This document shows positions 1-64,000 of a DNA stretch of 64,000 bases, in pieces (within the stretch, counting starts at the first letter, position 1; every line of letters begins with the position of its first letter). The notes under the pieces are model-generated. The model had not been told where the DNA came from, searched no databases, and saw only the letters and a list, made by a program, of their open reading frames with translations. Made by a program: the position numbers and the translations under genes. This DNA is from Streptomyces chrestomyceticus JCM 4735 (GTDB lineage: Bacteria; Actinomycetota; Actinomycetes; Streptomycetales; Streptomycetaceae): the NCBI RefSeq assembly GCF_003865135.1, contig NZ_BHZC01000001.1, positions 1,178,001 to 1,242,000 on the forward strand. Reading direction: 5' to 3'.

Positions 1-2
1 CG

Positions 3-509
3 ACCCTGCTCGTGCCCGGCCAGACCGTCATGCTCGACGACAGCACCACCTGCCTCCTGCTGGCGCACCGGTTCGCGGAGCACACGCCGCTGACCGTCGT
101 CACCAACTCGCTGCCGGCCGTCACCACACTCGCCAAGGAGCCCGGCATCTCGCTGATCACGCTGGGCGGCGCCTACTTCCCGGCGTACGACGCGTTCATG
201 GGCCCGCACACGGCGGACTCGGTACGGGCCTTCCGCGCCGATGTGCTGTTCCTGTCGACCACCGCCGTCACCAACGGCCGCTGCTACCACACCTCGCCGG
301 AGACGGTGCAGGTCAAGCGGGCGATGATGGAGAGCGCGGCGCGGCGGGTGCTGGTCGCCGACCACACCAAGTTCACCAAGGGCGGCCTGTACGCGCTGGC
401 GCCGCTGACCGACTTCGACCTGCTGATCGTGGACGACGGGCTGCCCGCGGCCGAGATCCGGGCCGTACGGGCCGGGGGCACCGAGGTGATGGTGGTACCG
501 CGGCCCTGA
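3..509 (+). CDS. DeoR/GlpR-type transcriptional regulator, C-terminal part (5' end outside window)
   Basis: The reading frame is open from the window edge, so the start codon and N-terminal winged-helix domain lie upstream. The visible part is the sugar-phosphate sensor domain of DeoR-family repressors, which shares the phosphosugar isomerase fold. Family hallmarks are visible: MLDDSTT near the start, VVTNSLPAV, LITLGG, then a late VLVADHTKF block and a closing DLLIVDD. These proteins usually repress sugar or polyol catabolic genes next to them; the likely target lies outside the window. A terminator hairpin follows the stop. The family call is firm, the ligand is unknown. Confidence 0.85.
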   Translation, partial: TLLVPGQTVMLDDSTTCLLLAHRFAEHTPLTVVTNSLPAVTTLAKEPGISLITLGGAYFPAYDAFMGPHTADSVRAFRADVLFLSTTAVTNGRCYHTSPETVQVKRAMMESAARRVLVADHTKFTKGGLYALAPLTDFDLLIVDDGLPAAEIRAVRAGGTEVMVVPRP

Positions 510-527
510 GGGCACGGGTGAGCGGCG

Positions 528-554
528 CCCGGACCGGCGGGTACCGCCTCCGGG
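528..554. terminator. Probable bidirectional terminator between convergent genes
   Basis: CCCGGA (528-533) pairs with TCCGGG (549-554), and GGCGG (536-540) with CCGCC (544-548), around a GTA loop; CC is bulged on the left arm. The hairpin fills the gap between the DeoR-like stop and the stop of the minus-strand ammonia-lyase. There is no clear U-tract, which is common in Streptomyces. Confidence 0.55.
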
Positions 555-2042
555 TCAGCACGTGCGGTCGAGCACGTCGGCGGCCTCGCGTACGGACACC
601 GCCCACGGCCGGTCCGGCCCCACGGTCGGCTCCAGGGCGTCCAGGAGGCGGACACCGGCCTCGGCGGCGGGGCGCCGGGTGCCTACGTGGACGGCCTGGC
701 GCAGGGCGACGGCGAGCGAACCGTGCAGCAGGCGCAGCGTCCTGGCCTGCCGGAGCGCGGTGAACGCGGCCTGGGTGCCGAACGGGACGATGTCCTGGTT
801 GTGCCAGTTGGTGGGGACGCTCTGCATGGCGGCGGGGGTGGCGGCCCGGCGCATCGCGACGACCAGGGAGGTCGCGGCGAGCTGGATGCCCTGGACGCCG
901 TGGTCGCGTCCGGGGTCCTCGGCGAGCATCGGGTTGAGGCCGCCGTTGCGGCGCGGGTCGATCAGCAGGTCGAGCTGGCGTTCGGCGAGGTTGGCGAGCT
1001 GGGCGGCGGTGATGGACATCAGGTCGGCGGCGAAGGCGACCTGCTGGCCGAAGAAGTTGCCGCCGTGGGCGACCACGTCGCGCTCGGGGAAGAAGAGCGG
1101 ATTGTCGCTGATGCCGTTGAGGTCGTCGGTGACGACCTGGCGGGCGTGGCGCAGGCTGGTCGCCGCGGCACCGAGGATGTGCGGCGCGCAGCGCAGCGTG
1201 TAGGGCTCCTGGAGGGCGCGGGTGCCGCTCGGCTCGTGGCCGACGAGTTGTTTGCGCAGGTCGTCGGCGCGTTCGGCGGTGTCCTCGTGGCCCAGTGCCT
1301 CGAAGATCTCGGGGGCCGTGAAGTCGGGGCGGCAGCCGAGGACGCCGGCGAGCAGGGCGGTCAGCGCGGTGCCGGCGGCCACCGAGCGGTGCAGTTGGGC
1401 GAGCGCCAGGCCGGCGCCGGCCGCGGTCACGGAGGTGCCGTTGACCAGGCCGAGCGCGTCCCGGCCGGTCAGTTCCACGGGCCGCAGCCCGGCTTCGGCG
1501 AGGGCCCGGGCGGCGGGCATCCGGGTGGTGCCGAGGTAGGCGTCGCCGCGTCCCTGGAGGGACCGGATGGCGTGCGCCAGGGGCGCGAGGTCGCCGCTGG
1601 CGCCGACCGATCCGTACTCGGGCATCACCGGCGCGAAGGACGTGCCGAGCATCGCCACGAGGGCGTCCACGGCGGGGGGCGCCACGCCGGAGTGGCCTCT
1701 GGCCAGGCTCCACAGGCGGGTGAGCAGGGTGGCTCTGGCGACCGGCGGTTCCAGGTCGGGGCCCTGGCCGACTTCGAGGTGGGTGAGCACGTTCTCGCAC
1801 TGGTCCGCGCCCTCGTCCTGGCCCGCGTAGACCACGAGGGGGCCGAAGCCGGTGGTGGTGCCGTAGATCTCGCGGCCCTTGTCGAGGCAGGTGCCGAGGT
1901 AGTCGTGGCAGCGGGCGACGGCCGCGCGGGAGGCGTCATCGAGCCGTACGGTGACGGGTCCGGCGGCGGATTCGAGTGTCTCGGGGGTCAGGACCGAGGG
2001 GAACCGCAGCTCGGCCGTGGGGGGCCGCATGGTGGTGGGCAT
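555..2042 (-). CDS. Aromatic amino acid ammonia-lyase, tyrosine ammonia-lyase-like
   Basis: A 495-residue member of the HAL/PAL/TAL family, which uses an MIO cofactor made autocatalytically from Ala-Ser-Gly to eliminate ammonia. The ASG triad is at 148-150 in SVGASGDLAPLAH, the catalytic Tyr60 is in IYGTTTGFGPL, and SDNPLFF and QDIVPFGTQAA are present. The substrate-selectivity pair is His88-Leu89 (in VLTHLEVGQG), matching the His89-Leu90 pair of Rhodobacter tyrosine ammonia-lyase and not the Ser-His pair of histidine lyases, so p-coumarate is the likely product. The start at 2042 is preceded by AAGGA at good spacing. It is the last gene of a minus-strand series with two ketosynthase-type genes and a P450. 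An aminomutase role is possible. Confidence 0.85.
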   Translation of the reverse strand: MPTTMRPPTAELRFPSVLTPETLESAAGPVTVRLDDASRAAVARCHDYLGTCLDKGREIYGTTTGFGPLVVYAGQDEGADQCENVLTHLEVGQGPDLEPPVARATLLTRLWSLARGHSGVAPPAVDALVAMLGTSFAPVMPEYGSVGASGDLAPLAHAIRSLQGRGDAYLGTTRMPAARALAEAGLRPVELTGRDALGLVNGTSVTAAGAGLALAQLHRSVAAGTALTALLAGVLGCRPDFTAPEIFEALGHEDTAERADDLRKQLVGHEPSGTRALQEPYTLRCAPHILGAAATSLRHARQVVTDDLNGISDNPLFFPERDVVAHGGNFFGQQVAFAADLMSITAAQLANLAERQLDLLIDPRRNGGLNPMLAEDPGRDHGVQGIQLAATSLVVAMRRAATPAAMQSVPTNWHNQDIVPFGTQAAFTALRQARTLRLLHGSLAVALRQAVHVGTRRPAAEAGVRLLDALEPTVGPDRPWAVSVREAADVLDRTC

Positions 2043-2131
2043 CGCTTTCCTTGAGGGGGATGGCGGCGTGGACGCGGTGGGGGGACGCGGCCACGGTGAC
2101 GGACGAGGGCGGGGCGGCCGGGTACGGGCGG

Positions 2132-2647
2132 TCAGGTCCGGCCGGTGGTGAACAGGTGGGCCCAGGCCGTGCCGGGCGACCGCGGGCTGTCGCCGGGGTC
2201 GGCGGCGATGGCCAGGGCCTGGTCGGTGTCGCCCGTGGCGATGAGGCGCGCGGCGGTGGTGCGGGCCGCGGCCAGTGGGTCGCCGATGGCGAGGGTGGCG
2301 ACGAGCGGGCCGGTCAGGCCCCATACGGTGCTCAGGTGGCCGAGCGCCGTGGAGGGCACGTTCTGGAACAGCAGGGGTTTGGGCACCTGCCGCTGTCCGG
2401 CCACCGCGTCGTCGATGGCGGTCTGGGTGACCACGTCGCCACGGGTGGCCGCGAGGACGAGCGCGGTGCGCGCGCCGAGCGCCGGGGGCAGCGGGGGCGT
2501 GCCGTACCGGTCGGCGAGGCAGCGTTCGCCGACGGCCACCAGCAGGGGCGCGAAGGCGGACGTGTCGAAGCGCGGGACCTCCGGGAGGCGTGCCGTCGGG
2601 TCGTCCGGCGGCGGCCACTGGGCGAGGGTCTCGACGATCAGTTCCAT
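2132..2647 (-). CDS. Ketosynthase-like protein lacking an obvious active site (KSbeta/chain-length-factor-like)
   Basis: About 171 residues resembling the N-terminal half of beta-ketoacyl synthases of the kind found as partner subunits in aryl polyene and similar type II clusters. Best evidence is the central stretch LLFQNVPSTALGHLSTVWG followed by LTGP, like the start of a thiolase-fold core, with no Cys where KSalpha carries its nucleophile and no C-terminal half. The start at 2647 has GAGG six bases upstream; an upstream ATG at 2710 is in frame but has no ribosome site. It lies directly after an intact ketosynthase, so a non-catalytic partner role is inferred. It could also be a remnant. 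Confidence 0.5.
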   Translation of the reverse strand: MELIVETLAQWPPPDDPTARLPEVPRFDTSAFAPLLVAVGERCLADRYGTPPLPPALGARTALVLAATRGDVVTQTAIDDAVAGQRQVPKPLLFQNVPSTALGHLSTVWGLTGPLVATLAIGDPLAAARTTAARLIATGDTDQALAIAADPGDSPRSPGTAWAHLFTTGRT

Positions 2648-2726
2648 GGCGTCCTCATCGGGCTCTTCCCGCACGGGTGGCGTCGTACGGCACGGGGTGG
2701 TCGGGGGCATGGCAGCACCGGTCGCG

Positions 2727-3791
2727 TTACGGCATCGCCAAGAGGAGGGCCGTGCAGACGCCGCCGAAGCCGCTGTTGAGGCTGAGCGCGTAGCGGGACT
2801 GCGGGGCGCGGCCCGGTTCGAGCACCAGGTCGAGGGGGCAGTCCTCGTCCGGGGCCAGGTGGTTGGCGTTGACGGGCAGCTCCCCGTGCCGGAAGGCGAG
2901 GGCGCAGACGGCCAGTTCGACCAGGCCGGAGGCTTCCAGGCAGTGTCCGTGCAGGGCCTTGGTGGAGCTGACGGGGACCCGTACGCCGTGCGGGGAGAGC
3001 GCGCTCACGATGGCGGCGGCCTCGCCCGCGTCGAAGGCGGCGGTGGCGGTCGCATGGGCGTTGAGGTAGCCGATCCGGTCGCCGGTGACCCCGGCGCGGC
3101 GCAGTGCGGTGGTGACGGCCGCCGCGGGGCCCCGGCCGTCGGGGTGGGGGCGGCAGACGTGGTGGGCCTCGGCGGCGTTGCCCCAGCCGCGGACGGTGGC
3201 CCACGGCGGTGCGGTGCCGGTGTGTTCGAGGACCACGGCGGCGGCGCCGTCGCCCAGCACGGGGCCCTCGCGGCCGGCGCTGAACGGGCGGCAGACGCCG
3301 TCGGGGGCGAGGATGCCGGCGCTGTCGAAGGCGGCGAACATGCTGGCGTCGACGAAGCTGGCCCCGGCGACGACGGCCCGCCGTTCGGCGGTGGTGCCGA
3401 TGAGGTGGGCCGCCTCGGCGACGGCGGTGTTGGAGGCGGCGCAGGCGGCGGTGTGGACGGTGAGGACCTCGCGCAGGCCGCAGGCGCCCGCCAGTTCGGC
3501 GGCCAGCGCGGCCGTGTCCGGGCCGGCGTGCAGGGCGAGGACGAGCGGCGTGGCGGCGCGGTCGTCGGGAGAGAGTCCGGCCTGGTCGCAGGCTTCGCCG
3601 ACGAGGCGTTCCAGTTCGCCGTACAGGTCGGGGGTGCCGGGGAGGACGGCGGCGTGGTGGGCGCGGTGGCGGGTGGTGTCGAAGCGGGTGACCCGGGAGG
3701 TGGCGGGTGTCGCGGAGGTCAGGCCCTTCCAGAGGGCGTCCGGGCCGTGGCCGTAGGCGGTCAGCACCGACAGGCCGGTGACGCGGGCCAT
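2727..3791 (-). CDS. Beta-ketoacyl synthase (type II, short KSalpha-like)
   Basis: A 354-residue condensing enzyme, shorter than the usual 400-420. The triad is present: Cys117 in VHTAACAASNTAV, His246 in LNAHATATAAFD, and His283 in STKALHGHCLEASG. The closing LSLNSGFGGVCTALLL motif is typical. The canonical Gly after the first catalytic His is Ala. The start overlaps the stop of the preceding P450 as TGATG, so the two are translationally coupled. No ACP, ketoreductase, dehydratase or acyltransferase gene lies nearby, so carrier and reduction would have to come from fatty acid synthase or a distant locus. The partner is probably the KS-like gene just downstream. Confidence 0.85.
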   Translation of the reverse strand: MARVTGLSVLTAYGHGPDALWKGLTSATPATSRVTRFDTTRHRAHHAAVLPGTPDLYGELERLVGEACDQAGLSPDDRAATPLVLALHAGPDTAALAAELAGACGLREVLTVHTAACAASNTAVAEAAHLIGTTAERRAVVAGASFVDASMFAAFDSAGILAPDGVCRPFSAGREGPVLGDGAAAVVLEHTGTAPPWATVRGWGNAAEAHHVCRPHPDGRGPAAAVTTALRRAGVTGDRIGYLNAHATATAAFDAGEAAAIVSALSPHGVRVPVSSTKALHGHCLEASGLVELAVCALAFRHGELPVNANHLAPDEDCPLDLVLEPGRAPQSRYALSLNSGFGGVCTALLLAMP

Positions 3792-5049
3792 CAGGACGCC
3801 ACCGCGTGCCGGGGGCGGCAGGTCACGGGCAGTTCCGTCAGCCCCGCGGTGATGTGCAGATGGGTGATGTCGCCGGTCGAGCCGCGCTGCCAGGGCAGCG
3901 TGTCGAGCGGCCGGGCGGCGGCGAGGCCGGGCAGGCGGCGGAGCACGGCGCCGAGCGCGGTACGGCACAGCCCGACGGCGAGGGCGCTGCCCAGGCAGAA
4001 GTGCGGGCCGTGGGAGAAGACGAGGTCCTGGCCCCGCTCTCGCGTCAGGTCGAGGCGGTTGGGGGCGGTGAAGCGCCGCGGGTCGCGGTTGGCGAGGGCG
4101 AGGTGCACGACGACCGCGTCGCCCGGCTCCAGTCGCGCGCCGTACAGCTCGGTGGGCCGCACGGCGAAGCGCGGCATGGTGGCGGCCAGCGGTGAGGTGT
4201 AGCGCAGCAGTTCGTCGAGCCCTTCGGTGACCCGGGCGGGGTCGGCGAGGAGGTCGGGGTGGTGCCAGAGCGTGTACAGGCTCGACGTGAGGAAGTCGGC
4301 GACGGGCTCGTAGGTGGCGACGAGCAGCAGGAAGAGGGTGGAGGTCAGGTGCCCTTCGTCGAGGCCGGCGGCGTCGGCGTGCGCGATCATTCCGCTGACG
4401 GCGTCGGAGCCGGGGCTGCGCCGTCGGAAGGCCACCAGGTCGTGCAGCAGCTCGCTCATGGCCTCCCGCTCGGCCGCGTACCGCTCGCGGTCGGGGGACC
4501 CGGGGGATCGAACAGCGGTGCCGGGCCCCAGCGCCGCAGCTCCAGGGTGCGGCGGACGAAGTCGTCGGGATATCCCAGGAGTCCGGTGATCGCCCGGACG
4601 CCGAAGGGGTGGGCGAACTCGCCGACGAGGTCGGCGCGGCCGCGCTCGGCGATCGTGTCGAGCAGCTCCTCGGCCGTCCCGTCCGCCCGGTCGACGGCGG
4701 CCCGTACGCGCTCCGGCGTGAGCGCCGAGGCGCCCAGGTCCCGCAGGCTGCGGTGCAGGTCACCGTCGGTGTTGCCCATGCTGCGGACGATGCTGTCGGT
4801 GACCTGCGGTGCGGTGAAGCCCAGGTAGCGCGTCCACCGCTCACCGCCCCGCACGGCCGGTTTGGCGAAGCCGGTGTCCGTCATCGCCCGGCGCGCCGCG
4901 TCGTACCCGCTCGCGACCCAGACGGCGGAGCCGTCGGGCAGCTTCGCGCGCCACACCGGGGGCTCGCCCCGGGTGTCGATGCGCTCGGCCTCGGGACTGT
5001 GGCGGACCCGCGCGTCCATCAGCAGCGCCGTACCTGGGCCAGCGATCAC
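3791..5049 (-). pseudogene. Cytochrome P450, frameshifted into two overlapping frames
   Basis: The N-terminal half (5049 down to 4456) and C-terminal half (from 4459 down to 3791) are in different frames. The GTG start at 5049 has GGGGAGG six bases upstream. Helix K ELLR (in LDELLRYTSP) and the heme-ligand loop FSHGPHFCLG are in the second frame. In that frame the sequence ahead of the first ATG reads DRERYAAEREA, continuing the protein backwards. One extra C in either C5 run (G5 at 4493-4497 or 4502-4506 on the plus strand) joins LFDPPGPP to DRERYAA and gives a normal 419-residue P450. The I-helix reads LLLVATYEPV, lacking the usual Gly and Thr of AGxDT. A sequencing error is as likely as a real mutation. 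Confidence 0.85.
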
Positions 5050-5181
5050 CGCAGCCTCCCCACACTTCGAACACCCAGAGTCACTGGTAAATTACCATCC
5101 GTAAGATCATGTCACTACGCGTACCCCTCGAACGGGTGACGCGACAGGCGGGCGTACCGAGCGACCGGAGAGGGCCGGCAC

Positions 5182-6693
5182 ATGCACGAGGAAGGCATCG
5201 GCGCCTGGGCCGCGCGGCGGGCACGGCGCACCCCGCACCGCACGGCGGTGGTCCACGGCGACGGGCTGCGCATCAGCTACGCCGGTCTGTACGCCCATGC
5301 CACCCGCATCGCCCACACCCTGCGGCGCCACGGCGTACGCAAGGGCGACCGGGTCGGCTTCCTCGGCCCCAACCGGCCCGAGTTCCTCGCGTCCCTCTTC
5401 GCCACCGGCCTGCTCGGCGCCGTGTTCGTCCCCTTCAACGTACGGCTCGGCCCGCCGGAACTGGCCTGTCAACTGGCGGACTGCGGCGCCCGGGTACTGC
5501 TGCGCACCGGCCGCTCCCCCGGCGCTCCGGCGGGCACCGGCGTACCGGTGGTCGTGGTGGACGCGGCGGGAGAGGCCGCCCCCGCGCCCCCGGTCGAGGA
5601 AACCGTGACACCGGACGACCCGTGCGTGATCCTCTACACCTCCGGCACCACCGGCCACCCCAAAGGCGCCGTCCTCACCCACGCCAACCTCACCTGGAAC
5701 GCCGTCAACGTCCTGATCGACATGGACCTGACGACCGACGAGACGGCCCTGATCGCCGCACCGCTCTACCACGCCGCCGCACTGGGCATGCAGGCCCTGC
5801 CGGTGCTGCTCAAGGGCGGCACCTGTGTGCTGATGGAGTCCTTCGACGCGGGCGCGGCGCTCGGGGCCGTCGAACGGCACCGTGTCACGTCCCTGTTCGG
5901 CGTCCCCACGATGTTCCGCCGGATCGCCGCCCACCCGCGCTGGCCGGACGCCGACCTGTCGTCCCTGCGCACCCTGGTGTGCGGCGGCGCCCAGGTGCCC
6001 GAGGCGCTGGTCGGCACCTACGCACGGCGTGGGCTCGTACTGCGCCAGGGGTACGGCATGACCGAGGCGGCGCCCGGTGTCCTGCTGACTCCCCCCGGGC
6101 CGGCCGGCGCCGCGCCGGGGCCCGCGGGTGTGCCGCACCTGTTCACCGATGTCCGCGTCGTGGTCCCGGGCCCGAACGGCCCGGCCGGCTCCGCCGACGA
6201 AGAGACCGCCGATGCCGCCGTCGGCGAGACGGGTGAACTGCTCGTCCACGGCCCCAACGTGATGGCCGGTTACTGGAACCGCCCCCAGGAGACCGCGGCC
6301 GTCTTCACGGACGGCTGGCTGCACACCGGCGACGCGGCCCGCGCGGACGCCGACGGCGGGGTGACCGTCGTGGACCGCATCAAGGAAATGATCATTTCGG
6401 GCGGCGAGAACATCTACCCGGCCGAGGTCGAGCACGCGCTCCTGGCCCACCCGGACGTCGCCGACTGCGCCGTGATCCCCGTACCCGACACGGAGTGGGG
6501 CGAGGTCGGCCGCGCGGTCCTCGTGGCGGCGCCGGGCGTGGTCCTCGACCCGGACGAGGTCCTCGCCTCCCTTTCCGGCCGCCTGGCCGGCTACAAGATC
6601 CCTCGCTCCGCCGTCGTCGCACCGGACCTGCCCCGCACGGGCACGGGCAAAGCCGTACGCCGACAGCTCAAGGACCGGTACGGCGCCCCCTGA
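5182..6693 (+). CDS. Acyl-CoA synthetase / aryl-CoA ligase (ANL superfamily)
   Basis: 503 residues with all ANL signatures in order: P-loop YTSGTTGHPKGAVLTH, APLYHAAAL, GYGMTEAAP, GWLHTGDAARAD, the hinge block DRIKEMIISGGENIYPAEVE, and catalytic Lys in PRTGTGKAVRRQLK. It adenylates a carboxylate and transfers it to CoA. Size matches fatty-acyl and 4-coumarate CoA ligases. The ATG at 5182 follows a GGAGAGG. It diverges from the P450-ketosynthase-ammonia-lyase series across a 132-base gap, so activation of p-coumarate or a related aryl acid is a reasonable inference; a fatty acid substrate cannot be excluded. Confidence 0.85.
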   Translation: MHEEGIGAWAARRARRTPHRTAVVHGDGLRISYAGLYAHATRIAHTLRRHGVRKGDRVGFLGPNRPEFLASLFATGLLGAVFVPFNVRLGPPELACQLADCGARVLLRTGRSPGAPAGTGVPVVVVDAAGEAAPAPPVEETVTPDDPCVILYTSGTTGHPKGAVLTHANLTWNAVNVLIDMDLTTDETALIAAPLYHAAALGMQALPVLLKGGTCVLMESFDAGAALGAVERHRVTSLFGVPTMFRRIAAHPRWPDADLSSLRTLVCGGAQVPEALVGTYARRGLVLRQGYGMTEAAPGVLLTPPGPAGAAPGPAGVPHLFTDVRVVVPGPNGPAGSADEETADAAVGETGELLVHGPNVMAGYWNRPQETAAVFTDGWLHTGDAARADADGGVTVVDRIKEMIISGGENIYPAEVEHALLAHPDVADCAVIPVPDTEWGEVGRAVLVAAPGVVLDPDEVLASLSGRLAGYKIPRSAVVAPDLPRTGTGKAVRRQLKDRYGAP

Positions 6694-6701
6694 ACCGGCC
6701 C

Positions 6702-6715
6702 CCTGTCACGACAGG
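6702..6715. terminator. Short hairpin at the ligase/regulator convergence
   Basis: CCTGT and ACAGG flank CACG, extendable to CCTGTC/GACAGG. It covers the stop codon of the minus-strand regulator and lies 8 bases past the ligase stop. The stem is short, so this is weak. Confidence 0.3.
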
Positions 6716-7380
6716 AGCGAGCGCCAGCGGTCGGCCGACTCCGTCATGTCCAGGACGACCCGCTCCAGGAACGTGCCCGACCTGGCCAGCCGCTCCCCCA
6801 CCGGGCTGTCGGGCCCGAACGCCTCCGCCGCCGCCAGCGCGGCCCGCGCCGACTCCAGCGTCCGCCGCGCGCTGAGCACGACCGAGTGGTACCAGGCGTC
6901 GTCGTCGACCACGTAGACGTCGCGGCGCCGGTGCGCGTCGCGCTCGCGCCGGACGTAGCCGTGCTGGACCAGGTAGTTCACGGCCACGGACACGGAGGCC
7001 GGGCTGACGCCGAGCCTGCGGGTCAGCTCGGCCGCGGTGCGCCTGCCGTCCTCGGACAGCAGCAGGTCGACGTGGACGCGCGCCGTGGTCCTCGGCAGTC
7101 CCGCCCTGACCGCCAGCTCGATCACCTCCTGTTCCACCGCGCCGTCCGGCCCTCCCGGCGTACGGGGCGGCGCCGGTGTGCCACGCCGCGCCCGCTGGGC
7201 CGTCGCCCGGTGCGCCTGCTGGGGCCGGTAGTCGCCGGGGCCGCCGTTGCGTGCGACCTCCCGGCTGACCGTCGAAGTTGGTCGGCCGAGCCGTCTGGCG
7301 ATCTCGGCGTAGGTGAGCCCGTCGGCGAGTCCGGCCGCGACGCGCTGGCGGTCCTGCTGGGTCAGTCGTCCTCCTGGCAT
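6706..7380 (-). CDS. Transcriptional regulator with IS30-type HTH and a MarR/GbsR-like winged helix
   Basis: About 224 residues from ATG 7380. The N-terminus (RLTQQDRQRVAAGLADGLTY, then AEIARRLGRPTSTVSREVAR) is the helix-turn-helix found at the start of IS30 transposases. It is followed by a basic linker and a second winged helix (AAELTRRLGVSPASVSVAV then HGYVRRERD) of the GbsR/MarR type. No transposase catalytic core follows, so this is a regulator with two DNA-binding modules. In-frame starts at 7410 and 7428 are possible; 7428 would place the palindrome at 7411-7427 inside the gene. It diverges from a P450 and probably controls it and itself. Confidence 0.75.
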   Translation of the reverse strand: MPGGRLTQQDRQRVAAGLADGLTYAEIARRLGRPTSTVSREVARNGGPGDYRPQQAHRATAQRARRGTPAPPRTPGGPDGAVEQEVIELAVRAGLPRTTARVHVDLLLSEDGRRTAAELTRRLGVSPASVSVAVNYLVQHGYVRRERDAHRRRDVYVVDDDAWYHSVVLSARRTLESARAALAAAEAFGPDSPVGERLARSGTFLERVVLDMTESADRWRSLLS

Positions 7381-7410
7381 GGCGGCAGTATTGCCTTCAC
7401 CTCCCCTCAT

Positions 7411-7427
7411 TGCAACGCGCTGTTGCA
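7411..7427. promoter_or_regulatory. Candidate operator, TGCAAC palindrome
   Basis: TGCAAC (7411-7416), a 5-base spacer, and GTTGCA (7422-7427) form a perfect inverted repeat in the divergent region between the regulator and the P450. Another TGCAAC half-site is at 7507-7512, ahead of a -10-like TACTAT at 7540-7545 for the P450, and related TTGCA/TGCAT words occur at 7444-7482. The clustering suggests binding by the adjacent regulator. Confidence 0.5.
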
Positions 7428-7565
7428 TTCGAGGACAGCGTCATTGCACCAATATTCCACCTCTTACCTGCGGTGATGCATTTCGGGCGATTGACGTGAT
7501 GGTGAATGCAACGTAGCTTTCGGGCTGCGCCAAAACGCGTACTATCGCGATATGAGGAGAGCGTC

Positions 7566-8774
7566 ATGAGCGAGTCCCTCCACACCGTCCCCACACTGCC
7601 GACAGGCCGCAGGTCCGGCTGTCCGTTCGCCCCGCCGACCGTGCTGACCGACGCCCGCCGGCACGGCCCGATCAGCCGCTACACCTTCCCCGGCGGGAAA
7701 CCCGGCTGGCTGATCACCGGCTACGACCTGGCCCGCGCGGTCCTGGCCGACCAGCGGTTCAGCTCACGCAAGGAGCTGATGCGGCACCACCCGACCATCG
7801 ACTACGGCGACATCGAGGTCCCCCCGGCGCCGCCCGGCGAGTTCCTCCTCATGGACGACCCGGAGCACCGGCGCTACCGCAAGCCCCTGGCCGGCAAGTT
7901 CACCGTCCGGCGGATGCGGCTACTCACCGAGCGCGTCGAGCAGGTCACCGCCGACTGCCTGGACGCCATGGAGAAGACCGGACCGCCGGCGGACCTGGTG
8001 TCCGCGTTCGCCAAGCCCATCCCCGCCGTCCTGATCTGCGAGCTGCTGGGGGTGCCGTACGAGGACCGGGGCTCCTTCCAGGCGCAGGTCGAGTCGTTCA
8101 TGAGCGGGGAGACGACCGACGAGGAGCTGATAGCGGCCTACACGGCGGTGCAGAACTACCTCGCGGAGCTGGTGGCCGCGAAGCGCGCGAACCCCACCGA
8201 CGACGTGCTCAGCGAACTCACCGACAGCGACCTGACCGACGAGGAGCTGCGCGGGATCAGCCTGATCCTGCTGGCGGCCGGGCTCGACACCACCGCGAAC
8301 ATGCTGGCACTGGGCACCTTCGCGCTGTTGCAGAACCCTGCCCAGTTGGCCGCGCTGCGCGCCGAACCGGCGCTCGCCGACCGGGCCGTGGAGGAGCTGC
8401 TGCGGTATCTGAGCGTCGCCAAGACGTTCCTGCGGATGCCGTTGGAGGACGTCGAACTCGGCGGCCACACCATCGAGGCCGGCTCGCCGGTGATCCTGTC
8501 GATCAACGCCGCCAACCGTGACCCCGAGCGCTTCGTCGATCCGCACACGCTCGACCTCCGGCGGCAGGGCGGCGGACACCTGGCCTTCGGCCACGGCATC
8601 CACCAGTGCCTGGGTCAGCAACTGGCCCGCGTCGAGATGGGGGTCGCGTTCCCCGCGCTGGTCAACCGCTTCCCGTCGCTGCGCCTGGCCGTACCGGCCG
8701 AGGAGGTCGAGCTGCGCCCGGAGATCGCGGACATCTACGGGGTGAAGCGCCTCCCGGTCACCTGGGACGTGTGA
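7566..8774 (+). CDS. Cytochrome P450 (intact)
   Basis: 402 residues, normal for a soluble bacterial P450. I-helix LLAAGLDTT carries the acid-Thr pair (Asp241-Thr242). Helix K is EELLR (277-280) and the heme loop FGHGIHQCLGQQLAR has Cys348 as thiolate ligand. The N-terminus GCPFAPPTVL is that of soluble Streptomyces P450s. The ATG at 7566 has GAGGAG at 7554-7559; in-frame sequence further upstream is non-coding. No ferredoxin gene is adjacent, so redox partners are elsewhere. It is likely under the divergent regulator. The substrate cannot be told; subfamily is not assigned. Confidence 0.93.
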   Translation: MSESLHTVPTLPTGRRSGCPFAPPTVLTDARRHGPISRYTFPGGKPGWLITGYDLARAVLADQRFSSRKELMRHHPTIDYGDIEVPPAPPGEFLLMDDPEHRRYRKPLAGKFTVRRMRLLTERVEQVTADCLDAMEKTGPPADLVSAFAKPIPAVLICELLGVPYEDRGSFQAQVESFMSGETTDEELIAAYTAVQNYLAELVAAKRANPTDDVLSELTDSDLTDEELRGISLILLAAGLDTTANMLALGTFALLQNPAQLAALRAEPALADRAVEELLRYLSVAKTFLRMPLEDVELGGHTIEAGSPVILSINAANRDPERFVDPHTLDLRRQGGGHLAFGHGIHQCLGQQLARVEMGVAFPALVNRFPSLRLAVPAEEVELRPEIADIYGVKRLPVTWDV

Positions 8775-8787
8775 CCGGGAACCCCGG
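8775..8787 (+). terminator. Small hairpin directly after the P450 stop
   Basis: CCGGG (8775-8779) and CCCGG (8783-8787) with loop AAC begin at the base after the TGA. Short but GC-only, and it separates the P450 from a convergent ABC operon. Confidence 0.3.
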
Positions 8788-8808
8788 AGGGCTGCCGCTC
8801 GCGCCCGC

Positions 8809-9480
8809 TCAGCCGCCCGCCCCGGAGGAGCCCAGCTCCGCCCACCCCACCGTCCGGTCGCACCACCGCTCCAGCAGGACGCGATCGTGCCCGACCGCCA
8901 GCAGCCCGGCCCCCGACTCGCGCCGGTACTCCTCCACGACCGCCACCAGCGCGGCCGTCGTCGACGCGTCGAGCATCGCGGTCATCTCGTCGCAGATCAG
9001 CCAGCGCGGGCGCAGGACCAGGGCGCGGGCCAGGCAGGCGCGCTGGAGCTGGCCGTCGCTCACCTCGTGGGGGCGGCGGGCCAGGAGGTCGGCGGAGAGC
9101 CCCACCGTGGGGGCCAGTTCGGCGAGGCGGGCGGGGATCTCGGGGCGGCGGCCGGTGGCGCGCAGGGGTTCGGTGATCAGGTCGGCGAGGCGGAGGCGTG
9201 GGTCGGCGGACAGGCGGGGCTGCTGGAAGACGACGCCGTACGCGGTGCGCTGGGCGGGGGTGGCGCGGTGGCGGTAGCCGCTGACGGGTTCGCCGTCGAG
9301 GACGACGGTGCCGGCGTCCGGGCGATGCAGCAGCGCGGCCACCCGGGCCAGCGTCGACTTGCCGCAGCCGCTGGGCCCGAGCAGGCCGACGGCCTCGGCG
9401 CTCGCGATGCGCAGGGTCACGTCGCGGACGACCGGGCGGCTGCGGTCGTAGCCCGCGGTGATCGAGTGGAGTTCAAGCAC
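8809..9480 (-). CDS. ABC transporter ATP-binding protein, DppF/NikE-like
   Basis: 223 residues: Walker A GPSGCGKST, Q-loop VVFQQPRL, Walker B WLICDE and switch region VGHDR. The signature is VSDGQLQRA, a variant of LSGGQ. It is the second ATPase of a peptide/nickel-type importer and lacks the C-terminal oligopeptide extension carried by its partner. The GTG start at 9480 overlaps the partner's end by 8 bases. Last gene of the five-gene operon. Confidence 0.88.
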   Translation of the reverse strand: MLELHSITAGYDRSRPVVRDVTLRIASAEAVGLLGPSGCGKSTLARVAALLHRPDAGTVVLDGEPVSGYRHRATPAQRTAYGVVFQQPRLSADPRLRLADLITEPLRATGRRPEIPARLAELAPTVGLSADLLARRPHEVSDGQLQRACLARALVLRPRWLICDEMTAMLDASTTAALVAVVEEYRRESGAGLLAVGHDRVLLERWCDRTVGWAELGSSGAGG

Positions 9481-10531
9481 GGGCTGCCCCCTCGGGTGCG
9501 ACCTGGTGTGCGGGGGCCTCGGGCGGCTCCAGCGGATGGTGGCAGGCGGTGCCGTCGGTCAGCGCGGGCACGGCAGTCGTGCAGCGGTCCGTGGCCCGGT
9601 CGCAGCGGGCGGCGAAGGCGCAGCCCGGCGGGAGGTCGCCGAGTTCCGGCGGCATTCCGGGGATGGGGGTGAAGGCACGGTCCGGGAGGGCGTCGAGCAG
9701 GCCGCGCGCGTACGGGTGGCGGGGGCCGGGGGTGCCGAAGAAGTCCGCCGCTTCCGCGAGTTCGACGATCCGGCCCGCGTACATGACGGCCACCCGGTCG
9801 GCGATCCGCTCGGCCGCCGCCAGGTCGTGGGTGATCATGAGGAGTGCCCGCCCGGGCCCCTCGGTGGCGCCGGGTGCGTCGATGTGGCGGCGCAGTTCGT
9901 CGACCGTACGGTCCACCAGGTCGCGGTCCAGGCCGGTCGTCGGTTCGTCGGCGAGCAGCAGCGGGGCGTCGCCGACCAGCGCGAGGGCGGTGGCGGCGCG
10001 CTGCGCGAGGCCGCCGGAGAGTTCGTGCGGATGGCGGTCGAGGTGGTCGGCGGGGAAGGCGGCCCGTGCCGCGGCCTGCTCGGCGGCGGCCCGCAGCGCG
10101 TGCTTGGGGGTGCCGGTCAGCTCCCGGACGGTCTCCTCGAGCTGCGCCCGTACGGTGCGTACGGGGGTGAGGTGGGCAGCGGGGCTCTGGGGCACCAGGC
10201 CGATGCGGCGGCCACGTACGGAGCGGGACAGCTCGCGTTCGGAGGCGGTGAGCAGTTCCGTGCCGTCCAGGTGCGCGGTGCCCGCGGTCTGCGCGTTGCC
10301 CGGGAGGAGCCCGAGCAGCGCGGAGGCCAGCACGGACTTGCCGCAGCCGCTCTCGCCGACGAGCGCGAGGCACTGGCCGGGCGCGAGGTCGAAGGACGCG
10401 CCGGTGACGGCGGCGACGTGCCGCCCGCCGCGCATCCGGAAGCGTACGGAGAGGTCGCGTACGGACAGCACGGGACGGGCCGCGGATTCGGACGGCTCGG
10501 GACGGCCCGCGGGGGCGGACGGCTCGGTCAC
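9473..10531 (-). CDS. ABC transporter ATP-binding protein, DppD/OppD-like
   Basis: 352 residues from GTG 10531, which overlaps the permease stop as GTGA. Walker A GESGCGKSV, signature LSGGLAQRA, Walker B LLLADEPTTGLD and the H-loop LLMITHDL are clear. The C-terminal oligopeptide-transporter extension is present, with Cys residues in CAFAARCDRATDRC as in DppD/OppD proteins. It pairs with the next ATPase to drive peptide or metallophore uptake. The upstream open frame to 10837 is only the shadow of the permease gene. Confidence 0.92.
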   Translation of the reverse strand: MTEPSAPAGRPEPSESAARPVLSVRDLSVRFRMRGGRHVAAVTGASFDLAPGQCLALVGESGCGKSVLASALLGLLPGNAQTAGTAHLDGTELLTASERELSRSVRGRRIGLVPQSPAAHLTPVRTVRAQLEETVRELTGTPKHALRAAAEQAAARAAFPADHLDRHPHELSGGLAQRAATALALVGDAPLLLADEPTTGLDRDLVDRTVDELRRHIDAPGATEGPGRALLMITHDLAAAERIADRVAVMYAGRIVELAEAADFFGTPGPRHPYARGLLDALPDRAFTPIPGMPPELGDLPPGCAFAARCDRATDRCTTAVPALTDGTACHHPLEPPEAPAHQVAPEGAARA

Positions 10532-11454
10532 AGCATCAGCTCCGATCGGCGGCGCGGGTTGATGCGTTCGCGCCAGACACCGGCCAGGCCCGCGACGGCG
10601 AGCGTGGGAACGATGATGAACAGGCCCGGGAAGAGCGTCGGCCACCAGTCGCCCGCGAGCAGCGAGCTGCGCGCGCTGTTGACCATGTTGCCGAGGCTCG
10701 CCTCGTGCGCGGGCAGCCCGAGGCCCAGGAAGGACAGCGCGGACTCGTGCCAGATGGCGTGCGGGACCATCAGGACGGCGGCGAGCCCGGCCTGCGGCAG
10801 GACGCCCGGCAGCAGGTGGCGGACGGCGACCCGCCACCGGGAGGCGCCGCCGGAGACGGCCGCGTCGATGTACGGGCGGGAGCGCAGCGAGAGCACCTCG
10901 GCCCGGACGATCCGGGCGGTGGACAGCCAGTGGGTCAGCGCCACCGAGATGATCACGGGCCAGACGCCGGGCCGGAACATCGCCACGATGAAGATGCCGA
11001 GCAGCAGGTGCGGCACGGAGGAGAACAGGTCCACGACGCGCATCACACCGCGGTCCGCCCAGCCGCCGAGCGCTCCGGCCAGCGCGCCGACCGCGGTGCC
11101 GATGACGGTGGCGACGAACGCCGCGACCACACCGACGAGCAGCGAGACGCGCAGCCCGTAGACGCAGCGCAGCAGCAGGTCGCGGCCCACCTCGTCGGTG
11201 CCGAAGGGGTGGGCGAGGGAGGGCGCCCGGAGTTTGGCGGCGAGGTCGACGGCCTGCTGGTCCAGGGGGAACAGCAGGGGGACGACGATCACGGCCAGGA
11301 GGACGGCCGCCACCAGGACGGCGGAGGTGCGGACCCGCAGGGTACGGGTACGGGTGCGGGCGCCGTGTCCGCCGGGCCGCGCGGAGCGCTGGTGCCAGTG
11401 GGTGGCGGCGGACGCGGCAGCCGTTGCGCCGGGTGCGTTCACCGTCTCAGCCAT
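10528..11454 (-). CDS. ABC transporter permease, DppC/OppC-like
   Basis: 308 residues with several membrane segments, the first near residues 48-66. The typical DppC sequence HPFGTDEVGRDLL follows, and the EAA-type loop is near RPYIDAAVSGGASRWRV. An N-terminal cytoplasmic arginine-rich stretch precedes the first helix. The gene overlaps the upstream DppB-like permease by 8 bases and the downstream ATPase by 4. Confidence 0.92.
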   Translation of the reverse strand: MAETVNAPGATAAASAATHWHQRSARPGGHGARTRTRTLRVRTSAVLVAAVLLAVIVVPLLFPLDQQAVDLAAKLRAPSLAHPFGTDEVGRDLLLRCVYGLRVSLLVGVVAAFVATVIGTAVGALAGALGGWADRGVMRVVDLFSSVPHLLLGIFIVAMFRPGVWPVIISVALTHWLSTARIVRAEVLSLRSRPYIDAAVSGGASRWRVAVRHLLPGVLPQAGLAAVLMVPHAIWHESALSFLGLGLPAHEASLGNMVNSARSSLLAGDWWPTLFPGLFIIVPTLAVAGLAGVWRERINPRRRSELML

Positions 11455-12445
11455 CGAATCCCACCCTCGGATCGGCGAGTCCGTACAACAGGTCGGAGAG
11501 CAGGTTGCCGATCAGCACGGCGATCGTGGCGAGCACCGTCAGCGCGGCCAGCAGCGGGAAGTCCACGCTCGTCGCCGCGTCCACGGTGGCGGCGGCGATG
11601 CCCGGCCAACTGAAGACGGACTCCACCAGCAGCGCCCCGGTGATCAGTTCCGGTACGCGCGAGCCGACCAGGGTGAGGACCGGCAGCAGCCCGGAGCGCA
11701 GGGCGTGCTGGAAGAGCACGGTGCGCTCGCTGAGGCCGCGGGCCCGCGCGCCGCGCACCGGGTCCTCCTCCAGCGCGTCGCCGACCCCCTGCCGTACGTA
11801 CAGCACGAACCACGGGAGCTGGGAGACGGCGAGGACCAGCGCCGGGAGCACGACGTGCCGCGCGACCTGCCCGGCTGTGGCGATCCCGCTGCCGGTGTCG
11901 GTCAGGCCGCCGGCCGGCAGGACGCCGAGCTTGAGCGCGAACAGCCAGACGGCCAGCAGTCCGAGCCAGAACGGCGGGGCGGCCTCCAGGGTGTACGCGG
12001 CGGAGGTGACGGCGCGGTCGAGCATCGAGCCGGGCCGGCGGGCCGCCAGGACACCCAGCAGCGTGCCCACGACGATGGCGATCACGAACGCCAGGGCGCA
12101 CAGCAGCACCGACCAGCCGATGCGCTCGCCGATGACCTGCGAGACGGGTGCGCGCAGTGTCGCGGAGTCGCCGAGGTCGCCGGTGAGCGCGCCGGTCAGC
12201 CAGTGCCACCAGCGGCCCAGGAGCGGCTGGTCGACGCCGAGGTTGTGCCGGATCTGGTCGAGGTTCGCCTGGGAGGCGGTGAGCCCGGCGGTGCCCGCGT
12301 ACGCCCTGACCGGGTCGAAGGGCGCAGCGGCCGCGACGGCGAACACGCCGAGGGTGACGGCGAGGAGGACGGGTACGGCGAACAGGGCGCGCCGTCCCGT
12401 CATCCGCGCCATGGGGGCCCAGGGCAGTTGTGCGAGGCGGCTCAC
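11447..12445 (-). CDS. ABC transporter permease, DppB/OppB-like
   Basis: 332 residues from GTG 12445, chosen because it overlaps the substrate-binding protein stop as GTGA, like the next junctions; an in-frame ATG at 12412 is possible. DppB features are present: a first helix (ALFAVPVLLAVTLGVFAV), the LGVDQPLLGRWWHWL region, and DALEEDPVRGARARGLSE containing the EAA loop. It should form the channel with the DppC-like protein. Confidence 0.9.
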   Translation of the reverse strand: MSRLAQLPWAPMARMTGRRALFAVPVLLAVTLGVFAVAAAAPFDPVRAYAGTAGLTASQANLDQIRHNLGVDQPLLGRWWHWLTGALTGDLGDSATLRAPVSQVIGERIGWSVLLCALAFVIAIVVGTLLGVLAARRPGSMLDRAVTSAAYTLEAAPPFWLGLLAVWLFALKLGVLPAGGLTDTGSGIATAGQVARHVVLPALVLAVSQLPWFVLYVRQGVGDALEEDPVRGARARGLSERTVLFQHALRSGLLPVLTLVGSRVPELITGALLVESVFSWPGIAAATVDAATSVDFPLLAALTVLATIAVLIGNLLSDLLYGLADPRVGFDG

Positions 12446-14046
12446 GCGGCGGGCTGCCAGTCCTCCACGTTCCACCACGGGCCGGAGGCCAGGCCGTGGT
12501 CGTGCGGCTCGACCTGGGTGGTGAGGTCCTTCCACCGGTCCTTGACCACGTACAGGTGGTCGATGTGGGTGAGGAAGACGTACGCGGGGTCGTCGACGAG
12601 TTCGCGCTGCACGGTGTCGTAGCCGGCCTTGCGCGCGGCCTTGTCGTCGGTGCGGCGGGCGTCCACCAGCGCCTTGTCGACCTTGGGGTTGTCGTAGCGC
12701 GACATGTTGTTGAAGCCGTCGCCCGCCAGCGAGGAGTGCAGCAGCAGGTACTGGTCGAAGTCCGGGTCGGCGGGGCTGCCGCCGCCCGCGAGGACCGCGT
12801 CGGTCTTCATGTTCGGCATGATCGCTTCCCAGGGGCCGGACTCGACCTTCACCTCGACGCCGGCCTTCTTGGCGTCGGAGGCGAAGGCGAGCGCGTGCTC
12901 CTGGCGGAGCTTGTCGCCGGCCAGGTACCAGAGCTTGAAGGAGGCGGGCTGTCCGTCCTTGGCGCGGATGCCGTTGTCGCCCTTCTTCCAGCCGGCGTCG
13001 TCGAGGATCTGCTCGGCCTTCTTCAGGTCGTGGGCGCGCTCGGTGCCCTTGGCGAACCAGGGGCTGTCGGTCGGCACGGGCCCGTAGGCGGGCTTGCCGG
13101 CGCCGTCGAGGATGCCGTCGACCATGGCCTTGCGGTCCACCGCGATGTCCAGGGCCCGGCGGACGGCCTTGTCGCCGGTGACCTTGTTGGCGGTGGGCAG
13201 GGTGACGGTGCGGTAGTCGAAGGTCTTGGCGGCCAGGGACTTCTTGTCCTGGTCGGACTTGAAGGTGGCGGCGAGGTTGGGCGGCAGGATCGCGCCGTCG
13301 AGGTCGCCGGAGCGCAGCCGGGTGGCGCGCACGTCGTCGTCCTTGATGATCGCCATGGTGAAGTTCTTCACCTTGGGAGCGCCGCCCCAGTAGTGCGGGT
13401 TGGCCTTGAAGGTGAGCTTCTCGCCCTTGGACCACTTGGTGAGGATGTAGGGGCCGGTGCCGATCGGCGCGGTGGTGAAGGAGCCGTGGTTGATGTCCTG
13501 CTTGCCCGCGATGTGCTGCGGGGCGATCGGCAGGACGGTGCGCTCGGCGAACGGCGCGTAGGGGTACTTGAGGTGGAAGACGACGGTGCGGGCGTCCTTC
13601 TTCTCGACCTTCTCCAGGGCGTCCAGTTCGGCCTTGGAGGCGTTGTTGGTCTTCTCGTCGAGGATGGTCTCGTACGTGAAGACCACGTCGTCGGCGGTGA
13701 AGGGCTTGCCGTCGCTGAAGGTCACGCCGTCGCGCAGGGTGTACGTGTACGTCCGGCCGTCGTCGGAGACCTCGGGCAGCTTCGCGGCCAGCGCGGGCTT
13801 GAGCTTCATGTCCGCGTCGTGGGTGAGCAGCCCGTCGAAGATCTTGGAGTTGCCGTCCTTGCCGTAGCCCAGCAGCGGGCTCAGCGACTCCGGTTCGTAG
13901 GCGATGCCGACCACGGCGGAGTCCTGGGCGCCGGACGCGCCGCCCTTGCCGCCGGAGGGCGTCGAGCAGGCCGCCGCCGTGAGCGCCACCGTTCCCGCCA
14001 GTGCCGCGGCGGCTGCCGAGCGTATCGACCGGGACCTCATGCCCAC
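12442..14046 (-). CDS. ABC transporter substrate-binding lipoprotein, family 5
   Basis: 534 residues. The N-terminus is a lipoprotein signal: MGMRSRSIRS, a hydrophobic stretch, then lipobox LTAAAC with the lipidated Cys near residue 27. The SBP_bac_5 fold is shown by VGIAYEPESLSPLL, DGLLTHDADMKLKPALA, YTYTLRDGVTFSDGKPFTA and IGTGPYILTKW. It captures the ligand outside the membrane; family members bind peptides, nickel complexes or other small solutes and sequence alone does not settle which. First gene of a complete five-gene import operon (14046 to 8809). Confidence 0.92.
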   Translation of the reverse strand: MGMRSRSIRSAAAAALAGTVALTAAACSTPSGGKGGASGAQDSAVVGIAYEPESLSPLLGYGKDGNSKIFDGLLTHDADMKLKPALAAKLPEVSDDGRTYTYTLRDGVTFSDGKPFTADDVVFTYETILDEKTNNASKAELDALEKVEKKDARTVVFHLKYPYAPFAERTVLPIAPQHIAGKQDINHGSFTTAPIGTGPYILTKWSKGEKLTFKANPHYWGGAPKVKNFTMAIIKDDDVRATRLRSGDLDGAILPPNLAATFKSDQDKKSLAAKTFDYRTVTLPTANKVTGDKAVRRALDIAVDRKAMVDGILDGAGKPAYGPVPTDSPWFAKGTERAHDLKKAEQILDDAGWKKGDNGIRAKDGQPASFKLWYLAGDKLRQEHALAFASDAKKAGVEVKVESGPWEAIMPNMKTDAVLAGGGSPADPDFDQYLLLHSSLAGDGFNNMSRYDNPKVDKALVDARRTDDKAARKAGYDTVQRELVDDPAYVFLTHIDHLYVVKDRWKDLTTQVEPHDHGLASGPWWNVEDWQPAA

Positions 14047-14064
14047 TCCCTACTGAAGACCATG

Positions 14065-14096
14065 TGTTGTTGCAAAGTGCAGGCAATTAAACAACA
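14065..14096. promoter_or_regulatory. Inverted repeat upstream of the ABC importer operon
   Basis: TGTTGTT (14065-14071) and AACAACA (14090-14096) form 7-bp arms around an 18-base AT-richer centre, in the 102-base gap between the importer operon and the divergent NlpC/P60-like gene. Position and symmetry suit an operator or promoter element; no regulator can be named. Confidence 0.4.
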
Positions 14097-14148
14097 TGTG
14101 AGAAACGGAAGCTCCGCCACCCCCTCGCGGGGCCGCCATCATGAGCAC

Positions 14149-14607
14149 ATGCCCGCCGATCCGCTCCCCCGCCTGCCCGCCGCCCTGCGGGACGTCCCCT
14201 ACGAAGGCGCCCGGCACCCCGGCGCTCCCCCGCCGCCCGGCCGCCACCCGTACGACGTGACGGCGGGCGCCAACTGCCAGCTCTACGCCTACGCCGTGCT
14301 GCGCCACTTCGGACGCGAGGTGCCGCCGCTGCGGTCCGCCGAACTGTGGGCGGACACCGTGGCGACCGTACGGGCCGAGCCGCCGGGCCCGCTGGACCTC
14401 GTCCTCTTCGACGCCGGGGAGGTGCCGGAACGGCCCGCCGGGTACGGGGCGCACGTCGGCGTGCACCTGGGGCCCGACCAGGTGCTGCACCTCTGCAAGG
14501 AAGCCGGACGGCCCGCCGTGTGGACGTACGCGGACTTCGCCCGGCGGGCCCGCTACGCGCGGTTCCTGGGCGCGAAGCGGGTCCTGGCGGCGCCGGTCAG
14601 CCGGTAG
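14149..14607 (+). CDS. NlpC/P60-like peptidase family protein
   Basis: 152 residues with the NlpC/P60 layout: probable nucleophile Cys in GANCQLYAYAVLRHFG, then LDLVLFDAG, and a His in GYGAHVGVHLGPDQVLHL. Proteins of this small cytoplasmic type are common in Streptomyces; no signal peptide is seen, so a cell-wall role is not implied. The ATG at 14149 has a poor ribosome site, and it may be translated from a short leader. It diverges from the peptide importer, a suggestive but unproven link. Confidence 0.7.
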   Translation: MPADPLPRLPAALRDVPYEGARHPGAPPPPGRHPYDVTAGANCQLYAYAVLRHFGREVPPLRSAELWADTVATVRAEPPGPLDLVLFDAGEVPERPAGYGAHVGVHLGPDQVLHLCKEAGRPAVWTYADFARRARYARFLGAKRVLAAPVSR

Positions 14608-14625
14608 CCGTCACCGGCCGGACGG
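14608..14625. terminator. Hairpin between convergent genes
   Basis: CCGTC (14608-14612) and GACGG (14621-14625) with an 8-base loop start right after the TAG of the NlpC/P60-like gene, just before the stop of the convergent TPM-domain gene. Confidence 0.3.
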
Positions 14626-14631
14626 CGCGCG

Positions 14632-16029
14632 TCACCAGTCCCCGCCGCCGAAACCGCCGCCGCTGTCGCCACCACCGAAGCCGCCGAAGTCACCGCCGCC
14701 GCCGAAGCCGCCGGAGAAGTCGTCCGGATTGAAGTCCGACCCGGAGACGTCGCCGCCCTCCGCGCCCTGCTGACCGCCGCCGAAGTCGGAGGCGTAGGCG
14801 GACGGACCCATCATGACGCTGCCGAGCATGGTGCCCACGAGGAGGCCCGGCAGCATGCCGCCGCCGAAGTAGCCGCCCGCCCAGGGGCCGTAGGCCGGGC
14901 CCGCGTCCCAGTAAGGACGCTGCCCGTACTCGGTCTGCACCGTGCGGGCCATCGGCTCCTGCCCGTCCGCCAGGCGCGCCTGGTCGGCGGCGCAGACCGG
15001 GACCGTACGCGGCGCCGCGCCGGCCGGCGCCCACTCCGCGTCCGCGACGGACGGCCCGTGCCGCGGGTCGAAGAAGCACGGCACCCGGCGTTCGGGCAGC
15101 GGCTTGCCCTCGCGCCGCGCGGCCAGGGTGGCCAGCGCGAACCGGCCGTCCTCCAGTGCCTTGGTGACCTGCTCGACGTCACCGGGGCGTTCGGCGCGGG
15201 CCATCGCCGTCTTGGCGTTCTCGTACGCGTCCAGCGCGTGGCTGTAGTCGGCACGCATCGCGTCGTCGGCGCCGGGCTCGCCGGGGGTGAAGTCGAGCCG
15301 GTCCAGTTCCTCGCCGAAGGCGGTGATGTCCTCGTCCACCACGACACGGAGCTGTTCCAGCGCGGCCCGCTCCTCCTCGGCCCGCCGCTTCTTGCTGCGG
15401 CGGTGCAGCGCGTAGGCGCCGCCACCGCCGACGGCCACCAGCGCGCCCAGGCCGACGAGCGCGCCGGTGCTGACACCGGCGCCGTCGCCGCCCCAGGAGG
15501 CCGGCTCGTGGCCGGACGCCTGCTGGGTGGCGGTGTCCACGAAGCTGTTCAGGCGCTCCTTGGTGGTGCCGTAGCCGGAGCGCTGGACCGCGCCGACGAG
15601 GTTGCGTACGGAGTTGACCGGCATCACCCGACGGTCGGCGGCGGCGTTGAACCGGTCGCCGAGTTCGACGGCGTAGACGCCGCTGACGCCGGTCTTGGTA
15701 CGCAGGTCCCGCAGCAGGGTCTTGGGCCGGTACTCGGCGGCCTTGGGCAGCACCGCGACGAAGACCGGCTTCCCGGAGTCCTTGATCTTCTTGGCGAGGG
15801 CGTCCGCGTCGGCGGGCGACAGCTCGCCGGACGCCCGCGGGTCCACGTACACCGGGCCCTTCTTCAGGGCGTCCGCCGCCTCGTCGAGCCCGCCGGCGGC
15901 CCGTGCGCCGGGTGCCACGGCGGTGAGCACCGCCAGGAGGACGGCGGCCAGCAGGGACGCCGGGCCGGCCTGCGGGTACCGGCGGAGCGCCGCCCCGGAG
16001 GCCGTGCGACGACGGGTTGCGATCTTCAT
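14632..16029 (-). CDS. Secreted/membrane TPM-domain protein with glycine-rich tail
   Basis: 465 residues from ATG 16029. A basic N-terminus and hydrophobic stretch (ASLLAAVLLAVLTAVAPGARA) form a signal peptide. Residues about 40-170 resemble a TPM/YgcG-type domain (PVYVDPRASGELSPADADAL, KPVFVAVLPKAAEY). A single membrane segment (GALVGLGALVAVGGGGAYAL) is followed by a charged helical stretch, and a C-terminal Phe/Gly/Asp repeat tail ends in GGGFGGGDW. The likely topology is an outside TPM domain and an inside helical region. The family is linked to membrane quality control in other organisms; here no function can be given. Confidence 0.75.
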   Translation of the reverse strand: MKIATRRRTASGAALRRYPQAGPASLLAAVLLAVLTAVAPGARAAGGLDEAADALKKGPVYVDPRASGELSPADADALAKKIKDSGKPVFVAVLPKAAEYRPKTLLRDLRTKTGVSGVYAVELGDRFNAAADRRVMPVNSVRNLVGAVQRSGYGTTKERLNSFVDTATQQASGHEPASWGGDGAGVSTGALVGLGALVAVGGGGAYALHRRSKKRRAEEERAALEQLRVVVDEDITAFGEELDRLDFTPGEPGADDAMRADYSHALDAYENAKTAMARAERPGDVEQVTKALEDGRFALATLAARREGKPLPERRVPCFFDPRHGPSVADAEWAPAGAAPRTVPVCAADQARLADGQEPMARTVQTEYGQRPYWDAGPAYGPWAGGYFGGGMLPGLLVGTMLGSVMMGPSAYASDFGGGQQGAEGGDVSGSDFNPDDFSGGFGGGGDFGGFGGGDSGGGFGGGDW

Positions 16030-16253
16030 GAGTACGACGCTACCCGAACTGCACTTTTTAGACATAACGGTTGCGTAACGGGCGGAGCCGTGCTGCGCGC
16101 CCCCGGACACCGCACGCGGACACAGTGTCGTACAGCCGCGGCGCCCCGGCCGCTCAGGGACCCCCGGTGCGGTGGCCGTCGCCCCGGCACCGGTGATGAT
16201 CTCACCGCGCGGGGAAGCTTCGCCCGACCGCCCCCGACGAAACGGAGGTCATC

Positions 16254-16652
16254 ATGCGTACGGCGAAGGCCAAGGGCATAGCCGTCGGAGCCGCCACCAC
16301 CGCCGCGGCAGCCGCCCTCGCGGTCGGCCCGGCCGCCGCCCCGTCCGTCGCCGGCCCGGCCCTGAAGGTCACCGCACCGGCCGCCGGCTCCAGCGCGAAG
16401 GTGGAGGGCAGCCTCCTCGTCCAGTGGTCGAACACCACCGGAAAGGAGGTGGACGTCTGGCTGAGCGCCCGCACGCCGTCCGGCGCCCACGACCGGCTGT
16501 CACTGGTCGCACCCAAGGCGGGCACCAGGAAGGCCGGCGAGGCACTGGCCACCCTGCCCGCCGTGCCGCCGGGCACCTCCTACACGATCGAGGTGACGAC
16601 CCAGGACGGCAAGGAGAGTGACGTCAGCGGGCCGTTGAGCCTCATCGGGTAG
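16254..16652 (+). CDS. Small secreted protein, beta-sandwich-like
   Basis: 132 residues with a signal peptide (MRTAKAKGIAVGAATTAAAA, cleavage likely near AAAPSVAGP). The mature part has alternating strands (LKVTAPAAGSSAKVEGSLLV, QWSNTTGKEVDVWLSAR, SYTIEVTTQDGKESDVSGPL) like the Ig-like repeats of Kre9/KNH cell-surface proteins. GGAGGTCATC precedes the ATG. It stands alone between convergent neighbours. Extracellular location is likely, function unknown. Confidence 0.7.
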   Translation: MRTAKAKGIAVGAATTAAAAALAVGPAAAPSVAGPALKVTAPAAGSSAKVEGSLLVQWSNTTGKEVDVWLSARTPSGAHDRLSLVAPKAGTRKAGEALATLPAVPPGTSYTIEVTTQDGKESDVSGPLSLIG

Positions 16653-16720
16653 GACACTCGTCGGCGGACGGTCCAGGACTCCCCCGTTCGCATACCGCGG
16701 CCTCCTCGGCGAGGACCGGC

Positions 16721-16758
16721 GCCCCGCTCGGTCCGGTGCGGAACCGGCCGTGCGGGGC
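16721..16758. terminator. Bidirectional terminator, compound hairpin
   Basis: Outer arms GCCCCGC (16721-16727) and GCGGGGC (16752-16758) enclose an inner hairpin CCGGT (16733-16737), loop GCGGA, ACCGG (16743-16747). It lies in the 127-base gap between the small secreted protein and the convergent acyl-CoA dehydrogenase. Confidence 0.6.
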
Positions 16759-16779
16759 GTTCGAGCCCACCGGAAGCGC

Positions 16780-17949
16780 TTACGGAGCCGGAAGTTCCAC
16801 CAGCTCCGCCAGCGCCTCGCGATGCCGCCCCGGCGTCCCCAGCGCGATCTCGTCGGCCTTGGCGCGCTTGAGGAACAGGTGGGCGGGGTGCTCCCAGGTC
16901 ATGCCGATGCCGCCGTGCAACTGGATGCATTCCTCGGCCGCGCGTACGGCTACGGGCGCGCAGTACGCCTGCGCGACCGCCACCGCCACCCGTGCGTCCG
17001 GGCTGCCGGTGGCCAGTGCGTCGGCGGCGTTGCGGGCTGCCGCGCGGGCCGAGGCGACCTCCAGCCAGAGTGCGGCCATCCGGTGCTTGAGCGCCTGGAA
17101 CGAGCCGACGGGGCGCCCGAACTGGGTGCGCTGGGCGGTGTGCCGCACGGTCTCGGACAGGCACCATTCGGCGATGCCGAGCTGTTCGGAGGCGAGCAGT
17201 CCCGCGCCCGCGAGCAGGGCCCCGGTCACCGCCGCGCGGGCCGTGTCCTGCCCGGCCAGCAGCCGTCCGGCGGCGCGGTCGAGGGTGACGCGTGCCGGGA
17301 CGCGGGTCAGGTCGAGCGCGGTGGCGGGCTCGGTGCGCACGCCGTCGGCCGTCGTGTCCACGGCGTACAGCGCGTATCCGTACGGGCCATCGGCCGGTAC
17401 GAGCAGCACGTCCGCGGCGGCGGCGTCCGCGACGCCGGTCACCTCGCCGCTCAGCGTGCCGTCCGCGTCGGCCCGTACGGCCGGTTCCGGCAGGGTGCCC
17501 GGGGCCGTCGGCAGGGGCACGGCGAGCACGCCGACGCTGCGCCCTTCGGCGAGTGCGGCGAGCGGTCCGGCCACTTCCGGGCGGTCCGTCTCGCAGCCGA
17601 GCAGCGCGGTCACGGCCACCACCGCGCTGGTCAGGTACGGAACGGGGGCCATCGCGCGGCCCAGTTCCTCCAGGACCACGGCGGCCTCGCGGGCGCTCGC
17701 GCCCTGCCCACCGAGCTTCTCCGGGACCAGCAGTCCGGCCGTACCCATGCCGACGGCCAGCGAACGCCACAGTCCGGTGTCGTGCGTGCGGCCGCTCTCC
17801 AGGTCCGCGAGGACGGCGGCCGGGCCGCCGCGGTCGGTGAGCAGCGAGCGGACGGCGGCCCGCAGGTCGTCCTCGGCCTCCGAGTAGAGGAGGTCGGGGG
17901 CGGGGCCGGGCTGTGCGGGGGCGGCCTGGGCCCCGTTCGGAGCGGTCAT
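16780..17949 (-). CDS. Acyl-CoA dehydrogenase, subunit 1 of a probable heteromeric pair
   Basis: 389 residues from ATG 17949, which overlaps the upstream acyl-CoA dehydrogenase stop as ATGA. C-terminal family features are clear: HTAQRTQFGRPVGSFQALKH and ECIQLHGGIGMTWEHPAHLF. The middle FAD/substrate region is degenerate compared with the neighbour. Actinobacteria often encode two unlike acyl-CoA dehydrogenases side by side that assemble as alpha2beta2 tetramers, as in mycobacterial steroid side-chain degradation; the coupled arrangement here fits. Substrate unknown. Confidence 0.88.
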   Translation of the reverse strand: MTAPNGAQAAPAQPGPAPDLLYSEAEDDLRAAVRSLLTDRGGPAAVLADLESGRTHDTGLWRSLAVGMGTAGLLVPEKLGGQGASAREAAVVLEELGRAMAPVPYLTSAVVAVTALLGCETDRPEVAGPLAALAEGRSVGVLAVPLPTAPGTLPEPAVRADADGTLSGEVTGVADAAAADVLLVPADGPYGYALYAVDTTADGVRTEPATALDLTRVPARVTLDRAAGRLLAGQDTARAAVTGALLAGAGLLASEQLGIAEWCLSETVRHTAQRTQFGRPVGSFQALKHRMAALWLEVASARAAARNAADALATGSPDARVAVAVAQAYCAPVAVRAAEECIQLHGGIGMTWEHPAHLFLKRAKADEIALGTPGRHREALAELVELPAP

Positions 17950-19157
17950 CGGGGGAGGTCCTTCCAGGCGACGTCCTTGTCGGTGCGCGGCTCGGGCGGC
18001 AGCCCCAGGACGCGTTCGGCGACGATGTTCAGCAGCACCTCGGAGGTGCCGCCCTCGATGGAGTTGCCCTTGGCGCGCAGGTAGCGGTAGCCGGCCTCGC
18101 GTCCGGTGAAGTCCACGCCCTCGGGGCGGCGCAGCGTCCAGTCGTCGTACAGCAGCCCCTCGTCGGCCAGGAACTCCACCTCCCAGCCGCTGATCTGCTG
18201 GGCCAGCCGGGCGAACGCCAGCTTCATGCCGCTGCCTTCCGGCCCCGGCTGCCCCTTCGCGAGCTGCTGGCGCAGCCGCTCCCCCGTGAGGCGGGCGACC
18301 TCGGCGTCCACCCAGTGGCGCAGCAGCCGCTGGTGGAGGTCGTGGGTGCGGGCCTCGGGGCGCTCGCGCCACGCCTGGGCGGCGACGCCGATCATGCCGC
18401 CCTCGCGCGGCAGCCGGGCGCCGCCGATCGCCACCCGCTCGTTCATCAGCGTGGTCTGCGCGACCTTCCAGCCCTCCCCCACCTCGCCGAGGCGGTGCGC
18501 GTCGGGAATCCGTACGCCCGTCAGGAAGACCTCGTTGAACTCGGCCTCGCCGGTGATCTGCCGCAGCGGCCGCACCTCGACGCCGGGGTCGGTCATGTCG
18601 CACACGAAGTAGGTGATGCCACGGTGCTTGGGCAGTTCCGGGTCCGTACGGGCGATGAGGATCGCCCAGCGGGCCTGGTGGGCGCCGGACGTCCAGACCT
18701 TCTGGCCGTCCACCGTCCAGTGGTTGCCGTCCCGTACGGCGCGGGTGGCGAGCGCGGCCAGGTCCGAGCCGGCGCCGGGCTCGCTGAACAACTGGCACCA
18801 CACCTCTTCGCCGGTCCACAGCGGCCGCAGGAAGCGCTTCTTCTGCTCGTCCGTGCCGAAGCGGAGGATGGTGGGGGCGGCCATGCCCAGGCCGATGCCG
18901 ATACGGCGCGGATTGTTGTCCGGTGCGCCCGCCGCCTCCAGTTCGGCGTCGACTACGGCCTGGAGCGCGCGCGGCGCGTCGAGTCCGCCGAGACCCCGGG
19001 GGAAGTGCACCCAGGCCAGCCCGGCGTCGAAGCGCGCGCGCAGGAAGTCGAGGGGAGCGGTGGTGGCGGGCGGGTGCGCTGCGAGCAGGTCGGCGGTGCG
19101 GTGGCGCAGTCCCTCGGCGTCGAGGCGCCCGGCCTCGGTGGTCTCCTCGGTCGTCAT
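17946..19157 (-). CDS. Acyl-CoA dehydrogenase, subunit 2 of a probable heteromeric pair
   Basis: 403 residues from ATG 19157, overlapping the preceding oxidoreductase stop as TGATG. FAD-binding motifs VWCQLFSEPGAGSDLA and WTVDGQKVWTSGA are intact, and the C-terminal KGNSIEGGTSEVLLNIVAER carries the Glu-Gly-Gly-Thr typical of the catalytic and FAD-contact region. It should complement the more degenerate neighbour. FAD-dependent alpha,beta-dehydrogenation of a CoA thioester in the cytosol is expected. Confidence 0.9.
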   Translation of the reverse strand: MTTEETTEAGRLDAEGLRHRTADLLAAHPPATTAPLDFLRARFDAGLAWVHFPRGLGGLDAPRALQAVVDAELEAAGAPDNNPRRIGIGLGMAAPTILRFGTDEQKKRFLRPLWTGEEVWCQLFSEPGAGSDLAALATRAVRDGNHWTVDGQKVWTSGAHQARWAILIARTDPELPKHRGITYFVCDMTDPGVEVRPLRQITGEAEFNEVFLTGVRIPDAHRLGEVGEGWKVAQTTLMNERVAIGGARLPREGGMIGVAAQAWRERPEARTHDLHQRLLRHWVDAEVARLTGERLRQQLAKGQPGPEGSGMKLAFARLAQQISGWEVEFLADEGLLYDDWTLRRPEGVDFTGREAGYRYLRAKGNSIEGGTSEVLLNIVAERVLGLPPEPRTDKDVAWKDLPR

Positions 19158-20152
19158 CACGCGTCCTCCAGGCCGGGGACGACGACGAGGCGGCCGGTGG
19201 TGGTGCCGTCGACGACCCGCTGTACGGCTTCGGCCGCGCCGGACAGCGGCACCCGGCCGCCGATCAGCGGCTTGATGACGCCCTGGGCGGCCAGCTTGGT
19301 CAGTTCCTCGTGGCAGGCGTCGACCGCGGCCGGGTCCTTGGTGTTGTACAGGCCCCAGTGCAGGCCGAGGATCGTGTAGTTCTTCACGAGGGCGTGGTTG
19401 AGGCCGGGGGACGGTACGGAGCCGCTGGCGAAGCCGACGACCACGATCCGCCCCTCGAAGGCGACACATTTGACGGACTTGGCGTACGCGTCGCCGCCCA
19501 CCGGGTCGTAGACCACGTCGGCGCCCCGGCCGCCGGTCGCCTCCTTGACGGCGGCCACCAGGTCGTCGGTGCGGCGGTCCAGCACTACGTCGCAGCCCAG
19601 TTCACGGGCGACCGCCGCCTTCTCGGGGCCGCCCACCACCCCGATGACCCGCGCCCCGGCGGCCTTGCCGAGCTGGACGGCGGCGCTGCCGACCCCGCCC
19701 GCCGCGGCGTGCACGAGCAGCGTCTCGCCGGGCTGGAGGCGGGCCCGGCGGTGCAGGCCGAACCAGCCGGTCTGGTAGCCGATGTGCAGTGCGGCGGCCT
19801 CCGCGTCGTCCAGGGCGTCCGGCGCGGGACGCACCGACGCCGCGTCCGCGAGGGCCAGTTCGGCGAAGCCGCCGTCCGGCAGCGGAGGCTGGGCCAGGAC
19901 CCGGGCGCCCACTTCGGCGGACGCGCCCTCGCCGGCGGCGAGCACCTCGCCGCAGATCTCCACGCCCGGCGTGAAGGGCAGCGGCGGACGGACCTGGTAC
20001 TGGCCGCGGCACAGCAGCGCGTCGGGGAAGTTGACGTCGGCCGCCCGCACCCGCAGCAGCAGTTGCCCCGGCCCAGGCCGCGGGTCCGGCACTTCTTCCA
20101 GCCGCATCACCTCGCGAGGCTCGCCGTTCTCGTGTACGCGCCATGCCTTCAC
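19157..20152 (-). CDS. NADPH:quinone oxidoreductase-type MDR enzyme
   Basis: 331 residues of the zinc-free medium-chain dehydrogenase/reductase family. The GroES-like N-terminus (VNFPDALLCRGQYQVRPPLP) is followed by the nucleotide-binding motif HAAAGGVGSAAVQLGKAAGA and a typical C-terminal GVIKPLIGGRVPLSGAAEAV. The GTG start at 20152 has GGAGG just upstream. It heads an operon with two acyl-CoA dehydrogenases, so it may reduce an enone or enoyl intermediate; it could equally be a quinone reductase. Confidence 0.88.
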   Translation of the reverse strand: MKAWRVHENGEPREVMRLEEVPDPRPGPGQLLLRVRAADVNFPDALLCRGQYQVRPPLPFTPGVEICGEVLAAGEGASAEVGARVLAQPPLPDGGFAELALADAASVRPAPDALDDAEAAALHIGYQTGWFGLHRRARLQPGETLLVHAAAGGVGSAAVQLGKAAGARVIGVVGGPEKAAVARELGCDVVLDRRTDDLVAAVKEATGGRGADVVYDPVGGDAYAKSVKCVAFEGRIVVVGFASGSVPSPGLNHALVKNYTILGLHWGLYNTKDPAAVDACHEELTKLAAQGVIKPLIGGRVPLSGAAEAVQRVVDGTTTGRLVVVPGLEDA

Positions 20153-20393
20153 AGGTGCCTCCACAGACCTCGGGTACGCGGGGAGCGCGGGGCCGGAACC
20201 CGCCGGGCCCCGCGACCCTCGGCATACTAAGCGGTCGGTATCCCGGAGGGAACAGGCGATCGCGGGCGGCCTCGTACCGGCAGCACCCGGAGCCCCGGTA
20301 CCGGCGGCCCCCGAAGTCCGCGACCGGCAGCGCCCGGAGCCTGGTACTGGCAGGGTCAGGCACCGACCGGCCCGGTGGACGACACTGACCGTC

Positions 20394-21275
20394 ATGGACA
20401 CCACCGCCGAGTTGGGCAACTTCCTCCGCACCCGCCGCGCCCGCCTCCAGCCGGAGGACGTCGGCCTGGTCTCCTACGGCGCCCGGCGCCGCGTACCGGG
20501 CCTGCGCCGCGAGGAGCTGGCGCAACTGGCCGGGGTGAGCGTGGCGTACTACACCCGGCTCGAACAGGGCCAGAGCCACCACGCCTCGGACGGCGTCCTC
20601 GACGCGCTCGCCCGCGCCCTGCGGCTGTCCCCGGACGAACGCGCCCATCTGCGCGACCTCGCCCGCCCTGCCCGGGCCCGCCGCCGCCCGGCCGTACGGC
20701 CCGACAAGGCGCGCCCCGGCACGCTCCAGTTGCTCGCCGCGCTCGGCGACGTGCCGGCCGTGGCGCTCGGCCGGCGCTTCGAGGTGCTGGCGTGGAACCC
20801 CGCGGGGCACGCGCTGATCGCCGGGCACCTGGACTTCGACAGTCCCGGGCGGCCGCTGGACCGGCCCAACACCCAGCGGCTGCTGTTCCTGGACCCGCAC
20901 ACCCGCGAGCTGTATCCGGACCGCGAGGCGGAGACCCGGCGGGCGGTCGCCGCGCTGCGCATGGCGGCCGGGCAGCATCCGGACGACCAGCAGTTGGCCG
21001 GGCTGATCGGCGAGCTGTCCATGAAGAGCGCCGAGTTCAGCGCGCTCTGGACGCGGCACGCGGTCAGCAACTGCAGCTTCGGCGTGAAGAGTTTCCACCA
21101 CCCGCTGGTGGGCGCCATGGAGCTGGACTTCGAGATGCTGCAGACGCCGGACGCCTCCGGGCAGGGCCTGCTGATGTTCACCGCGCGGGCCGGTTCGCCG
21201 TCCGAGGCGGCGCTGCGGCTACTCTCCGCCCAGCGCCTTCCAGAACCGCGGGTCCTCGAACCCGAGCGCCCATAG
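20394..21275 (+). CDS. XRE-family regulator with MmyB-like ligand-binding domain
   Basis: 293 residues. The N-terminal XRE HTH includes the family hallmark RRVPGLRREELAQLAGVSVA and YYTRLEQGQ. The C-terminus is the MmyB-like PAS-related ligand domain (ALGRRFEVLAWNPAGHAL, ELSMKSAEFSALWTRHAV and HPLVGAMELDFEML). Such proteins bind small lipophilic ligands and often control neighbouring oxidoreductases. It diverges across 241 bases from the MDR/acyl-CoA dehydrogenase operon, the likely target. Its last 57 bases overlap the 3' end of the convergent GH18 gene. Confidence 0.9.
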   Translation: MDTTAELGNFLRTRRARLQPEDVGLVSYGARRRVPGLRREELAQLAGVSVAYYTRLEQGQSHHASDGVLDALARALRLSPDERAHLRDLARPARARRRPAVRPDKARPGTLQLLAALGDVPAVALGRRFEVLAWNPAGHALIAGHLDFDSPGRPLDRPNTQRLLFLDPHTRELYPDREAETRRAVAALRMAAGQHPDDQQLAGLIGELSMKSAEFSALWTRHAVSNCSFGVKSFHHPLVGAMELDFEMLQTPDASGQGLLMFTARAGSPSEAALRLLSAQRLPEPRVLEPERP

Positions 21276-22310
21276 CCCGGTGTTCCGTACGCCGTACTTC
21301 CTCAGCACCGGCAGGTGCGCGGCGACCCCTCGGGCGTCCTGGTACCAGACGTGGTGCACGGCCCGGCCCGCCCTGTACGTGAAGTGGGGCGTGCCGGATT
21401 TCGCGTCGAACCGGTAGGCGGCGCCCTTGCGACGGCGCAGCGCCTCCGCCTCCTTCCAGGTCAGGTGCTTGGCGCGGGCCTTGACGCCCTGCGTCCAGTC
21501 CCAGCCGTAACCGGGGAAGGCCACTTCGAGCTTGTCGCGCGGCACGGTGCGGGTGGCGTACCGCAGGAATTCCTCGTACCAGGCGAGCGAGGACAGCGGG
21601 CCCGGGGAGCCCTCGGCCCAGTGCAGGTCGTAGCCCATGATCCGGACGCGGTCGGCGGCCTTGCCGAGGCGCGCGTAGTCGTACGCCTTGCCGGAGGTGC
21701 CGGTACGGGCCATGACGGTGATGACGCAGCTCTTGCCCTTGGCGTGCAGCCGGGCGCACAGCTCGTCGGCGAACAGCGCGTACCCGGTGCGTACGCGCTC
21801 GCGCATCCGGGCGCTGCCGGTGGTCGCCATCGTCTCGTAGTCGAGGTCGACGCCGTCGTACGCGCGGGAGGCCACCAACCGCAGCAGCGCGGCGATGTGC
21901 GCGCCGCGGCGGGTCCGGTCGTGCAGCAGCGCGGCCATCGCGGTGGCGTCCATGGACTCGTTGACGGTCGGCACGACCTTGATCCCGGCCTGGTGCAGGC
22001 CCGCGATGACCTGCTTGTCGCCCGCGCCGGGCTGGCTCTTGATGTGTGTGGTGGAGGTGGCCCGGTACCAGAAGGGGCTGACGGTGTGCAGTTGCGCGGC
22101 GTGCTGGAGGGCGTCGCGGTAGGCGGCTTTGGTGTCGTCCCAGTAGGGCAGCCAGGCGGACGCCGTACGGGCGGGCTGCGCGGCGGCGGGCGCCGGGGCG
22201 TCCGTACGGCCCTGGGCCGCGGCGCCGGGGGTCAGGACGGCAGCGACCCCGGCCGCCGTCAGCAGGAAGACGAGCCCGGGCCGCGCCCGGGGAGCCGATG
22301 CTTGATCCAT
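21219..22310 (-). CDS. Secreted glycoside hydrolase family 18-like protein
   Basis: 363 residues with a signal peptide (hydrophobic PGLVFLLTAAGVAAVL, likely cleaved near residue 32). GH18 catalytic motif DGVDLDYE is at 152-159, with Glu159 as the acid. VRIMGYDLHWAEGSPGPLSS and AFPGYGWDW fit the substrate-cleft strands of the spore/cortex-type GH18 branch. It should hydrolyse a GlcNAc-containing polymer outside the cell (peptidoglycan or chitin-like). Its 3' end overlaps the convergent XRE gene by 57 bases. Confidence 0.88.
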   Translation of the reverse strand: MDQASAPRARPGLVFLLTAAGVAAVLTPGAAAQGRTDAPAPAAAQPARTASAWLPYWDDTKAAYRDALQHAAQLHTVSPFWYRATSTTHIKSQPGAGDKQVIAGLHQAGIKVVPTVNESMDATAMAALLHDRTRRGAHIAALLRLVASRAYDGVDLDYETMATTGSARMRERVRTGYALFADELCARLHAKGKSCVITVMARTGTSGKAYDYARLGKAADRVRIMGYDLHWAEGSPGPLSSLAWYEEFLRYATRTVPRDKLEVAFPGYGWDWTQGVKARAKHLTWKEAEALRRRKGAAYRFDAKSGTPHFTYRAGRAVHHVWYQDARGVAAHLPVLRKYGVRNTGLWALGFEDPRFWKALGGE

Positions 22311-22392
22311 GCGCCGAGCTTGTCCCGGGTACGGCGGGCCCGCCGCGCCGGTTGCGCCGAACGGCCGCGCCCCTCTCCCGTACTCCGCACGG

Positions 22393-23277
22393 TCAGCAGC
22401 GGGTGTCGCCGGACGCCTCGGCCGCCCGGCCGCCCGCTCCGAGCAGACCGGTCGCCGTGAGGTCGGTGCGGCCCGCCAGACGCAGGAAGGCGCGGCGGGA
22501 GCCCTCGGCCACGATCCCCGGCAGGACGGCGCGCACCGCCTGGCCCGCCCGCAGCCACGGCTGTGCGTAGACCGCGGCGGCGCGCCGTTCGATGCCCCGG
22601 ACCATCCGGTCGGCCACCGGCCCGGCGTCGTAGGTCTTCGACGCGGGCCACGGCAGGTGGGCGCGCAGCTCCCGCATCACCGTACGGCGGTCGGAGGCGC
22701 GGACCATCTCGGTGTCCGCCCAACTGAGGTACGCGGTGCCCACCCCCACCCCGCGGTGGGCCAGCTCGGCGCGCAGGACCTGCGCGAACGTCTCCGCCCC
22801 GGACTTGGAGGCGCAGTACGCGGACAGCATCGGCGCCGGGCCGATGGCCGCGAGGGAGGCGACCTGGAGGAAGTAGCCTCGGGTGCGCAGGAGGGCGGGC
22901 AGGAAGGCCCGTGCGGTCACCGCGCTGCCGATCAGGTTGACCTCGACGACGCGGCGCCAGACGGCCGGGTCGGTGTCGAGGAAGGGGCCGCCCGCCACCA
23001 CCCCGGCGTTGGCGACGACGACGGAGGGCGGGCCGAAGCGGCGCTCCACGAGGGCGGCGGCGCGGTCCATGGCGTCCTCGTCGGTGACGTCCACCGGCCA
23101 GTGCTCGGCGTGCCCCGGCAAGCCGGCCGCGACCCGCTCCAGCGCGTCCTCCTCCAGCCCGAGCAGGGCCACGTCGGCTCCCCGCCGTACGAGTGAACGC
23201 GCCATGTGCGCGCCCAGGCCGCGCGCGGCGCCGGTGACCACGGCGGTGCGTCCGCGCAGGGGAAGGTCGTGGCTCAT
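22393..23277 (-). CDS. Short-chain dehydrogenase/reductase
   Basis: 294 residues. Rossmann motif TGAARGLG, NAG motif VVANAGVV, catalytic Ser in VASLAAIGPAP and Tyr-x3-Lys in SAYCASKSG are all present. The extra C-terminal 60 residues resemble membrane-associated SDRs acting on lipids or retinoid-like substrates. GGAGG sits ahead of the ATG at 23277. NAD(P)-dependent alcohol/ketone conversion in the cytosol; substrate unknown. Confidence 0.9.
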   Translation of the reverse strand: MSHDLPLRGRTAVVTGAARGLGAHMARSLVRRGADVALLGLEEDALERVAAGLPGHAEHWPVDVTDEDAMDRAAALVERRFGPPSVVVANAGVVAGGPFLDTDPAVWRRVVEVNLIGSAVTARAFLPALLRTRGYFLQVASLAAIGPAPMLSAYCASKSGAETFAQVLRAELAHRGVGVGTAYLSWADTEMVRASDRRTVMRELRAHLPWPASKTYDAGPVADRMVRGIERRAAAVYAQPWLRAGQAVRAVLPGIVAEGSRRAFLRLAGRTDLTATGLLGAGGRAAEASGDTRC

Positions 23278-23550
23278 GGTCGGGCCTCCACGGGCTGCGG
23301 GCGGTACCGGCAGGGGTGACGGTGCGGGACGGGACGGATCGGTGGGTCGGCGACGGGTACCCGGGAGCGGGCTTCTGCAACGTAACGCGGTGGCGGCGCC
23401 GCGGCCCGTGTGTGGCCCGGGGCCTCGCGGGCACACGGGTGAGGTCCCGCAGGCCGGAACGAGGGGACCCGCCTAGTCTGGGAGCCGGGGTCACGAGACA
23501 GGTTCCGGCGAGCGACGCGGGCGACCGGTTCCCCCGACGTTGGAGACCGC

Positions 23551-24006
23551 ATGGCGGTAAGACATCAGCTCATCAAGAGGCACCCCGACGCGGTGTGGGC
23601 GGTGCTCGCCGACGGCAGGCGGTACCAGGACTGGGTGGTCGGGCCGTACCGGTCGCGGCCGTGCGAGGGTGACTGGCCGGAGCTGGGGTCCACGCTCTCC
23701 TACAGCGTGCACCTGGGGCCGTGGTCGCTCTCCGGCCGGACCATCGTGCGGCGCTGCGAAGCTCCCCGGGAACTGGAGCTGGAGGTCGAGAGCGGCGCGC
23801 TGGGCACCGCGCGGATCGCGATCGAGATCCGCCCCTGGGGCGACCACAGCCTGGTCATCATGGACGAACATCCCCTGCAAGGGCCCGGCGGGCTGGTGCA
23901 CAACACCGTCCTGGACGCACTGTTCCAGCTCCGGCACCGCCGCATGCTGAGCCGGCTGGCCAAGGTCGTGGAGAGCTGCCCGCGACAGCCGAGCGAGGCG
24001 GTGTGA
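23551..24006 (+). CDS. SRPBCC-family protein
   Basis: 151 residues with the START/SRPBCC layout: RHQLIKRHPDAVWAVLADGR and YQDWVVGP at the start, central strands (TLSYSVHLGPWSLSGRTIV), then the long C-terminal helix (NTVLDALFQLRHRRMLSRLA). It has a hydrophobic cavity fold used for ligand binding or cyclase activity. It precedes the flavoprotein gene by 34 bases and is probably co-transcribed with it, which suggests a shared lipophilic substrate. Confidence 0.8.
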   Translation: MAVRHQLIKRHPDAVWAVLADGRRYQDWVVGPYRSRPCEGDWPELGSTLSYSVHLGPWSLSGRTIVRRCEAPRELELEVESGALGTARIAIEIRPWGDHSLVIMDEHPLQGPGGLVHNTVLDALFQLRHRRMLSRLAKVVESCPRQPSEAV

Positions 24007-24040
24007 CGCGCCCGGCGGGTCCGGCGGGAAGGAGGCCGGG

Positions 24041-25678
24041 ATGCCCGACGCGGTGGTGATCGGCGCCGGTCCGAACGGGCTGGTGGCCGCGAATCTGCTG
24101 GCCGACGCGGGCTGGAGCGTGGAGGTCCTGGAGGCGCAGCCCGAAGCGGGCGGCGCGGTCCGCAGCGATCGGGGCGTCCACCCCGACTTCGTCAACGACC
24201 TGTGCAGCTCCTTCTATCCGCTGGCCGCCGCCTCCCCGGTGCTCGACGCGCTCCGCCTCGACGAGCACGGGCTGCGGTGGAGCCACGCGCCCAGTGTCCT
24301 CGCGCATCCGCTGGCCGACGGCCGGTGCGCGGTGCTGGAGCGGCGGCGGCCGGCCACCGCCGACGGGCTGGAGCGCTTCGCCGCCGGCGACGGCGCCGCC
24401 TGGCAGCGGCTGTGCGAGATCTGGGACCGGGTGGGGCCGGACATCCTGGGCGCGCTGTTCACGCCGTTCCCACCGGTACGGGCCACGGCCCGGCTCGCCG
24501 CCCGCCTGCACAGCGCGGGCGGTCTGCGGCTGGCCCGCACGCTGGTGCTGCCCGTACGGCGGCTGGGCGAGGAGGAGTTCGGCGGCGAGGGCGGCCGACT
24601 GCTGCTCGCGGGCAACGCGCTCCACGCCGACCTGGCGCCGGAGGCCGCGGGCAGCGGGGGCTTCGGGTGGCTGATGTCCATGCTCGGGCAGTCGTACGGC
24701 TTTCCCGTGCCGGTCGGCGGCGCGGGCGCGCTGACGGAGGCTCTGGTACGGCGGCTGGAGGCGCGCGGCGGTGTGCTGCGCTGCGGCGAGCGGGTGACCG
24801 AGGTCGTCGTACGGGCGGGCCGCGCCGTGGCGGTGCGCACCGCGGGCGGCGAGTCGGTGCCCGCGCGCCGGGCCGTACTGGCCGACGTGTCCGTACCGTC
24901 CCTCTACGGCGAGCTGATCGACAGCCGGCACCTGCCCACGCGGCTGACGGCGGACCTGCGCCGCTTCCAGTGGGACTTCGCGACGTTCAAGGTCGACTGG
25001 GCGCTGGACGGCGCGGTGCCGTGGACCTGCCGGGAAGCGGCGACCGCGGGCACCGTGCACCTGGCGGACGGCGTGGACGAGCTGACGCGGTTCGCCGCTC
25101 AGCTCGCGGCGGGCCGGGTCCCCGACCGGCCGTTCGCCCTGTTCGGGCAGATGACCACCGCCGACGCCACCCGGTCGCCGGCCGGGACCGAGTCGGCGTG
25201 GGCGTACACCCACGTACCGCACGACGTCCGTGGGGACGCCGGGGACGCCGGGATCACCGGCTCCTGGAGCCGCGGCGAGCAGGAGGCCATGGCGGACCGC
25301 GTGGAGGAGCAGGTGGAGCGGTACGCGCCGGGCTTCCGCGCCCGTATCCGGGCCCGCCGCATCCTGGCGCCGCCCACCTTGCAGGCTCTGGACGCCAATC
25401 TGCACGGAGGCGCCATCAACGGGGGCACGACCGCCATGCACCAGCAGCTCGTCTTCCGCCCGGTGCCGGGTACCGGGCGGCCGGAGACCCCGGTCAAGGG
25501 CCTCTTCCTGGCGTCGGCCGGGGCGCATCCGGGTGGTGGTGTGCACGGCGCGCCCGGCGCCAACGCGGCGCGCGCTGCCCTGCGCAAGCGGTCGCCGAGC
25601 AGCGCGCTCACCCGTCTCCAGCGGTCGCTGACCGGCCGTAACCGGCTCGGTGACCGTCCGGACGACCCGGCGGAGTGA
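24041..25678 (+). CDS. FAD-dependent oxidoreductase, phytoene-desaturase-like (CrtI/COG1233 type)
   Basis: 545 residues. The N-terminal dinucleotide motif VVIGAGPNGLVAANLLADAG, the Glu-ending strand VEVLEAQPEAGGAVRSD, central PVPVGGAGALTEALVRRLEA and the C-terminal FLASAGAHPGGGVHGAPGANA define the NAD(P)/FAD COG1233 family. AGGAGG lies 7-12 bases ahead of the ATG. It follows an SRPBCC gene and is convergent with the terpene synthase, so action on a terpenoid is possible, but many Streptomyces homologues have no known substrate. Confidence 0.88.
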   Translation: MPDAVVIGAGPNGLVAANLLADAGWSVEVLEAQPEAGGAVRSDRGVHPDFVNDLCSSFYPLAAASPVLDALRLDEHGLRWSHAPSVLAHPLADGRCAVLERRRPATADGLERFAAGDGAAWQRLCEIWDRVGPDILGALFTPFPPVRATARLAARLHSAGGLRLARTLVLPVRRLGEEEFGGEGGRLLLAGNALHADLAPEAAGSGGFGWLMSMLGQSYGFPVPVGGAGALTEALVRRLEARGGVLRCGERVTEVVVRAGRAVAVRTAGGESVPARRAVLADVSVPSLYGELIDSRHLPTRLTADLRRFQWDFATFKVDWALDGAVPWTCREAATAGTVHLADGVDELTRFAAQLAAGRVPDRPFALFGQMTTADATRSPAGTESAWAYTHVPHDVRGDAGDAGITGSWSRGEQEAMADRVEEQVERYAPGFRARIRARRILAPPTLQALDANLHGGAINGGTTAMHQQLVFRPVPGTGRPETPVKGLFLASAGAHPGGGVHGAPGANAARAALRKRSPSSALTRLQRSLTGRNRLGDRPDDPAE

Positions 25679-25687
25679 CCCGCCAAG

Positions 25688-25714
25688 CCCGCCGGACAGG
25701 GGCCGGACGGCGGG
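25688..25714. terminator. Bidirectional terminator between flavoprotein and terpene synthase
   Basis: CCCGCC (25688-25693) pairs with GGCGGG (25709-25714). A second CCCGCC at 25679-25684 could use the same right arm. The hairpin sits in the 53-base convergent gap. Confidence 0.45.
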
Positions 25715-25731
25715 TCGCCCAGCCGGGTCCG

Positions 25732-26856
25732 TCAGCCGGCGGGCTGCGCCGCCCACGCGTGCGCGCGTGCGGCGTCGTCCGCCGCGCCACGCGTCTGGGC
25801 GTGAGTGGCCGGAACCAGTCCCCACCACCAGGAGATGACGGGGATGTCCAGCGGCGCGCGGCTGTCGTCGGTGGGCGTGGAGCGCAGCGTCGAAGGCAGC
25901 CGGGCCGGGTCGTCCGGGGTGGTGTAGCGCAGGGAGGTGATGCCCCAGTCCTGGGAGCCGCGGATGAACGTACCCAGGTTGTGCAGGTACTGGCGCAGTT
26001 GCGGGCTGGCCTGCGGCCGCAGGTGCGCGGTCAGGCGCATGAACAGCGTCATCACGCGGTCCCGCTGGGCTATCGCCGTGGTCAGGGCCTCTTCCTGGGA
26101 TATGCCGTACTCGTTCTGGAGGACGCGCAGCACGTTGAGGTAGTAGCCGGACCCCCGGCTCTCCTTGTGGTGGGAGAAGATGTCGTTGTCCCAGGTGATG
26201 ATGAAGGAGGCCATCTCGGCCGCGGCGCGCACGGACTTGTGGTCGCGCTCGTGCGGCTGGAGTTCGTAGCCGTGCCCCATCTCCAGCATGGGCAGGACGA
26301 CCGAGGTCGCCCCGTCGTACAGGCGCATGAGGGTGTAGTCGGGCAGGCTCGGCACGGCGCCCGAGCGCCGGTAGGACGCCTCCCACACCACGGAGAAGAA
26401 GTATTCGCGCAGGGCGTCGATCCAGCGCGCGGCCTGGCCGTCCGTGCCGTGGCGGGCGATGCGGTGCCGCAGGTCGCGCAGGCCCTCGGCGAGGCTGTCG
26501 CCCGGCAGGACGGGGGCCTCGGGGTTCTGCGCGACGCGCAGCAGGCGGTGCAGTACGCCGGTGAGCGCGCCCGGATCGTGGCCGAGATCGCTCTCCTCGC
26601 AGTACCCGTCGTCGACGCCGAAGAGCCACAGGACGAAGTCGGCGAGGAGGGAGACGACCTCCTCACGGCCGTCGGGCAGGATGCGGGCCGAGAAGCCGCC
26701 GATCCCATGGGTGACCAGCCGTCCGCGCAGTTCGTCCGAGCCTATGGAGAAACGATTCGCCCAGGCGGTCGTCCGGGCCTCGATCTCCACGTGCCGGGGG
26801 TGGACGGCGGGCGGGATGGGCGAGTAGGTCGGCGGAACGGTCAGCTCGGGTCCCAC
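25732..26856 (-). CDS. Class I sesquiterpene synthase, selinadiene synthase-like
   Basis: 374 residues from GTG 26856, chosen because GAGAGGTGG precedes it; the ATG at 26913 has no ribosome site. The Mg-binding motifs are a DDxxxE form (VDDGYCEE) and NDIFSHHKE (N-D-x2-S-x3-E). A RY pair (SLRYTTPDD) lies near the C-terminus. The opening ELTVPPTYSPI, LLADFVLWLFGVDDG and YDGATSVVLPMLEMGHGYEL closely recall the selina-4(15),7(11)-diene synthase of Streptomyces pristinaespiralis as I remember it. It should cyclise farnesyl diphosphate in the cytosol. No prenyl transferase is adjacent. Confidence 0.9.
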   Translation of the reverse strand: MGPELTVPPTYSPIPPAVHPRHVEIEARTTAWANRFSIGSDELRGRLVTHGIGGFSARILPDGREEVVSLLADFVLWLFGVDDGYCEESDLGHDPGALTGVLHRLLRVAQNPEAPVLPGDSLAEGLRDLRHRIARHGTDGQAARWIDALREYFFSVVWEASYRRSGAVPSLPDYTLMRLYDGATSVVLPMLEMGHGYELQPHERDHKSVRAAAEMASFIITWDNDIFSHHKESRGSGYYLNVLRVLQNEYGISQEEALTTAIAQRDRVMTLFMRLTAHLRPQASPQLRQYLHNLGTFIRGSQDWGITSLRYTTPDDPARLPSTLRSTPTDDSRAPLDIPVISWWWGLVPATHAQTRGAADDAARAHAWAAQPAG

Positions 26857-26932
26857 GCCTGACCACCTCTCAGCAGCGTCATGGCACATTCGGCCGGATT
26901 TGGAAACAGACATGTCGGTCTTTGATTGATCA

Positions 26933-26947
26933 ACTATGGCGCATAGT
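26933..26947. promoter_or_regulatory. Perfect inverted repeat upstream of the terpene synthase
   Basis: ACTATG (26933-26938), GCG, CATAGT (26942-26947). It lies 77 bases upstream of the preferred GTG start in unusually AT-rich sequence that also contains TTGATTGATCAA (26922-26933). Candidate operator or promoter element. Confidence 0.4.
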
Positions 26948-27132
26948 ACGCATCCAGTGCCCCTGATCCAATAGCGTCTTCGTGTCTATGACAAATTTCG
27001 GAGGGGGATCGTCCGTTTTCTTCGGCGACGTCCGGCCACCCGGACGCCGCCCGCCGGCGGCAGCCGCGGTGCTCGTACCGATGACGGCCTGCCCCTACGC
27101 CCCCTGACGGGCCGTCGGGCGGGCTTCTGCTG

Positions 27133-28002
27133 TCAGGCGGCCTTCGGCAGAAAAGCACGCAGATGCGCGAGCAGCGCTTCCGGGGCCTCCTCCGCGATGA
27201 AGTGCCCGCACTCGGCGATCTCCGCGCCGGTCACCAGCTCCGGCTGCGCGGTATGGTCCCGCCAGATGTCCAGCGTCGGCAGCCGCGCGGGCAGGCCGGC
27301 CGCTCCCCACAGGGCCAGGACCGGGACGGTCAGCAGCCGCCCCTCGGCGAAGTCCGCGTCGTCCAGGGCCACGTCCGTCTCCATGGCCCGGTAGTCGTCG
27401 AAGCCCGCGCGCAACGCGCCGGGGCGGGAGAACGCCGCCACGTACGCGTCCACGGCCTCGTCGGTCAGCGCGTGCCGGTTGTAGGTCCAGCGCTCGAAGA
27501 AGTACTCCAGGTAGCCCCGGACGTCCGCACCGGCCAGCCGCTCGGGCAGGTCGGGCTGGAGGTGGAAGAACCAGTGCCAGTACCCGGCGGCGATCGTGGC
27601 GTCCGTGCGGCGCGCCATCTCCCGCGTCGGCACGATGTCCAGCAGCGCGACCCGTTCCACCTGTTCGGGCCGGTCCAGTGCCCAGCGGTGGGCCACCCGG
27701 GCGCCCCGGTCGTGCCCGACGACGGCGGCCCGTTCATACCCCAGCGACTCGACGAGACCCGCCATGTCGGCGGCCATCCGCCGCTTGTCGTAGCCGGTCG
27801 TGGGCTTGTCGCTGCGACCATAACCGCGCAGGTCGGGCGCCACGACGGTGTAGTCCCGCGCCAGTTCGCCGAGGACCGGCTGCCAGCACCGGGAGGTCTG
27901 CGGCCAGCCGTGCAGCAGCACCACCAGCGGGCCGGAGCCCGCCCGGGTGTAGTGCAGCCGCAGACCGTCCACCTGGGCCACGCCTGTGGTCGTACCGTCC
28001 AC
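27133..28002 (-). CDS. Alpha/beta hydrolase, haloacetate dehalogenase/epoxide hydrolase type
   Basis: 289 residues from GTG 28002, with GGAAGGGA about eight bases upstream. LLHGWPQTSRCW is the HGxP oxyanion region, and the nucleophile elbow VGHDRGARVAHR has Asp instead of Ser, as in dehalogenases and epoxide hydrolases. The catalytic His is in AECGHFIAEEAPE. The cap (GYWHWFFHLQPDLPERL, then YLEYFFERW) matches the fluoroacetate dehalogenase/epoxide hydrolase branch. Cytosolic, substrate unknown. A run of in-frame sequence upstream of 28002 is not coding-like. Confidence 0.88.
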   Translation of the reverse strand: MDGTTTGVAQVDGLRLHYTRAGSGPLVVLLHGWPQTSRCWQPVLGELARDYTVVAPDLRGYGRSDKPTTGYDKRRMAADMAGLVESLGYERAAVVGHDRGARVAHRWALDRPEQVERVALLDIVPTREMARRTDATIAAGYWHWFFHLQPDLPERLAGADVRGYLEYFFERWTYNRHALTDEAVDAYVAAFSRPGALRAGFDDYRAMETDVALDDADFAEGRLLTVPVLALWGAAGLPARLPTLDIWRDHTAQPELVTGAEIAECGHFIAEEAPEALLAHLRAFLPKAA

Positions 28003-28187
28003 CGTCCGTTCCCTTCCAGACCGTTCGAACCGTCGCCGGGCACGGCCGCCGCACATCGGCCAGGCGCGGATGCCCCAGCACCAGCCGGCGCGGCTCACCC
28101 TCTCAGGGGGTTACCGCCATCGCAAGCATGTCGGGCGGGGCGTGGACCGGAGCGCGGGCGGCCCGGCGGTTCCGGTTCGAGGGGGGC

Positions 28188-28214
28188 GAAGTGAAGGCTT
28201 CGAAGAAGTGAAGG
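28188..28214. repeat. Short direct repeat GAAGTGAAGG
   Basis: Two exact 10-base copies at 28188-28197 and 28205-28214, centred on the palindrome CTTCGAAG (28198-28205), just beyond the stop of the HAD gene. It lies in the 226-base gap between the alpha/beta hydrolase start and the HAD gene end. Significance unclear. Confidence 0.5.
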
Positions 28215-28228
28215 GTGCGGCGCGGAGG

Positions 28229-28741
28229 TCACGTACGCCCCTCGCGTTCCTGCGCGTCCTTCAGGTCGGCGGAGGGCACGGCCCAGCGGGCCCGTACGAC
28301 CGGGTACCCGGCCTGCTCGCAGGCGTCGCAGACCAACTCGTCGTCGTCCACGACATGGCGTACGTCGCGGCCTTCCGCCAGGCGGCTCAGGAGTTCCAGC
28401 TTGGTGTACCGGGCGGGGCGCCGGTCCTGGTCCGGGCGCATGTACAGCCGCCCTTCGGGCAGGCCGTGCTGTCCGAGCCAGGCCAGGGTGTCCCGGCGGC
28501 AGCGCTCGGGGCGGCCCGTCAGGTAGACGACCTCGCACTCCTCGGCGCTCTGCCGGGCCAGTTCCACGCCCTTCGCGAGCGGCGGGTCGTCCGGGGCCGC
28601 GGCGAAGAAGCCCTTCCAGTCGCGCGGCCGGCGCTCCAGGAAGTGCTGGCGGTGTCCGGTGTCGGCGAGCGTGCCGTCCAGGTCGAAGACCGCCAGGGGC
28701 CGCGCGGCCTTGCCGCGGCCGCCGCTCTTCGTTTCCGTCAT
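28229..28741 (-). CDS. HAD-superfamily phosphatase, polynucleotide-kinase-3'-phosphatase-like
   Basis: 170 residues. HAD motif I AVFDLDGTLADT is followed by motif II YLTGRPE and acidic motif IV VVDDDELVCDA. The RHQHFL segment and overall size resemble the phosphatase halves attached to polynucleotide kinases. GAGGGAA precedes the ATG. It is a stand-alone cytosolic phosphatase; nucleic acid or small phosphate ester substrates are both possible. Confidence 0.8.
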   Translation of the reverse strand: MTETKSGGRGKAARPLAVFDLDGTLADTGHRQHFLERRPRDWKGFFAAAPDDPPLAKGVELARQSAEECEVVYLTGRPERCRRDTLAWLGQHGLPEGRLYMRPDQDRRPARYTKLELLSRLAEGRDVRHVVDDDELVCDACEQAGYPVVRARWAVPSADLKDAQEREGRT

Positions 28742-28840
28742 CGCGTTCCCTCGTCCCGTACGGCGGTCGAAGGCAGCGTACGTGAGCCGCGATCAACGCG
28801 CCGGAGGACCACCAGCTCGTGGCGCGCTCACCGGCCGGCC

Positions 28841-31645
28841 TCAGCAGGCCCCGTGCAGCGCCCCCTCGACGAGGTCGCGCAGTTGGGAGCGGGCGGTGAT
28901 GCCCAGCTTGGGGAAGCTGCGGTAGAGGTGCGAGCCGACGGTGCGCGGGGAGAGGAAGAGCTTCTCGCCGATTTCGCGGTTGGTCAGTCCGCGGGCCGCG
29001 AGTCCGACGATCTGTTGTTGTTGGGGGGACAGTTCGGCGAGCGCGTCAGGGGCCGGTGCGGTGACGGCGAGACCGGCGGCGCGCGATTCGGTCCGGGCGC
29101 GGTCGATCCACGGGCGGGCTCCCAGGCGCCGGAACGTCTCCAGTGCCTCGGCGAGCAGTGGCCGCGCCTCGGCGATACGGCGTTGGCGCCGCAGCCATTC
29201 GGCAAGGTCCAGCAGAGCCTGGGCGCGTTCGAAGGGCCAGTGGGCGAGCACCGGTTCCGCCAGGGCCGCCCGGAAGTACGGCTCGGCGTCCTCGGGCGCC
29301 GCCAGCAGAGCACGGGCGCGGCTGAGCAGCGCGCGCAGCCGGGGTGAGGCGTGCTCCCCCAGTGTGCGCGCACAGCGCTCGACGACCGCATGGGCCTCCT
29401 CGCGCCGTCCGCTGCGCATGGCAGCCGCGGCCAGGTCCGGGAGGGCCGGGCAGGACGCGTGGTAGTGGAGCGGCGCGCCGTCCGCCGTGAAGGCCGCGCG
29501 GAGTTGGTCGTACGCGGTGTCGTACGCGCCTTCCGCGGCTGCCGCCGCGCCGAGCGCGCGACGGGCGTAGACGGTGACGGAGCGGCTCTCCAGCGGGTCG
29601 ATCAGGGCGAGCGCGTCGGCGGCGCGGGCGCGGGCCGCCGATGCGTCGCCCTGGTGGGCCAGTACGACGGCGTCCACCGTCGCCGCGCACGCCACGGCGT
29701 GGTCGAGGCCCGCCGTGGCTCCGACCGCCGCCATCCGTGCGCAGACTTCGCGGGCCTGCCCCCACCTGCCCAGTTCCACGTACGTCCAGGCGGCGGCGCC
29801 ACCCAGGCCCTCCGGCAGCGGCTCGTGCGACTCCCAGCGGTCGAAGGCCGCGTCGAAGGCGCGCGCGGCCTGCGGCGTCTCGTCCAGGACCCATGCCATG
29901 ACCGCGAGGGCGGTGAGTCTGCCCGGCCGGTGTTCCGCCTCGGCCATCGAGGCGGTGAGGGCACGGAGGAGCTGCGGCCGCCCGTCGTCCGGGGCCGACA
30001 CGGCCCGTACCCAGGCGCGCAGCCAGTCGTGTGACGCGGGCGCGTGCTCGGGGACACGCCGCAGGATGTCCTCGATGCGGCGGCGCTGGTGTTCCTCTCC
30101 CGAGTAGAAGCGGACCACCGCGGCCCCCGTCAGCAGGTCCAACGCGACGGCGGGCTGCGCGACCGCCAGTTCCTCGGCAGCTCCGGCCAGGCGGGAGAAG
30201 ACCACACTGTGGCGTGCGGTCAGCGTCGCCAGCCGGCCGGCGTGGGACGCGGCCGTGGCCAGCAGCGCCGGATCGTCGGTACGGGCGCGAGCCGCTGCGG
30301 CCAGCTCCTCGACCCAGGCGAGGTCCCCGGTGAACACGGCCGCGCCGGCCGCTTCGACCAGCAGCCGGGCGGCGTCCGCGCGCCGCGGGGCCAGCTCCGC
30401 GGCACGTTGCAGCGCTTTGGCCGCCGCCGCGTGGCCGCCCCGGCGCCGGGCCCGGTCGGCGGTCCGCTCCAGCTCGGCCGACACGGCCGCGTCCGGGCGT
30501 ACGGAGGCGGCGGCGAGGTGCCAGGCGCGGCGGTCCGGTGCGTCCGGCAGCATCCCGGCGAGCACGCGGTGGGCGTCGCGCCGCGCGTCGAAAGGCGCGG
30601 CGTGGTAGACGGCGGACCGGACCAGCGGATGGCGGAAGCGGGTGTCCCGGCCGGTACGGCGGACGAGCCCGGCCTGCTCGGCGGGCAGCCAGGCGTCGTC
30701 CTCGACGTGCGGCAGGCCGGCCGGTACGGCGGCGTGGTCGGCGGTGTCCATGGCGGCCAGGAGCAGCAGCGCCCGCGTCGTACGGGCCGGGAGGCCGGGC
30801 AGGCGGGCGGCGAAGAGCCGTTCCAGGCGGTCGGTGAGCGGGAGCGGACCGGCGGCCGGCGGCTCCCCGGCCGCGAGGCCGCTCTCCGAGTCGGCGGCGG
30901 CCCTCGTCAGTTCGGTCAGCGCCAAGGGGTTGCCACTGGCCTGGTCGAGGATGCGGGCCCTGGTCCGGCCGGTGGGACGCCGCGGCTGAAGATCCAGCAG
31001 GCGGTGTGCCGCCGCGTCGTCGAGCGGGCCGAGAGTGAGCACCGGCACCTGGCGGTCGAAGCCCGGCAGGCGGTCGTCGGTACGGGCGCCGACCAGCACC
31101 GTGACCGGTTCCTCCGCCAGCCGTCGGGCGGCGAACGCCAGGGCGTCTAGAGAAGCGCGGTCGCACCACTGGGCGTCGTCCAGTACGGCGAGTACGGGGC
31201 CCCGCTCGCCCAGGGCCGACAGCAGGCCCAGGACGGCGAGGCCGGTCAGCAGGGGGTCGGGAGACGCTCCGGCCTGCCCGGTACCGAGCGCGTCGTGGAG
31301 CGCCGCGCGCTGCCCCGGCGGCAGCGCGTCCGCCTCGGCCCGTACCGGCCGCAGCAACTGGTGCAGTGCCGAGAAGGCGAGGTCCGCCTCCGACTCGCTC
31401 CCGCAGGCGCGCAGGACGCGGGTGCCCCGGGCCGCCGCCCGGTGTGCCGCGGAGTCCAGCAGCGCGCTCTTGCCCGTGCCCGCGTCGCCGGTGAGTACCA
31501 GTACCGGGCCGGCGTCGGCCGCCGGGTCCGCCGTACGGGAGTCCACCGTACGGAAGAGGCGGGCGCGTTCCGCGTCCCGGCCGACGAGACGGTCCTCCGG
31601 GGCCGGGCCCGTGACCGTGCCGGGGGCCGCTCGGTGCTCGTCCAC
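28841..31645 (-). CDS. LAL-type regulator (AAA/STAND ATPase with C-terminal LuxR HTH)
   Basis: 934 residues from GTG 31645, with GGAG upstream. The N-terminal ATPase has Walker A LTGDAGTGKSALL and Walker B VLAVLDDAQW. A long helical TPR-like middle region follows, and the LuxR HTH ends the protein (LSPQQQQIVGLAARGLTNRE, then SPRTVGSHLYRSFPKLGI). LAL proteins are usually activators of secondary metabolism or sugar catabolism genes. It diverges across 188 bases from a metallo-hydrolase and a carboxylesterase, which are its likely targets. Confidence 0.93.
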   Translation of the reverse strand: MDEHRAAPGTVTGPAPEDRLVGRDAERARLFRTVDSRTADPAADAGPVLVLTGDAGTGKSALLDSAAHRAAARGTRVLRACGSESEADLAFSALHQLLRPVRAEADALPPGQRAALHDALGTGQAGASPDPLLTGLAVLGLLSALGERGPVLAVLDDAQWCDRASLDALAFAARRLAEEPVTVLVGARTDDRLPGFDRQVPVLTLGPLDDAAAHRLLDLQPRRPTGRTRARILDQASGNPLALTELTRAAADSESGLAAGEPPAAGPLPLTDRLERLFAARLPGLPARTTRALLLLAAMDTADHAAVPAGLPHVEDDAWLPAEQAGLVRRTGRDTRFRHPLVRSAVYHAAPFDARRDAHRVLAGMLPDAPDRRAWHLAAASVRPDAAVSAELERTADRARRRGGHAAAAKALQRAAELAPRRADAARLLVEAAGAAVFTGDLAWVEELAAAARARTDDPALLATAASHAGRLATLTARHSVVFSRLAGAAEELAVAQPAVALDLLTGAAVVRFYSGEEHQRRRIEDILRRVPEHAPASHDWLRAWVRAVSAPDDGRPQLLRALTASMAEAEHRPGRLTALAVMAWVLDETPQAARAFDAAFDRWESHEPLPEGLGGAAAWTYVELGRWGQAREVCARMAAVGATAGLDHAVACAATVDAVVLAHQGDASAARARAADALALIDPLESRSVTVYARRALGAAAAAEGAYDTAYDQLRAAFTADGAPLHYHASCPALPDLAAAAMRSGRREEAHAVVERCARTLGEHASPRLRALLSRARALLAAPEDAEPYFRAALAEPVLAHWPFERAQALLDLAEWLRRQRRIAEARPLLAEALETFRRLGARPWIDRARTESRAAGLAVTAPAPDALAELSPQQQQIVGLAARGLTNREIGEKLFLSPRTVGSHLYRSFPKLGITARSQLRDLVEGALHGAC

Positions 31646-31833
31646 GCCGTCTCCAGGAATGCGGGCTCCCGGACCGGAGCCGTCGTGCCTCGTCGCCCCA
31701 GGCTACAAGCGGCGGAACCGGCACCCGTGGGCGTGCGCGGGTGCCGGCACGGGTGCAGTCATCTGACGGATACCCCGCGCGCCCGGCCCGCTCGTACGGT
31801 TCCGGAAAACCCACGCATTCGCGAAGGCACCGC

Positions 31834-32808
31834 ATGAAAACCCGCACGGAAACCCGCAGCGACACACGCACCGACACTCGCGGTGACGCACACACGGAAA
31901 CCATCGAACTCGGAAACGTCACCATCACCCGCGTCCGGGAATACTTCGGCCCGGTCCACATGACGCCGGACACCTTCTTCCCCGACGTCCCGGAAGAGAC
32001 GTGGGAGGAGAACTCCTCCTGGATGTCCCCGGATTTCCTGGACCCCGACACCCGCATCGTCAATTCCGCGATCCAGACCTGGCTGCTGCGCAGCGAAGGC
32101 AGGACGATCCTGGTCGACACCGGCGTGGGCAATCACAAGGAGCGCCCGTACTCCCCGGTCTGGAGCCACCTCGACACCGGCTTCCTGGCCGCTCTGGCGC
32201 AGGCAGGTGCGGCGCCCGAGGACGTCGACATCGTCATCAACACGCATCTGCATGTCGACCACGTCGGCTGGAACACGTACCTGGACGGCAGGAACTGGAT
32301 TCCCACTTTCCCGAACGCCACGTATCTGATGCCGAAGGACGACTTCGACTTCTGGAATCCCGCCAACGCCCACCAGCCGGTACTCGGCCGCGGCAATCAG
32401 AACGTCTTCGAGGACAGTGTGGCTCCGGTGCACGAGGCCGGACTGACCCGATTGTGGGAGAACAGCCACCGTATCGACGCGAATCTGCGTCTGGACGCGG
32501 CTCCCGGGCACACCCCCGGCTCCTCCGTACTGACCCTCGCGTCCGGCACGGACCGCGCGGTGTTCGTCGGCGACCTGCTGCACAGTCCCGCGCAGATCCT
32601 CGCGCCGGACGCCAACAGTTGCTTCTGCGAGGACCCCGCGGGCGCCCGCGCCACCCGGCGCAAGGTGCTGGGACAGGCGGCCGACACCAACACACTCGTC
32701 ATCCCCGCGCACCTGGGCGGACACGGTGCCGCGGAGGTGGTGCGCGACGGAAGCGCGTTCGCCATCAAGGGATGGGCTCCGTTCACGCCGTACACCGAGC
32801 AGGACTGA
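31834..32808 (+). CDS. Metallo-beta-lactamase-fold hydrolase
   Basis: 324 residues. The metal motif HLHVDH is at 138-143 (in INTHLHVDHVGW), followed by PGHTPGSSVL and FVGDLLHSPAQ, the third and fourth ligand regions, and a final His in VIPAHLGGHG. The fold resembles lactonases and N-acyl-homoserine-lactone hydrolases, but the substrate is unproven. The first 20 residues (Thr/Arg/Asp repeats) are non-conserved in look. ATG 31834 follows GAAGG. Likely in one transcript with the esterase 68 bases downstream. Confidence 0.85.
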   Translation: MKTRTETRSDTRTDTRGDAHTETIELGNVTITRVREYFGPVHMTPDTFFPDVPEETWEENSSWMSPDFLDPDTRIVNSAIQTWLLRSEGRTILVDTGVGNHKERPYSPVWSHLDTGFLAALAQAGAAPEDVDIVINTHLHVDHVGWNTYLDGRNWIPTFPNATYLMPKDDFDFWNPANAHQPVLGRGNQNVFEDSVAPVHEAGLTRLWENSHRIDANLRLDAAPGHTPGSSVLTLASGTDRAVFVGDLLHSPAQILAPDANSCFCEDPAGARATRRKVLGQAADTNTLVIPAHLGGHGAAEVVRDGSAFAIKGWAPFTPYTEQD

Positions 32809-32876
32809 GCGCCAGGAGGGACCGGAGAAATCACCCGGACCACATACACCGAAGCGACCGAAGGCACCTGAGAGAC

Positions 32877-34385
32877 ATGTCTCTGCACCACCCCCACCAC
32901 CACCCGGCCCCCGTCGTGACCACCGCCCAGGGAGCGGTCCGCGGCCTGCGCCAGGACGGCAGCGCCGTCTTCATGAACATTCCCTACGCCGCCCCTCCGG
33001 TGGGCCCCGGCCGGTTCGCGCCGCCGCGCCCGCACGCCCCCTGGGACGGCGTACGGGACGCCACCATGCCGGGCCCCAACGCGCCGCAGTCCGCGCGTGA
33101 CCTGGGCAACCTGGACATGACGCCCTACTTCGGCGCCGGCTGGAGCCGCGGGGAGGATTACCTCACCGTCACCGTCCGGACGCCGCAGGACGCGGACGGC
33201 GGCCTGCCCGTCATGGTGTTCGTCCACGGCGGCGGGTTCGTCGCCGGATCGACGCGGTCCGCCTTGTACGACGGCGCCGGCTTCGCCCGCGACGGCGTCG
33301 TCCTCGTCACCCTGAACTACCGGCTCGGCATCGCGGGCTTCCTGGACCTCCCCGGGGCCCCCGCCAACCGCGGCCTCCTCGACGTCGTCGCCGCGCTGCG
33401 CTGGGTACGCGAGAACATCGCCGCCTTCGGTGGCGACCCCGACCGGGTCACCCTCTTCGGCCAGTCCGCCGGGGCCACCATCGTCGGGGGCGTGCTCGCC
33501 GCCCCGGAGGCCGCGGGCCTCGTCCGCCGGGCGATCGTCCAGAGCGGCAGCGGGCTGGGGGCCTTCAGCACCGAGCAGGCCGCCCGCGTCACCCGGGCGG
33601 CCGCCGCGGACCTGGGCGTCCAGCCGCACGCCGACGCCTTCGCGGACCTCGACGACGCCCGGCTGGTCGAGACCGCGGCCCGGCTGGCGGACATCCGCCT
33701 GCGGACCGCCACCCACCGCGACCCGCTGCTCGGCCTCAGCCCGTTCAGCCTGGTCCTGGACACCCAGCCGGCCGCGGCGGTCGCCGCGGGGGCCGCTTCC
33801 GACGTGGACCTGCTCATCGGAACCAACGCCGAGGAGGGGAACCTCTACCTGGCTCCGGTCGGCCGGTACACCACCTCGACCGGAACAGACGTCGACGCGG
33901 TGGCAGCCGATGCGCACCCGGACCCGGCGCGGCTCGTCCGGACGTACCGGACGACGCGTCCCGGGGCGTCCGCCGGGGCGCTGCGGTCCGCCGTCATGGG
34001 CGACGCGCTGTTCGGCGCGGGCACCTGGGCCCTGGCCTCCGCGCACGCCGCCCACCAGGAGTCCGCCACCTTCGGGTACGAGTTCGCGTGGCGCTCCCGG
34101 GCGCTGGACGGAACGCTGGGCGCCGCCCACGCCGTGGAGCTCCCCTTCGTCTTCGACCGTACGGACCTGCCCGGACTGCGCGGGCCCGGTGGCCTGCTCG
34201 GCCCCGGCGCGCCGCCCGCGGACCTCGCCGCCCGGATGCACCGGAGCTGGGTCCGGTTCGCCGCGACCGGCAGCCCCGGCTGGGACCCGTACGACACCGG
34301 GCGCCGGACCACGATGCGCATCGACGCCGAGTGGACCCTGACCGACGATCCGCGCGCCCCGGAGCGACGGGTCTGGGCGGCCTGA
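32877..34385 (+). CDS. Type-B carboxylesterase
   Basis: 502 residues. Oxyanion FVHGGGFVAG (117-120 HGGG), nucleophile Ser197 in FGQSAGA, Glu in IGTNAEEGNLYL and His in AAHAVELPFVF form the cholinesterase-like machinery. There is no signal peptide; the N-terminus is His-rich (SLHHPHHHP). It is probably cytosolic and acts on esters. It follows the metallo-hydrolase, so the two may open a lactone or ester substrate in turn; that is inference. Confidence 0.9.
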   Translation: MSLHHPHHHPAPVVTTAQGAVRGLRQDGSAVFMNIPYAAPPVGPGRFAPPRPHAPWDGVRDATMPGPNAPQSARDLGNLDMTPYFGAGWSRGEDYLTVTVRTPQDADGGLPVMVFVHGGGFVAGSTRSALYDGAGFARDGVVLVTLNYRLGIAGFLDLPGAPANRGLLDVVAALRWVRENIAAFGGDPDRVTLFGQSAGATIVGGVLAAPEAAGLVRRAIVQSGSGLGAFSTEQAARVTRAAAADLGVQPHADAFADLDDARLVETAARLADIRLRTATHRDPLLGLSPFSLVLDTQPAAAVAAGAASDVDLLIGTNAEEGNLYLAPVGRYTTSTGTDVDAVAADAHPDPARLVRTYRTTRPGASAGALRSAVMGDALFGAGTWALASAHAAHQESATFGYEFAWRSRALDGTLGAAHAVELPFVFDRTDLPGLRGPGGLLGPGAPPADLAARMHRSWVRFAATGSPGWDPYDTGRRTTMRIDAEWTLTDDPRAPERRVWAA

Positions 34386-34686
34386 CGCAGCGCCCGGCAC
34401 CCGGCGTACCTCACCGTCCGTACCTCGGCGCCCCGCACCTCTCCTCTTCCCCAAATTCGCACAAAGAAACGAACCCTCCCCATCGGGCGTCACCGCCGGA
34501 AAACCCCAGGCAGGCGCGGGTGCACCGGCCCCGGAACCACACCGTTCCGGGCCGGAGCCCTCGCGCACCGGCACCGCCGCGACGAGAATGTGCCCTTGAG
34601 TGCACCGCCCGCACCCGCTTAGGTGGAGGGCGGCAATTCCGCCGTCGGACGGCAGCCGTCGTCCCGATCCGAGGGAGTTGGAGCCC
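34386..34686. other. Intergenic region upstream of the ergothioneine operon
   Basis: 301 bases with no credible gene. It must hold the egt promoter. Near the 3' end are two adjacent hairpins (34629-34653) and the egtA ribosome site GGAG. A TTGAGT around 34595 is a possible -35 element, but no convincing -10 at standard spacing was seen. Confidence 0.5.
34629..34653 (+). promoter_or_regulatory. Two hairpins in the egtA leader
   Basis: GGCGG-CAATT-CCGCC (34629-34643) is followed without gap by GCCGTC-G-GACGGC (34641-34653); they share three bases, so the two folds exclude each other. They lie 34 bases before egtA. Such competing hairpins could act in attenuation or mark an operator. Confidence 0.35.
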
Positions 34687-36126
34687 ATGCCCGCACGGCC
34701 GGCGGTCACGGAGGCGGAGCTCGAGGCCCACCTGCGTGGCATCTGCTTCAAGACCGGACCACCCCGCCGCCTGGGTGTCGAGATCGAGTGGCTGGTCCAC
34801 GACGCCCACAACCCCCGATGTCCCGTCGACCCCGTACGACACCGCGAAGCGGCCACCGCACTGCGTGCCCTCCCCCTGCGGTCGGCCCTCACCTTCGAAC
34901 CCGGCGGACAGCTTGAGCTCAGCTCGCTGCCCGCCACGTCCCTCACCGCGTGCATCGAAGCCGTCTCGGCCGACCTGGCCCTGGTCCGCCCCGCGATGCG
35001 GGAGCTGGGCCTCGGTATGGCGGGCCACGGCCACAATCCCTGGCACCCCCCGCGGCGGGTGCTCACCGAACCCCGCTACAACGCCATGGAGGCGTACTTC
35101 GACCGCTGGGGCGACGCGGGCAGATCCATGATGTGCGGCACCGCGTCCGTACAGGTCTGCCTGGACGCCGGCCACGAGGAGCCAGGCCCGCTCGGGCTCG
35201 GCCGCCGCTGGCGGCTGGCCCACCTGCTGGGCGCGGTCCTGCTCGCCGCCTTCGCCAACTCGCCCGTCAGCGAGGGCTGCCCGACCGGCTACCGCTCCAC
35301 CCGCCAGGTGGTGTGGTCCCAGATGGACCCGGCCCGCACCCTCGCCCCGTCCGACGGCCCCGACCCGCGTGCCGCCTGGGCCGGTTACGTCCTGGACGCG
35401 CCCGTGATGTGCGTCCGCAGCGACGACGGCCCGTGGGACGCGCCCGAGGGGCTGACGTTCCGCGACTGGGTCCGTACGGGCGCGCCGCGCCCGCCGACCC
35501 AGGAGGACCTCGACTACCACGTCACCACGCTCTTCCCGCCCGTACGGCCGCGCGGGCACCTGGAGCTGCGCATGATCGACGCGCAGCCGGGGGACGGCGG
35601 CTGGATCGTGCCGCTGGCCGTCACGGCCGCGCTGTTCGACGACCCGGAGGCCGCCGAGAGCGCGTACCGCGTGGTCAAACCCCTCGCCGAGACGGCCGGC
35701 TCCCGTCCGGCACCGCGCAACCCGCTGTGGCGGCACGCCACCCGGGGCGCACTGACCGACCCCGAGCTGCGGGCCGCCGCGCTGGCCTGCTTCACCATCG
35801 CGCAGGAGGCACTGCCCCGGCTGGGCGCCCCGGCCGAGGTGCGCGAAGCGGTCGCCGGCTTCACCGAACGCTACGTGGCACGGGGCCGCTGCCCGGCGGA
35901 CGACCTGCTGGACGGGGCGTACGGGGACGAGGTGTACGCGCACGGGGCGTGCGCGGGCGAGCCCGTACCGGCCGCGGCCCCGCCCGGACCGGCGGAAGCG
36001 GCGGAACCGGCGGGCACCGCACCGGCACCGCCGGAACCGGTCCCCCGGCCGCCGGCCGCGCCACCCGTCGGTACGGCGGACGCCCCGCACGAGGACGAGC
36101 TCACCCTGGGGAAGGACAGTCTGTGA
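34687..36126 (+). CDS. egtA: Glutamate-cysteine ligase of ergothioneine biosynthesis
   Basis: 479 residues. The GCS2-type core is shown by RLGVEIEWLVHD, TFEPGGQLELSSLP, GMAGHGHNPWHPPRR, YNAMEAYFDRWG and SMMCGTASVQV. It makes gamma-glutamylcysteine, the sulfur donor for EgtB, with ATP. The last 50-60 residues are a Pro/Ala/Glu-rich tail absent from the catalytic core. GGAG precedes the ATG at 34687. The stop overlaps the next gene as GTGA. First gene of egtABCD. Confidence 0.95.
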   Translation: MPARPAVTEAELEAHLRGICFKTGPPRRLGVEIEWLVHDAHNPRCPVDPVRHREAATALRALPLRSALTFEPGGQLELSSLPATSLTACIEAVSADLALVRPAMRELGLGMAGHGHNPWHPPRRVLTEPRYNAMEAYFDRWGDAGRSMMCGTASVQVCLDAGHEEPGPLGLGRRWRLAHLLGAVLLAAFANSPVSEGCPTGYRSTRQVVWSQMDPARTLAPSDGPDPRAAWAGYVLDAPVMCVRSDDGPWDAPEGLTFRDWVRTGAPRPPTQEDLDYHVTTLFPPVRPRGHLELRMIDAQPGDGGWIVPLAVTAALFDDPEAAESAYRVVKPLAETAGSRPAPRNPLWRHATRGALTDPELRAAALACFTIAQEALPRLGAPAEVREAVAGFTERYVARGRCPADDLLDGAYGDEVYAHGACAGEPVPAAAPPGPAEAAEPAGTAPAPPEPVPRPPAAPPVGTADAPHEDELTLGKDSL

Positions 36127-37442
36127 TCCACGACGACCCCGAGTCGTTCCGGGAACGCGCGGCGCGCGCCCTGCTCGCCGCGCGTGACCGCACCCGCGCG
36201 CTGACCACCTGCGTGGACGACCACGACCTCACCGCCCAGCACTCCCCGCTGATGTCGCCCCTGGTCTGGGACCTGGCGCACATCGGCAACCAGGAGGAGC
36301 AGTGGCTGCTGCGCGCGGTCGGCAAGCGGGACGCGCTGCGCCCGGACATCGATTCCGTGTACGACGCCTTCGAGCACCCGAGGGCCGAACGCCCGTCCCT
36401 GCCCCTGCTGCCGCCCGCCGAGGCACACGGCTACGTGGCGGACGTCCGCAGCCGGGTCCTGGACGTGCTGGAGAGCAGCCCGCTGCGCGGCGCACCGCTG
36501 CTCGACTCCGGCTTCGCCTTCGGCATGATCGCGCAGCACGAGCAGCAGCACGACGAGACCATGCTCATCACCCACCAACTGCGGCGCGGCCCCGTCGCGC
36601 TGACGGCCCCCGAGCCCCCGCGGACCACCGACGGCCCGCTCCCCGCCGAAGTGCTGGTGCCCGCAGGGCCGTTCACTATGGGCACCTCCACAGAACCGTG
36701 GGCCCTGGACAACGAACGCCCCGCCCACCGCCGTCTCCTGCCGTCCTTCCTGATCGACACGACACCGGTGAGCAACGGCGCCTACCTCGACTTCATCGAG
36801 GACGGCGGCTACAGCGAACCGCGCTGGTGGACCGCCGAGGGCTGGGACCACATGCGCGAACACCGCCTGCACGCCCCGCTGTTCTGGCGCCAGGAAGGCG
36901 GCCAGTGGCTGCGGCGGCGCTTCGGCGTCACCGAGCCGGTACCGCCGGACGAACCGGTTCTGCACGTGAGCTGGTACGAGGCCGACGCGTACGCACGGTG
37001 GGCGGGCCGGCGGCTGCCCACCGAGGAGGAGTGGGAGAAGGCCGCCCGGCACGACCCGGTCAGTGGCCGCTCCCGCCGCTACCCGTGGGGCGACGAGGAC
37101 CCCGGCCCCACCCACGCCAACCTGGGCCAACGGCACCTGCGCCCCGCCCCCGTCGGCAGCTACCCGGAAGGCGCATCCCCCCTCGGCGTACGCCAGCTCA
37201 TCGGCGACGTCTGGGAATGGACCGCGAGCGACTTCCTCCCCTACCCCGGCTTCGCCGCCTTCCCCTACCGCGAGTACTCGGAGGTGTTCTTCGGCGGCCC
37301 GTACAAGGTGCTGCGCGGCGGCTCCTTCGCCGTCGACCCGGTGGCCTGCCGGGGCACCTTCCGCAACTGGGACCTCCCGGTACGGCGCCAGATCTTCGCC
37401 GGCTTCCGCACCGCCCGCGACGCCGACCCGGAGGAGGCATGA
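36123..37442 (+). CDS. egtB: Ergothioneine sulfoxide synthase
   Basis: 439 residues from GTG 36123 (GTGA overlap with egtA). The N-terminal DinB-like domain supplies the iron ligands: His53 in WDLAHIGNQEEQW, and His139 and His143 in AQHEQQHDE. The C-terminal FGE-sulfatase domain has AEVLVPAGPFTMG, RLPTEEEWEKAARH, DVWEWTASDFLPYPGF and YKVLRGGSFA. It joins gamma-glutamylcysteine to hercynine with O2. Complete and normal in length. Confidence 0.96.
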   Translation: MIHDDPESFRERAARALLAARDRTRALTTCVDDHDLTAQHSPLMSPLVWDLAHIGNQEEQWLLRAVGKRDALRPDIDSVYDAFEHPRAERPSLPLLPPAEAHGYVADVRSRVLDVLESSPLRGAPLLDSGFAFGMIAQHEQQHDETMLITHQLRRGPVALTAPEPPRTTDGPLPAEVLVPAGPFTMGTSTEPWALDNERPAHRRLLPSFLIDTTPVSNGAYLDFIEDGGYSEPRWWTAEGWDHMREHRLHAPLFWRQEGGQWLRRRFGVTEPVPPDEPVLHVSWYEADAYARWAGRRLPTEEEWEKAARHDPVSGRSRRYPWGDEDPGPTHANLGQRHLRPAPVGSYPEGASPLGVRQLIGDVWEWTASDFLPYPGFAAFPYREYSEVFFGGPYKVLRGGSFAVDPVACRGTFRNWDLPVRRQIFAGFRTARDADPEEA

Positions 37443-37445
37443 GGG

Positions 37446-37462
37446 CCCCGGCTTCGCCGGGG
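37446..37462 (+). terminator. Hairpin between egtB and egtC
   Basis: CCCCGGC (37446-37452), loop TTC, GCCGGGG (37456-37462), starting three bases after the egtB stop in the 79-base gap. Inside an operon it may act as a partial terminator or an mRNA-processing/stability element, lowering egtCD relative to egtAB. Confidence 0.45.
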
Positions 37463-37521
37463 TACCTCCCCGCCCTCGCCCCCGTACCCATCCCCTTCTC
37501 CACCCCCAGGAGTCGATCCTG

Positions 37522-38277
37522 ATGTGCCGCCACATCGCCTACCTGGGGCCGGAGGTTCCCCTGGGCTCCCTGATCACCGCGCCCTCCCACGGCCTGTACC
37601 GCCAGTCGTGGCAGCCACGCCACCAGATCCACGGCACCGTCAACGCGGACGGCTTCGGCGTCGGCTGGTACGCGCCCGGCGACCCGGTGCCCGCCCGGTA
37701 CCGCAAAGGCGGGCCCATCTGGGCCGACACCGGGGTCCTCGACCTGCTCCGGGTGGTGCGCACCACCGCACTGCTCGCCGCCGTCCGGGACGCCACCTTC
37801 GCCGGCGCGGACGCCGAGGCGGCCACCGCGCCGTTCGCCGACGGACCGTGGCTTTTCAGCCACAACGGAGCCGTACCGGGCTGGCCCGGCTCCCTGGCCG
37901 ACCTGGCCGCCGAACTCCCCCCGACCCGCCTCCTCTCCCTCCCGGCCCGCTGCGACTCGGCCTTCCTCTGGGCACTGGTGCACCACCGCCTCAGCGCCGG
38001 CATGGACCCCGCCGAGGCACTGGCCGACACCGTCACGGCGGTGTCCGCCGCCGCGCCCGGCGCCCGGCTGAACCTGCTCCTCACCGACGGCGCCACCATC
38101 GCCGCGACCACCTGGGGCGACTCCCTCTTCTACCGCGCCGAGCCCGGACGCAGCACCACCGTCGCCTCCGAACCGTACGACGCCTCCCCCCACTGGACCG
38201 AGGTCCCCGCGTACACCCTGCTCGCGGCCACGCCCACCGACGTCCTCCTCACCCCGCTCAAGGAGCCCGCCGCGTGA
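37522..38277 (+). CDS. egtC: Gamma-glutamyl hercynylcysteine sulfoxide amidohydrolase
   Basis: 251 residues of the class II glutamine amidotransferase fold. Cys2 in MCRHIAYLG is the N-terminal nucleophile; HGTVNADGFGVGWY and PWLFSHNGAVPGW are the glutamine-pocket motifs. It removes the gamma-glutamyl group from the EgtB product. AGGAG lies about 13 bases ahead of the ATG. The stop overlaps egtD as GTGA. Confidence 0.95.
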   Translation: MCRHIAYLGPEVPLGSLITAPSHGLYRQSWQPRHQIHGTVNADGFGVGWYAPGDPVPARYRKGGPIWADTGVLDLLRVVRTTALLAAVRDATFAGADAEAATAPFADGPWLFSHNGAVPGWPGSLADLAAELPPTRLLSLPARCDSAFLWALVHHRLSAGMDPAEALADTVTAVSAAAPGARLNLLLTDGATIAATTWGDSLFYRAEPGRSTTVASEPYDASPHWTEVPAYTLLAATPTDVLLTPLKEPAA

Positions 38278-39236
38278 GTCCTCTCACCGTCACCCGCACC
38301 CTGCCCGCCGACGCCACCACCGCCGCGCTCCGCGCCGACGTCGCCCACGGCCTGACCCGCACCCCCAAACAGCTCCCGCCCAAATGGTTCTACGACGCCC
38401 GGGGCAGCGAACTCTTCGACGAGATCACCACCCTGCCGGACTACTACCCCACCCGCGCCGAACGCGAAATCCTGCTCACCCGATCCCCCGAGATCGCCGC
38501 CGCCACCGGCGCCCGCACCCTCGTCGAACTCGGCTCCGGCTCCTCCGACAAGACCCGCCACCTCATCGCGGCCCTGACCGGCCTGCACACCTACGTCCCG
38601 GTCGACGTCAGCGAATCCGCCCTGACCGCCGCCGCCGAAACCCTCCTCGACCTCCACCCCTCCCTCACCGTCCACGCCCTGGTAGCCGACTTCCAACAGG
38701 GCTTCGCCCTCCCCGGCACCCCCGGCCCCCGCCTCCTCGCCTTCCTGGGCGGCACCATCGGCAACCTCCTCCCCGAAGAACGCACCACCTTCCTCCGCGC
38801 CACCCACACCCTCCTCTCCCCCGGCGACGCCCTCCTCCTGGGCACCGACCTGGTAAAGCCCGAACCCACCCTCATCGCCGCCTACGACGACTCCCGGGGC
38901 GTCACCGCAGAGTTCAACAAGAACGTCCTCCACGTCATCAACCGAGAACTGGAAGCCGACTTCGACCCGGCCGACTTCCAGCACGTGGCGCTGTGGAACG
39001 CGGAGCGCGAGTGGATCGAGATGCGTCTGCGAGCGAAGAAGGAGCTGACGGTGAAGGTCCCGGCACTGGACCTGGCCGTTCCCTTCGCAGAGGGCGAGGA
39101 AATCAGGACAGAAATCTCGGCGAAGTTCCGGGAGGAAGGCGTCCGGGACGAACTGAAGGCCGCCGGGTTCGAGATGAGCCGGTGGTGGACGGATGCGGCG
39201 GGGCGGTTCGCCCTCTCCTTGGCTGTGCGGAGGTAA
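38274..39236 (+). CDS. egtD: Histidine N-alpha-methyltransferase
   Basis: 320 residues from GTG 38274. SAM-binding VELGSGSSDKTRHLI, the opening LPPKWFYDARGSELFDEITT, FLGGTIGNLLPEE and EFNKNVLHVINRELEADFD are diagnostic. It trimethylates histidine to hercynine. The third codon positions of the middle third are C-rich, unlike the last third, but the frame is intact. Last gene of the egt operon; egtE (PLP lyase) is not in the window. Confidence 0.96.
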   Translation: MSPLTVTRTLPADATTAALRADVAHGLTRTPKQLPPKWFYDARGSELFDEITTLPDYYPTRAEREILLTRSPEIAAATGARTLVELGSGSSDKTRHLIAALTGLHTYVPVDVSESALTAAAETLLDLHPSLTVHALVADFQQGFALPGTPGPRLLAFLGGTIGNLLPEERTTFLRATHTLLSPGDALLLGTDLVKPEPTLIAAYDDSRGVTAEFNKNVLHVINRELEADFDPADFQHVALWNAEREWIEMRLRAKKELTVKVPALDLAVPFAEGEEIRTEISAKFREEGVRDELKAAGFEMSRWWTDAAGRFALSLAVRR

Positions 39237-39614
39237 TCGGCGTACGCATCGAGCCAGGGGCCGAGCGCTCGAAGATGTCCCGTACCCGCCCCTGGCCTGT
39301 GAGCGGTGGACGCGCCAGGGGCGTCCCTGGTGCGTCCACCGCGCCACTCCCGAGTGTCAGTGCGGACGGGCGGGATATACCACGGTCAGGTCGGCGTCGG
39401 AAGGCCCGTCGCCGCCGCCACGACGGCCGCTTCGACCGTGTCGGCCTGCGCCGCGAAGAGCTCCGTCTGTTCGGCGAAGACCGGTACGGACGCCGACTCC
39501 CGGTACCACCGGATGAATCCTTCAGCCATGGCCGGTGGCTCGGCAGCGTGAAGAGGTGCGCATTCTCGTCTCCGGATGACTTCTTGGCCTGCTTGATGGC
39601 CGGTTCAGATCTTC
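39237..39614. other. Gap between egtD and the alpha/beta hydrolase
   Basis: 378 bases. It holds the egt terminator (39303-39342) and a small frame-disrupted gene on the minus strand (39386-39618). Nothing else credible was seen between 39343 and 39385. Confidence 0.6.
39303..39342. terminator. Strong terminator of the egt operon
   Basis: An 18-base stem: 39303-39320 pairs with 39325-39342 around a GCGT loop. The only mismatch is one G opposite T, which is a G-U pair in RNA. It lies 66 bases after egtD, and also after the end of the convergent small gene, so it can serve both strands. No U-tract. Confidence 0.8.
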
Positions 39615-39618
39615 TCAC
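39386..39618 (-). pseudogene. Small coding region, apparently frame-disrupted, coupled to the hydrolase
   Basis: A GTG at 39618 overlaps the hydrolase stop as GTGA and opens a coding-like frame (VRRSEPAIKQAKK, then HLFTLPSHRPWLK). This frame soon turns into an arginine-rich out-of-frame stretch that would run into egtD. A second coding-like frame takes over (ATG 39529: MAEGFIRWYRESASVPVFAE, ending VVAAATGLPTPT, stop 39386). One added base near 39514 joins them into a 77-residue protein ending in WLKGFIRWYRES. No family is recognised. If the frames are separate, only the 47-residue second frame (39386-39529) is a candidate gene. Confidence 0.4.
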
Positions 39619-40406
39619 GCCCCCAACTCCGCCCCCTCCAGAAAGCCGACCACCAGTCGGCCAGCCACCCCACGGAACTCTTCGAAGTAGGCATGCCGCG
39701 CACCAGGCAGCAGGGTCATGCGCGCGTCCGGTATGCGGCCGGCGAGCAAGGGGGCGTTGGGGGTGGGGTTGAGGAGGTCGTCGGTGCCGTGGAGGATCAG
39801 GGTGCTGGCTCGGATGGCGGGCAGGTCGTCCCACGCGTTGTGCGTGCGGCTGGCGGTCAGATGGTGGCGGCGGGCGTGGGCGGGCATGGTGGGGTCGCCC
39901 ATCGTCTGGTGAGGGCCCGGGTGGGTGGCCAGCCAGGTGGGTGTGTACATCAGGGCGGCCAGCGCGTGTTGGGCGGCGGCCGGGTCCGTGGTGGCCAGGG
40001 AGCGGCGTACGTCGTTGCTCCGTTCGATGCTGTGCGGGCCGCCGGGGGACGTGCAGCCCAGGATCAGGGAGCGGACCCGTTCGGGGTGGTGGGCGGCCAG
40101 TTTCTGGGCCACCCGGCCGCCCATGGAGGTGCCGTAGACATCGGCGCGGTCGATGTCCAGGGCGTCGAGGAGCGTGACGACGTCCCGGGCGAACAGCTCG
40201 GTGCTGTGCGGCGCATCGGGCGCGTCGCTGTCGCCGGTGCCCCGGTAGTCGAGGGTCAGGGTGCTCCGGACGGCGTGGAAGTCCTCCCGTACGCCGTCCC
40301 ACCAGTGGTGGCTGTTGGCCTGGCCGGCGAGCAGGACGAGTACGGGTCCCGTGCCGCGGAGCTGGAAGGCGATACGGGTTCCGTCGGGGGTCGTGACGAG
40401 CGGCAC
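39615..40406 (-). CDS. Alpha/beta hydrolase
   Basis: 263 residues from GTG 40406 with GGAGG eight bases upstream. The nucleophile elbow is YGTSMGGRVAQKLA (Ser), the acid is in LILHGTDDLLNPTPNA and the His is in PGARHAYFEEF. LVLLAGQANSHHWW replaces the usual HG oxyanion motif with AGQA, which is unusual. It resembles 3-oxoadipate enol-lactonase-like hydrolases, with no pathway partners. It follows a thioesterase by 46 bases. Confidence 0.88.
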   Translation of the reverse strand: MPLVTTPDGTRIAFQLRGTGPVLVLLAGQANSHHWWDGVREDFHAVRSTLTLDYRGTGDSDAPDAPHSTELFARDVVTLLDALDIDRADVYGTSMGGRVAQKLAAHHPERVRSLILGCTSPGGPHSIERSNDVRRSLATTDPAAAQHALAALMYTPTWLATHPGPHQTMGDPTMPAHARRHHLTASRTHNAWDDLPAIRASTLILHGTDDLLNPTPNAPLLAGRIPDARMTLLPGARHAYFEEFRGVAGRLVVGFLEGAELGA

Positions 40407-40452
40407 GGCGGGCCTCCGCACAGGTCGGGACAGGTCAGGGGAGAGACGCGGC

Positions 40453-41277
40453 TCAGCGGTCCGCCACCAGCAGCGTCTGCAGGACGCGGCCGCAGTCGCC
40501 CGCCGTGTCGGCGAGCTGGCCGAGCGCCAGTCCGGAGCCGGCGGGGCTGGCGGCTGTCGACGAGCGGAGGCAGAGCCATTCACCGACCGGCTCCCGGTGC
40601 AGCGCAAGGGTGACGTCGGTGTTGATGACGAACTGGCGGACGTGGTCGAGCTGGAAGGCGACCGCCCAGTTGCTGTCCGCCAGGGTGAGCGCGCGCGTCA
40701 GCGGTGTGTCCGGCTCCCCCGCCACCAGGGGGATGCGCTGGCGCGCCCAGACCGTGCCCGGCCCGGGGGTGTCGAAGCCCTTTCCGGGCTCGAAGCGCCA
40801 TTCCATGGCGGCGATGTAGCCATACGACTGTGTTCCGGCCATGGTGTGCGGTGTCTGCGGGCCGGGCAGGGGCGGTGGTTCGGCCTCCGGGCGCAGGCGT
40901 GGGGTGTCGGCCGGGCCGGCGGCCGTGCGCCAGGCCCGTGCCAGCATCACCGTCTCGCCGTTCGCGGTCAGTTCGCCCTCGACCAGTTCCGTACGTCCGC
41001 CGGAACGGACGGTGCGCACCTGGACGCGCAGTTCCGCGACGGGTACGGGGCGCGGCAGGTCGACGGTGACGCGGGCTACACGGAATCCCGCACGGGCCTC
41101 GTGCTCCTCCATCGCCCGGCCCAGCAGGGCCGAGGGCGGGCCGGCGTGCTGGGACTTCACGCTCCACGGGCCCGCGGTGGCGGGACTGCTTTCGTAGCGG
41201 CCGCCACCGAGGCTCCGGTAGAACGCCTGGTCCGCCGCTTCCGGCCCGTCCGGCCCATTCGGCCAAAGATCAGTCAT
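40453..41277 (-). CDS. Acyl-CoA thioesterase-like, double hot-dog (TesB-type)
   Basis: 274 residues. The first hot-dog half (SVKSQHAGPPSALLGRAMEE, VTVDLPRPVPVAELRVQVR) and second half (LADSNWAVAFQLDHVRQFVI, then TLALHREPVGEWLCLRSST) match the actinobacterial TesB-like thioesterase family. It should hydrolyse a CoA thioester in the cytosol. First gene of a short minus-strand operon with an alpha/beta hydrolase. Confidence 0.85.
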   Translation of the reverse strand: MTDLWPNGPDGPEAADQAFYRSLGGGRYESSPATAGPWSVKSQHAGPPSALLGRAMEEHEARAGFRVARVTVDLPRPVPVAELRVQVRTVRSGGRTELVEGELTANGETVMLARAWRTAAGPADTPRLRPEAEPPPLPGPQTPHTMAGTQSYGYIAAMEWRFEPGKGFDTPGPGTVWARQRIPLVAGEPDTPLTRALTLADSNWAVAFQLDHVRQFVINTDVTLALHREPVGEWLCLRSSTAASPAGSGLALGQLADTAGDCGRVLQTLLVADR

Positions 41278-41379
41278 GGGGACTGCCTACTGCACGGCTG
41301 CCGGTCCGGGCAATGTCCGTTCAGGAGTTGTGCGGGTACGTGGCCGTGGCGCCCGGCGTCCGGCTACCGGATCCCGCCC

Positions 41380-42771
41380 TCAGCCGACGTATTCGACCTT
41401 CACCGGCGCGGTGTTGTTCTCCTGGTTGGGGTCGATCGCCGGGTCCGAGTCGGCGGAGACGCTGCCCTGCGCGCCCGGGACGCGCTTGTCGATGCGGGCC
41501 CGCAGGTAGGTGTTGCGGTCGAGGATTCCGTAGCAGCCCACCAGGCCGTTGCCCTGCGGGGCGCCGCAGTAGAAGTCTTCGCTCGGGTGGTCCCCCTCCT
41601 TGTTCGGCACCACGCTGACGCCTGCGGGCAGCTTCACCCGTATCATGCCGCCCTTGAAGTTCCGCGGGTAGGGCACCTGCGTGTCGACCACCTGGCCGAT
41701 CTTGCCCTTGATGGTGAATCCGACGGCCTGGAGGTCGTTGATCTGGTTCGTGCTGAAGTCCAGGGTGCTGCCGGCCATCTCGGCCTTCCAGTACGCGGAC
41801 GGGGTGAAGTCGTCCCCGCTGCCGTCGACGGGGCGCACGCCCAGCGGTCCGCCGGTTCCGCGCGGTGACGAGGCGGGCAGCAGGGTGTTGTCGAGGGGGT
41901 CGTGCGCCCGGAGCACGGTGTAGTGGACCTTGCCGTACATCGCGGTCTTGTCGACCACGGCCGTCAGCGGGCCGTCGGTCTCGACGGCTGCCCCGGCGGG
42001 CAGCGGGCCGGGCAGCTCGCACAGTGCCTTGGTGGGGGCGACGGCCTTGTCGTAGCGGCAGTTGCTGTACTGCGTGCGCAGCGTCGCTTCCTGCGCCGTC
42101 AGCAGCACGAGGAAACTGTCGTCGATCGCGGTGTCACCCTTGTTGCCGAAGGCGGGCGTCACCCGCAGTTCGGAACCGGGCTGCACCTCGGTGAGCGGCT
42201 TGTTCTGCCGGGCGGTCAGGACCGGCGCCCCCATGACGACGTGGGTGGTGTGCCGGACGGTGGGGGCGTTGGTGCTGGTCACGGTGATGTTCATGGCACC
42301 GACAGGGCCGAGCGCCGCACCCGGCTCCGGCAGCAGGCGGAACGGGGTGAACAGCGCGCCCTGCTGGATGTCGCCCAGCGCGCAGGTCATGACGGAGCCC
42401 GAGCGCTTGCAGTGGTAGCCCGTGTTCTCCCAGGCGACGCGTACCTTGCCCTTGAGGACGGCCAGGTCGATGTTCACCTTGACGTTCTTGACCGTCAGCG
42501 GCTCCCCGTTGGCGGCGCGTCCGGTCGCCTTCAGGCCGATCTCGTACTCGGTCGGTCTCGCGTCGGGCGCCGACTCCCGGTACTGCGGTATGTAGTACGT
42601 GTTCATGATGTGCTCGGCCTTGAGCTGCGCCCCCGCGGCCTGCGCGCCACCGGCTGCGGCCACCGGCGTCGCGCCGCCGAACGTCACCACCGTGCCGAGT
42701 GCCGTCAGCAGGGCTGCCGCCCCTGCCCCGGCCAGGCGCTGCCCCCGTGTACGTGCCATAGATCTTTTCAT
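41380..42771 (-). CDS. Large secreted protein of unknown function
   Basis: 463 residues with a signal peptide (MKRSMARTRGQRLAGAGAAA then LLTALGTVVTFG, cleaved near VAAAGG). The mature part is beta-rich with paired Cys (GYHCKRSGSVMTCALGDIQ, NCRYDKAV/KALCELPG, FYCGAPQGNGLVGCYG). DPAIDPNQENNTAPVKVEYV is like the DUF11/CARDB-type repeats of Streptomyces surface proteins. It probably lies outside the cell. It diverges from a frameshifted proline-rich surface protein across 170 bases. Confidence 0.7.
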   Translation of the reverse strand: MKRSMARTRGQRLAGAGAAALLTALGTVVTFGGATPVAAAGGAQAAGAQLKAEHIMNTYYIPQYRESAPDARPTEYEIGLKATGRAANGEPLTVKNVKVNIDLAVLKGKVRVAWENTGYHCKRSGSVMTCALGDIQQGALFTPFRLLPEPGAALGPVGAMNITVTSTNAPTVRHTTHVVMGAPVLTARQNKPLTEVQPGSELRVTPAFGNKGDTAIDDSFLVLLTAQEATLRTQYSNCRYDKAVAPTKALCELPGPLPAGAAVETDGPLTAVVDKTAMYGKVHYTVLRAHDPLDNTLLPASSPRGTGGPLGVRPVDGSGDDFTPSAYWKAEMAGSTLDFSTNQINDLQAVGFTIKGKIGQVVDTQVPYPRNFKGGMIRVKLPAGVSVVPNKEGDHPSEDFYCGAPQGNGLVGCYGILDRNTYLRARIDKRVPGAQGSVSADSDPAIDPNQENNTAPVKVEYVG

Positions 42772-42941
42772 ACGCGGTCAGACGTACTGGGATATCGGAT
42801 GGTTGTAGACGTCGGACGGCGGCGCCGGAGCAGCGTACGTCCTCGACGTGCACACATCCGCCACCCTCCCGCAAGCAACCGGCCGGTATTCCATCGTTCG
42901 GGGGAATCGGCCCCGACCAGCGGCTGACGGCGGCTCGCCTT

Positions 42942-43693
42942 GTGCAACATCACGGCGTGAAGGGATCGCAACGTTTCCGCAGCCTCCAACCTGCGGTGCT
43001 TCTCTTACCGCTGTTGGTCGCACTCGCAGTGCTGTCGACGCCGGCCGGGGCGCGCGCAGCGCCCGTCCGGCCCATCGACGCATGCGCGAACGCCTGTACG
43101 GATACGGACGGGTCGGTGCGCGCGCACCCCGGCCGGCCGGCGCCACCGGGCTGGGAGTGGGTCTGTGAGCTCCCGACCGGCTGGCCGATGCCGCCGGGCT
43201 GGCGCTGGGACCTGTTCTGGTCCTGTCCGACACCGACGCCTACGCCGACGCCGACGCCGACCAAGCCGCCCACCTCCTCACCTACGCCGTCCCCCACGCC
43301 CACACAGTCCTCATCGCCCTCCCCCACGCCCCCACAGTCCCGTCCGCCGTCCGACCGCCCCTCGCCCTCCCCACCCCCTCGCGCCCGCAGCGCCGGTCGC
43401 CCGCTCCCTCCGTTCCCGGGCAGACGCCCGCGCCGTCCCGTTCCGCGCCCGGCGAATCCGCCGCTCCCCCGGCACCACCGGCCGACGAGCCCACGCCACC
43501 GAGCCCCACACCGACCACGACGCCGTCGGTGGCACTGCCCCGCACGTACGTCCCGTCTGCCCGGAAGCAGCACAACAGCCGGTCGACCGTCACGACCATG
43601 CTGCTGCTCACCGCGCCGGCCGTACTGGCCGCCGCCGCGCTGCGTCCCCGTTCGTCCCGCTCGTCCGGTGCGTCCGGGCGCCGTTCCTCGTAG
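42942..43693 (+). pseudogene. Proline-rich secreted protein with C-terminal membrane anchor, frameshifted
   Basis: GTG 42942 opens a signal peptide (hydrophobic AVLLLPLLVALAVLS), a short Cys-bearing head (WPMPPGWRWDLFWSC) and a Pro-Thr/Pro-Ser repeat. Near 43370 the frame changes. The other frame continues the Pro/Ser-rich stalk, then LPRTYVPSARKQ, a membrane helix (TVTTMLLLTAPAVLAAAAL), a basic tail and TAG 43691-43693. One extra C in the C5 run at 43373-43377 restores a 250-residue protein. LPRTY resembles but does not match a sortase motif. Without the shift, the first frame ends as an Arg-rich stretch at 43760. Confidence 0.75.
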
Positions 43694-43702
43694 GAGGCCA
43701 CC

Positions 43703-44461
43703 TTGTCGGAATGGCTGGTCCTGGCCATCGCGATCGCCGCCGTCTGCGCCGTCGTGCTGACCATCACGGTCCTCAAGCAGCGCCGTATCGGGGAGGACGA
43801 CGACCCATCCGAGACGCCCGACGTCATCGAGTACATGACGATGATGGTGGGGGTGGTCTACGCGATCGTCCTCGGCCTCGCCATCGCCGGGGTCTGGGAG
43901 GCCCGCGGCGCCGCCGGGGACACCGTACGGACCGAGGCGCAGGCCCTGCACGAGGTCAGCGAACGGGTGCGGGTCTACCCGGAGGCCACCCGGGACCGCA
44001 TCCGGGCGGACGTCGACGCGTATGTCTCGTACGTCGTCCACAAGGAGTGGCCGGCCATGGCCGAGCGGGGGGAGGTCACCGAGCGGGGCGGTGAACTGCT
44101 GGACAAGGTACGGGCCGATGTGACCGACTACCGGCCGCGCGACGATTACGAGTCGCAGTCCTACCAGCCGCTGCTCGACCAGATCGCGGCGGCGGACGAC
44201 GCCCGCAACGCGCGGGCGGACAGCATCGATCCGACCCTGCCGCCGGTGGTCTGGTTCGGCCTGATCACCGGAGCCGTGATCACCATCGGGCTGATCTTCA
44301 CCCTCCAGATCCGCCGGTCGGCGCGCGAGTTGCTGATGGCCGCTCTCTTCAGCGCGCTGATCGCCTTCCTGCTCTTCCTCGTCTGGGACTTCGACGCGCC
44401 GTTCAGCCGGGGCATCACGACCGCCGCCGATCCGTTCACGGACCTCTTCCCGGATGTGTGA
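43703..44461 (+). CDS. DUF4239-like (bestrophin-like) membrane protein
   Basis: 252 residues from TTG 43703, with AGGAGG seven bases upstream. Membrane segments lie near residues 4-24 and 45-66, and two more at the C-terminus (PVVWFGLITGAVITIGLIFT and LMAALFSALIAFLLFLVW). The charged soluble middle part (VRTEAQALHEVSERVRVYPE) fits the DUF4239 topology. It is close behind the proline-rich protein and likely co-transcribed. Function unknown. Confidence 0.8.
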   Translation: MSEWLVLAIAIAAVCAVVLTITVLKQRRIGEDDDPSETPDVIEYMTMMVGVVYAIVLGLAIAGVWEARGAAGDTVRTEAQALHEVSERVRVYPEATRDRIRADVDAYVSYVVHKEWPAMAERGEVTERGGELLDKVRADVTDYRPRDDYESQSYQPLLDQIAAADDARNARADSIDPTLPPVVWFGLITGAVITIGLIFTLQIRRSARELLMAALFSALIAFLLFLVWDFDAPFSRGITTAADPFTDLFPDV

Positions 44462-44544
44462 GGCATGCGCGAGGCACCCGTACGGGCGCCGGGGCCCGGG
44501 TAATTCCGGCGACGGCCGCGATCACCCCGTGCGACCATGCGCGC

Positions 44545-45588
44545 ATGGCGAAGGAACTGCCGTTCACAGCAGCTCTGCGGGACCGACTCGGCCCGGCCCG
44601 TCACCCGGTGCGGCTGGGCAGCAGCCCGCGGTCCAGGGTGTGGCGGGTCGAGCTGAACGGCGTACCCGCGGTGGTCAAACAGGCCGTGGAAAGCGCGGAC
44701 GCCGAGGAGCGGTACGCCCGTGAGGTGGCCGCGCTGCGGCTGGCCGCACGGGTGACGCCGCCCGTGGTGCCGCGGCTGCTCGGCACCGACCCGGACGAGC
44801 GGGTCCTGGTGCTGGAGCACGTCGAGCACCGGCGGCCGTCGCCCGACTGGGTGGTCGGCTACGCGGCGGCGCTGGCCCGCCTGCACGCGGCCACCGTGTC
44901 CGAACCGGCGGACGGCCTGCCCCTGCCCGCCTGGCGGGGCCCGGACGCCGCGGACATCGACTCCTTCCTGGCTCTCGCCGACCAGCTCGCGGTACCGGTG
45001 CCGGACGGGACGGACACCGAACTCAAGGCGCTGCTGCGTCGGCTCGGCGCCGCGCCCGGCGGCGCGCTGCTGCACGGCGACCCGTGCCCCGGCAACGACC
45101 TGCACACCCCGGACGGCATCCGGTTCATCGACTTCGAGCAGTCCTCCCTGGGCAACGGTCTCACCGAACTCGCCTATCTGCGCATGGGTTTCCCGACCTG
45201 CTGGTGCGTCACGGACACGCCCGGGCCGCTGCTGCGCGAGGCGGAAGCCGCGTACGGGGCGGCCTGGGAGGCGGCGGCCGGCGGCGCGCCGCCCGGTGAT
45301 CTCGTCGACGCGTGCGCGGGCTGGCTGATCCGGGGCGACGCGCTGGTCCAGCGCGCCCACCGCGGTACCGCCGACCAGCTCGCCCGGCTCCCGGAGGAAG
45401 ACTGGGAGTGGGGCACCGTCACCGCGCGGCAGCGGCTCGCGTACCGGCTCGGTGTCGTCGCCCGGCTCACCGCCGGCCGCGACGACCTGCACGGCCTCGG
45501 CCGTCTCGCCGGTGCGCTGCGCGAGCGGATGCTCGGCCGCTGGCCCGCCCTCACGACACCGCCCCGCGAGCGCCCCGAGGACGACTGA
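44545..45588 (+). CDS. Aminoglycoside phosphotransferase (APH)-like kinase
   Basis: 347 residues of the protein-kinase-like APH fold: AVVKQAVES is the ATP-lysine region, LLHGDPCPGN the catalytic loop (HGDx4N), and RFIDFEQSS the Mg-binding Asp. It has no resistance-specific features; such proteins phosphorylate diverse small molecules. It stands between a membrane protein and a phospholipase. Confidence 0.82.
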   Translation: MAKELPFTAALRDRLGPARHPVRLGSSPRSRVWRVELNGVPAVVKQAVESADAEERYAREVAALRLAARVTPPVVPRLLGTDPDERVLVLEHVEHRRPSPDWVVGYAAALARLHAATVSEPADGLPLPAWRGPDAADIDSFLALADQLAVPVPDGTDTELKALLRRLGAAPGGALLHGDPCPGNDLHTPDGIRFIDFEQSSLGNGLTELAYLRMGFPTCWCVTDTPGPLLREAEAAYGAAWEAAAGGAPPGDLVDACAGWLIRGDALVQRAHRGTADQLARLPEEDWEWGTVTARQRLAYRLGVVARLTAGRDDLHGLGRLAGALRERMLGRWPALTTPPRERPEDD

Positions 45589-45730
45589 CGGCCGTACGGG
45601 GAGCGGGCGTCGCGGCCTTCTCCGTGCGTTCGCACTGCCGCCTGTTCAGCGTCGCGTTCCTGTGCTTCGATGCTGCCGATCATCTGTTCGCGCAGGGGCG
45701 GCAGAGCGGCGGAGAGACCGGGGTGGACGG

Positions 45731-46642
45731 ATGGACCGGCGGGGAATCCTGAAGGGGATGGCGGCGGTGTCGGCCGCGGGCGTGCTGGCGGGAGCCGGGG
45801 GCGGGCAGTCCGTCGCGGCACCGGCCGCCGGACGGGCGACCGGGCGGTCCCGGCGCGCCGCGTCCGTACAGGACTGGATGTCGGCCCTGCCGGACCGTAC
45901 GGCGATGCAGCGGCTCTCCATACCGGGCACGCACGACTCCGGAGCGCGGTTCGGCGGCCCCTGGGTCGTCTGCCAGAACACCACCATCGCCCAGCAGTTG
46001 GACAGCGGCATCCGCTTCCTGGACATACGCTGCCGGGCCATCGACTCGGCCTTCGCGATCCATCACGGCGCGTTCTACCAGAACCTGATGTTCGGCGACG
46101 TGCTGGTGGCGTGCCGGGCGTTCCTCCAAGCGCATCCGTCGGAGACCGTGCTGATGCGCGTCAAGCAGGAGTACTCCGAGGAGAGCGCGGCGGAGTTCCG
46201 GCGGATCTTCGACATCTACCTGGACGGCAAGGGCTGGCGGTCGCTGTTCCGGCTGGACGGCACGCTGCCCTCCCTCGGGCAGGCCCGCGGCAAGGTCGTG
46301 CTGCTGGGCGACTCCGACGGGCTGCCGGGCGTGCGGTACGCCGATCCGCGCGTCTTCGACATCCAGGACGACTACATGGCCGAGCCGCTGCGCAAGTACC
46401 CGCTGATCGAGGGGCAGTTCCGCAAGGCCGTCAGGGAACCCGGCAAGCTGTTCATGAACTACGTGAGCACCGCCGCGCTGCTGCCCCCGCGTTCCAACGC
46501 GGACCGGCTCAACTCGCAGGTGAAGAACTTCCTGAACGGCGCGGAGGCGCGCGGGTGGACGGGGCTGGGCATCATCCCGATGGACTTCCCCAACGAAGCG
46601 GGCCTGGCCGAGACGCTGATCCGGCACAACACGGGAGTGTGA
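45731..46642 (+). CDS. Tat-exported phosphatidylinositol-specific phospholipase C-like protein
   Basis: 303 residues. The N-terminus MDRRGILKGMAAVSAAGVLA is a twin-arginine signal. PLC X-domain residues are present: His in LSIPGTHDSGARF and His in AIHHGAFYQNLMFGDVL, plus FLDIRCR and NYVSTAAL. It should cleave phosphoinositol lipids outside the cell without calcium. It is followed closely by a secreted esterase, with which it probably forms an operon. Confidence 0.88.
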   Translation: MDRRGILKGMAAVSAAGVLAGAGGGQSVAAPAAGRATGRSRRAASVQDWMSALPDRTAMQRLSIPGTHDSGARFGGPWVVCQNTTIAQQLDSGIRFLDIRCRAIDSAFAIHHGAFYQNLMFGDVLVACRAFLQAHPSETVLMRVKQEYSEESAAEFRRIFDIYLDGKGWRSLFRLDGTLPSLGQARGKVVLLGDSDGLPGVRYADPRVFDIQDDYMAEPLRKYPLIEGQFRKAVREPGKLFMNYVSTAALLPPRSNADRLNSQVKNFLNGAEARGWTGLGIIPMDFPNEAGLAETLIRHNTGV

Positions 46643-46644
46643 TC

Positions 46645-47790
46645 ATGCGGCTGCGACGACTCCCCCGCGGTCGCGGGCCGCGGCGCGCGGGCTGGGCGGG
46701 CCTGGCGCTGGCTCTGCTGCTGCCGTTCCTCGCGGTCCCGGCGACAGGGCAGCCCGCGTACGCGACGGACGGCCCCGCGAGCGACCCGGCGCGCAGCCAG
46801 ACCCGCAACCCGGCCCGCGTCGTCGCCGAGGTACCGGTCGGCGACCGGATGCTCGACCTCGGTATCGCGTCCCCCTCGACCGACGCACCGGTGAAGTGGG
46901 TACGGCTGCTGCTGCCGAAGGGCTGGTCGAAGAACGCCTCCCGTACGTGGCCGGTGCTGTGGCTGCTGCACGGCGGTGGCGGCAACCACAAGGACTGGAC
47001 CGCCAACACCCATGTCGAGCAACTGGCCGCCGACCGCGATGTCCTGGTCGTCATGCCGGAGACCAGCGGCTGCAGCAGTTACAGCAACTGGTACAACGGC
47101 GGGGCGTGGGGCTCCCCGGCCTGGGAGACCTACCTCCTCGACGAACTGCGCCCGCTGCTGGAGCGTGACTACCGGGCCGGCACGGCGCGGGCCGTCGCCG
47201 GTCTGTCGATGGGCGGGCTCGGCGCGCTGAAGTTCACCGCGGCGCGCCCCGGCATGTTCCGTGCCGCCGCCTCGTACAGCGGCGCCGTCCATCCGCTGTA
47301 CCGGTCGCCCGACGGCGGCTTCTCCGGGCCGGACGCCGTCAAGCTGGGCGCGCTGACCTGCCTCGTGGACTGGAAGCGCCTCTGGGGCGAGCCGGGTCAC
47401 CCGTTCGACACGGACGACCCGGCCGACCTGCGCCAGCAGTGGCTGTGGAAGCGCAACAGCCCGCTGGAGCAGGCGGCCTCGCTGCGCGGCACCCCGCTGT
47501 ACCTGTCGTACGGGGACGGGACGACCGATGGCGGGCCGGGCTGGTCGTGGGGCGACGGCGACCGCCCGCCCACGCCGTCTCCCGCCCGCTGCACCGACCC
47601 GCCCGTGCACGGCACCCAGGACCCGGTCGAGCGGACGGTGTACGGAATGAACCAGGAGCTGCGCGGCAAGCTGGCCCAACTGGGTATCCCGGCGACCGTG
47701 TGCGCTTCCAAGGGCGGGCACACCTGGCCGTACTGGGAGCGTGAGCTGGTGGCGTCGTTCCCGATGCTGATGCGTGCGCTCGGCGCCTGA
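46645..47790 (+). CDS. Secreted alpha/beta esterase, Ag85/esterase D-like
   Basis: 381 residues with an Arg-rich n-region and hydrophobic signal (GLALALLLPFLAVPATG). LLHGGGGNHKDWT, the nucleophile elbow GLSMGGLGALKF (Ser) and SKGGHTWPYWEREL (His) define the esterase D/antigen-85 family. The start ATG 46645 follows the phospholipase stop by two bases. Export and lipid- or ester-directed action are likely; mycolyl transfer is not expected in Streptomyces. Confidence 0.88.
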   Translation: MRLRRLPRGRGPRRAGWAGLALALLLPFLAVPATGQPAYATDGPASDPARSQTRNPARVVAEVPVGDRMLDLGIASPSTDAPVKWVRLLLPKGWSKNASRTWPVLWLLHGGGGNHKDWTANTHVEQLAADRDVLVVMPETSGCSSYSNWYNGGAWGSPAWETYLLDELRPLLERDYRAGTARAVAGLSMGGLGALKFTAARPGMFRAAASYSGAVHPLYRSPDGGFSGPDAVKLGALTCLVDWKRLWGEPGHPFDTDDPADLRQQWLWKRNSPLEQAASLRGTPLYLSYGDGTTDGGPGWSWGDGDRPPTPSPARCTDPPVHGTQDPVERTVYGMNQELRGKLAQLGIPATVCASKGGHTWPYWERELVASFPMLMRALGA

Positions 47791-47838
47791 GCTGCGGAGC
47801 GGTGGCGGCGGGGCGGCGGGAACATCGCCCGGGAACCG

Positions 47839-47844
47839 TATGAT
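47839..47844 (+). promoter_or_regulatory. Candidate -10 element for a leaderless protease transcript
   Basis: TATGAT ends six bases before the GTG start at 47851, the spacing expected when transcription begins at the start codon. No clear ribosome site precedes the GTG. No strong -35 hexamer was seen. Confidence 0.45.
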
Positions 47845-47850
47845 CGGCTG

Positions 47851-48891
47851 GTGAGTACGACCGAGCGCGACCGCGCCCCGTGGTCCCAGGCCCCTGGCGG
47901 GCCGCGCAGACGCCGCCGGACCGCCGCCGCCCTCGGTCTGTGCGCCGCGCTGACCTTGACCTGCGCGGGCACGGTGCTGGCCGTACGCTCCTTCACCCAC
48001 GGCGGCCATCTCGCCTCCGGCGACCCGGCCACGGGCTCGTACACCGAGGAAGCGGCCGACGGGGACGCGGCGGCCGGCGCGCTGCTCTCCGGCCCGTACA
48101 CGGAACGCCCCGCTCCGCCTCGCGTCGCCACCCACGCGGCGGCGGGAGGGGCAGCGCAGTCCGTCGGAGCTGCCGCCGCCCCGCCTGCGAAGGCGGCCGG
48201 CCTGCCGGTCTCCCGCCCCCTCGAAGCCACCCCGGCCGCCGTCTCCCCCGCCGTCGGCCCGCTCTTCTCGCCGGGCGGCGACGGCGACGCCGACCACCAC
48301 TGCACCGCGAGCGTGGTGCACTCCCCGGCAGGCGACCTGCTCGTCACCGCGGCGCACTGCGTCTACGACCGGGGCTTCCGTACGAACCTCGTCTTCGCGC
48401 CCGGGTACCACGACGGCGTCCTGCCGTACGGCGTGTGGGTGCCGGCCCGTATCGACGTCGATCCACGCTGGGCGGACGGCCACGACGACGCGCACGACGT
48501 GGCGTTCGTGCGGGTGCGCCGCCCGCACGGCAGCGGGCCCGGCGCGCAGCGGATCGAGGAGCTGACCGGCGCCGAGCGGATCCGCTTCGCCCCGCCCGCC
48601 GGCCTGCCGACCCGGACCGTCGGCTATCCCGACGACCGGGAGACGCCCGTCGGCTGCCAGAACACCACCACCGCGCTCCCCGGCCAGCTCCGTTTCGACT
48701 GCGCCGGATTCCCCAACGGGACCAGCGGCGGCCCGCTGCTCACCGGCATCGACCCGGACACCGGTCTGGGCACGGTGACCGGCGTCATCGGCGGCCTGGA
48801 CGAGGGCGGCGACGACGCGACCTCGTACAGCAGTTGGTTCGGCCCGGACATCGCCGAACTGTACCGGCGCGCCACCGCGGAACGGGTCTGA
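47851..48891 (+). CDS. Secreted or membrane-anchored trypsin-like serine protease
   Basis: 346 residues. A basic start, then membrane helix or uncleaved signal (AAALGLCAALTLTCAGTVLA), a 90-residue Ala/Pro-rich linker, and the protease domain. The triad is His in LLVTAAHCVYD, Asp in DDAHDVAFVRV and Ser in FPNGTSGGPLL. Cys pairs HHCTAS/AAHC and GCQN/FDCAG flank the active site. Probably leaderless (see the -10 element). Confidence 0.88.
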   Translation: MSTTERDRAPWSQAPGGPRRRRRTAAALGLCAALTLTCAGTVLAVRSFTHGGHLASGDPATGSYTEEAADGDAAAGALLSGPYTERPAPPRVATHAAAGGAAQSVGAAAAPPAKAAGLPVSRPLEATPAAVSPAVGPLFSPGGDGDADHHCTASVVHSPAGDLLVTAAHCVYDRGFRTNLVFAPGYHDGVLPYGVWVPARIDVDPRWADGHDDAHDVAFVRVRRPHGSGPGAQRIEELTGAERIRFAPPAGLPTRTVGYPDDRETPVGCQNTTTALPGQLRFDCAGFPNGTSGGPLLTGIDPDTGLGTVTGVIGGLDEGGDDATSYSSWFGPDIAELYRRATAERV

Positions 48892-48910
48892 GGCGGCGCG
48901 CCCGTACGCG

Positions 48911-49945
48911 CTACTTGCCGCGCGGCACCACGGTCTTGAGGACCTTCGGCAGCGGGTACCAGTCGGCGGTCGCGATGCTGCCGTGGGCGGCGGCGAGCTG
49001 GTTCAGCCGGGCGAGGGCCTGGGCCTCGGTCGGCCTGGTGCCGTCGATGACCGGGGGCACCTGGTGCGCGTCCGTCATGATCAGGAGGTAGTGGCGACTG
49101 TCGTACCAGGCGGTGTCCACGCCGTCCTTCAGGTACGTCGCGGCGTCGCCGTCGAAGACCACGAACCAGGGGCGCAGCGCCGCGTCGGCGTAGCGGGTGC
49201 GCGGGTCGCCCTTGGCGGCGCCGTGCACCGCGGGGAAGGCGGTGGACTGCGCGAGTTTGCCCTGGGCGGCGAGGTTCTTCAGGTGGATGGCGTACTCGCG
49301 GTCGGTCCACAGCTTGTCGAGGGGGTTCTTCTCCTCGACCGTGCCCGGTATGAGCTCGAAGAGGAACTTGCCGTTCAGCGCGGAGCGGGCGGGCCAGCCG
49401 TCCGCGCGTACGGCCTCGTCCAGGTCGCGGTGGCCGGCGGCCAGGTCGCCGGGCCCGTACACCGCGTCGCCGAGCTTGGCGCGGACCAGCGCGTCGAAGG
49501 CGGCCGGGCCCCGGCCGCCCTTGTCGTTGAAGCCGTCCTTCATCTCGACCTTGACCATGACGGGCCGGTGGCCGGGGTTGGCGTCGTGCCACGCCTTCAT
49601 GTCGGCGAGGCAGCCGCCGAGGTCCTGGTCGCGCTTCTTGGTGCGCAGCTCGCCCGCTGTGGCGGCGTTGACGCAGTTGCTGTTGTTGCCGAACGGGTTG
49701 CTGTGCGAGACCCGCCATGACTTGCCGACCGCGTTGGTCCAGACGTCCAGTTCGACGAGGCCCGCGCCGGAGTCCAACGCGTCGGCGAAGTAAGGGTACT
49801 TGCTCTTCTCGTAGGCGTTGTGGACGCCGACGGACGTGGTGGCTCCGTACGATCCGGCGGGCTGTGCCGCGCCGGCCGGGCTCCCGGCCGCCAGCACCAC
49901 CGCCGCGGCGACCGCCGCCGCTCCCGCGCACCGTGTTCTGCTCAT
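48911..49945 (-). CDS. Secreted PI-phospholipase C-like protein, Streptomyces calcium-dependent type
   Basis: 344 residues with a signal peptide cleaved near GSPAGAAQP. SVGVHNAYEKSKYPYFADAL, LVELDVWTN and WRVSHSNPFGNNSNC match the small calcium-dependent PI-PLC family typified by Streptomyces antibioticus. It is unrelated in close sequence to the Tat-exported PLC at 45.7 kb. Convergent with the protease across 19 bases. Confidence 0.85.
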   Translation of the reverse strand: MSRTRCAGAAAVAAAVVLAAGSPAGAAQPAGSYGATTSVGVHNAYEKSKYPYFADALDSGAGLVELDVWTNAVGKSWRVSHSNPFGNNSNCVNAATAGELRTKKRDQDLGGCLADMKAWHDANPGHRPVMVKVEMKDGFNDKGGRGPAAFDALVRAKLGDAVYGPGDLAAGHRDLDEAVRADGWPARSALNGKFLFELIPGTVEEKNPLDKLWTDREYAIHLKNLAAQGKLAQSTAFPAVHGAAKGDPRTRYADAALRPWFVVFDGDAATYLKDGVDTAWYDSRHYLLIMTDAHQVPPVIDGTRPTEAQALARLNQLAAAHGSIATADWYPLPKVLKTVVPRGK

Positions 49946-50176
49946 GGGCCCCCGCTTTCACTCCACTGGCCCCGGCAGCCCCCTGTGGCTCCGGAATTAC
50001 CAGCCCCTCCGGTCGAAGCAGCAGCGTACGGGAGTTGACGGGTGGTCCGGCCACCGGGTGGGTACGCGGGCCGGGAAACGCCGTTACGGACGAGCAAACC
50101 AGGACGGGAGGAAGATGTACGGCATCGTGGACACCGTGGACACACCTCTGCACGACACGACGTCCGGGAGGCGGTC

Positions 50177-50824
50177 ATGAGCGGCGAGCGCGCCCGCGTC
50201 CGGGCCCTGCTGGAGACCTACGGCCGGACCTATGCCGACGAGGCCGGAATCCGCCTGAAGGACACACCGCAGCCGCTGTACCAGCTATTGGTGCTCTCCT
50301 GCCTGCTCAGCGCCCGCATCCAGGCGAACATCGCGGTGGCGGCGAGCCGCGCGCTGTCCGACGCGGGACTTCGGACCGCGCGGCGGATGAAGGACGCGAC
50401 CTGGCAGCAGCGGGTGGACGCCCTCGGCGAGGGCGGATACCGGCGCTACGACGAACGCACCGCGACCCAACTGGGCGACGGCGCGGAGCTGTTGCTCGAC
50501 TCGTACGGCGGCGACCCGCGGCGGATACGGGACGCGGCGGACGGCGACACGGACCGGCTGCGCAAGCTGCTGCGCGAGGTCCCCGGCCTCGGGCCGGCCG
50601 GCGTCGACATCTTCCTGCGGGAAGCCCAGGCCGTGTGGCCCGAGCTGAAGCCGCACCTGGACGCCAAGGCACTGCAGGGCGCGGAGCGCGTCGGACTGCC
50701 GACCGCACCCGACGCGCTGCTCAAGGCCGCCGGGAAGGAGACGGAGCCCGCCGTGCTGGCGGCGGCGCTGGTGCGTGCGGCGCTCGACAAGAAGGGTGCG
50801 GAGGAGATCCGTAAGGCGAAGTGA
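50177..50824 (+). CDS. Endonuclease III-like (HhH-GPD) protein
   Basis: 215 residues. The helix-hairpin-helix region (LLREVPGLGPAGVDIFLREA) and N-terminal YQLLVLSCLLSARIQANIA match the endonuclease III family. The catalytic Lys of bifunctional glycosylases and the C-terminal iron-sulfur Cys cluster are absent, so it is probably a monofunctional or degenerate member. GGGAGGCGGTC precedes the ATG. Function is unproven. Confidence 0.75.
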   Translation: MSGERARVRALLETYGRTYADEAGIRLKDTPQPLYQLLVLSCLLSARIQANIAVAASRALSDAGLRTARRMKDATWQQRVDALGEGGYRRYDERTATQLGDGAELLLDSYGGDPRRIRDAADGDTDRLRKLLREVPGLGPAGVDIFLREAQAVWPELKPHLDAKALQGAERVGLPTAPDALLKAAGKETEPAVLAAALVRAALDKKGAEEIRKAK

Positions 50825-50833
50825 GGGACCGCG

Positions 50834-50866
50834 TCCGGCAGCCCCGCACAGAGCGGGGCTGCCGGA
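50834..50866. terminator. Perfect 14-bp bidirectional terminator
   Basis: TCCGGCAGCCCCGC (50834-50847), loop ACAGA, GCGGGGCTGCCGGA (50853-50866). It separates the endonuclease III-like gene from the convergent transketolase and begins ten bases after the former's stop. Confidence 0.85.
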
Positions 50867-50875
50867 TCGCAAGGG

Positions 50876-52744
50876 TCACGGTGTCGAGGTGAGCAGCCCC
50901 CTGGCCGTCGCCGCGATCGCCTGGGCGTCGATGCCCGCCGCGCGCAACTGCTCCTCCGGGGACGCCGACCCGGGCATGGTGCGGACCGCGAGCCGGGCCA
51001 GGCGCGGTACGGGGCGGCCGTCGGTGAAGGCGTCCAGCACCGCGTCGCCGAGGCCGCCCTCGGGGTGGTGGTCCTCCACCGTGATGATCCGCCCGGTGAC
51101 GTCGGCGGCCTCCCGCAGCGTCGGCAGGTCCACCGGCTTGAGGGAGTACAGGTCGATGACGCGGGCGGGCACGCCCTCCTCGGCCAGCGTGTCGGCGGCG
51201 GCCAGCGCCTCGTGGACGGTGACCCCGGCGGCCACCAGGGTGACCCGGTCCTCAGGGGTGGCCCGCAGCGTCTTGCTGCCGCCGATCGGGAATTCCTCCC
51301 CCGGCCCGTAGATGACGGGGCTCTCGCCGCGGGACGTGCGCAGGTAGCGGATGCCGCTCGCGTCGGCCATGGCGGCGGTCAGGCGGGCCGCCTGGTTGGC
51401 GTCGCACGGGTACAGCACGGTGCTGCCGTGCACGGCACGGAACGCGGCCAGGTCCTCCAGGCCCATCTGCGAGGGGCCGTCCTCGCCGATGGCGACGCCC
51501 GCGTGCGATCCGACGAGGTTGAGGTCGGCCCGGCTGACCGCGGCCATCCGGACGAAGTCGTAGGCGCGGCTGAGGAACGCGGCGAAGGTGGTGGCGTACG
51601 GCACCCAGCCGCGCACCTGCATGCCGACCGCGGCGGCCACCATCTGCTGCTCGGCGATGTAGCACTGGAAGTACCGGTCGGGGTGGGCGTCGCCGAACAT
51701 CTGGGCGCGGGTGGAGTCGCCGACCTCGCCGTCCAGCGCCACCACGTCCTCGCGGGCCGCGCCGAGCGCGGCGAGCGCCTCGCCGAAGGCGTTGCGGGTG
51801 GCGACGGAGTCACCGACCTTGTAGTCCGGCAGTTCGGGCGTGCCGCCGCCGGTCCGCGGGCGCGGCGCGGCCTCGCGCGGCGGCTGCACCCTCACGTGCA
51901 GGTCACGGACGCCGCCCAGCTCCTCGATCGCCTCCGCGGCGTCCTTGAGCGGCTTGCCGTGCTTGCCTTCCTGGTCGGCCACCTCGCGTACGCCCTGGCC
52001 CTTGCGGGTCTTCGCGATGATCGCGGTGGGCCGGTCCGTGGTGGCGGCCGCCTCGGCGTACGCGCGGTCCACGGCGGCCACGTCGTGGCCGTCCACCTCG
52101 ATGGTGTGCCAGTCGAAGGACCGGATACGGCGGGCGTAGGCGTCCAGGTCCCAGCCGTGCCGGGTGGCGCCGCGCTGGCCGAGCCGGTTCACGTCGATGA
52201 TCGCGGTGAGGTTGGCCAGCTTCTCGTACCCGGCGTGCTCGAACGCCTCCCACATCGAGCCCTCGGCCATCTCGCTGTCGCCGCACACCACCCATACGCG
52301 GTACGGGACGCGGTCGAGGTCGCGGCCCGCCAGCGCGACACCGACACCGAAGGGCAGGCCCTGGCCGAGCGAGCCGGTGGCCACGTCCACCCACGGGATG
52401 CGCGGGGTGGGGTGCCCCTCCAGCAGGCTGCCGTTCTTGCGGAAGGTCAGCAGTTGCTCGTCGGTGAGGGCCCCGGGCGCCTTGCCCATGGCGTACACCA
52501 GGGGCGAGGCGTGTCCCTTGGAGAAGATCAGGTGGTCGTTGCCGGGGTTCTCGGGGTCGTCGAAGTCGTAGCGCAGATGGGCGTCGAGCAGGACGGCGGC
52601 CAGGTCGGCCGCGGACATCGAGGAGGTCGGGTGGCCGGAGCCGGCGGCGTCGGCGGCGCGTACGGAGTCGACGCGGAGCTGCTGTCCCAGCTCGCGCAGC
52701 CGGTCGTACCGGGCGTCGGTGTCCGGAGTGTTCTGCGTGGTCAT
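50876..52744 (-). CDS. Transketolase, short actinobacterial type
   Basis: 622 residues. The TPP motif is VCGDSEMAEGSMWEAFEHAG then DVNRLGQ, substrate residues are in GHASPLVYAMGKAPG and GSGHPTSSMS, and the second half has DGEVGDSTRAQMF and AEQQMVAAAVGMQVRGW. This shorter form resembles animal and archaeal-type transketolases, not the 660-690-residue bacterial tkt, so it may be a paralogue of the pentose phosphate enzyme. ATG 52744 overlaps the upstream flavoprotein stop as TGATG. Confidence 0.9.
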   Translation of the reverse strand: MTTQNTPDTDARYDRLRELGQQLRVDSVRAADAAGSGHPTSSMSAADLAAVLLDAHLRYDFDDPENPGNDHLIFSKGHASPLVYAMGKAPGALTDEQLLTFRKNGSLLEGHPTPRIPWVDVATGSLGQGLPFGVGVALAGRDLDRVPYRVWVVCGDSEMAEGSMWEAFEHAGYEKLANLTAIIDVNRLGQRGATRHGWDLDAYARRIRSFDWHTIEVDGHDVAAVDRAYAEAAATTDRPTAIIAKTRKGQGVREVADQEGKHGKPLKDAAEAIEELGGVRDLHVRVQPPREAAPRPRTGGGTPELPDYKVGDSVATRNAFGEALAALGAAREDVVALDGEVGDSTRAQMFGDAHPDRYFQCYIAEQQMVAAAVGMQVRGWVPYATTFAAFLSRAYDFVRMAAVSRADLNLVGSHAGVAIGEDGPSQMGLEDLAAFRAVHGSTVLYPCDANQAARLTAAMADASGIRYLRTSRGESPVIYGPGEEFPIGGSKTLRATPEDRVTLVAAGVTVHEALAAADTLAEEGVPARVIDLYSLKPVDLPTLREAADVTGRIITVEDHHPEGGLGDAVLDAFTDGRPVPRLARLAVRTMPGSASPEEQLRAAGIDAQAIAATARGLLTSTP

Positions 52745-54213
52745 CAGGTTCCTTCCGCTTTTCGGGGCCCGTCGGGCCGCTGTCCGGCCGCCTCGGGCCG
52801 GTCCTTCGGGCCGGTGTTCTCCCCCGGTCCCCCCGATCCCCCCGGTTTCCCCGTTTTGCCGGATTCACCCGGCGCTGTCGGCTCGTCCACCGGTATGCGG
52901 GCCAGCTCCGGCGCCGCCGTGTCCAGCGGCACCGACCAGGAGCGCACCAGGCCGAGCTGGACGCCCTGGCGCGGCAGGGCCGCGTCCAGCAGCCAGTCGG
53001 CGGCGACCCGGACCCGGTTGCCGGGCATCGCCATCAGGTGGTAGCCGCGGGTCACGGCGTTGGCGACGGGGCCGGACAGCGGGACGTGCAGCGGGTTGGC
53101 GGCGGCCTGCACCCCGCCGAGGTCGACCATGAAGCCCAGGTCGTGGTGTTTGTAGGCGCGCGGCTCGCCCTGCCCGTAGGAGGCGGCGACGTTGTGGGCC
53201 GCGACCTTGCCCTGGCGCTGCGCGTGCTGGGCGGTCATCGGCGTCGTCTCGCCCGGCCGGGTCAGGTCCGGTACGGCGGCGGCGTCGCCGCAGGCGAGCA
53301 CCTCGGGGTGGCCGGGTACGGCGAGGAACTCGTCCACGCACAGCCGGCCGCGTTCGGTGGGCAGCCCCAGCGACTCGACCAGCGGGTCCGGCCGGACGCC
53401 GACGCACCAGATCAGCGAGCGGGTGTCGACGGACGTGCCGTCGTCCAGGAGGACCCCCTCGGCGGTGGCCTCCTTGACGGAGGTCTTGGTACGGATCTCG
53501 ACGCCGCGTTTGCTGAGCACCCGGTGCGCGGTGCGCGACAGTCGGTGGTCCAGTTCGGGCAGCACCCGGTCGGCGAGGTCCAGCAGGATCCAGCGGGGCT
53601 GCGGCTCGCCGCGCAGCCCGGCGTTGCGGCGGGCCAGCGACCGGGTGAACGTCACGCCGTGCGCGGCGACTTCGGTCCCGGTGTAGCCCGCGCCGACCAC
53701 CACGAAGGTCGTCCGGGCAGCCCGCTCGGCCGGGTCCTCGGCGGCGCCCGCCAGCTCGATCTGGCGGGTCATGTGGTCCCGCAGGTACAGCGCCTCGGGC
53801 ATGCCGCGGAAGCCGTGCGCGTGCTCGGCGACGCCCGGGACGGGCAGCAGCTTGTTGACGCTGCCGACGGTCAGTACGAGCCGGTCGTAGCCGAGCGAGC
53901 CGGTGCGGCCCTCCGGGTCGGTGTACTCCACCCGGCGGCGGTCCAGGTCGACGCCGCCGACCTGGCCGAGCACCAGCCGGACGTCCGGGAGGGTGCCGGT
54001 CAGCGACACCGAGACCCGGCGCGGCTCCAGGATTCCGGCGGACACCTCGGGCAGCAACGGCAGATAGAGGAAGTAGTCGTTGGGGTTGATCAGCACGATC
54101 TCCGCGGCACCGCGGGCCTTCTTGGCGAGCGTGCGGGCGCATTCGTACCCGGCGAAGCCCGCCCCCACGATCACCACGCGCGGCCGCCTCCCGTTACGGG
54201 CCTCCGCCACCAT
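52744..54213 (-). CDS. NAD(P)/FAD-dependent oxidoreductase, type II NADH dehydrogenase-like
   Basis: 489 residues. FAD motif VVIVGAGFAGYECARTLAKK, NAD motif FVVVGAGYTGTEVAAHGVTF and the third FAD motif VLACGDAAAVPDLT define NDH-2-type enzymes. TAQHAQRQGKVAAHNVAA is typical. The C-terminal 40 residues are Pro/Gly/Lys-rich and probably disordered. It is translationally coupled to transketolase. Quinone reduction at the membrane face is expected but unproven. Confidence 0.88.
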   Translation of the reverse strand: MVAEARNGRRPRVVIVGAGFAGYECARTLAKKARGAAEIVLINPNDYFLYLPLLPEVSAGILEPRRVSVSLTGTLPDVRLVLGQVGGVDLDRRRVEYTDPEGRTGSLGYDRLVLTVGSVNKLLPVPGVAEHAHGFRGMPEALYLRDHMTRQIELAGAAEDPAERAARTTFVVVGAGYTGTEVAAHGVTFTRSLARRNAGLRGEPQPRWILLDLADRVLPELDHRLSRTAHRVLSKRGVEIRTKTSVKEATAEGVLLDDGTSVDTRSLIWCVGVRPDPLVESLGLPTERGRLCVDEFLAVPGHPEVLACGDAAAVPDLTRPGETTPMTAQHAQRQGKVAAHNVAASYGQGEPRAYKHHDLGFMVDLGGVQAAANPLHVPLSGPVANAVTRGYHLMAMPGNRVRVAADWLLDAALPRQGVQLGLVRSWSVPLDTAAPELARIPVDEPTAPGESGKTGKPGGSGGPGENTGPKDRPEAAGQRPDGPRKAEGT

Positions 54214-54367
54214 CTGCGTCTCCTCTCACCTCGGGGTCCTGCCCTGATCGGCCCGGGTGCCCGCATTCCGCGCGGGTATGTACGCCGTACGGCCCAGTCC
54301 GGCCGTGCCGGACGCCGTTCGGCCACCTGCGCCGGCGCGGGGACCGCGCGGCGGTTGCCGGGGCCGC

Positions 54368-55354
54368 TCAGTCCGGCAGCGCGAGCAGCACCCGCCCCGG
54401 CGTCCCCGGGCGTTCGACGGCTTCGTGCGCGGCGGCGATCTCGTCGAGAGGGTGCACGGCCGCGACCGGGTAGCGCAGCGCGGACGCGGCGGCCGCCGCG
54501 GTGATGTCGGGCAGGGCCAGCCGTACCGCTTCCCGGGGGAAGTCGTCGTACCCGAGCAGCCGGACGGTCGCGTTCTTGAAGGCCAGCGGCCAGAAGGGCA
54601 GCGCGGGGGCGGGCTCGTGGGTGGCGTAGGCGGCGAGGGTGCCGCCCGGGGCGAGCAGGCGCGCGTCGAGGGCGGCGTTGGCGTCGAAGGCGACCTCGAC
54701 GACCCGGTCGGCGCCGCGTCCCCCGGTCAGCGCCAGCACCGCGTCCACCACGTCGTCCCCGGCGCACACGGCGCGGTCCACGCCCAGCTCCCGTAGCGCG
54801 GCGACCTGGCCGGGGCGGCCGACCGTGCCGATGACCTGCGCGCCCGCCCGCCGCGCCAGGACGGCCGCCGCGCGGCCGACGCTGCCCAGGGCACCCGCCA
54901 CCACCACTGTCCGCCCGGCCACCGGGCCGTCCACGAACACCGCTCGGTGCGCGGTGATGCCGGGAATGCCCAGGCAGGCGCCCTGTTCGGCGGAGACGGT
55001 GTCGGGCAGGGCGCCGACGCAGCCCTCGGGGACGACCGTGTACTGGGCGGCGGTCCCGTACGGGCGGTAGCTCTGGGCGTACGAGCACCAGGCGCGGCGG
55101 CCGATCCAGGCGGCCGACACCCCGTCGCCGACCGCGTCCACCACCCCCGCCCCGTCGCTGTGCGGCACGGTGCGCGGGAAGGCGGGCGCGGCGGACCCCA
55201 GCCACACCTGCCGTTTCTTCACGTCCCCGGGATTGATCCCGGAGAACGCCAGCCGGATGCGCAGTTCCCCGGGTCCCGGCTCGGGTGTGGGCAGCTCTCC
55301 CACCTGGAACACCTTTCGGGCCGGGCCCCTGTTCTCGTACCAAGCGGCGCGCAT
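54368..55354 (-). CDS. NADPH:quinone oxidoreductase-type MDR enzyme (second copy in window)
   Basis: 328 residues of the zinc-free MDR family: FSGINPGDVKKRQVWLG, ACLGIPGITAHRAVFVDG, nucleotide motif VAGALGSVGRAAAVLARRAGA, and a closing HPLDEIAAAHEAVERPGTPG. It diverges from the sugar-oxidation operon across 92 bases, which may contain a shared control region. Confidence 0.9.
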   Translation of the reverse strand: MRAAWYENRGPARKVFQVGELPTPEPGPGELRIRLAFSGINPGDVKKRQVWLGSAAPAFPRTVPHSDGAGVVDAVGDGVSAAWIGRRAWCSYAQSYRPYGTAAQYTVVPEGCVGALPDTVSAEQGACLGIPGITAHRAVFVDGPVAGRTVVVAGALGSVGRAAAVLARRAGAQVIGTVGRPGQVAALRELGVDRAVCAGDDVVDAVLALTGGRGADRVVEVAFDANAALDARLLAPGGTLAAYATHEPAPALPFWPLAFKNATVRLLGYDDFPREAVRLALPDITAAAAASALRYPVAAVHPLDEIAAAHEAVERPGTPGRVLLALPD

Positions 55355-55446
55355 ACCGGCACGATACGGCGTCTGCCGACGGCGTGGACAACCCCCGCCG
55401 CGCGCAATACTTTCAATGGCACCTCAAGCCGTCCCGGAGGTGCGCG

Positions 55447-56517
55447 GTGAAGATCGAGGTCATCGAGAAGGACGATCAGTACATTCTCAATCACTGCACC
55501 AAATACCTCGCCAGGGAAAGCCGGGACGCGCGCCATGATTTCGGCCAGTACGCGCCGGGCGACGAGCGTGCGGCGATCTGTGAGGCATGGCGTTTCCCGG
55601 TGGTCGACGCGCACTGGGACGGGGTGTCGGCGGCCGGTTCGTACCCGTACAACGACGTGACGTTCGTCTACGACGGCCGCCGCACCGCCCCTGCCTCGGT
55701 GGCCGTACTGGGCACCTTCGGGCCGCTGCACTCGCCGGTGCCGCTGCGTCCGCTGGTGTTCGCGGGCGAGCCGACCGGCTTCTCCGCGACCACCGTGCGC
55801 GTCCCGAAGGGGCAGGTCCACACGTACAAGTTCGCGGTGGACGGGGTGTACACGCTCGACCCGGTCAACCCGCAGCGCACCGTCCTGGACAACGGCGAGC
55901 CGTGGTCCCGCTTCTTCACCGACGCCTGCACCGTGCCGCTGTCGCTCAGCCGCACCGAGCGCGACCTGCTGGGCCGGCTGGTGTGCCACCTGCTGCCCTT
56001 CCGGCTCGACGAGAACCGGCGGCTGATCCGCGGGGTGTACGAGTCGCTGGACCGCGCGCGCCGGGACGAGGAATTCCCGCTGGCCTATCTCCTGGACGAC
56101 GAGGTGGGCACGGTCAACTACATCGACAAATTGATCGCCCGCCAGGAACAGCACCATGCCGATGATTACCACATCTGCCTCAAAATCATCGGGGAAATCA
56201 TCCGGTCCCGTTTCGGCGGACTCGATCCGGCGGCCGCGCCCGCGGATCTGTACGCGGATCTCTACCGGCAGATGGAAACCGAAAAGGTGGACGGCTGGGA
56301 CTACTCCCGTTACGGAAGTCCGCGGTTCTTCCTGCTGCTCCTGCGGCGGCATGCGATGACCGGTGCCTTCGTGCACCCGAAACACGGCGGGAATTCCGGT
56401 GCGGCGGGCTGGATGTATCTGGAGAGCCGCTTCCGGGACGCGCGGGACGGCACGCTCTTCGACTGGCGGCGGGCGCTGGAGTCGCCGCTGGGCCACAACA
56501 CCGACTACCGCGGCTGA
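55447..56517 (+). CDS. CBM48-like plus gluconate 2-dehydrogenase subunit 3-like protein
   Basis: 356 residues from GTG 55447 with GGAGG eight bases upstream. After an N-terminal region of about 60 residues, 65-160 look like a glycogen-binding/CBM48 or AMPK-beta-type beta-sandwich (DVTFVYDGRRTAPASVAVLG, VHTYKFAVDGVYTLDPVNPQ). Residues about 165-330 resemble gluconate-2-dehydrogenase subunit 3 (LLGRLVCHLLPF, FPLAYLLDDEVGTVNYIDKL, HHADDYHICLKIIGEIIRSR, FFLLLLRRHAMTGAFVHPKH). Subunit 3 normally pairs with the GMC subunit, which follows by 10 bases. No Tat signal is seen, unlike periplasmic relatives. Linking a glucan-binding module to this subunit is unusual. Confidence 0.7.
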   Translation: MKIEVIEKDDQYILNHCTKYLARESRDARHDFGQYAPGDERAAICEAWRFPVVDAHWDGVSAAGSYPYNDVTFVYDGRRTAPASVAVLGTFGPLHSPVPLRPLVFAGEPTGFSATTVRVPKGQVHTYKFAVDGVYTLDPVNPQRTVLDNGEPWSRFFTDACTVPLSLSRTERDLLGRLVCHLLPFRLDENRRLIRGVYESLDRARRDEEFPLAYLLDDEVGTVNYIDKLIARQEQHHADDYHICLKIIGEIIRSRFGGLDPAAAPADLYADLYRQMETEKVDGWDYSRYGSPRFFLLLLRRHAMTGAFVHPKHGGNSGAAGWMYLESRFRDARDGTLFDWRRALESPLGHNTDYRG

Positions 56518-56527
56518 GGAGGACGGC

Positions 56528-58335
56528 ATGGACGGGGAGAGCGCCGGAGTCGTCGTCATCGGCAGCGGCGCGGGCGGCGCACCGCTCACCCATACGCTCG
56601 TACGGGCCGGCCACCGGGTGGTCGTCCTGGAGAAGGGGCCGCTGCTGCGCACCCAGGCGCAGAGCCCCACCGGCCTGTCGGACTTCAAGCGCGACGAGTG
56701 CTTCGCCACCGGGTCGGAGAAGCGCATCACCGTGCCGGGCGTGGCCAACACCGGCGAGTCGTTCTACTCCAGCCACGTGGAACCGGACCTGAACGACGAG
56801 CCGCACGTCTACCGCGACAGCGACGGCCGGGACCGGGTCACCATCGAGGGATACACCGCCCAAGTGGTGGGCGGCGGGACCCAGTTGTACGGCGGTGTCT
56901 CCCCCGCTTCACCCCCGAGGACCTGCGGCTGGCCACCCTCAACGCGCCGCGCGGCGACCTGCGCGACGACCCGGGCGGCGACGTGCGCCGGGAGGCCCGT
57001 GACTGGCCGTTGGACTACGCCGCGCTGGAGCCGTACTACACCAAGGCCGAGGAGCTGGTCGGCATCAACGGGACCTGGGACGGCCAGGCCAAGGCCCCGT
57101 CCCAGGACCGCTACCAGCCGCCTCTGGAGCCCAACCCGATCAGCGCGTACGCGGCCGCCGGCATGGACGCGCTCGGCATGCGCCGCTACCGCACCCCGCT
57201 CGCGGTCATCACCCGCGACCACGCGCCCAGCGGCCGTACCGCGCCCGCCGACGCCGACACCGTCAAGACGGCGTTCGTCAACCGCTACGGCGACCCGCTG
57301 GGCCTGAAGTCCAACGCCTGGGTGTCGCTGCTGGCGCCGCTGCGCGAGGTGGACGGCGGCGGCGCCCTGGACCTGCGGGCCAACTGCACCGTCACCCATC
57401 TGGAGGCGGACGGCCCGCGCGTGACGAAGGTGCACTACCGCGACCCCGGCGGCCGCCCGCGCACGCTCACCGCCGGCACCGTCGTCGTGGCCTGCTCGGC
57501 CATCGAGTCCGTACGGCTGCTCCAGCTCTCCGGGCTGCTCGACCCGGCCTTCGACAAGCGCGTCAACGCCAACGGCCTGCTGGGACGCTACTTCCTGACG
57601 CACTGCTTCGGCGGCGCGCAGTGCGTCGTGCCGGACCGCTCGGACAAGTCCAAGACGCTGGACTCGGACTGGGCCACCGACCACTGCGCGCGCCCCGAGT
57701 GGTTCCGCGCCCAGGGCCTGTGGGCGGGCGGCGTGATCTACAACAACACCTCCGACGGCGCCCTGCCCATCTCCCTGGCCCGCACCTGGCACGCGATGGA
57801 CATGGACAACATGTGGAAGGGCTACCTCTACGACACGGGCATCGTCGGCGACGGCTTCGAGGACTACCTGGAGGAGAGCTTCGGGCGGCGCCTGTCGGTG
57901 GCGTTCATGGCCAACCAGGTGCCGCAGCGGGAGAACCGCATCGAGCTGCACCCGAGCGTCAAGGACAAGTGGGGCCGCCCGGTCGCGTACATCATCAAGA
58001 CCTGGCACCCGCACGACCGGGCGCTGATGGACGCGCTCGCCGAGCAGTGCCGGCAGATCCTGGTGCGCGGCGGTGACGTGCGCGACGTCAGCTCGGGTTC
58101 GGTGGGCGGTTCGGTGGTACGGATCGCCAACCACGTACTGGGCGGCGCCCGGTTCGGCGCGGACGCCGCGGACTCCGTCCTCGACCCCGACTGCCGGGCC
58201 TGGAACTTCGACAACCTCTACGTCACCGACGGGGCGTTCATGCCGACCTCGGGCAGCGCCAACCCGACGCTGACCATCGAGGCGAACTCCTTCCGCGTCG
58301 GCGACGTGCTGCTCGACAGGGTCGGGAGGACGTGA
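56528..58335 (+). pseudogene. GMC oxidoreductase (gluconate 2-dehydrogenase large-subunit-like), frameshifted
   Basis: The N-terminal FAD motif VVIGSGAGGAPLTHTLVRAG and VLEKGPLL are in one frame from ATG 56528. From about 56905 the protein continues in another (RFTPEDLRLATLN through SGSVGGSVVRIANHVLGGA and the C-terminal FMPTSGSANPTLTIEANSF). The C-terminal His-Asn pair typical of GMC active sites is intact. Adding one C to the C5 run (56894-56898) gives YGGVSPRFTPEDLRLATL and a normal 602-residue enzyme. Catalysis would be FAD-dependent oxidation of a sugar alcohol or hemiacetal carbon. No signal peptide. Sequencing error is a serious possibility. Confidence 0.85.
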
Positions 58336-58336
58336 C

Positions 58337-59467
58337 ATGGACAGCCGCTTCGACGATGTCTTCACCCACCCCGAGAACGAGATCTTCCGCGTCGTCTTCT
58401 ACCCGGACCGGATCTACCACGCCCGCTACCTCAACGCGACCCGCTCCTCCCGCTACCGCTACTACGTCGCCGAGGTGCGCGGCTCGGCGGACGGCACCGC
58501 CATCAAGGGCGACGTCTTCCTCGGCGGCACCAAGCTGTGCCCGATGCTGCGCATCGAGTACTCCGGCATCCGGCTCGTGGAGCAGGCCAGGGAGTTCAAC
58601 CGGCGCCTGGGACCCCGTACGAAGGCGTGGCTGAAGGTCACCGGCGAGGACCCGGCGGACTCCGCCGAAGCCATCGTCACGCTGCACTGGGACCCGGTGA
58701 TCGGCGCGTACGCGGCGGAGATCTGGGAGACGCTGGAGCCGCCGGACGGCACCGCGCACGACCACCGGGTGCTGCCGCTGATGGGCCGTAACGCGCCCAT
58801 CACCCGCGTACCGCAACTGTCCCCGCTGCTCGGCTCGGTCTCCGAGGTGGCGATGGCCTTCCGTGAGGACGGCGTGCTGTACCCGACGGGCCAGCGGCTG
58901 GGCAACCCGCAGTGGGACAACGCCTACCTCCGCTCCCACCAGGAACCGCGTACGCAGGAGCCCAGCGACCCCCGCAACACCGTCGCCGACAGCAACTACC
59001 TCCTCGACTTCCAGCGCGGCTTCTTCATCCCGGACGCCTCCCAGATCACGCCGGTCAACTACCGCAACGCCATGACCGACGAGGGCAATCCGGAGCGCCG
59101 GGACGACAACATCGTGCAGATGCGCTGGCTGTTCCAGCGCGAACTCGGCAGCGACCTGGTGTTCTTCCACGAGGTGACGGTGCCGCCGGGCGCGGTGGAG
59201 GGCACCCACCGGCACATCGGCTCGGAGGAGCTGTACTACGTCGTCTCCGGCACCGGCACCGCGTACATGAGCGACGGCGACGACCCGACGACCGCCGCCT
59301 ACCCGCTGGTCGAGCGGCCGGTCTTCGGCGTCGGACCGGTCAAGTGCCGTGAACTGCCGGTCAAACCGGGCAGCGTGCTCTACACCAAGAGCGGCGGCGT
59401 GCACGGCATCCGCAACCCGGGCACCGAGCCGCTGAAGTTCGTCGCGTTCCTCTACCACACCACCTGA
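58337..59467 (+). CDS. Cupin-domain protein with unassigned N-terminal region
   Basis: 376 residues. The C-terminal cupin shows His291-x-His293 and Glu297/298 in GTHRHIGSEELYYVVSGTGT, and His356 in SGGVHGIRNPG, a full metal-binding set. The first 260 residues are strand-rich and match no family I recognise (FRVVFYPDRIYHARYLNATR, TLHWDPVIGAYAAEIWETLE). It starts one base after the GMC stop, so coupling is likely. A metal-dependent sugar isomerase, lactone-opening or oxygenase role are all possible. Confidence 0.65.
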   Translation: MDSRFDDVFTHPENEIFRVVFYPDRIYHARYLNATRSSRYRYYVAEVRGSADGTAIKGDVFLGGTKLCPMLRIEYSGIRLVEQAREFNRRLGPRTKAWLKVTGEDPADSAEAIVTLHWDPVIGAYAAEIWETLEPPDGTAHDHRVLPLMGRNAPITRVPQLSPLLGSVSEVAMAFREDGVLYPTGQRLGNPQWDNAYLRSHQEPRTQEPSDPRNTVADSNYLLDFQRGFFIPDASQITPVNYRNAMTDEGNPERRDDNIVQMRWLFQRELGSDLVFFHEVTVPPGAVEGTHRHIGSEELYYVVSGTGTAYMSDGDDPTTAAYPLVERPVFGVGPVKCRELPVKPGSVLYTKSGGVHGIRNPGTEPLKFVAFLYHTT

Positions 59468-59479
59468 GGCGGTCCCGCG

Positions 59480-60733
59480 ATGCCCAAGATCGTGCACACC
59501 GACTCGGTCTTCCGCGTCGACCCGGTCAAGCCCCCGGACTACGCGGAGGCCAACCCGCTGCTGAAACTGCTGGGCCTGGTCGAGCGCACCCGGTTCGCCG
59601 CCGAACGCGAACTGTACGAGCCGGACTCGCTCCAGCACCTGTTCCCGCTGCGCACGCTCCAGCTCTACGGGCCCGCCTCCCCCGACCAGGACCAGCTCGA
59701 CCCGGCGCAGCAGGACGACAAGACCGACTTCCAGAAACAGAACGTCCGCGACTTCACCCTCGCCGACACCCGGGCGGTACGTGGCTGGGCCGAGATCGGT
59801 GACTGGCGCGGCCCGTTCCTCCAACTGTCCTACCGGGGCGGCCCGGACTCCGCGCTGTGGCGCGAGGCCGGCCAGCTCGGCGACACCATCGGCTGCGTCC
59901 TCTCCGTCCAGGGCAGCCGCCCGCTGCCGGTGCGGGTGCCGTATGACGAGGAGACCGACTTCTACACCGTCGAGCTGTGGGGCCGGGTCGGCGACGGCCT
60001 CCGCGACCTCCTCGGCCCGCGCGGCCGGACGGCACTCGACTCCGGCCTGCTCCAGCCCCGCCCCGACCTCGTCACCGGCCTGGGCCAGGACTTCCTCCGC
60101 GACCAGATGACCAACCAGGACCTGCGGCTGGTCGCCCCGCGGCACGCCATGCACCCCGTCCTCCCCTGCTACCTCGACGTGCGCTGGACCGCGAGCCCCG
60201 ACGGCGCGGGCCCGGCCGACCCGCCCTCCGGCTCGGTACGCCTCGGCTTCGAGATGAAGGTCCGCGGCTGGGACAACTACCTCGGCGTCGGCACCAGCCC
60301 CAACCCGCACGGGGGCGTCGGCTTCCTCGAATACCGCACGCTGTTCAGCGAGTACGGCCGCTGGGCGGGCACCGACGACCTGCGGCGCGCCCTGGAGCCG
60401 TACAACCTCGACGCGTACGGCAACAAGGGGCACGCGAGCGGCGACGTCGAACCCTTCCTCGCCGTCACCTACATGGACCTGCACGTCCTCGACCCGGCCT
60501 GCGGCATCGGTCTGCACCGGCACCGCGACAACCAGGAGGTCTTCCTGATGCTGGAGGGCGACGGGCTGATGGTGATCGGCGACTGGGCCGACTCCGGCAG
60601 CCGGGTGCGCTCCTTCGAGGTGCGCCGGCTGCCCGCCGGACACCTCGCCCTCCTCAAGGGCGGCAACCTGCACGGGCTGATGAACCCCGCCGACCAGCGG
60701 GCGTCCCTCTTCATGTTCGGCGGTTACGACTGA
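59480..60733 (+). CDS. Large cupin-domain protein, unrecognised family
   Basis: 417 residues. The C-terminal cupin has His346-x-His348 and Glu353 in GIGLHRHRDNQEVFLMLEGD, and His398 in KGGNLHGLMNP. Residues 1-325 are unfamiliar and include a highly charged segment (DQLDPAQQDDKTDFQKQNVR). It is only partly similar in layout to the preceding cupin protein: both have a long unknown N-part and one C-terminal metal site. The stop overlaps glgX as TGATG, so it is translationally coupled to a debranching enzyme. Confidence 0.6.
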   Translation: MPKIVHTDSVFRVDPVKPPDYAEANPLLKLLGLVERTRFAAERELYEPDSLQHLFPLRTLQLYGPASPDQDQLDPAQQDDKTDFQKQNVRDFTLADTRAVRGWAEIGDWRGPFLQLSYRGGPDSALWREAGQLGDTIGCVLSVQGSRPLPVRVPYDEETDFYTVELWGRVGDGLRDLLGPRGRTALDSGLLQPRPDLVTGLGQDFLRDQMTNQDLRLVAPRHAMHPVLPCYLDVRWTASPDGAGPADPPSGSVRLGFEMKVRGWDNYLGVGTSPNPHGGVGFLEYRTLFSEYGRWAGTDDLRRALEPYNLDAYGNKGHASGDVEPFLAVTYMDLHVLDPACGIGLHRHRDNQEVFLMLEGDGLMVIGDWADSGSRVRSFEVRRLPAGHLALLKGGNLHGLMNPADQRASLFMFGGYD

Positions 60734-62754
60734 TGACGGTCCCCCCGGCCTCCCCCGCCCCCGGCGACCCGTACCGGCTCGGCGCCCACTGGGACGGCTC
60801 CGGCACCTCCTTCGCCGTGTACTCCTCGGCCGGCGCGTACGGCGGCTCCGTCGAACTGTGCCTGCTCGGCGAAGGCGGCGAGCGGCGGCTCCCGATGGCG
60901 GTGGACTGCGACATCTGGCACACGTACGTCCCGGGCGCGGGACCCGGCCAGGGCTACGGGTACCGCGCGCACGGCCCGTTCGCGCCCGCACGCGGCCTGC
61001 GCTTCGACCCGTCGAGGCTGCTGCTCGACCCGTACGCGCGCATCCTGAAGCCGACCGGGGAGCGCACGCTGCTCCCGCTGCTCGCCGACCCGGCGTTCGA
61101 CTGGGGCGACGACCGGGCGCCACGCCACCCGTGGTCCCGGACGATCCTGTACGAGACGCACGTCAAGGGCCTGACCGCGCGGCACCCCGAGGTGCCCGCG
61201 CCCCTCCGCGGCACGTACGCCGGGCTGGCGCACCCCGCCGTCATCGGGCACCTGAACCGCCTCGGCGTGACGGCCGTCGAACTGATGCCGGTGCACCAGT
61301 TCCTCCCCGAGACGTTCCTCCTCGACCGCGGCCTGACCAACTACTGGGGCTACTCCACCATCGGCTTCTTCGCGCCGCACGCCGCCTACAGCTCGACCGG
61401 CCACGAGGGCGGCCAGATCACCGAGTTCAAGGCGATGGTCAAAGCGCTGCACGCGGCCGGGATCGAAGTGATTCTCGACGTCGTCTACAACCACACCGCC
61501 GAAGGCCCGCCCGACGACCCCACCCTGAGCTTCCGCGGCCTGGCCAACGAGATCTACTACCGCCTGGACCCGGCCGACCCGGCCCGCTACGTGGACACCA
61601 CCGGCACCCGCAACACGCTGAACGCGGGCCGCCCCGAAGTACTGCGCCTGATCATGGACTCGTTGCGGTACTGGATCACCGAGATGCACGTGGACGGCTT
61701 CCGCTTCGACCTGGCCGCGACCCTGGCCCGCCAGTACGGCTACGTCGACCGGCTGGCCGCCTTCTTCGGCCTGCTCCACCAGGACCCGGTCGTCGGCCGC
61801 GCCAAACTCGTCGCCGAACCCTGGGACGTCGGCGCGCCCGACAGCTACCAGGTGGGCCGCTTCCCGCCCGGCTGGAACGAGTGGAACGACCGCTACCGCG
61901 ACACCGTGCGCGACTTCTGGCGGGGCCGCCCGGCCGTCGGCGGCCTGGCGAGCCGGATCGCCGGCTCCGCCGACCTGTACGCCCCCGAACGGCGCGGCCC
62001 CGACGCCTCCGTCAACTTCCTCACCTGCCACGACGGCATGACCCTGACCGACCTGGTCACCTATGCGCAGAAGCACAACGAGGCCAACGGCGAGCACAAC
62101 CGCGACGGCACGGACGACAACCGCTCCGCCAACTACGGCGTGGAGGGCCCGACGCGCGACCCCGCCATCGTCTCCGTCCGCGAACGCCAGCGCCGCAACC
62201 TGCTCGCCACCCTGCTCCTCTCCCAGGGCTGCACGATGCTCCACGGCGGCGACGAACTCGGCCGTACGCAAGGCGGCAACAACAACGCGTACTGCCAGGA
62301 CAACCCCACGAGCTGGTACGACTGGTCGGCACCCACCCCCCTCACCGACTTCGTGCGGCGGGCCGTCGCCCTGCAACGCGACCACCCGGTACTCCGACGC
62401 ACCGCCTTCCTCACAGGTTCCGGCAACCCTCCGGACATCGCCTGGTACGACCGCGAGGGCCGCCCGATGACCCCGGCCCGCTGGGACGACCCGGCCACCC
62501 GCTTCCTGGCCTTCCTCCTCGCCGGAGACCGCGCGGCAGCACCCGACACCGACCTCCTCGCCCTCCTCAACTCCGGTGCGGACGCGGTGGACTTCCCGGT
62601 CCCGGGGCGGCCCGGCGCGGTGTACGAAGTGGTCCTGGACACCACGGCACCGGACGGCGCTCCGGCGGCCTCGGCCACCCTGAAGACAGGCGACGTGTGC
62701 ACCGTCCCGGCCCGCACGGTGTGGGTGGCGACGGCCGGGCTGCCGGGCAGTTGA
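60733..62754 (+). CDS. glgX: Glycogen debranching enzyme, GlgX-type (GH13)
   Basis: 673 residues. An N-terminal CBM48 (GTSFAVYSSAGAYGGSVELC, RAHGPF) precedes the GH13 barrel: DVVYNHT (249-255), nucleophile Asp326 in VDGFRFDLA, Glu362 in LVAEPWDVG, and CHDG at 432-435. It hydrolyses alpha-1,6 branches of phosphorylase-limited glycogen. ATG 60733 overlaps the cupin stop. Typical GlgX neighbours (glgP, treZ, malQ) are absent, so this may be a specialised paralogue serving the oxidation operon. Confidence 0.93.
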   Translation: MTVPPASPAPGDPYRLGAHWDGSGTSFAVYSSAGAYGGSVELCLLGEGGERRLPMAVDCDIWHTYVPGAGPGQGYGYRAHGPFAPARGLRFDPSRLLLDPYARILKPTGERTLLPLLADPAFDWGDDRAPRHPWSRTILYETHVKGLTARHPEVPAPLRGTYAGLAHPAVIGHLNRLGVTAVELMPVHQFLPETFLLDRGLTNYWGYSTIGFFAPHAAYSSTGHEGGQITEFKAMVKALHAAGIEVILDVVYNHTAEGPPDDPTLSFRGLANEIYYRLDPADPARYVDTTGTRNTLNAGRPEVLRLIMDSLRYWITEMHVDGFRFDLAATLARQYGYVDRLAAFFGLLHQDPVVGRAKLVAEPWDVGAPDSYQVGRFPPGWNEWNDRYRDTVRDFWRGRPAVGGLASRIAGSADLYAPERRGPDASVNFLTCHDGMTLTDLVTYAQKHNEANGEHNRDGTDDNRSANYGVEGPTRDPAIVSVRERQRRNLLATLLLSQGCTMLHGGDELGRTQGGNNNAYCQDNPTSWYDWSAPTPLTDFVRRAVALQRDHPVLRRTAFLTGSGNPPDIAWYDREGRPMTPARWDDPATRFLAFLLAGDRAAAPDTDLLALLNSGADAVDFPVPGRPGAVYEVVLDTTAPDGAPAASATLKTGDVCTVPARTVWVATAGLPGS

Positions 62755-62815
62755 CGACGCCCGTAAAGTGCCCGGGACAGCACCCACGCGCACCGCCAGG
62801 TCAGGGAGAACCGGA

Positions 62816-63334
62816 ATGCCGATACGCACCACCAGACCGCTCCAGGCCCTACCGCTCGCCGCGACCGTGCTCACCGGCACGGTCGCGCTCTACATGGCGC
62901 TGGTCGCGTTCGGCAACATCACCGACTTCGGCACCAACCAGGCGTTCGTCCAGCACGTCCTGGCCATGGACACCACCTTCAAGGACCCGGACCTGATGTG
63001 GCGAGCCGTCGAGTCCCGCACGCTCCAGAACATCGCGTACGTCCTGATCATCATCTGGGAGACGGCCGCCGCACTGGTCCTCGTCGCGGCGACCGTCCTG
63101 TGGGCACGCGAACTGCGCCGGGGCTCGGGGTACGCCGGGGCGCGCCGTGTCGCCACCGCCGGACTGCTGATGGTGCTGCTGCTGTTCGGCGCGGGCTTCA
63201 TCGCGATCGGCGGCGAGTGGTTCTCCATGTGGCAGTCCAAGACCTGGAACGGCCTGGAGGCGGCCACGCGCAACTTCGTGGTGGCGGGAGTGGCGTTGGT
63301 GGTCGTGCATCTGCGGGCGGCCGACGAGCGGTGA
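62816..63334 (+). CDS. DUF2165-like membrane protein
   Basis: 172 residues from ATG 62816, with GGGAGAA upstream. Four membrane segments are visible (LPLAATVLTGTVALYMALVA, IAYVLIIIWETAAALVLVAA, ATAGLLMVLLLFGAGFIAIG and FVVAGVALVVVHL). FGNITDFGTNQAFVQHVLAM and GGEWFSMWQSKTWNGLE are hallmarks of DUF2165. Function unknown. It lies 61 bases past glgX, with a terminator after it. Confidence 0.85.
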   Translation: MPIRTTRPLQALPLAATVLTGTVALYMALVAFGNITDFGTNQAFVQHVLAMDTTFKDPDLMWRAVESRTLQNIAYVLIIIWETAAALVLVAATVLWARELRRGSGYAGARRVATAGLLMVLLLFGAGFIAIGGEWFSMWQSKTWNGLEAATRNFVVAGVALVVVHLRAADER

Positions 63335-63361
63335 CGCCCGGCATCCAGCGGCGGCCGGGCG
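63335..63361. terminator. Bidirectional terminator
   Basis: CGCCCGGC (63335-63342) pairs with GCCGGGCG (63354-63361) around an 11-base loop, starting at the base after the TGA of the DUF2165-like gene and five bases from the stop of the convergent gene. Confidence 0.65.
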
Positions 63362-63365
63362 CCGG

Positions 63366-63833
63366 TCAGCGAGCGGCGTAGCCCTCGTCCTCCTGGCAGA
63401 TGCGCATGGCCGTGCTGTGGAATCTCAGCACCCGCAGCTCCGCATCCCTGCGGAACAGCACGCCGGAATGCTCGACGCGGAGCCAGACCTCGTCCGGGTC
63501 CACTTCGCGAGGCACGCACTCGGTGACCTGATAGCCGTCCGCGGCCAGATCGCGGACCAGCCGGGGAATCCTGGGGAGGCGTTCGCGTACGTACTTCCCC
63601 GGGGCACTGGGCAGGGAGAGGACCCGGCGACCGTGGTCGATCTCCATGTGCCAGAGCCGCCCCTTGCTCGTGAATCCCAGCTCCAGGTCCCCGTACAGGC
63701 AGTACACCGGGTCCGGCGCCTGTGCCGCGAAGGCTTCGGGTTCGCCCCAGCGGGCCACCACGTCGCGGTACAGGACTCCGTGTGTGGCCACACCGAGCCC
63801 TCCCGTACGCAGAAGCTCCGAAAGCAACGTCAA
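63366..63833 (-). CDS. Hypothetical protein, possible immunity/SMI1-like type
   Basis: 155 residues, no recognised domain and no signal peptide. It is mixed alpha/beta (TLLSELLRTGGLGVATHGVL, PDPVYCLYGDLELGFTSKGR, RIPRLVRDLAADGYQVTECV, VWLRVEHSGVLFRRDA). Small acidic Streptomyces proteins of this style often sit next to secreted or polymorphic toxin-like genes as immunity proteins; here this rests only on style and position upstream of a truncated gene, so it is weak. Start ATG 63833. Confidence 0.5.
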   Translation of the reverse strand: MTLLSELLRTGGLGVATHGVLYRDVVARWGEPEAFAAQAPDPVYCLYGDLELGFTSKGRLWHMEIDHGRRVLSLPSAPGKYVRERLPRIPRLVRDLAADGYQVTECVPREVDPDEVWLRVEHSGVLFRRDAELRVLRFHSTAMRICQEDEGYAAR

Positions 63834-63933
63834 GAAAAACCGCTCCTCGCGGGTGTGAGGGGCCTTTCGCCCCGCCTGTCTTTTACGCGTCGCATCATAC
63901 GAAAGGGCGCCGACGTCCTCAGCGCCCGGTCTT

Positions 63934-64000
63934 TCACCATTCGATGCGATATCCGGTCAGCCACGCGTCGGCCCCGTCGCCCCCGCGCCCGACACTGCGC
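63934..64000 (-). CDS. C-terminal end of a gene running off the window
   Basis: A minus-strand frame open from the window edge ends in GGDGADAWLTGYRIEW and a TGA at 63934-63936. Third positions are mostly G or C. Only 21 codons are visible, so the family cannot be given. It lies 100 bases upstream of the hypothetical gene on the same strand and may share its transcript. Confidence 0.4.
   Translation of the reverse strand, partial: RSVGRGGDGADAWLTGYRIEW

Follow-up and report, generated by a model that had tools for sequence, protein, structure and literature searches.

Does a run of five adjoining genes in Streptomyces chrestomyceticus JCM 4735 encode a cytosolic system for the oxidation of alpha-glucans? 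A sequence-only reading had proposed this for a tight plus-strand operon within the 64,000 nucleotide stretch analysed here (the window, positions 1,178,001 to 1,242,000 of a one-contig genome of 9.38 Mb), and its observation, taken as a whole, is real in part. The spacing that it described, 10, 1 and 12 bases between the first four genes and then a one-base TGATG overlap, is correct. The five genes and the divergent gene before them are as follows (window coordinates, with the basis of each assignment in brackets).

54368..55354, minus strand: quinone-oxidoreductase-like MDR protein, 328 aa, divergent from the operon (domain match, neighbour comparison, solved-structure search)
55447..56517, plus strand: ORF1, 356 aa, CBM48/AMPK-beta-like domain and Gluconate_2-dh3 (gamma or "hitchhiker" subunit) domain (Pfam, AlphaFold2 model, structural matches, hydropathy)
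56528..58335, plus strand: GMC flavoprotein with a one-base frameshift near 56,900 in the assembly (domain match, alignments, DNA comparison)
58337..59467, plus strand: cupin A, 376 aa, with a C-terminal cupin (Pfam, alignment columns)
59480..60733, plus strand: cupin B, 417 aa, a distant homologue of cupin A (alignment, structure model)
60733..62754, plus strand: GlgX-type CBM48-GH13 debranching enzyme, 673 aa (Pfam, TIGR02100, tree)

Conservation and distribution of the operon

Patterns for ORF1 from alignment A1 were searched against a collection of one genome per species (84,980 species) and matched 14 distinct contigs. At all 14 loci the GMC, cupin A and cupin B genes follow ORF1 in the same order and on the same strand, at identities down to 44%, and the association is more than chance. 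The hosts belong to Streptomyces, Kocuria, Saccharothrix and Novosphingobium, with one member each of the Streptosporangiaceae and Solirubrobacteraceae. Further loci were found in genomes G036 and G862 and on a plasmid of Microvirga sp. VF16, pMVF16-5, which alone matched in a set of 72,556 plasmid records, and the total is 17 loci, or 18 with the window (genomes G018, G072 and G361 are counted with loci L006, L005 and L009, whose coordinates match). The gene order is conserved widely beyond this strain, at loci of both Actinomycetota and Alphaproteobacteria.

The operon is rare yet widely scattered among bacteria. Matches to ORF1 were found in 5 of 392 genomes of the genus, 1 of 394 genomes of a class sample and 2 of 296 genomes of a phylum sample, the window's own genome being included each time; cupin A matched only the source genome among 199 genomes of the family of Novosphingobium. 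In a large protein set, where 8000 candidates were scored per query and the best 120 listed, relatives at E <= 0.001 numbered 486 for ORF1, 865 for cupin B and 1205 for cupin A. A viral origin was set aside, as tblastn with ORF1 found no relative in viral contigs. The five genes keep one order both in Streptomyces and on a plasmid of an alphaproteobacterium, which suggests that the module works independently and moves between phyla.

The small subunit and the flavoprotein

Both domains that had been read in ORF1 are present, one by its score and the other by family matches and a model. Gluconate_2-dh3 scores 24.7 bits, above the Pfam cut-off of 23.4, and is found at E <= 0.01 in 15 of 16 members of the ORF1 family; PF13618 occurs a single time in the window's genome. 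AMPK1_CBM scores 20.5 bits in the window protein, below its cut-off of 26.8, and matches 15 of 16 family members at E <= 0.01 (best 2.6e-6). The domain in question, about residues 47–162, was modelled as a check on the CBM48 claim, and structural matches to the AlphaFold2 model of ORF1 (pLDDT 79.8) predict a CBM48-like fold, one that non-glucan proteins also have. In most of 66 sequences, three of the four positions predicted to be equivalent to the sugar-binding residues of AMPK carry an aromatic or basic residue. In its fold the domain resembles CBM48 of the AMPK-beta and SEX4 type, from which it differs in being fused to the small subunit of a flavoenzyme. Neither this fusion nor the operon itself was found described in the literature searched, which lay mostly outside subscription journals.

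The second gene had been read as the matching GMC flavoprotein; its family stands, but it is not the single open gene that was supposed. In this assembly its N-terminal part lies in one frame and the remainder in another, and DNA comparison with seven relatives places the loss of one base near 56,900. The GMC copies of the 17 other loci stay in a single frame across this point. Over 10.4 kb the DNA of the operon region shares 95% identity with that of Streptomyces monomycini, and the list of indels between the two, as we read it, holds this one uncompensated frameshift within the operon. It reflects either an assembly error or a gene broken in this strain, so that the operon may or may not work there.

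In a profile search the nearest solved structure to the GMC protein is the FAD glucose dehydrogenase of Burkholderia cepacia (6a2u, E 3.8e-40), followed by fructose dehydrogenase and then by pyranose oxidases. His536 and Asn579 are kept in 11 of 11 aligned proteins, and none of the 11 has a cysteine in residues 223–269, the region of the 3Fe-4S cysteines. The residue that we take to match the covalent-FAD histidine is a leucine. In the B. cepacia enzyme the 3Fe-4S ligands are Cys212, 218 and 222, its gamma subunit belongs to the Tat system, and maltose is among its substrates, according to one report (PMC6719666). The His/Asn pair and the Gluconate_2-dh3 small subunit are what the operon shares with such direct-electron-transfer FAD sugar dehydrogenases (6a2u/8hdd and fructose dehydrogenase 7w2j); it differs from them in having no Tat signal, no 3Fe-4S cysteines and no multi-haem cytochrome in the operon, and in having a CBM48-fused small subunit, two cupins and, in 12 of 18 loci, a GH13 gene.

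Bacterial pyranose oxidases and glycoside 3-oxidases are not known to work with a Gluconate_2-dh3 partner. These AA3_4 enzymes (8qve, 9fl2, 7qf8) are like the operon GMC protein in GMC fold and sugar oxidation, but it scores only 43–47 bits against the pyranose_ox model TIGR02462, far below the cut-off of 544.9. A word search of one comparative paper on AA3_4 enzymes (PMC10807413) found none of cupin, gluconate and glycogen.

None of the five window proteins (the GMC protein as its two pieces) has a Tat motif at its start or a membrane-like stretch; in ORF1 in particular there is no RR within the first 40 residues and no hydrophobic stretch. Domain searches of the five genes found no cytochrome. 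The earlier statement that neither an export signal nor a cytochrome is visible is upheld for these predicted products, and a cytosolic location holds as far as sequence goes.

The two cupins

Cupin_2 scores 49.5 bits in cupin A, above the cut-off of 27.2, and 18.4 bits, below it, in cupin B; all 72 relatives of cupin B match at E <= 1. The C-terminal cupin of cupin A has H291, H293, E297/E298 and H356 at the metal-site positions, and that of cupin B (residues 328–417) has H346, H348, E353 and H398. These conserved His/Glu columns bear out the claim that both metal sites are complete, and each barrel has the residues of a 3-His/1-Glu site. The N-terminal region of cupin A has no convincing Pfam match.

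The model of cupin B (pLDDT 90.1) gives structural matches that lie mostly on its cupin barrel and barely cover the residues before about 94. They tie across many cupins and do not discriminate among chemistries; the biosynthesis cupins BacB and AerE are among the top fold matches, and aldos-2-ulose dehydratase is absent from the 50 matches listed. Profile searches of solved structures gave nothing for cupin B at E <= 0.1 with 11 sequences and one match (E 0.53) with 72 sequences; those for cupin A yielded small cupins alone, 1o4t among them.

The debranching enzyme

The fifth gene exceeds the cut-off of the GlgX model TIGR02100 (844.6 against 640.9 bits), in agreement with its earlier reading as a CBM48-GH13 debranching enzyme, which it is predicted to be, and its translation contains what we take to be the GH13 motifs. 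A GH13 gene is fifth in 12 of the 18 loci. In ten of these it is of the GlgX type (the window, L004–L007, L009–L011, L021 and L022; called by tblastn, with the window, L010 and L011 called by NCBIfam), and in Novosphingobium and Microvirga it is another CBM48-GH13 protein, for which the GlgB and TreZ models are best at scores below their cut-offs. The six loci without an adjacent GH13 gene are five from Saccharothrix and that of the Streptosporangiaceae, and no GlgX match was found in the fetched stretches of these six; at the four scanned for other genes (L008, L012, L015 and L016), such genes lie downstream of the core instead of GlgX. At one Saccharothrix locus (L016, 15974–19404) a GH15 glucoamylase-like gene about 0.8 kb downstream is accompanied by a second GMC oxidoreductase.

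The window's genome contains two GlgX genes besides that of the operon. In a maximum likelihood tree of 32 rows, in which the program warned of two long branches among the paralogs, the ten operon GlgX proteins split from 22 GlgX-like paralogs of ten genomes; their branch has support 88/85 and occurs in 86% of 200 bootstrap trees, and with G862 left out the nine remaining have support 100/100. The Kocuria and Solirubrobacteraceae operon copies are closer to those of Streptomyces operons than to the paralogs of their own genomes. Because operon copies group across taxa, apart from own-genome paralogs, the gene appears to move together with the operon. The operon copy is like the GlgX glycogen debranching enzyme in passing the TIGR02100 cut-off, and differs in forming a branch apart from the GlgX copies compared and in sitting in an oxidoreductase operon. 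A Streptomyces GlgX is reported to bind c-di-GMP (PMC9530166). We note that the Solirubrobacteraceae copy (L010, 6983–8931) is broken in its contig, with two frames and a stop, and that this contig carries another GlgX piece (L055) close to its end.

Flanking genes

The quinone-oxidoreductase-like gene divergent from the operon was overlooked in the earlier reading. Among solved structures its MDR protein is closest to quinone oxidoreductases, with 2-haloacrylate reductase lower in the list. Thirteen other loci were tested for a homologue of at least 50% identity, and 6 have one adjoining the core, namely those of four Streptomyces, of Kocuria and of G862 (in G862 in the same direction); in Kocuria and G862 the core-adjacent copy is the best match genome-wide. 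No homologue lies beside the core in the seven other loci tested, including those of S. cinnamoneus, S. varsoviensis, Novosphingobium and Microvirga, and one Saccharothrix has a 57% identical copy on another contig. The MDR gene is probably an accessory, sixth part in some lineages.

A DUF2165 gene (62768–63334 in the window) follows the operon in L004, L005, L007 and L009 and is 1.5 kb off in L022. It was rejected as a sixth part: 19 of 61 relatives have DUF2165 (E <= 1e-40) and 3 of 61 have ORF1. A search for an empty site among 13 DUF2165 loci found none with the remaining flank genes of the window inside 1.5 kb, and no insertion boundary. Also adjoining the operon in the window (50876–54213, minus strand) are a transketolase-like gene, identified by eye, and a type II NADH dehydrogenase-like gene; the latter adjoins the core in S. 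varsoviensis as well (L007, 80% identical) and is possibly more than local synteny.

NACHT and KAP P-loop NTPase genes, families often found in defence islands, lie directly downstream of the core at L015 (15170–20422) and L008 (15280–18024), and L013 and L014 have a similar-sized open frame at that position. Upstream of the Kocuria operon (L011, 183–6796) are sugar ABC transporter, LacI regulator, DUF2961 and GH32 genes, and on pMVF16-5 (L023) a tyrosine-recombinase-like gene, matched below the cut-off, lies about 0.6 kb upstream of the operon.

What the operon may do

We give a probability of about one half to the reading that the operon is a self-contained cytosolic module for oxidising an alpha-glucan (glycogen or maltodextrin) at its glucose units. 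GlgX would trim branches of the glucan. ORF1 would be the small partner of the GMC protein, its Gluconate_2-dh3 half holding and stabilising it in the manner of the FAD glucose dehydrogenase gamma subunit, and its CBM48 module would replace the Tat signal, so that the enzyme is brought to the alpha-glucan and not exported. The GMC subunit would oxidise a sugar hydroxyl (we infer both the substrate and the position oxidised). As the GMC protein lacks iron-sulphur ligands and the five genes include no cytochrome, O2 or a quinone-like compound probably accepts the electrons. The two cupins, related metal proteins, could next act on the oxidised sugar by isomerising, dehydrating or hydrolysing it, and in some lineages the quinone-oxidoreductase-like enzyme might handle the acceptor or an enone product. 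The interpretation first proposed is supported in part. Of the three observations named with it as able to refute it, two were checked and did not turn up: the order is conserved well beyond this strain, and the N-terminal domain models as CBM48. The alpha-glucan link is strengthened by the separate GlgX branch and by the different GH13 gene in the same slot in two Alphaproteobacteria, and weakened by the 6 of 18 loci without an adjacent GH13 and by a GMC substrate that is supposed rather than computed.

Those six loci also open the way to the chief rival, which we consider rather unlikely: a four-gene core would oxidise a non-glucan substrate (a glycoside, cyclitol or polyol), the CBM48-like domain being a structural or protein-binding module and GlgX a minor companion. 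The occurrence of the N-domain fold in non-glucan proteins too and the weak AMPK1_CBM match of the window protein agree with such a core, but GH13 genes of two different types in one slot at 12 loci, the operon GlgX branch and the GH15 gene of the one Saccharothrix locus all argue for a glucan. Formation of a small secondary product is less probable still. Here released glucose would be converted to a dicarbonyl sugar by a GMC oxidase and dehydrated or isomerised by the cupins, and the MDR protein would reduce an enone; the product would be a keto-sugar-derived enone or similar compound like fungal cortalcerone, and a two-enzyme precedent from fungi is mentioned in PMC11650716. The rare and patchy distribution suits this, as do the place of pyranose oxidases as next GMC relatives after the FAD glucose and fructose dehydrogenases, BacB and AerE among the cupin fold matches, and an MDR protein that ranks nearest to quinone oxidoreductase and, lower in the list, to 2-haloacrylate reductase. 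Against it, the pyranose_ox score is far too low, the cupin matches are tied, and the 20 neighbour proteins scanned include no recurring biosynthetic partner and some GH13. Finally, the gamma-subunit domain and GMC partner are those of FAD glucose and gluconate dehydrogenases, and a degenerate respiratory enzyme of this type could be exported piggy-back on another protein and served by a distant cytochrome; we regard this as very improbable, given five proteins with neither a Tat motif nor a hydrophobic signal, the absence of the 3Fe-4S cysteines from all 11 GMC proteins, the absence of a cytochrome gene from the five and a fused domain of the sort usual in glucan enzymes.

The cytosolic alpha-glucan module can be extended, more tentatively and at somewhat less than even odds, to a horizontally moving oxidative route in Actinomycetota and Alphaproteobacteria. 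A new type of flavin dehydrogenase or oxidase, targeted by CBM48, its gamma subunit turned from export escort to glucan anchor and its Fe-S relay lost, would make keto- or aldonic glucan ends, which the paired metal cupins would convert, with a debranching enzyme of the route's own. Bacteria are known to use glycogen by phosphorolysis, by hydrolysis and by converting it to trehalose or to maltose 1-phosphate, and the operon may represent an undescribed use of stored starch-like sugar. If so, an oxidative route inside the cell that has a debranching enzyme of its own would add a new fate for stored carbon and provide new sugar oxidases, and it would show the Gluconate_2-dh3 subunit in a job other than escorting its partner out of the cell, a role that would become directly testable.
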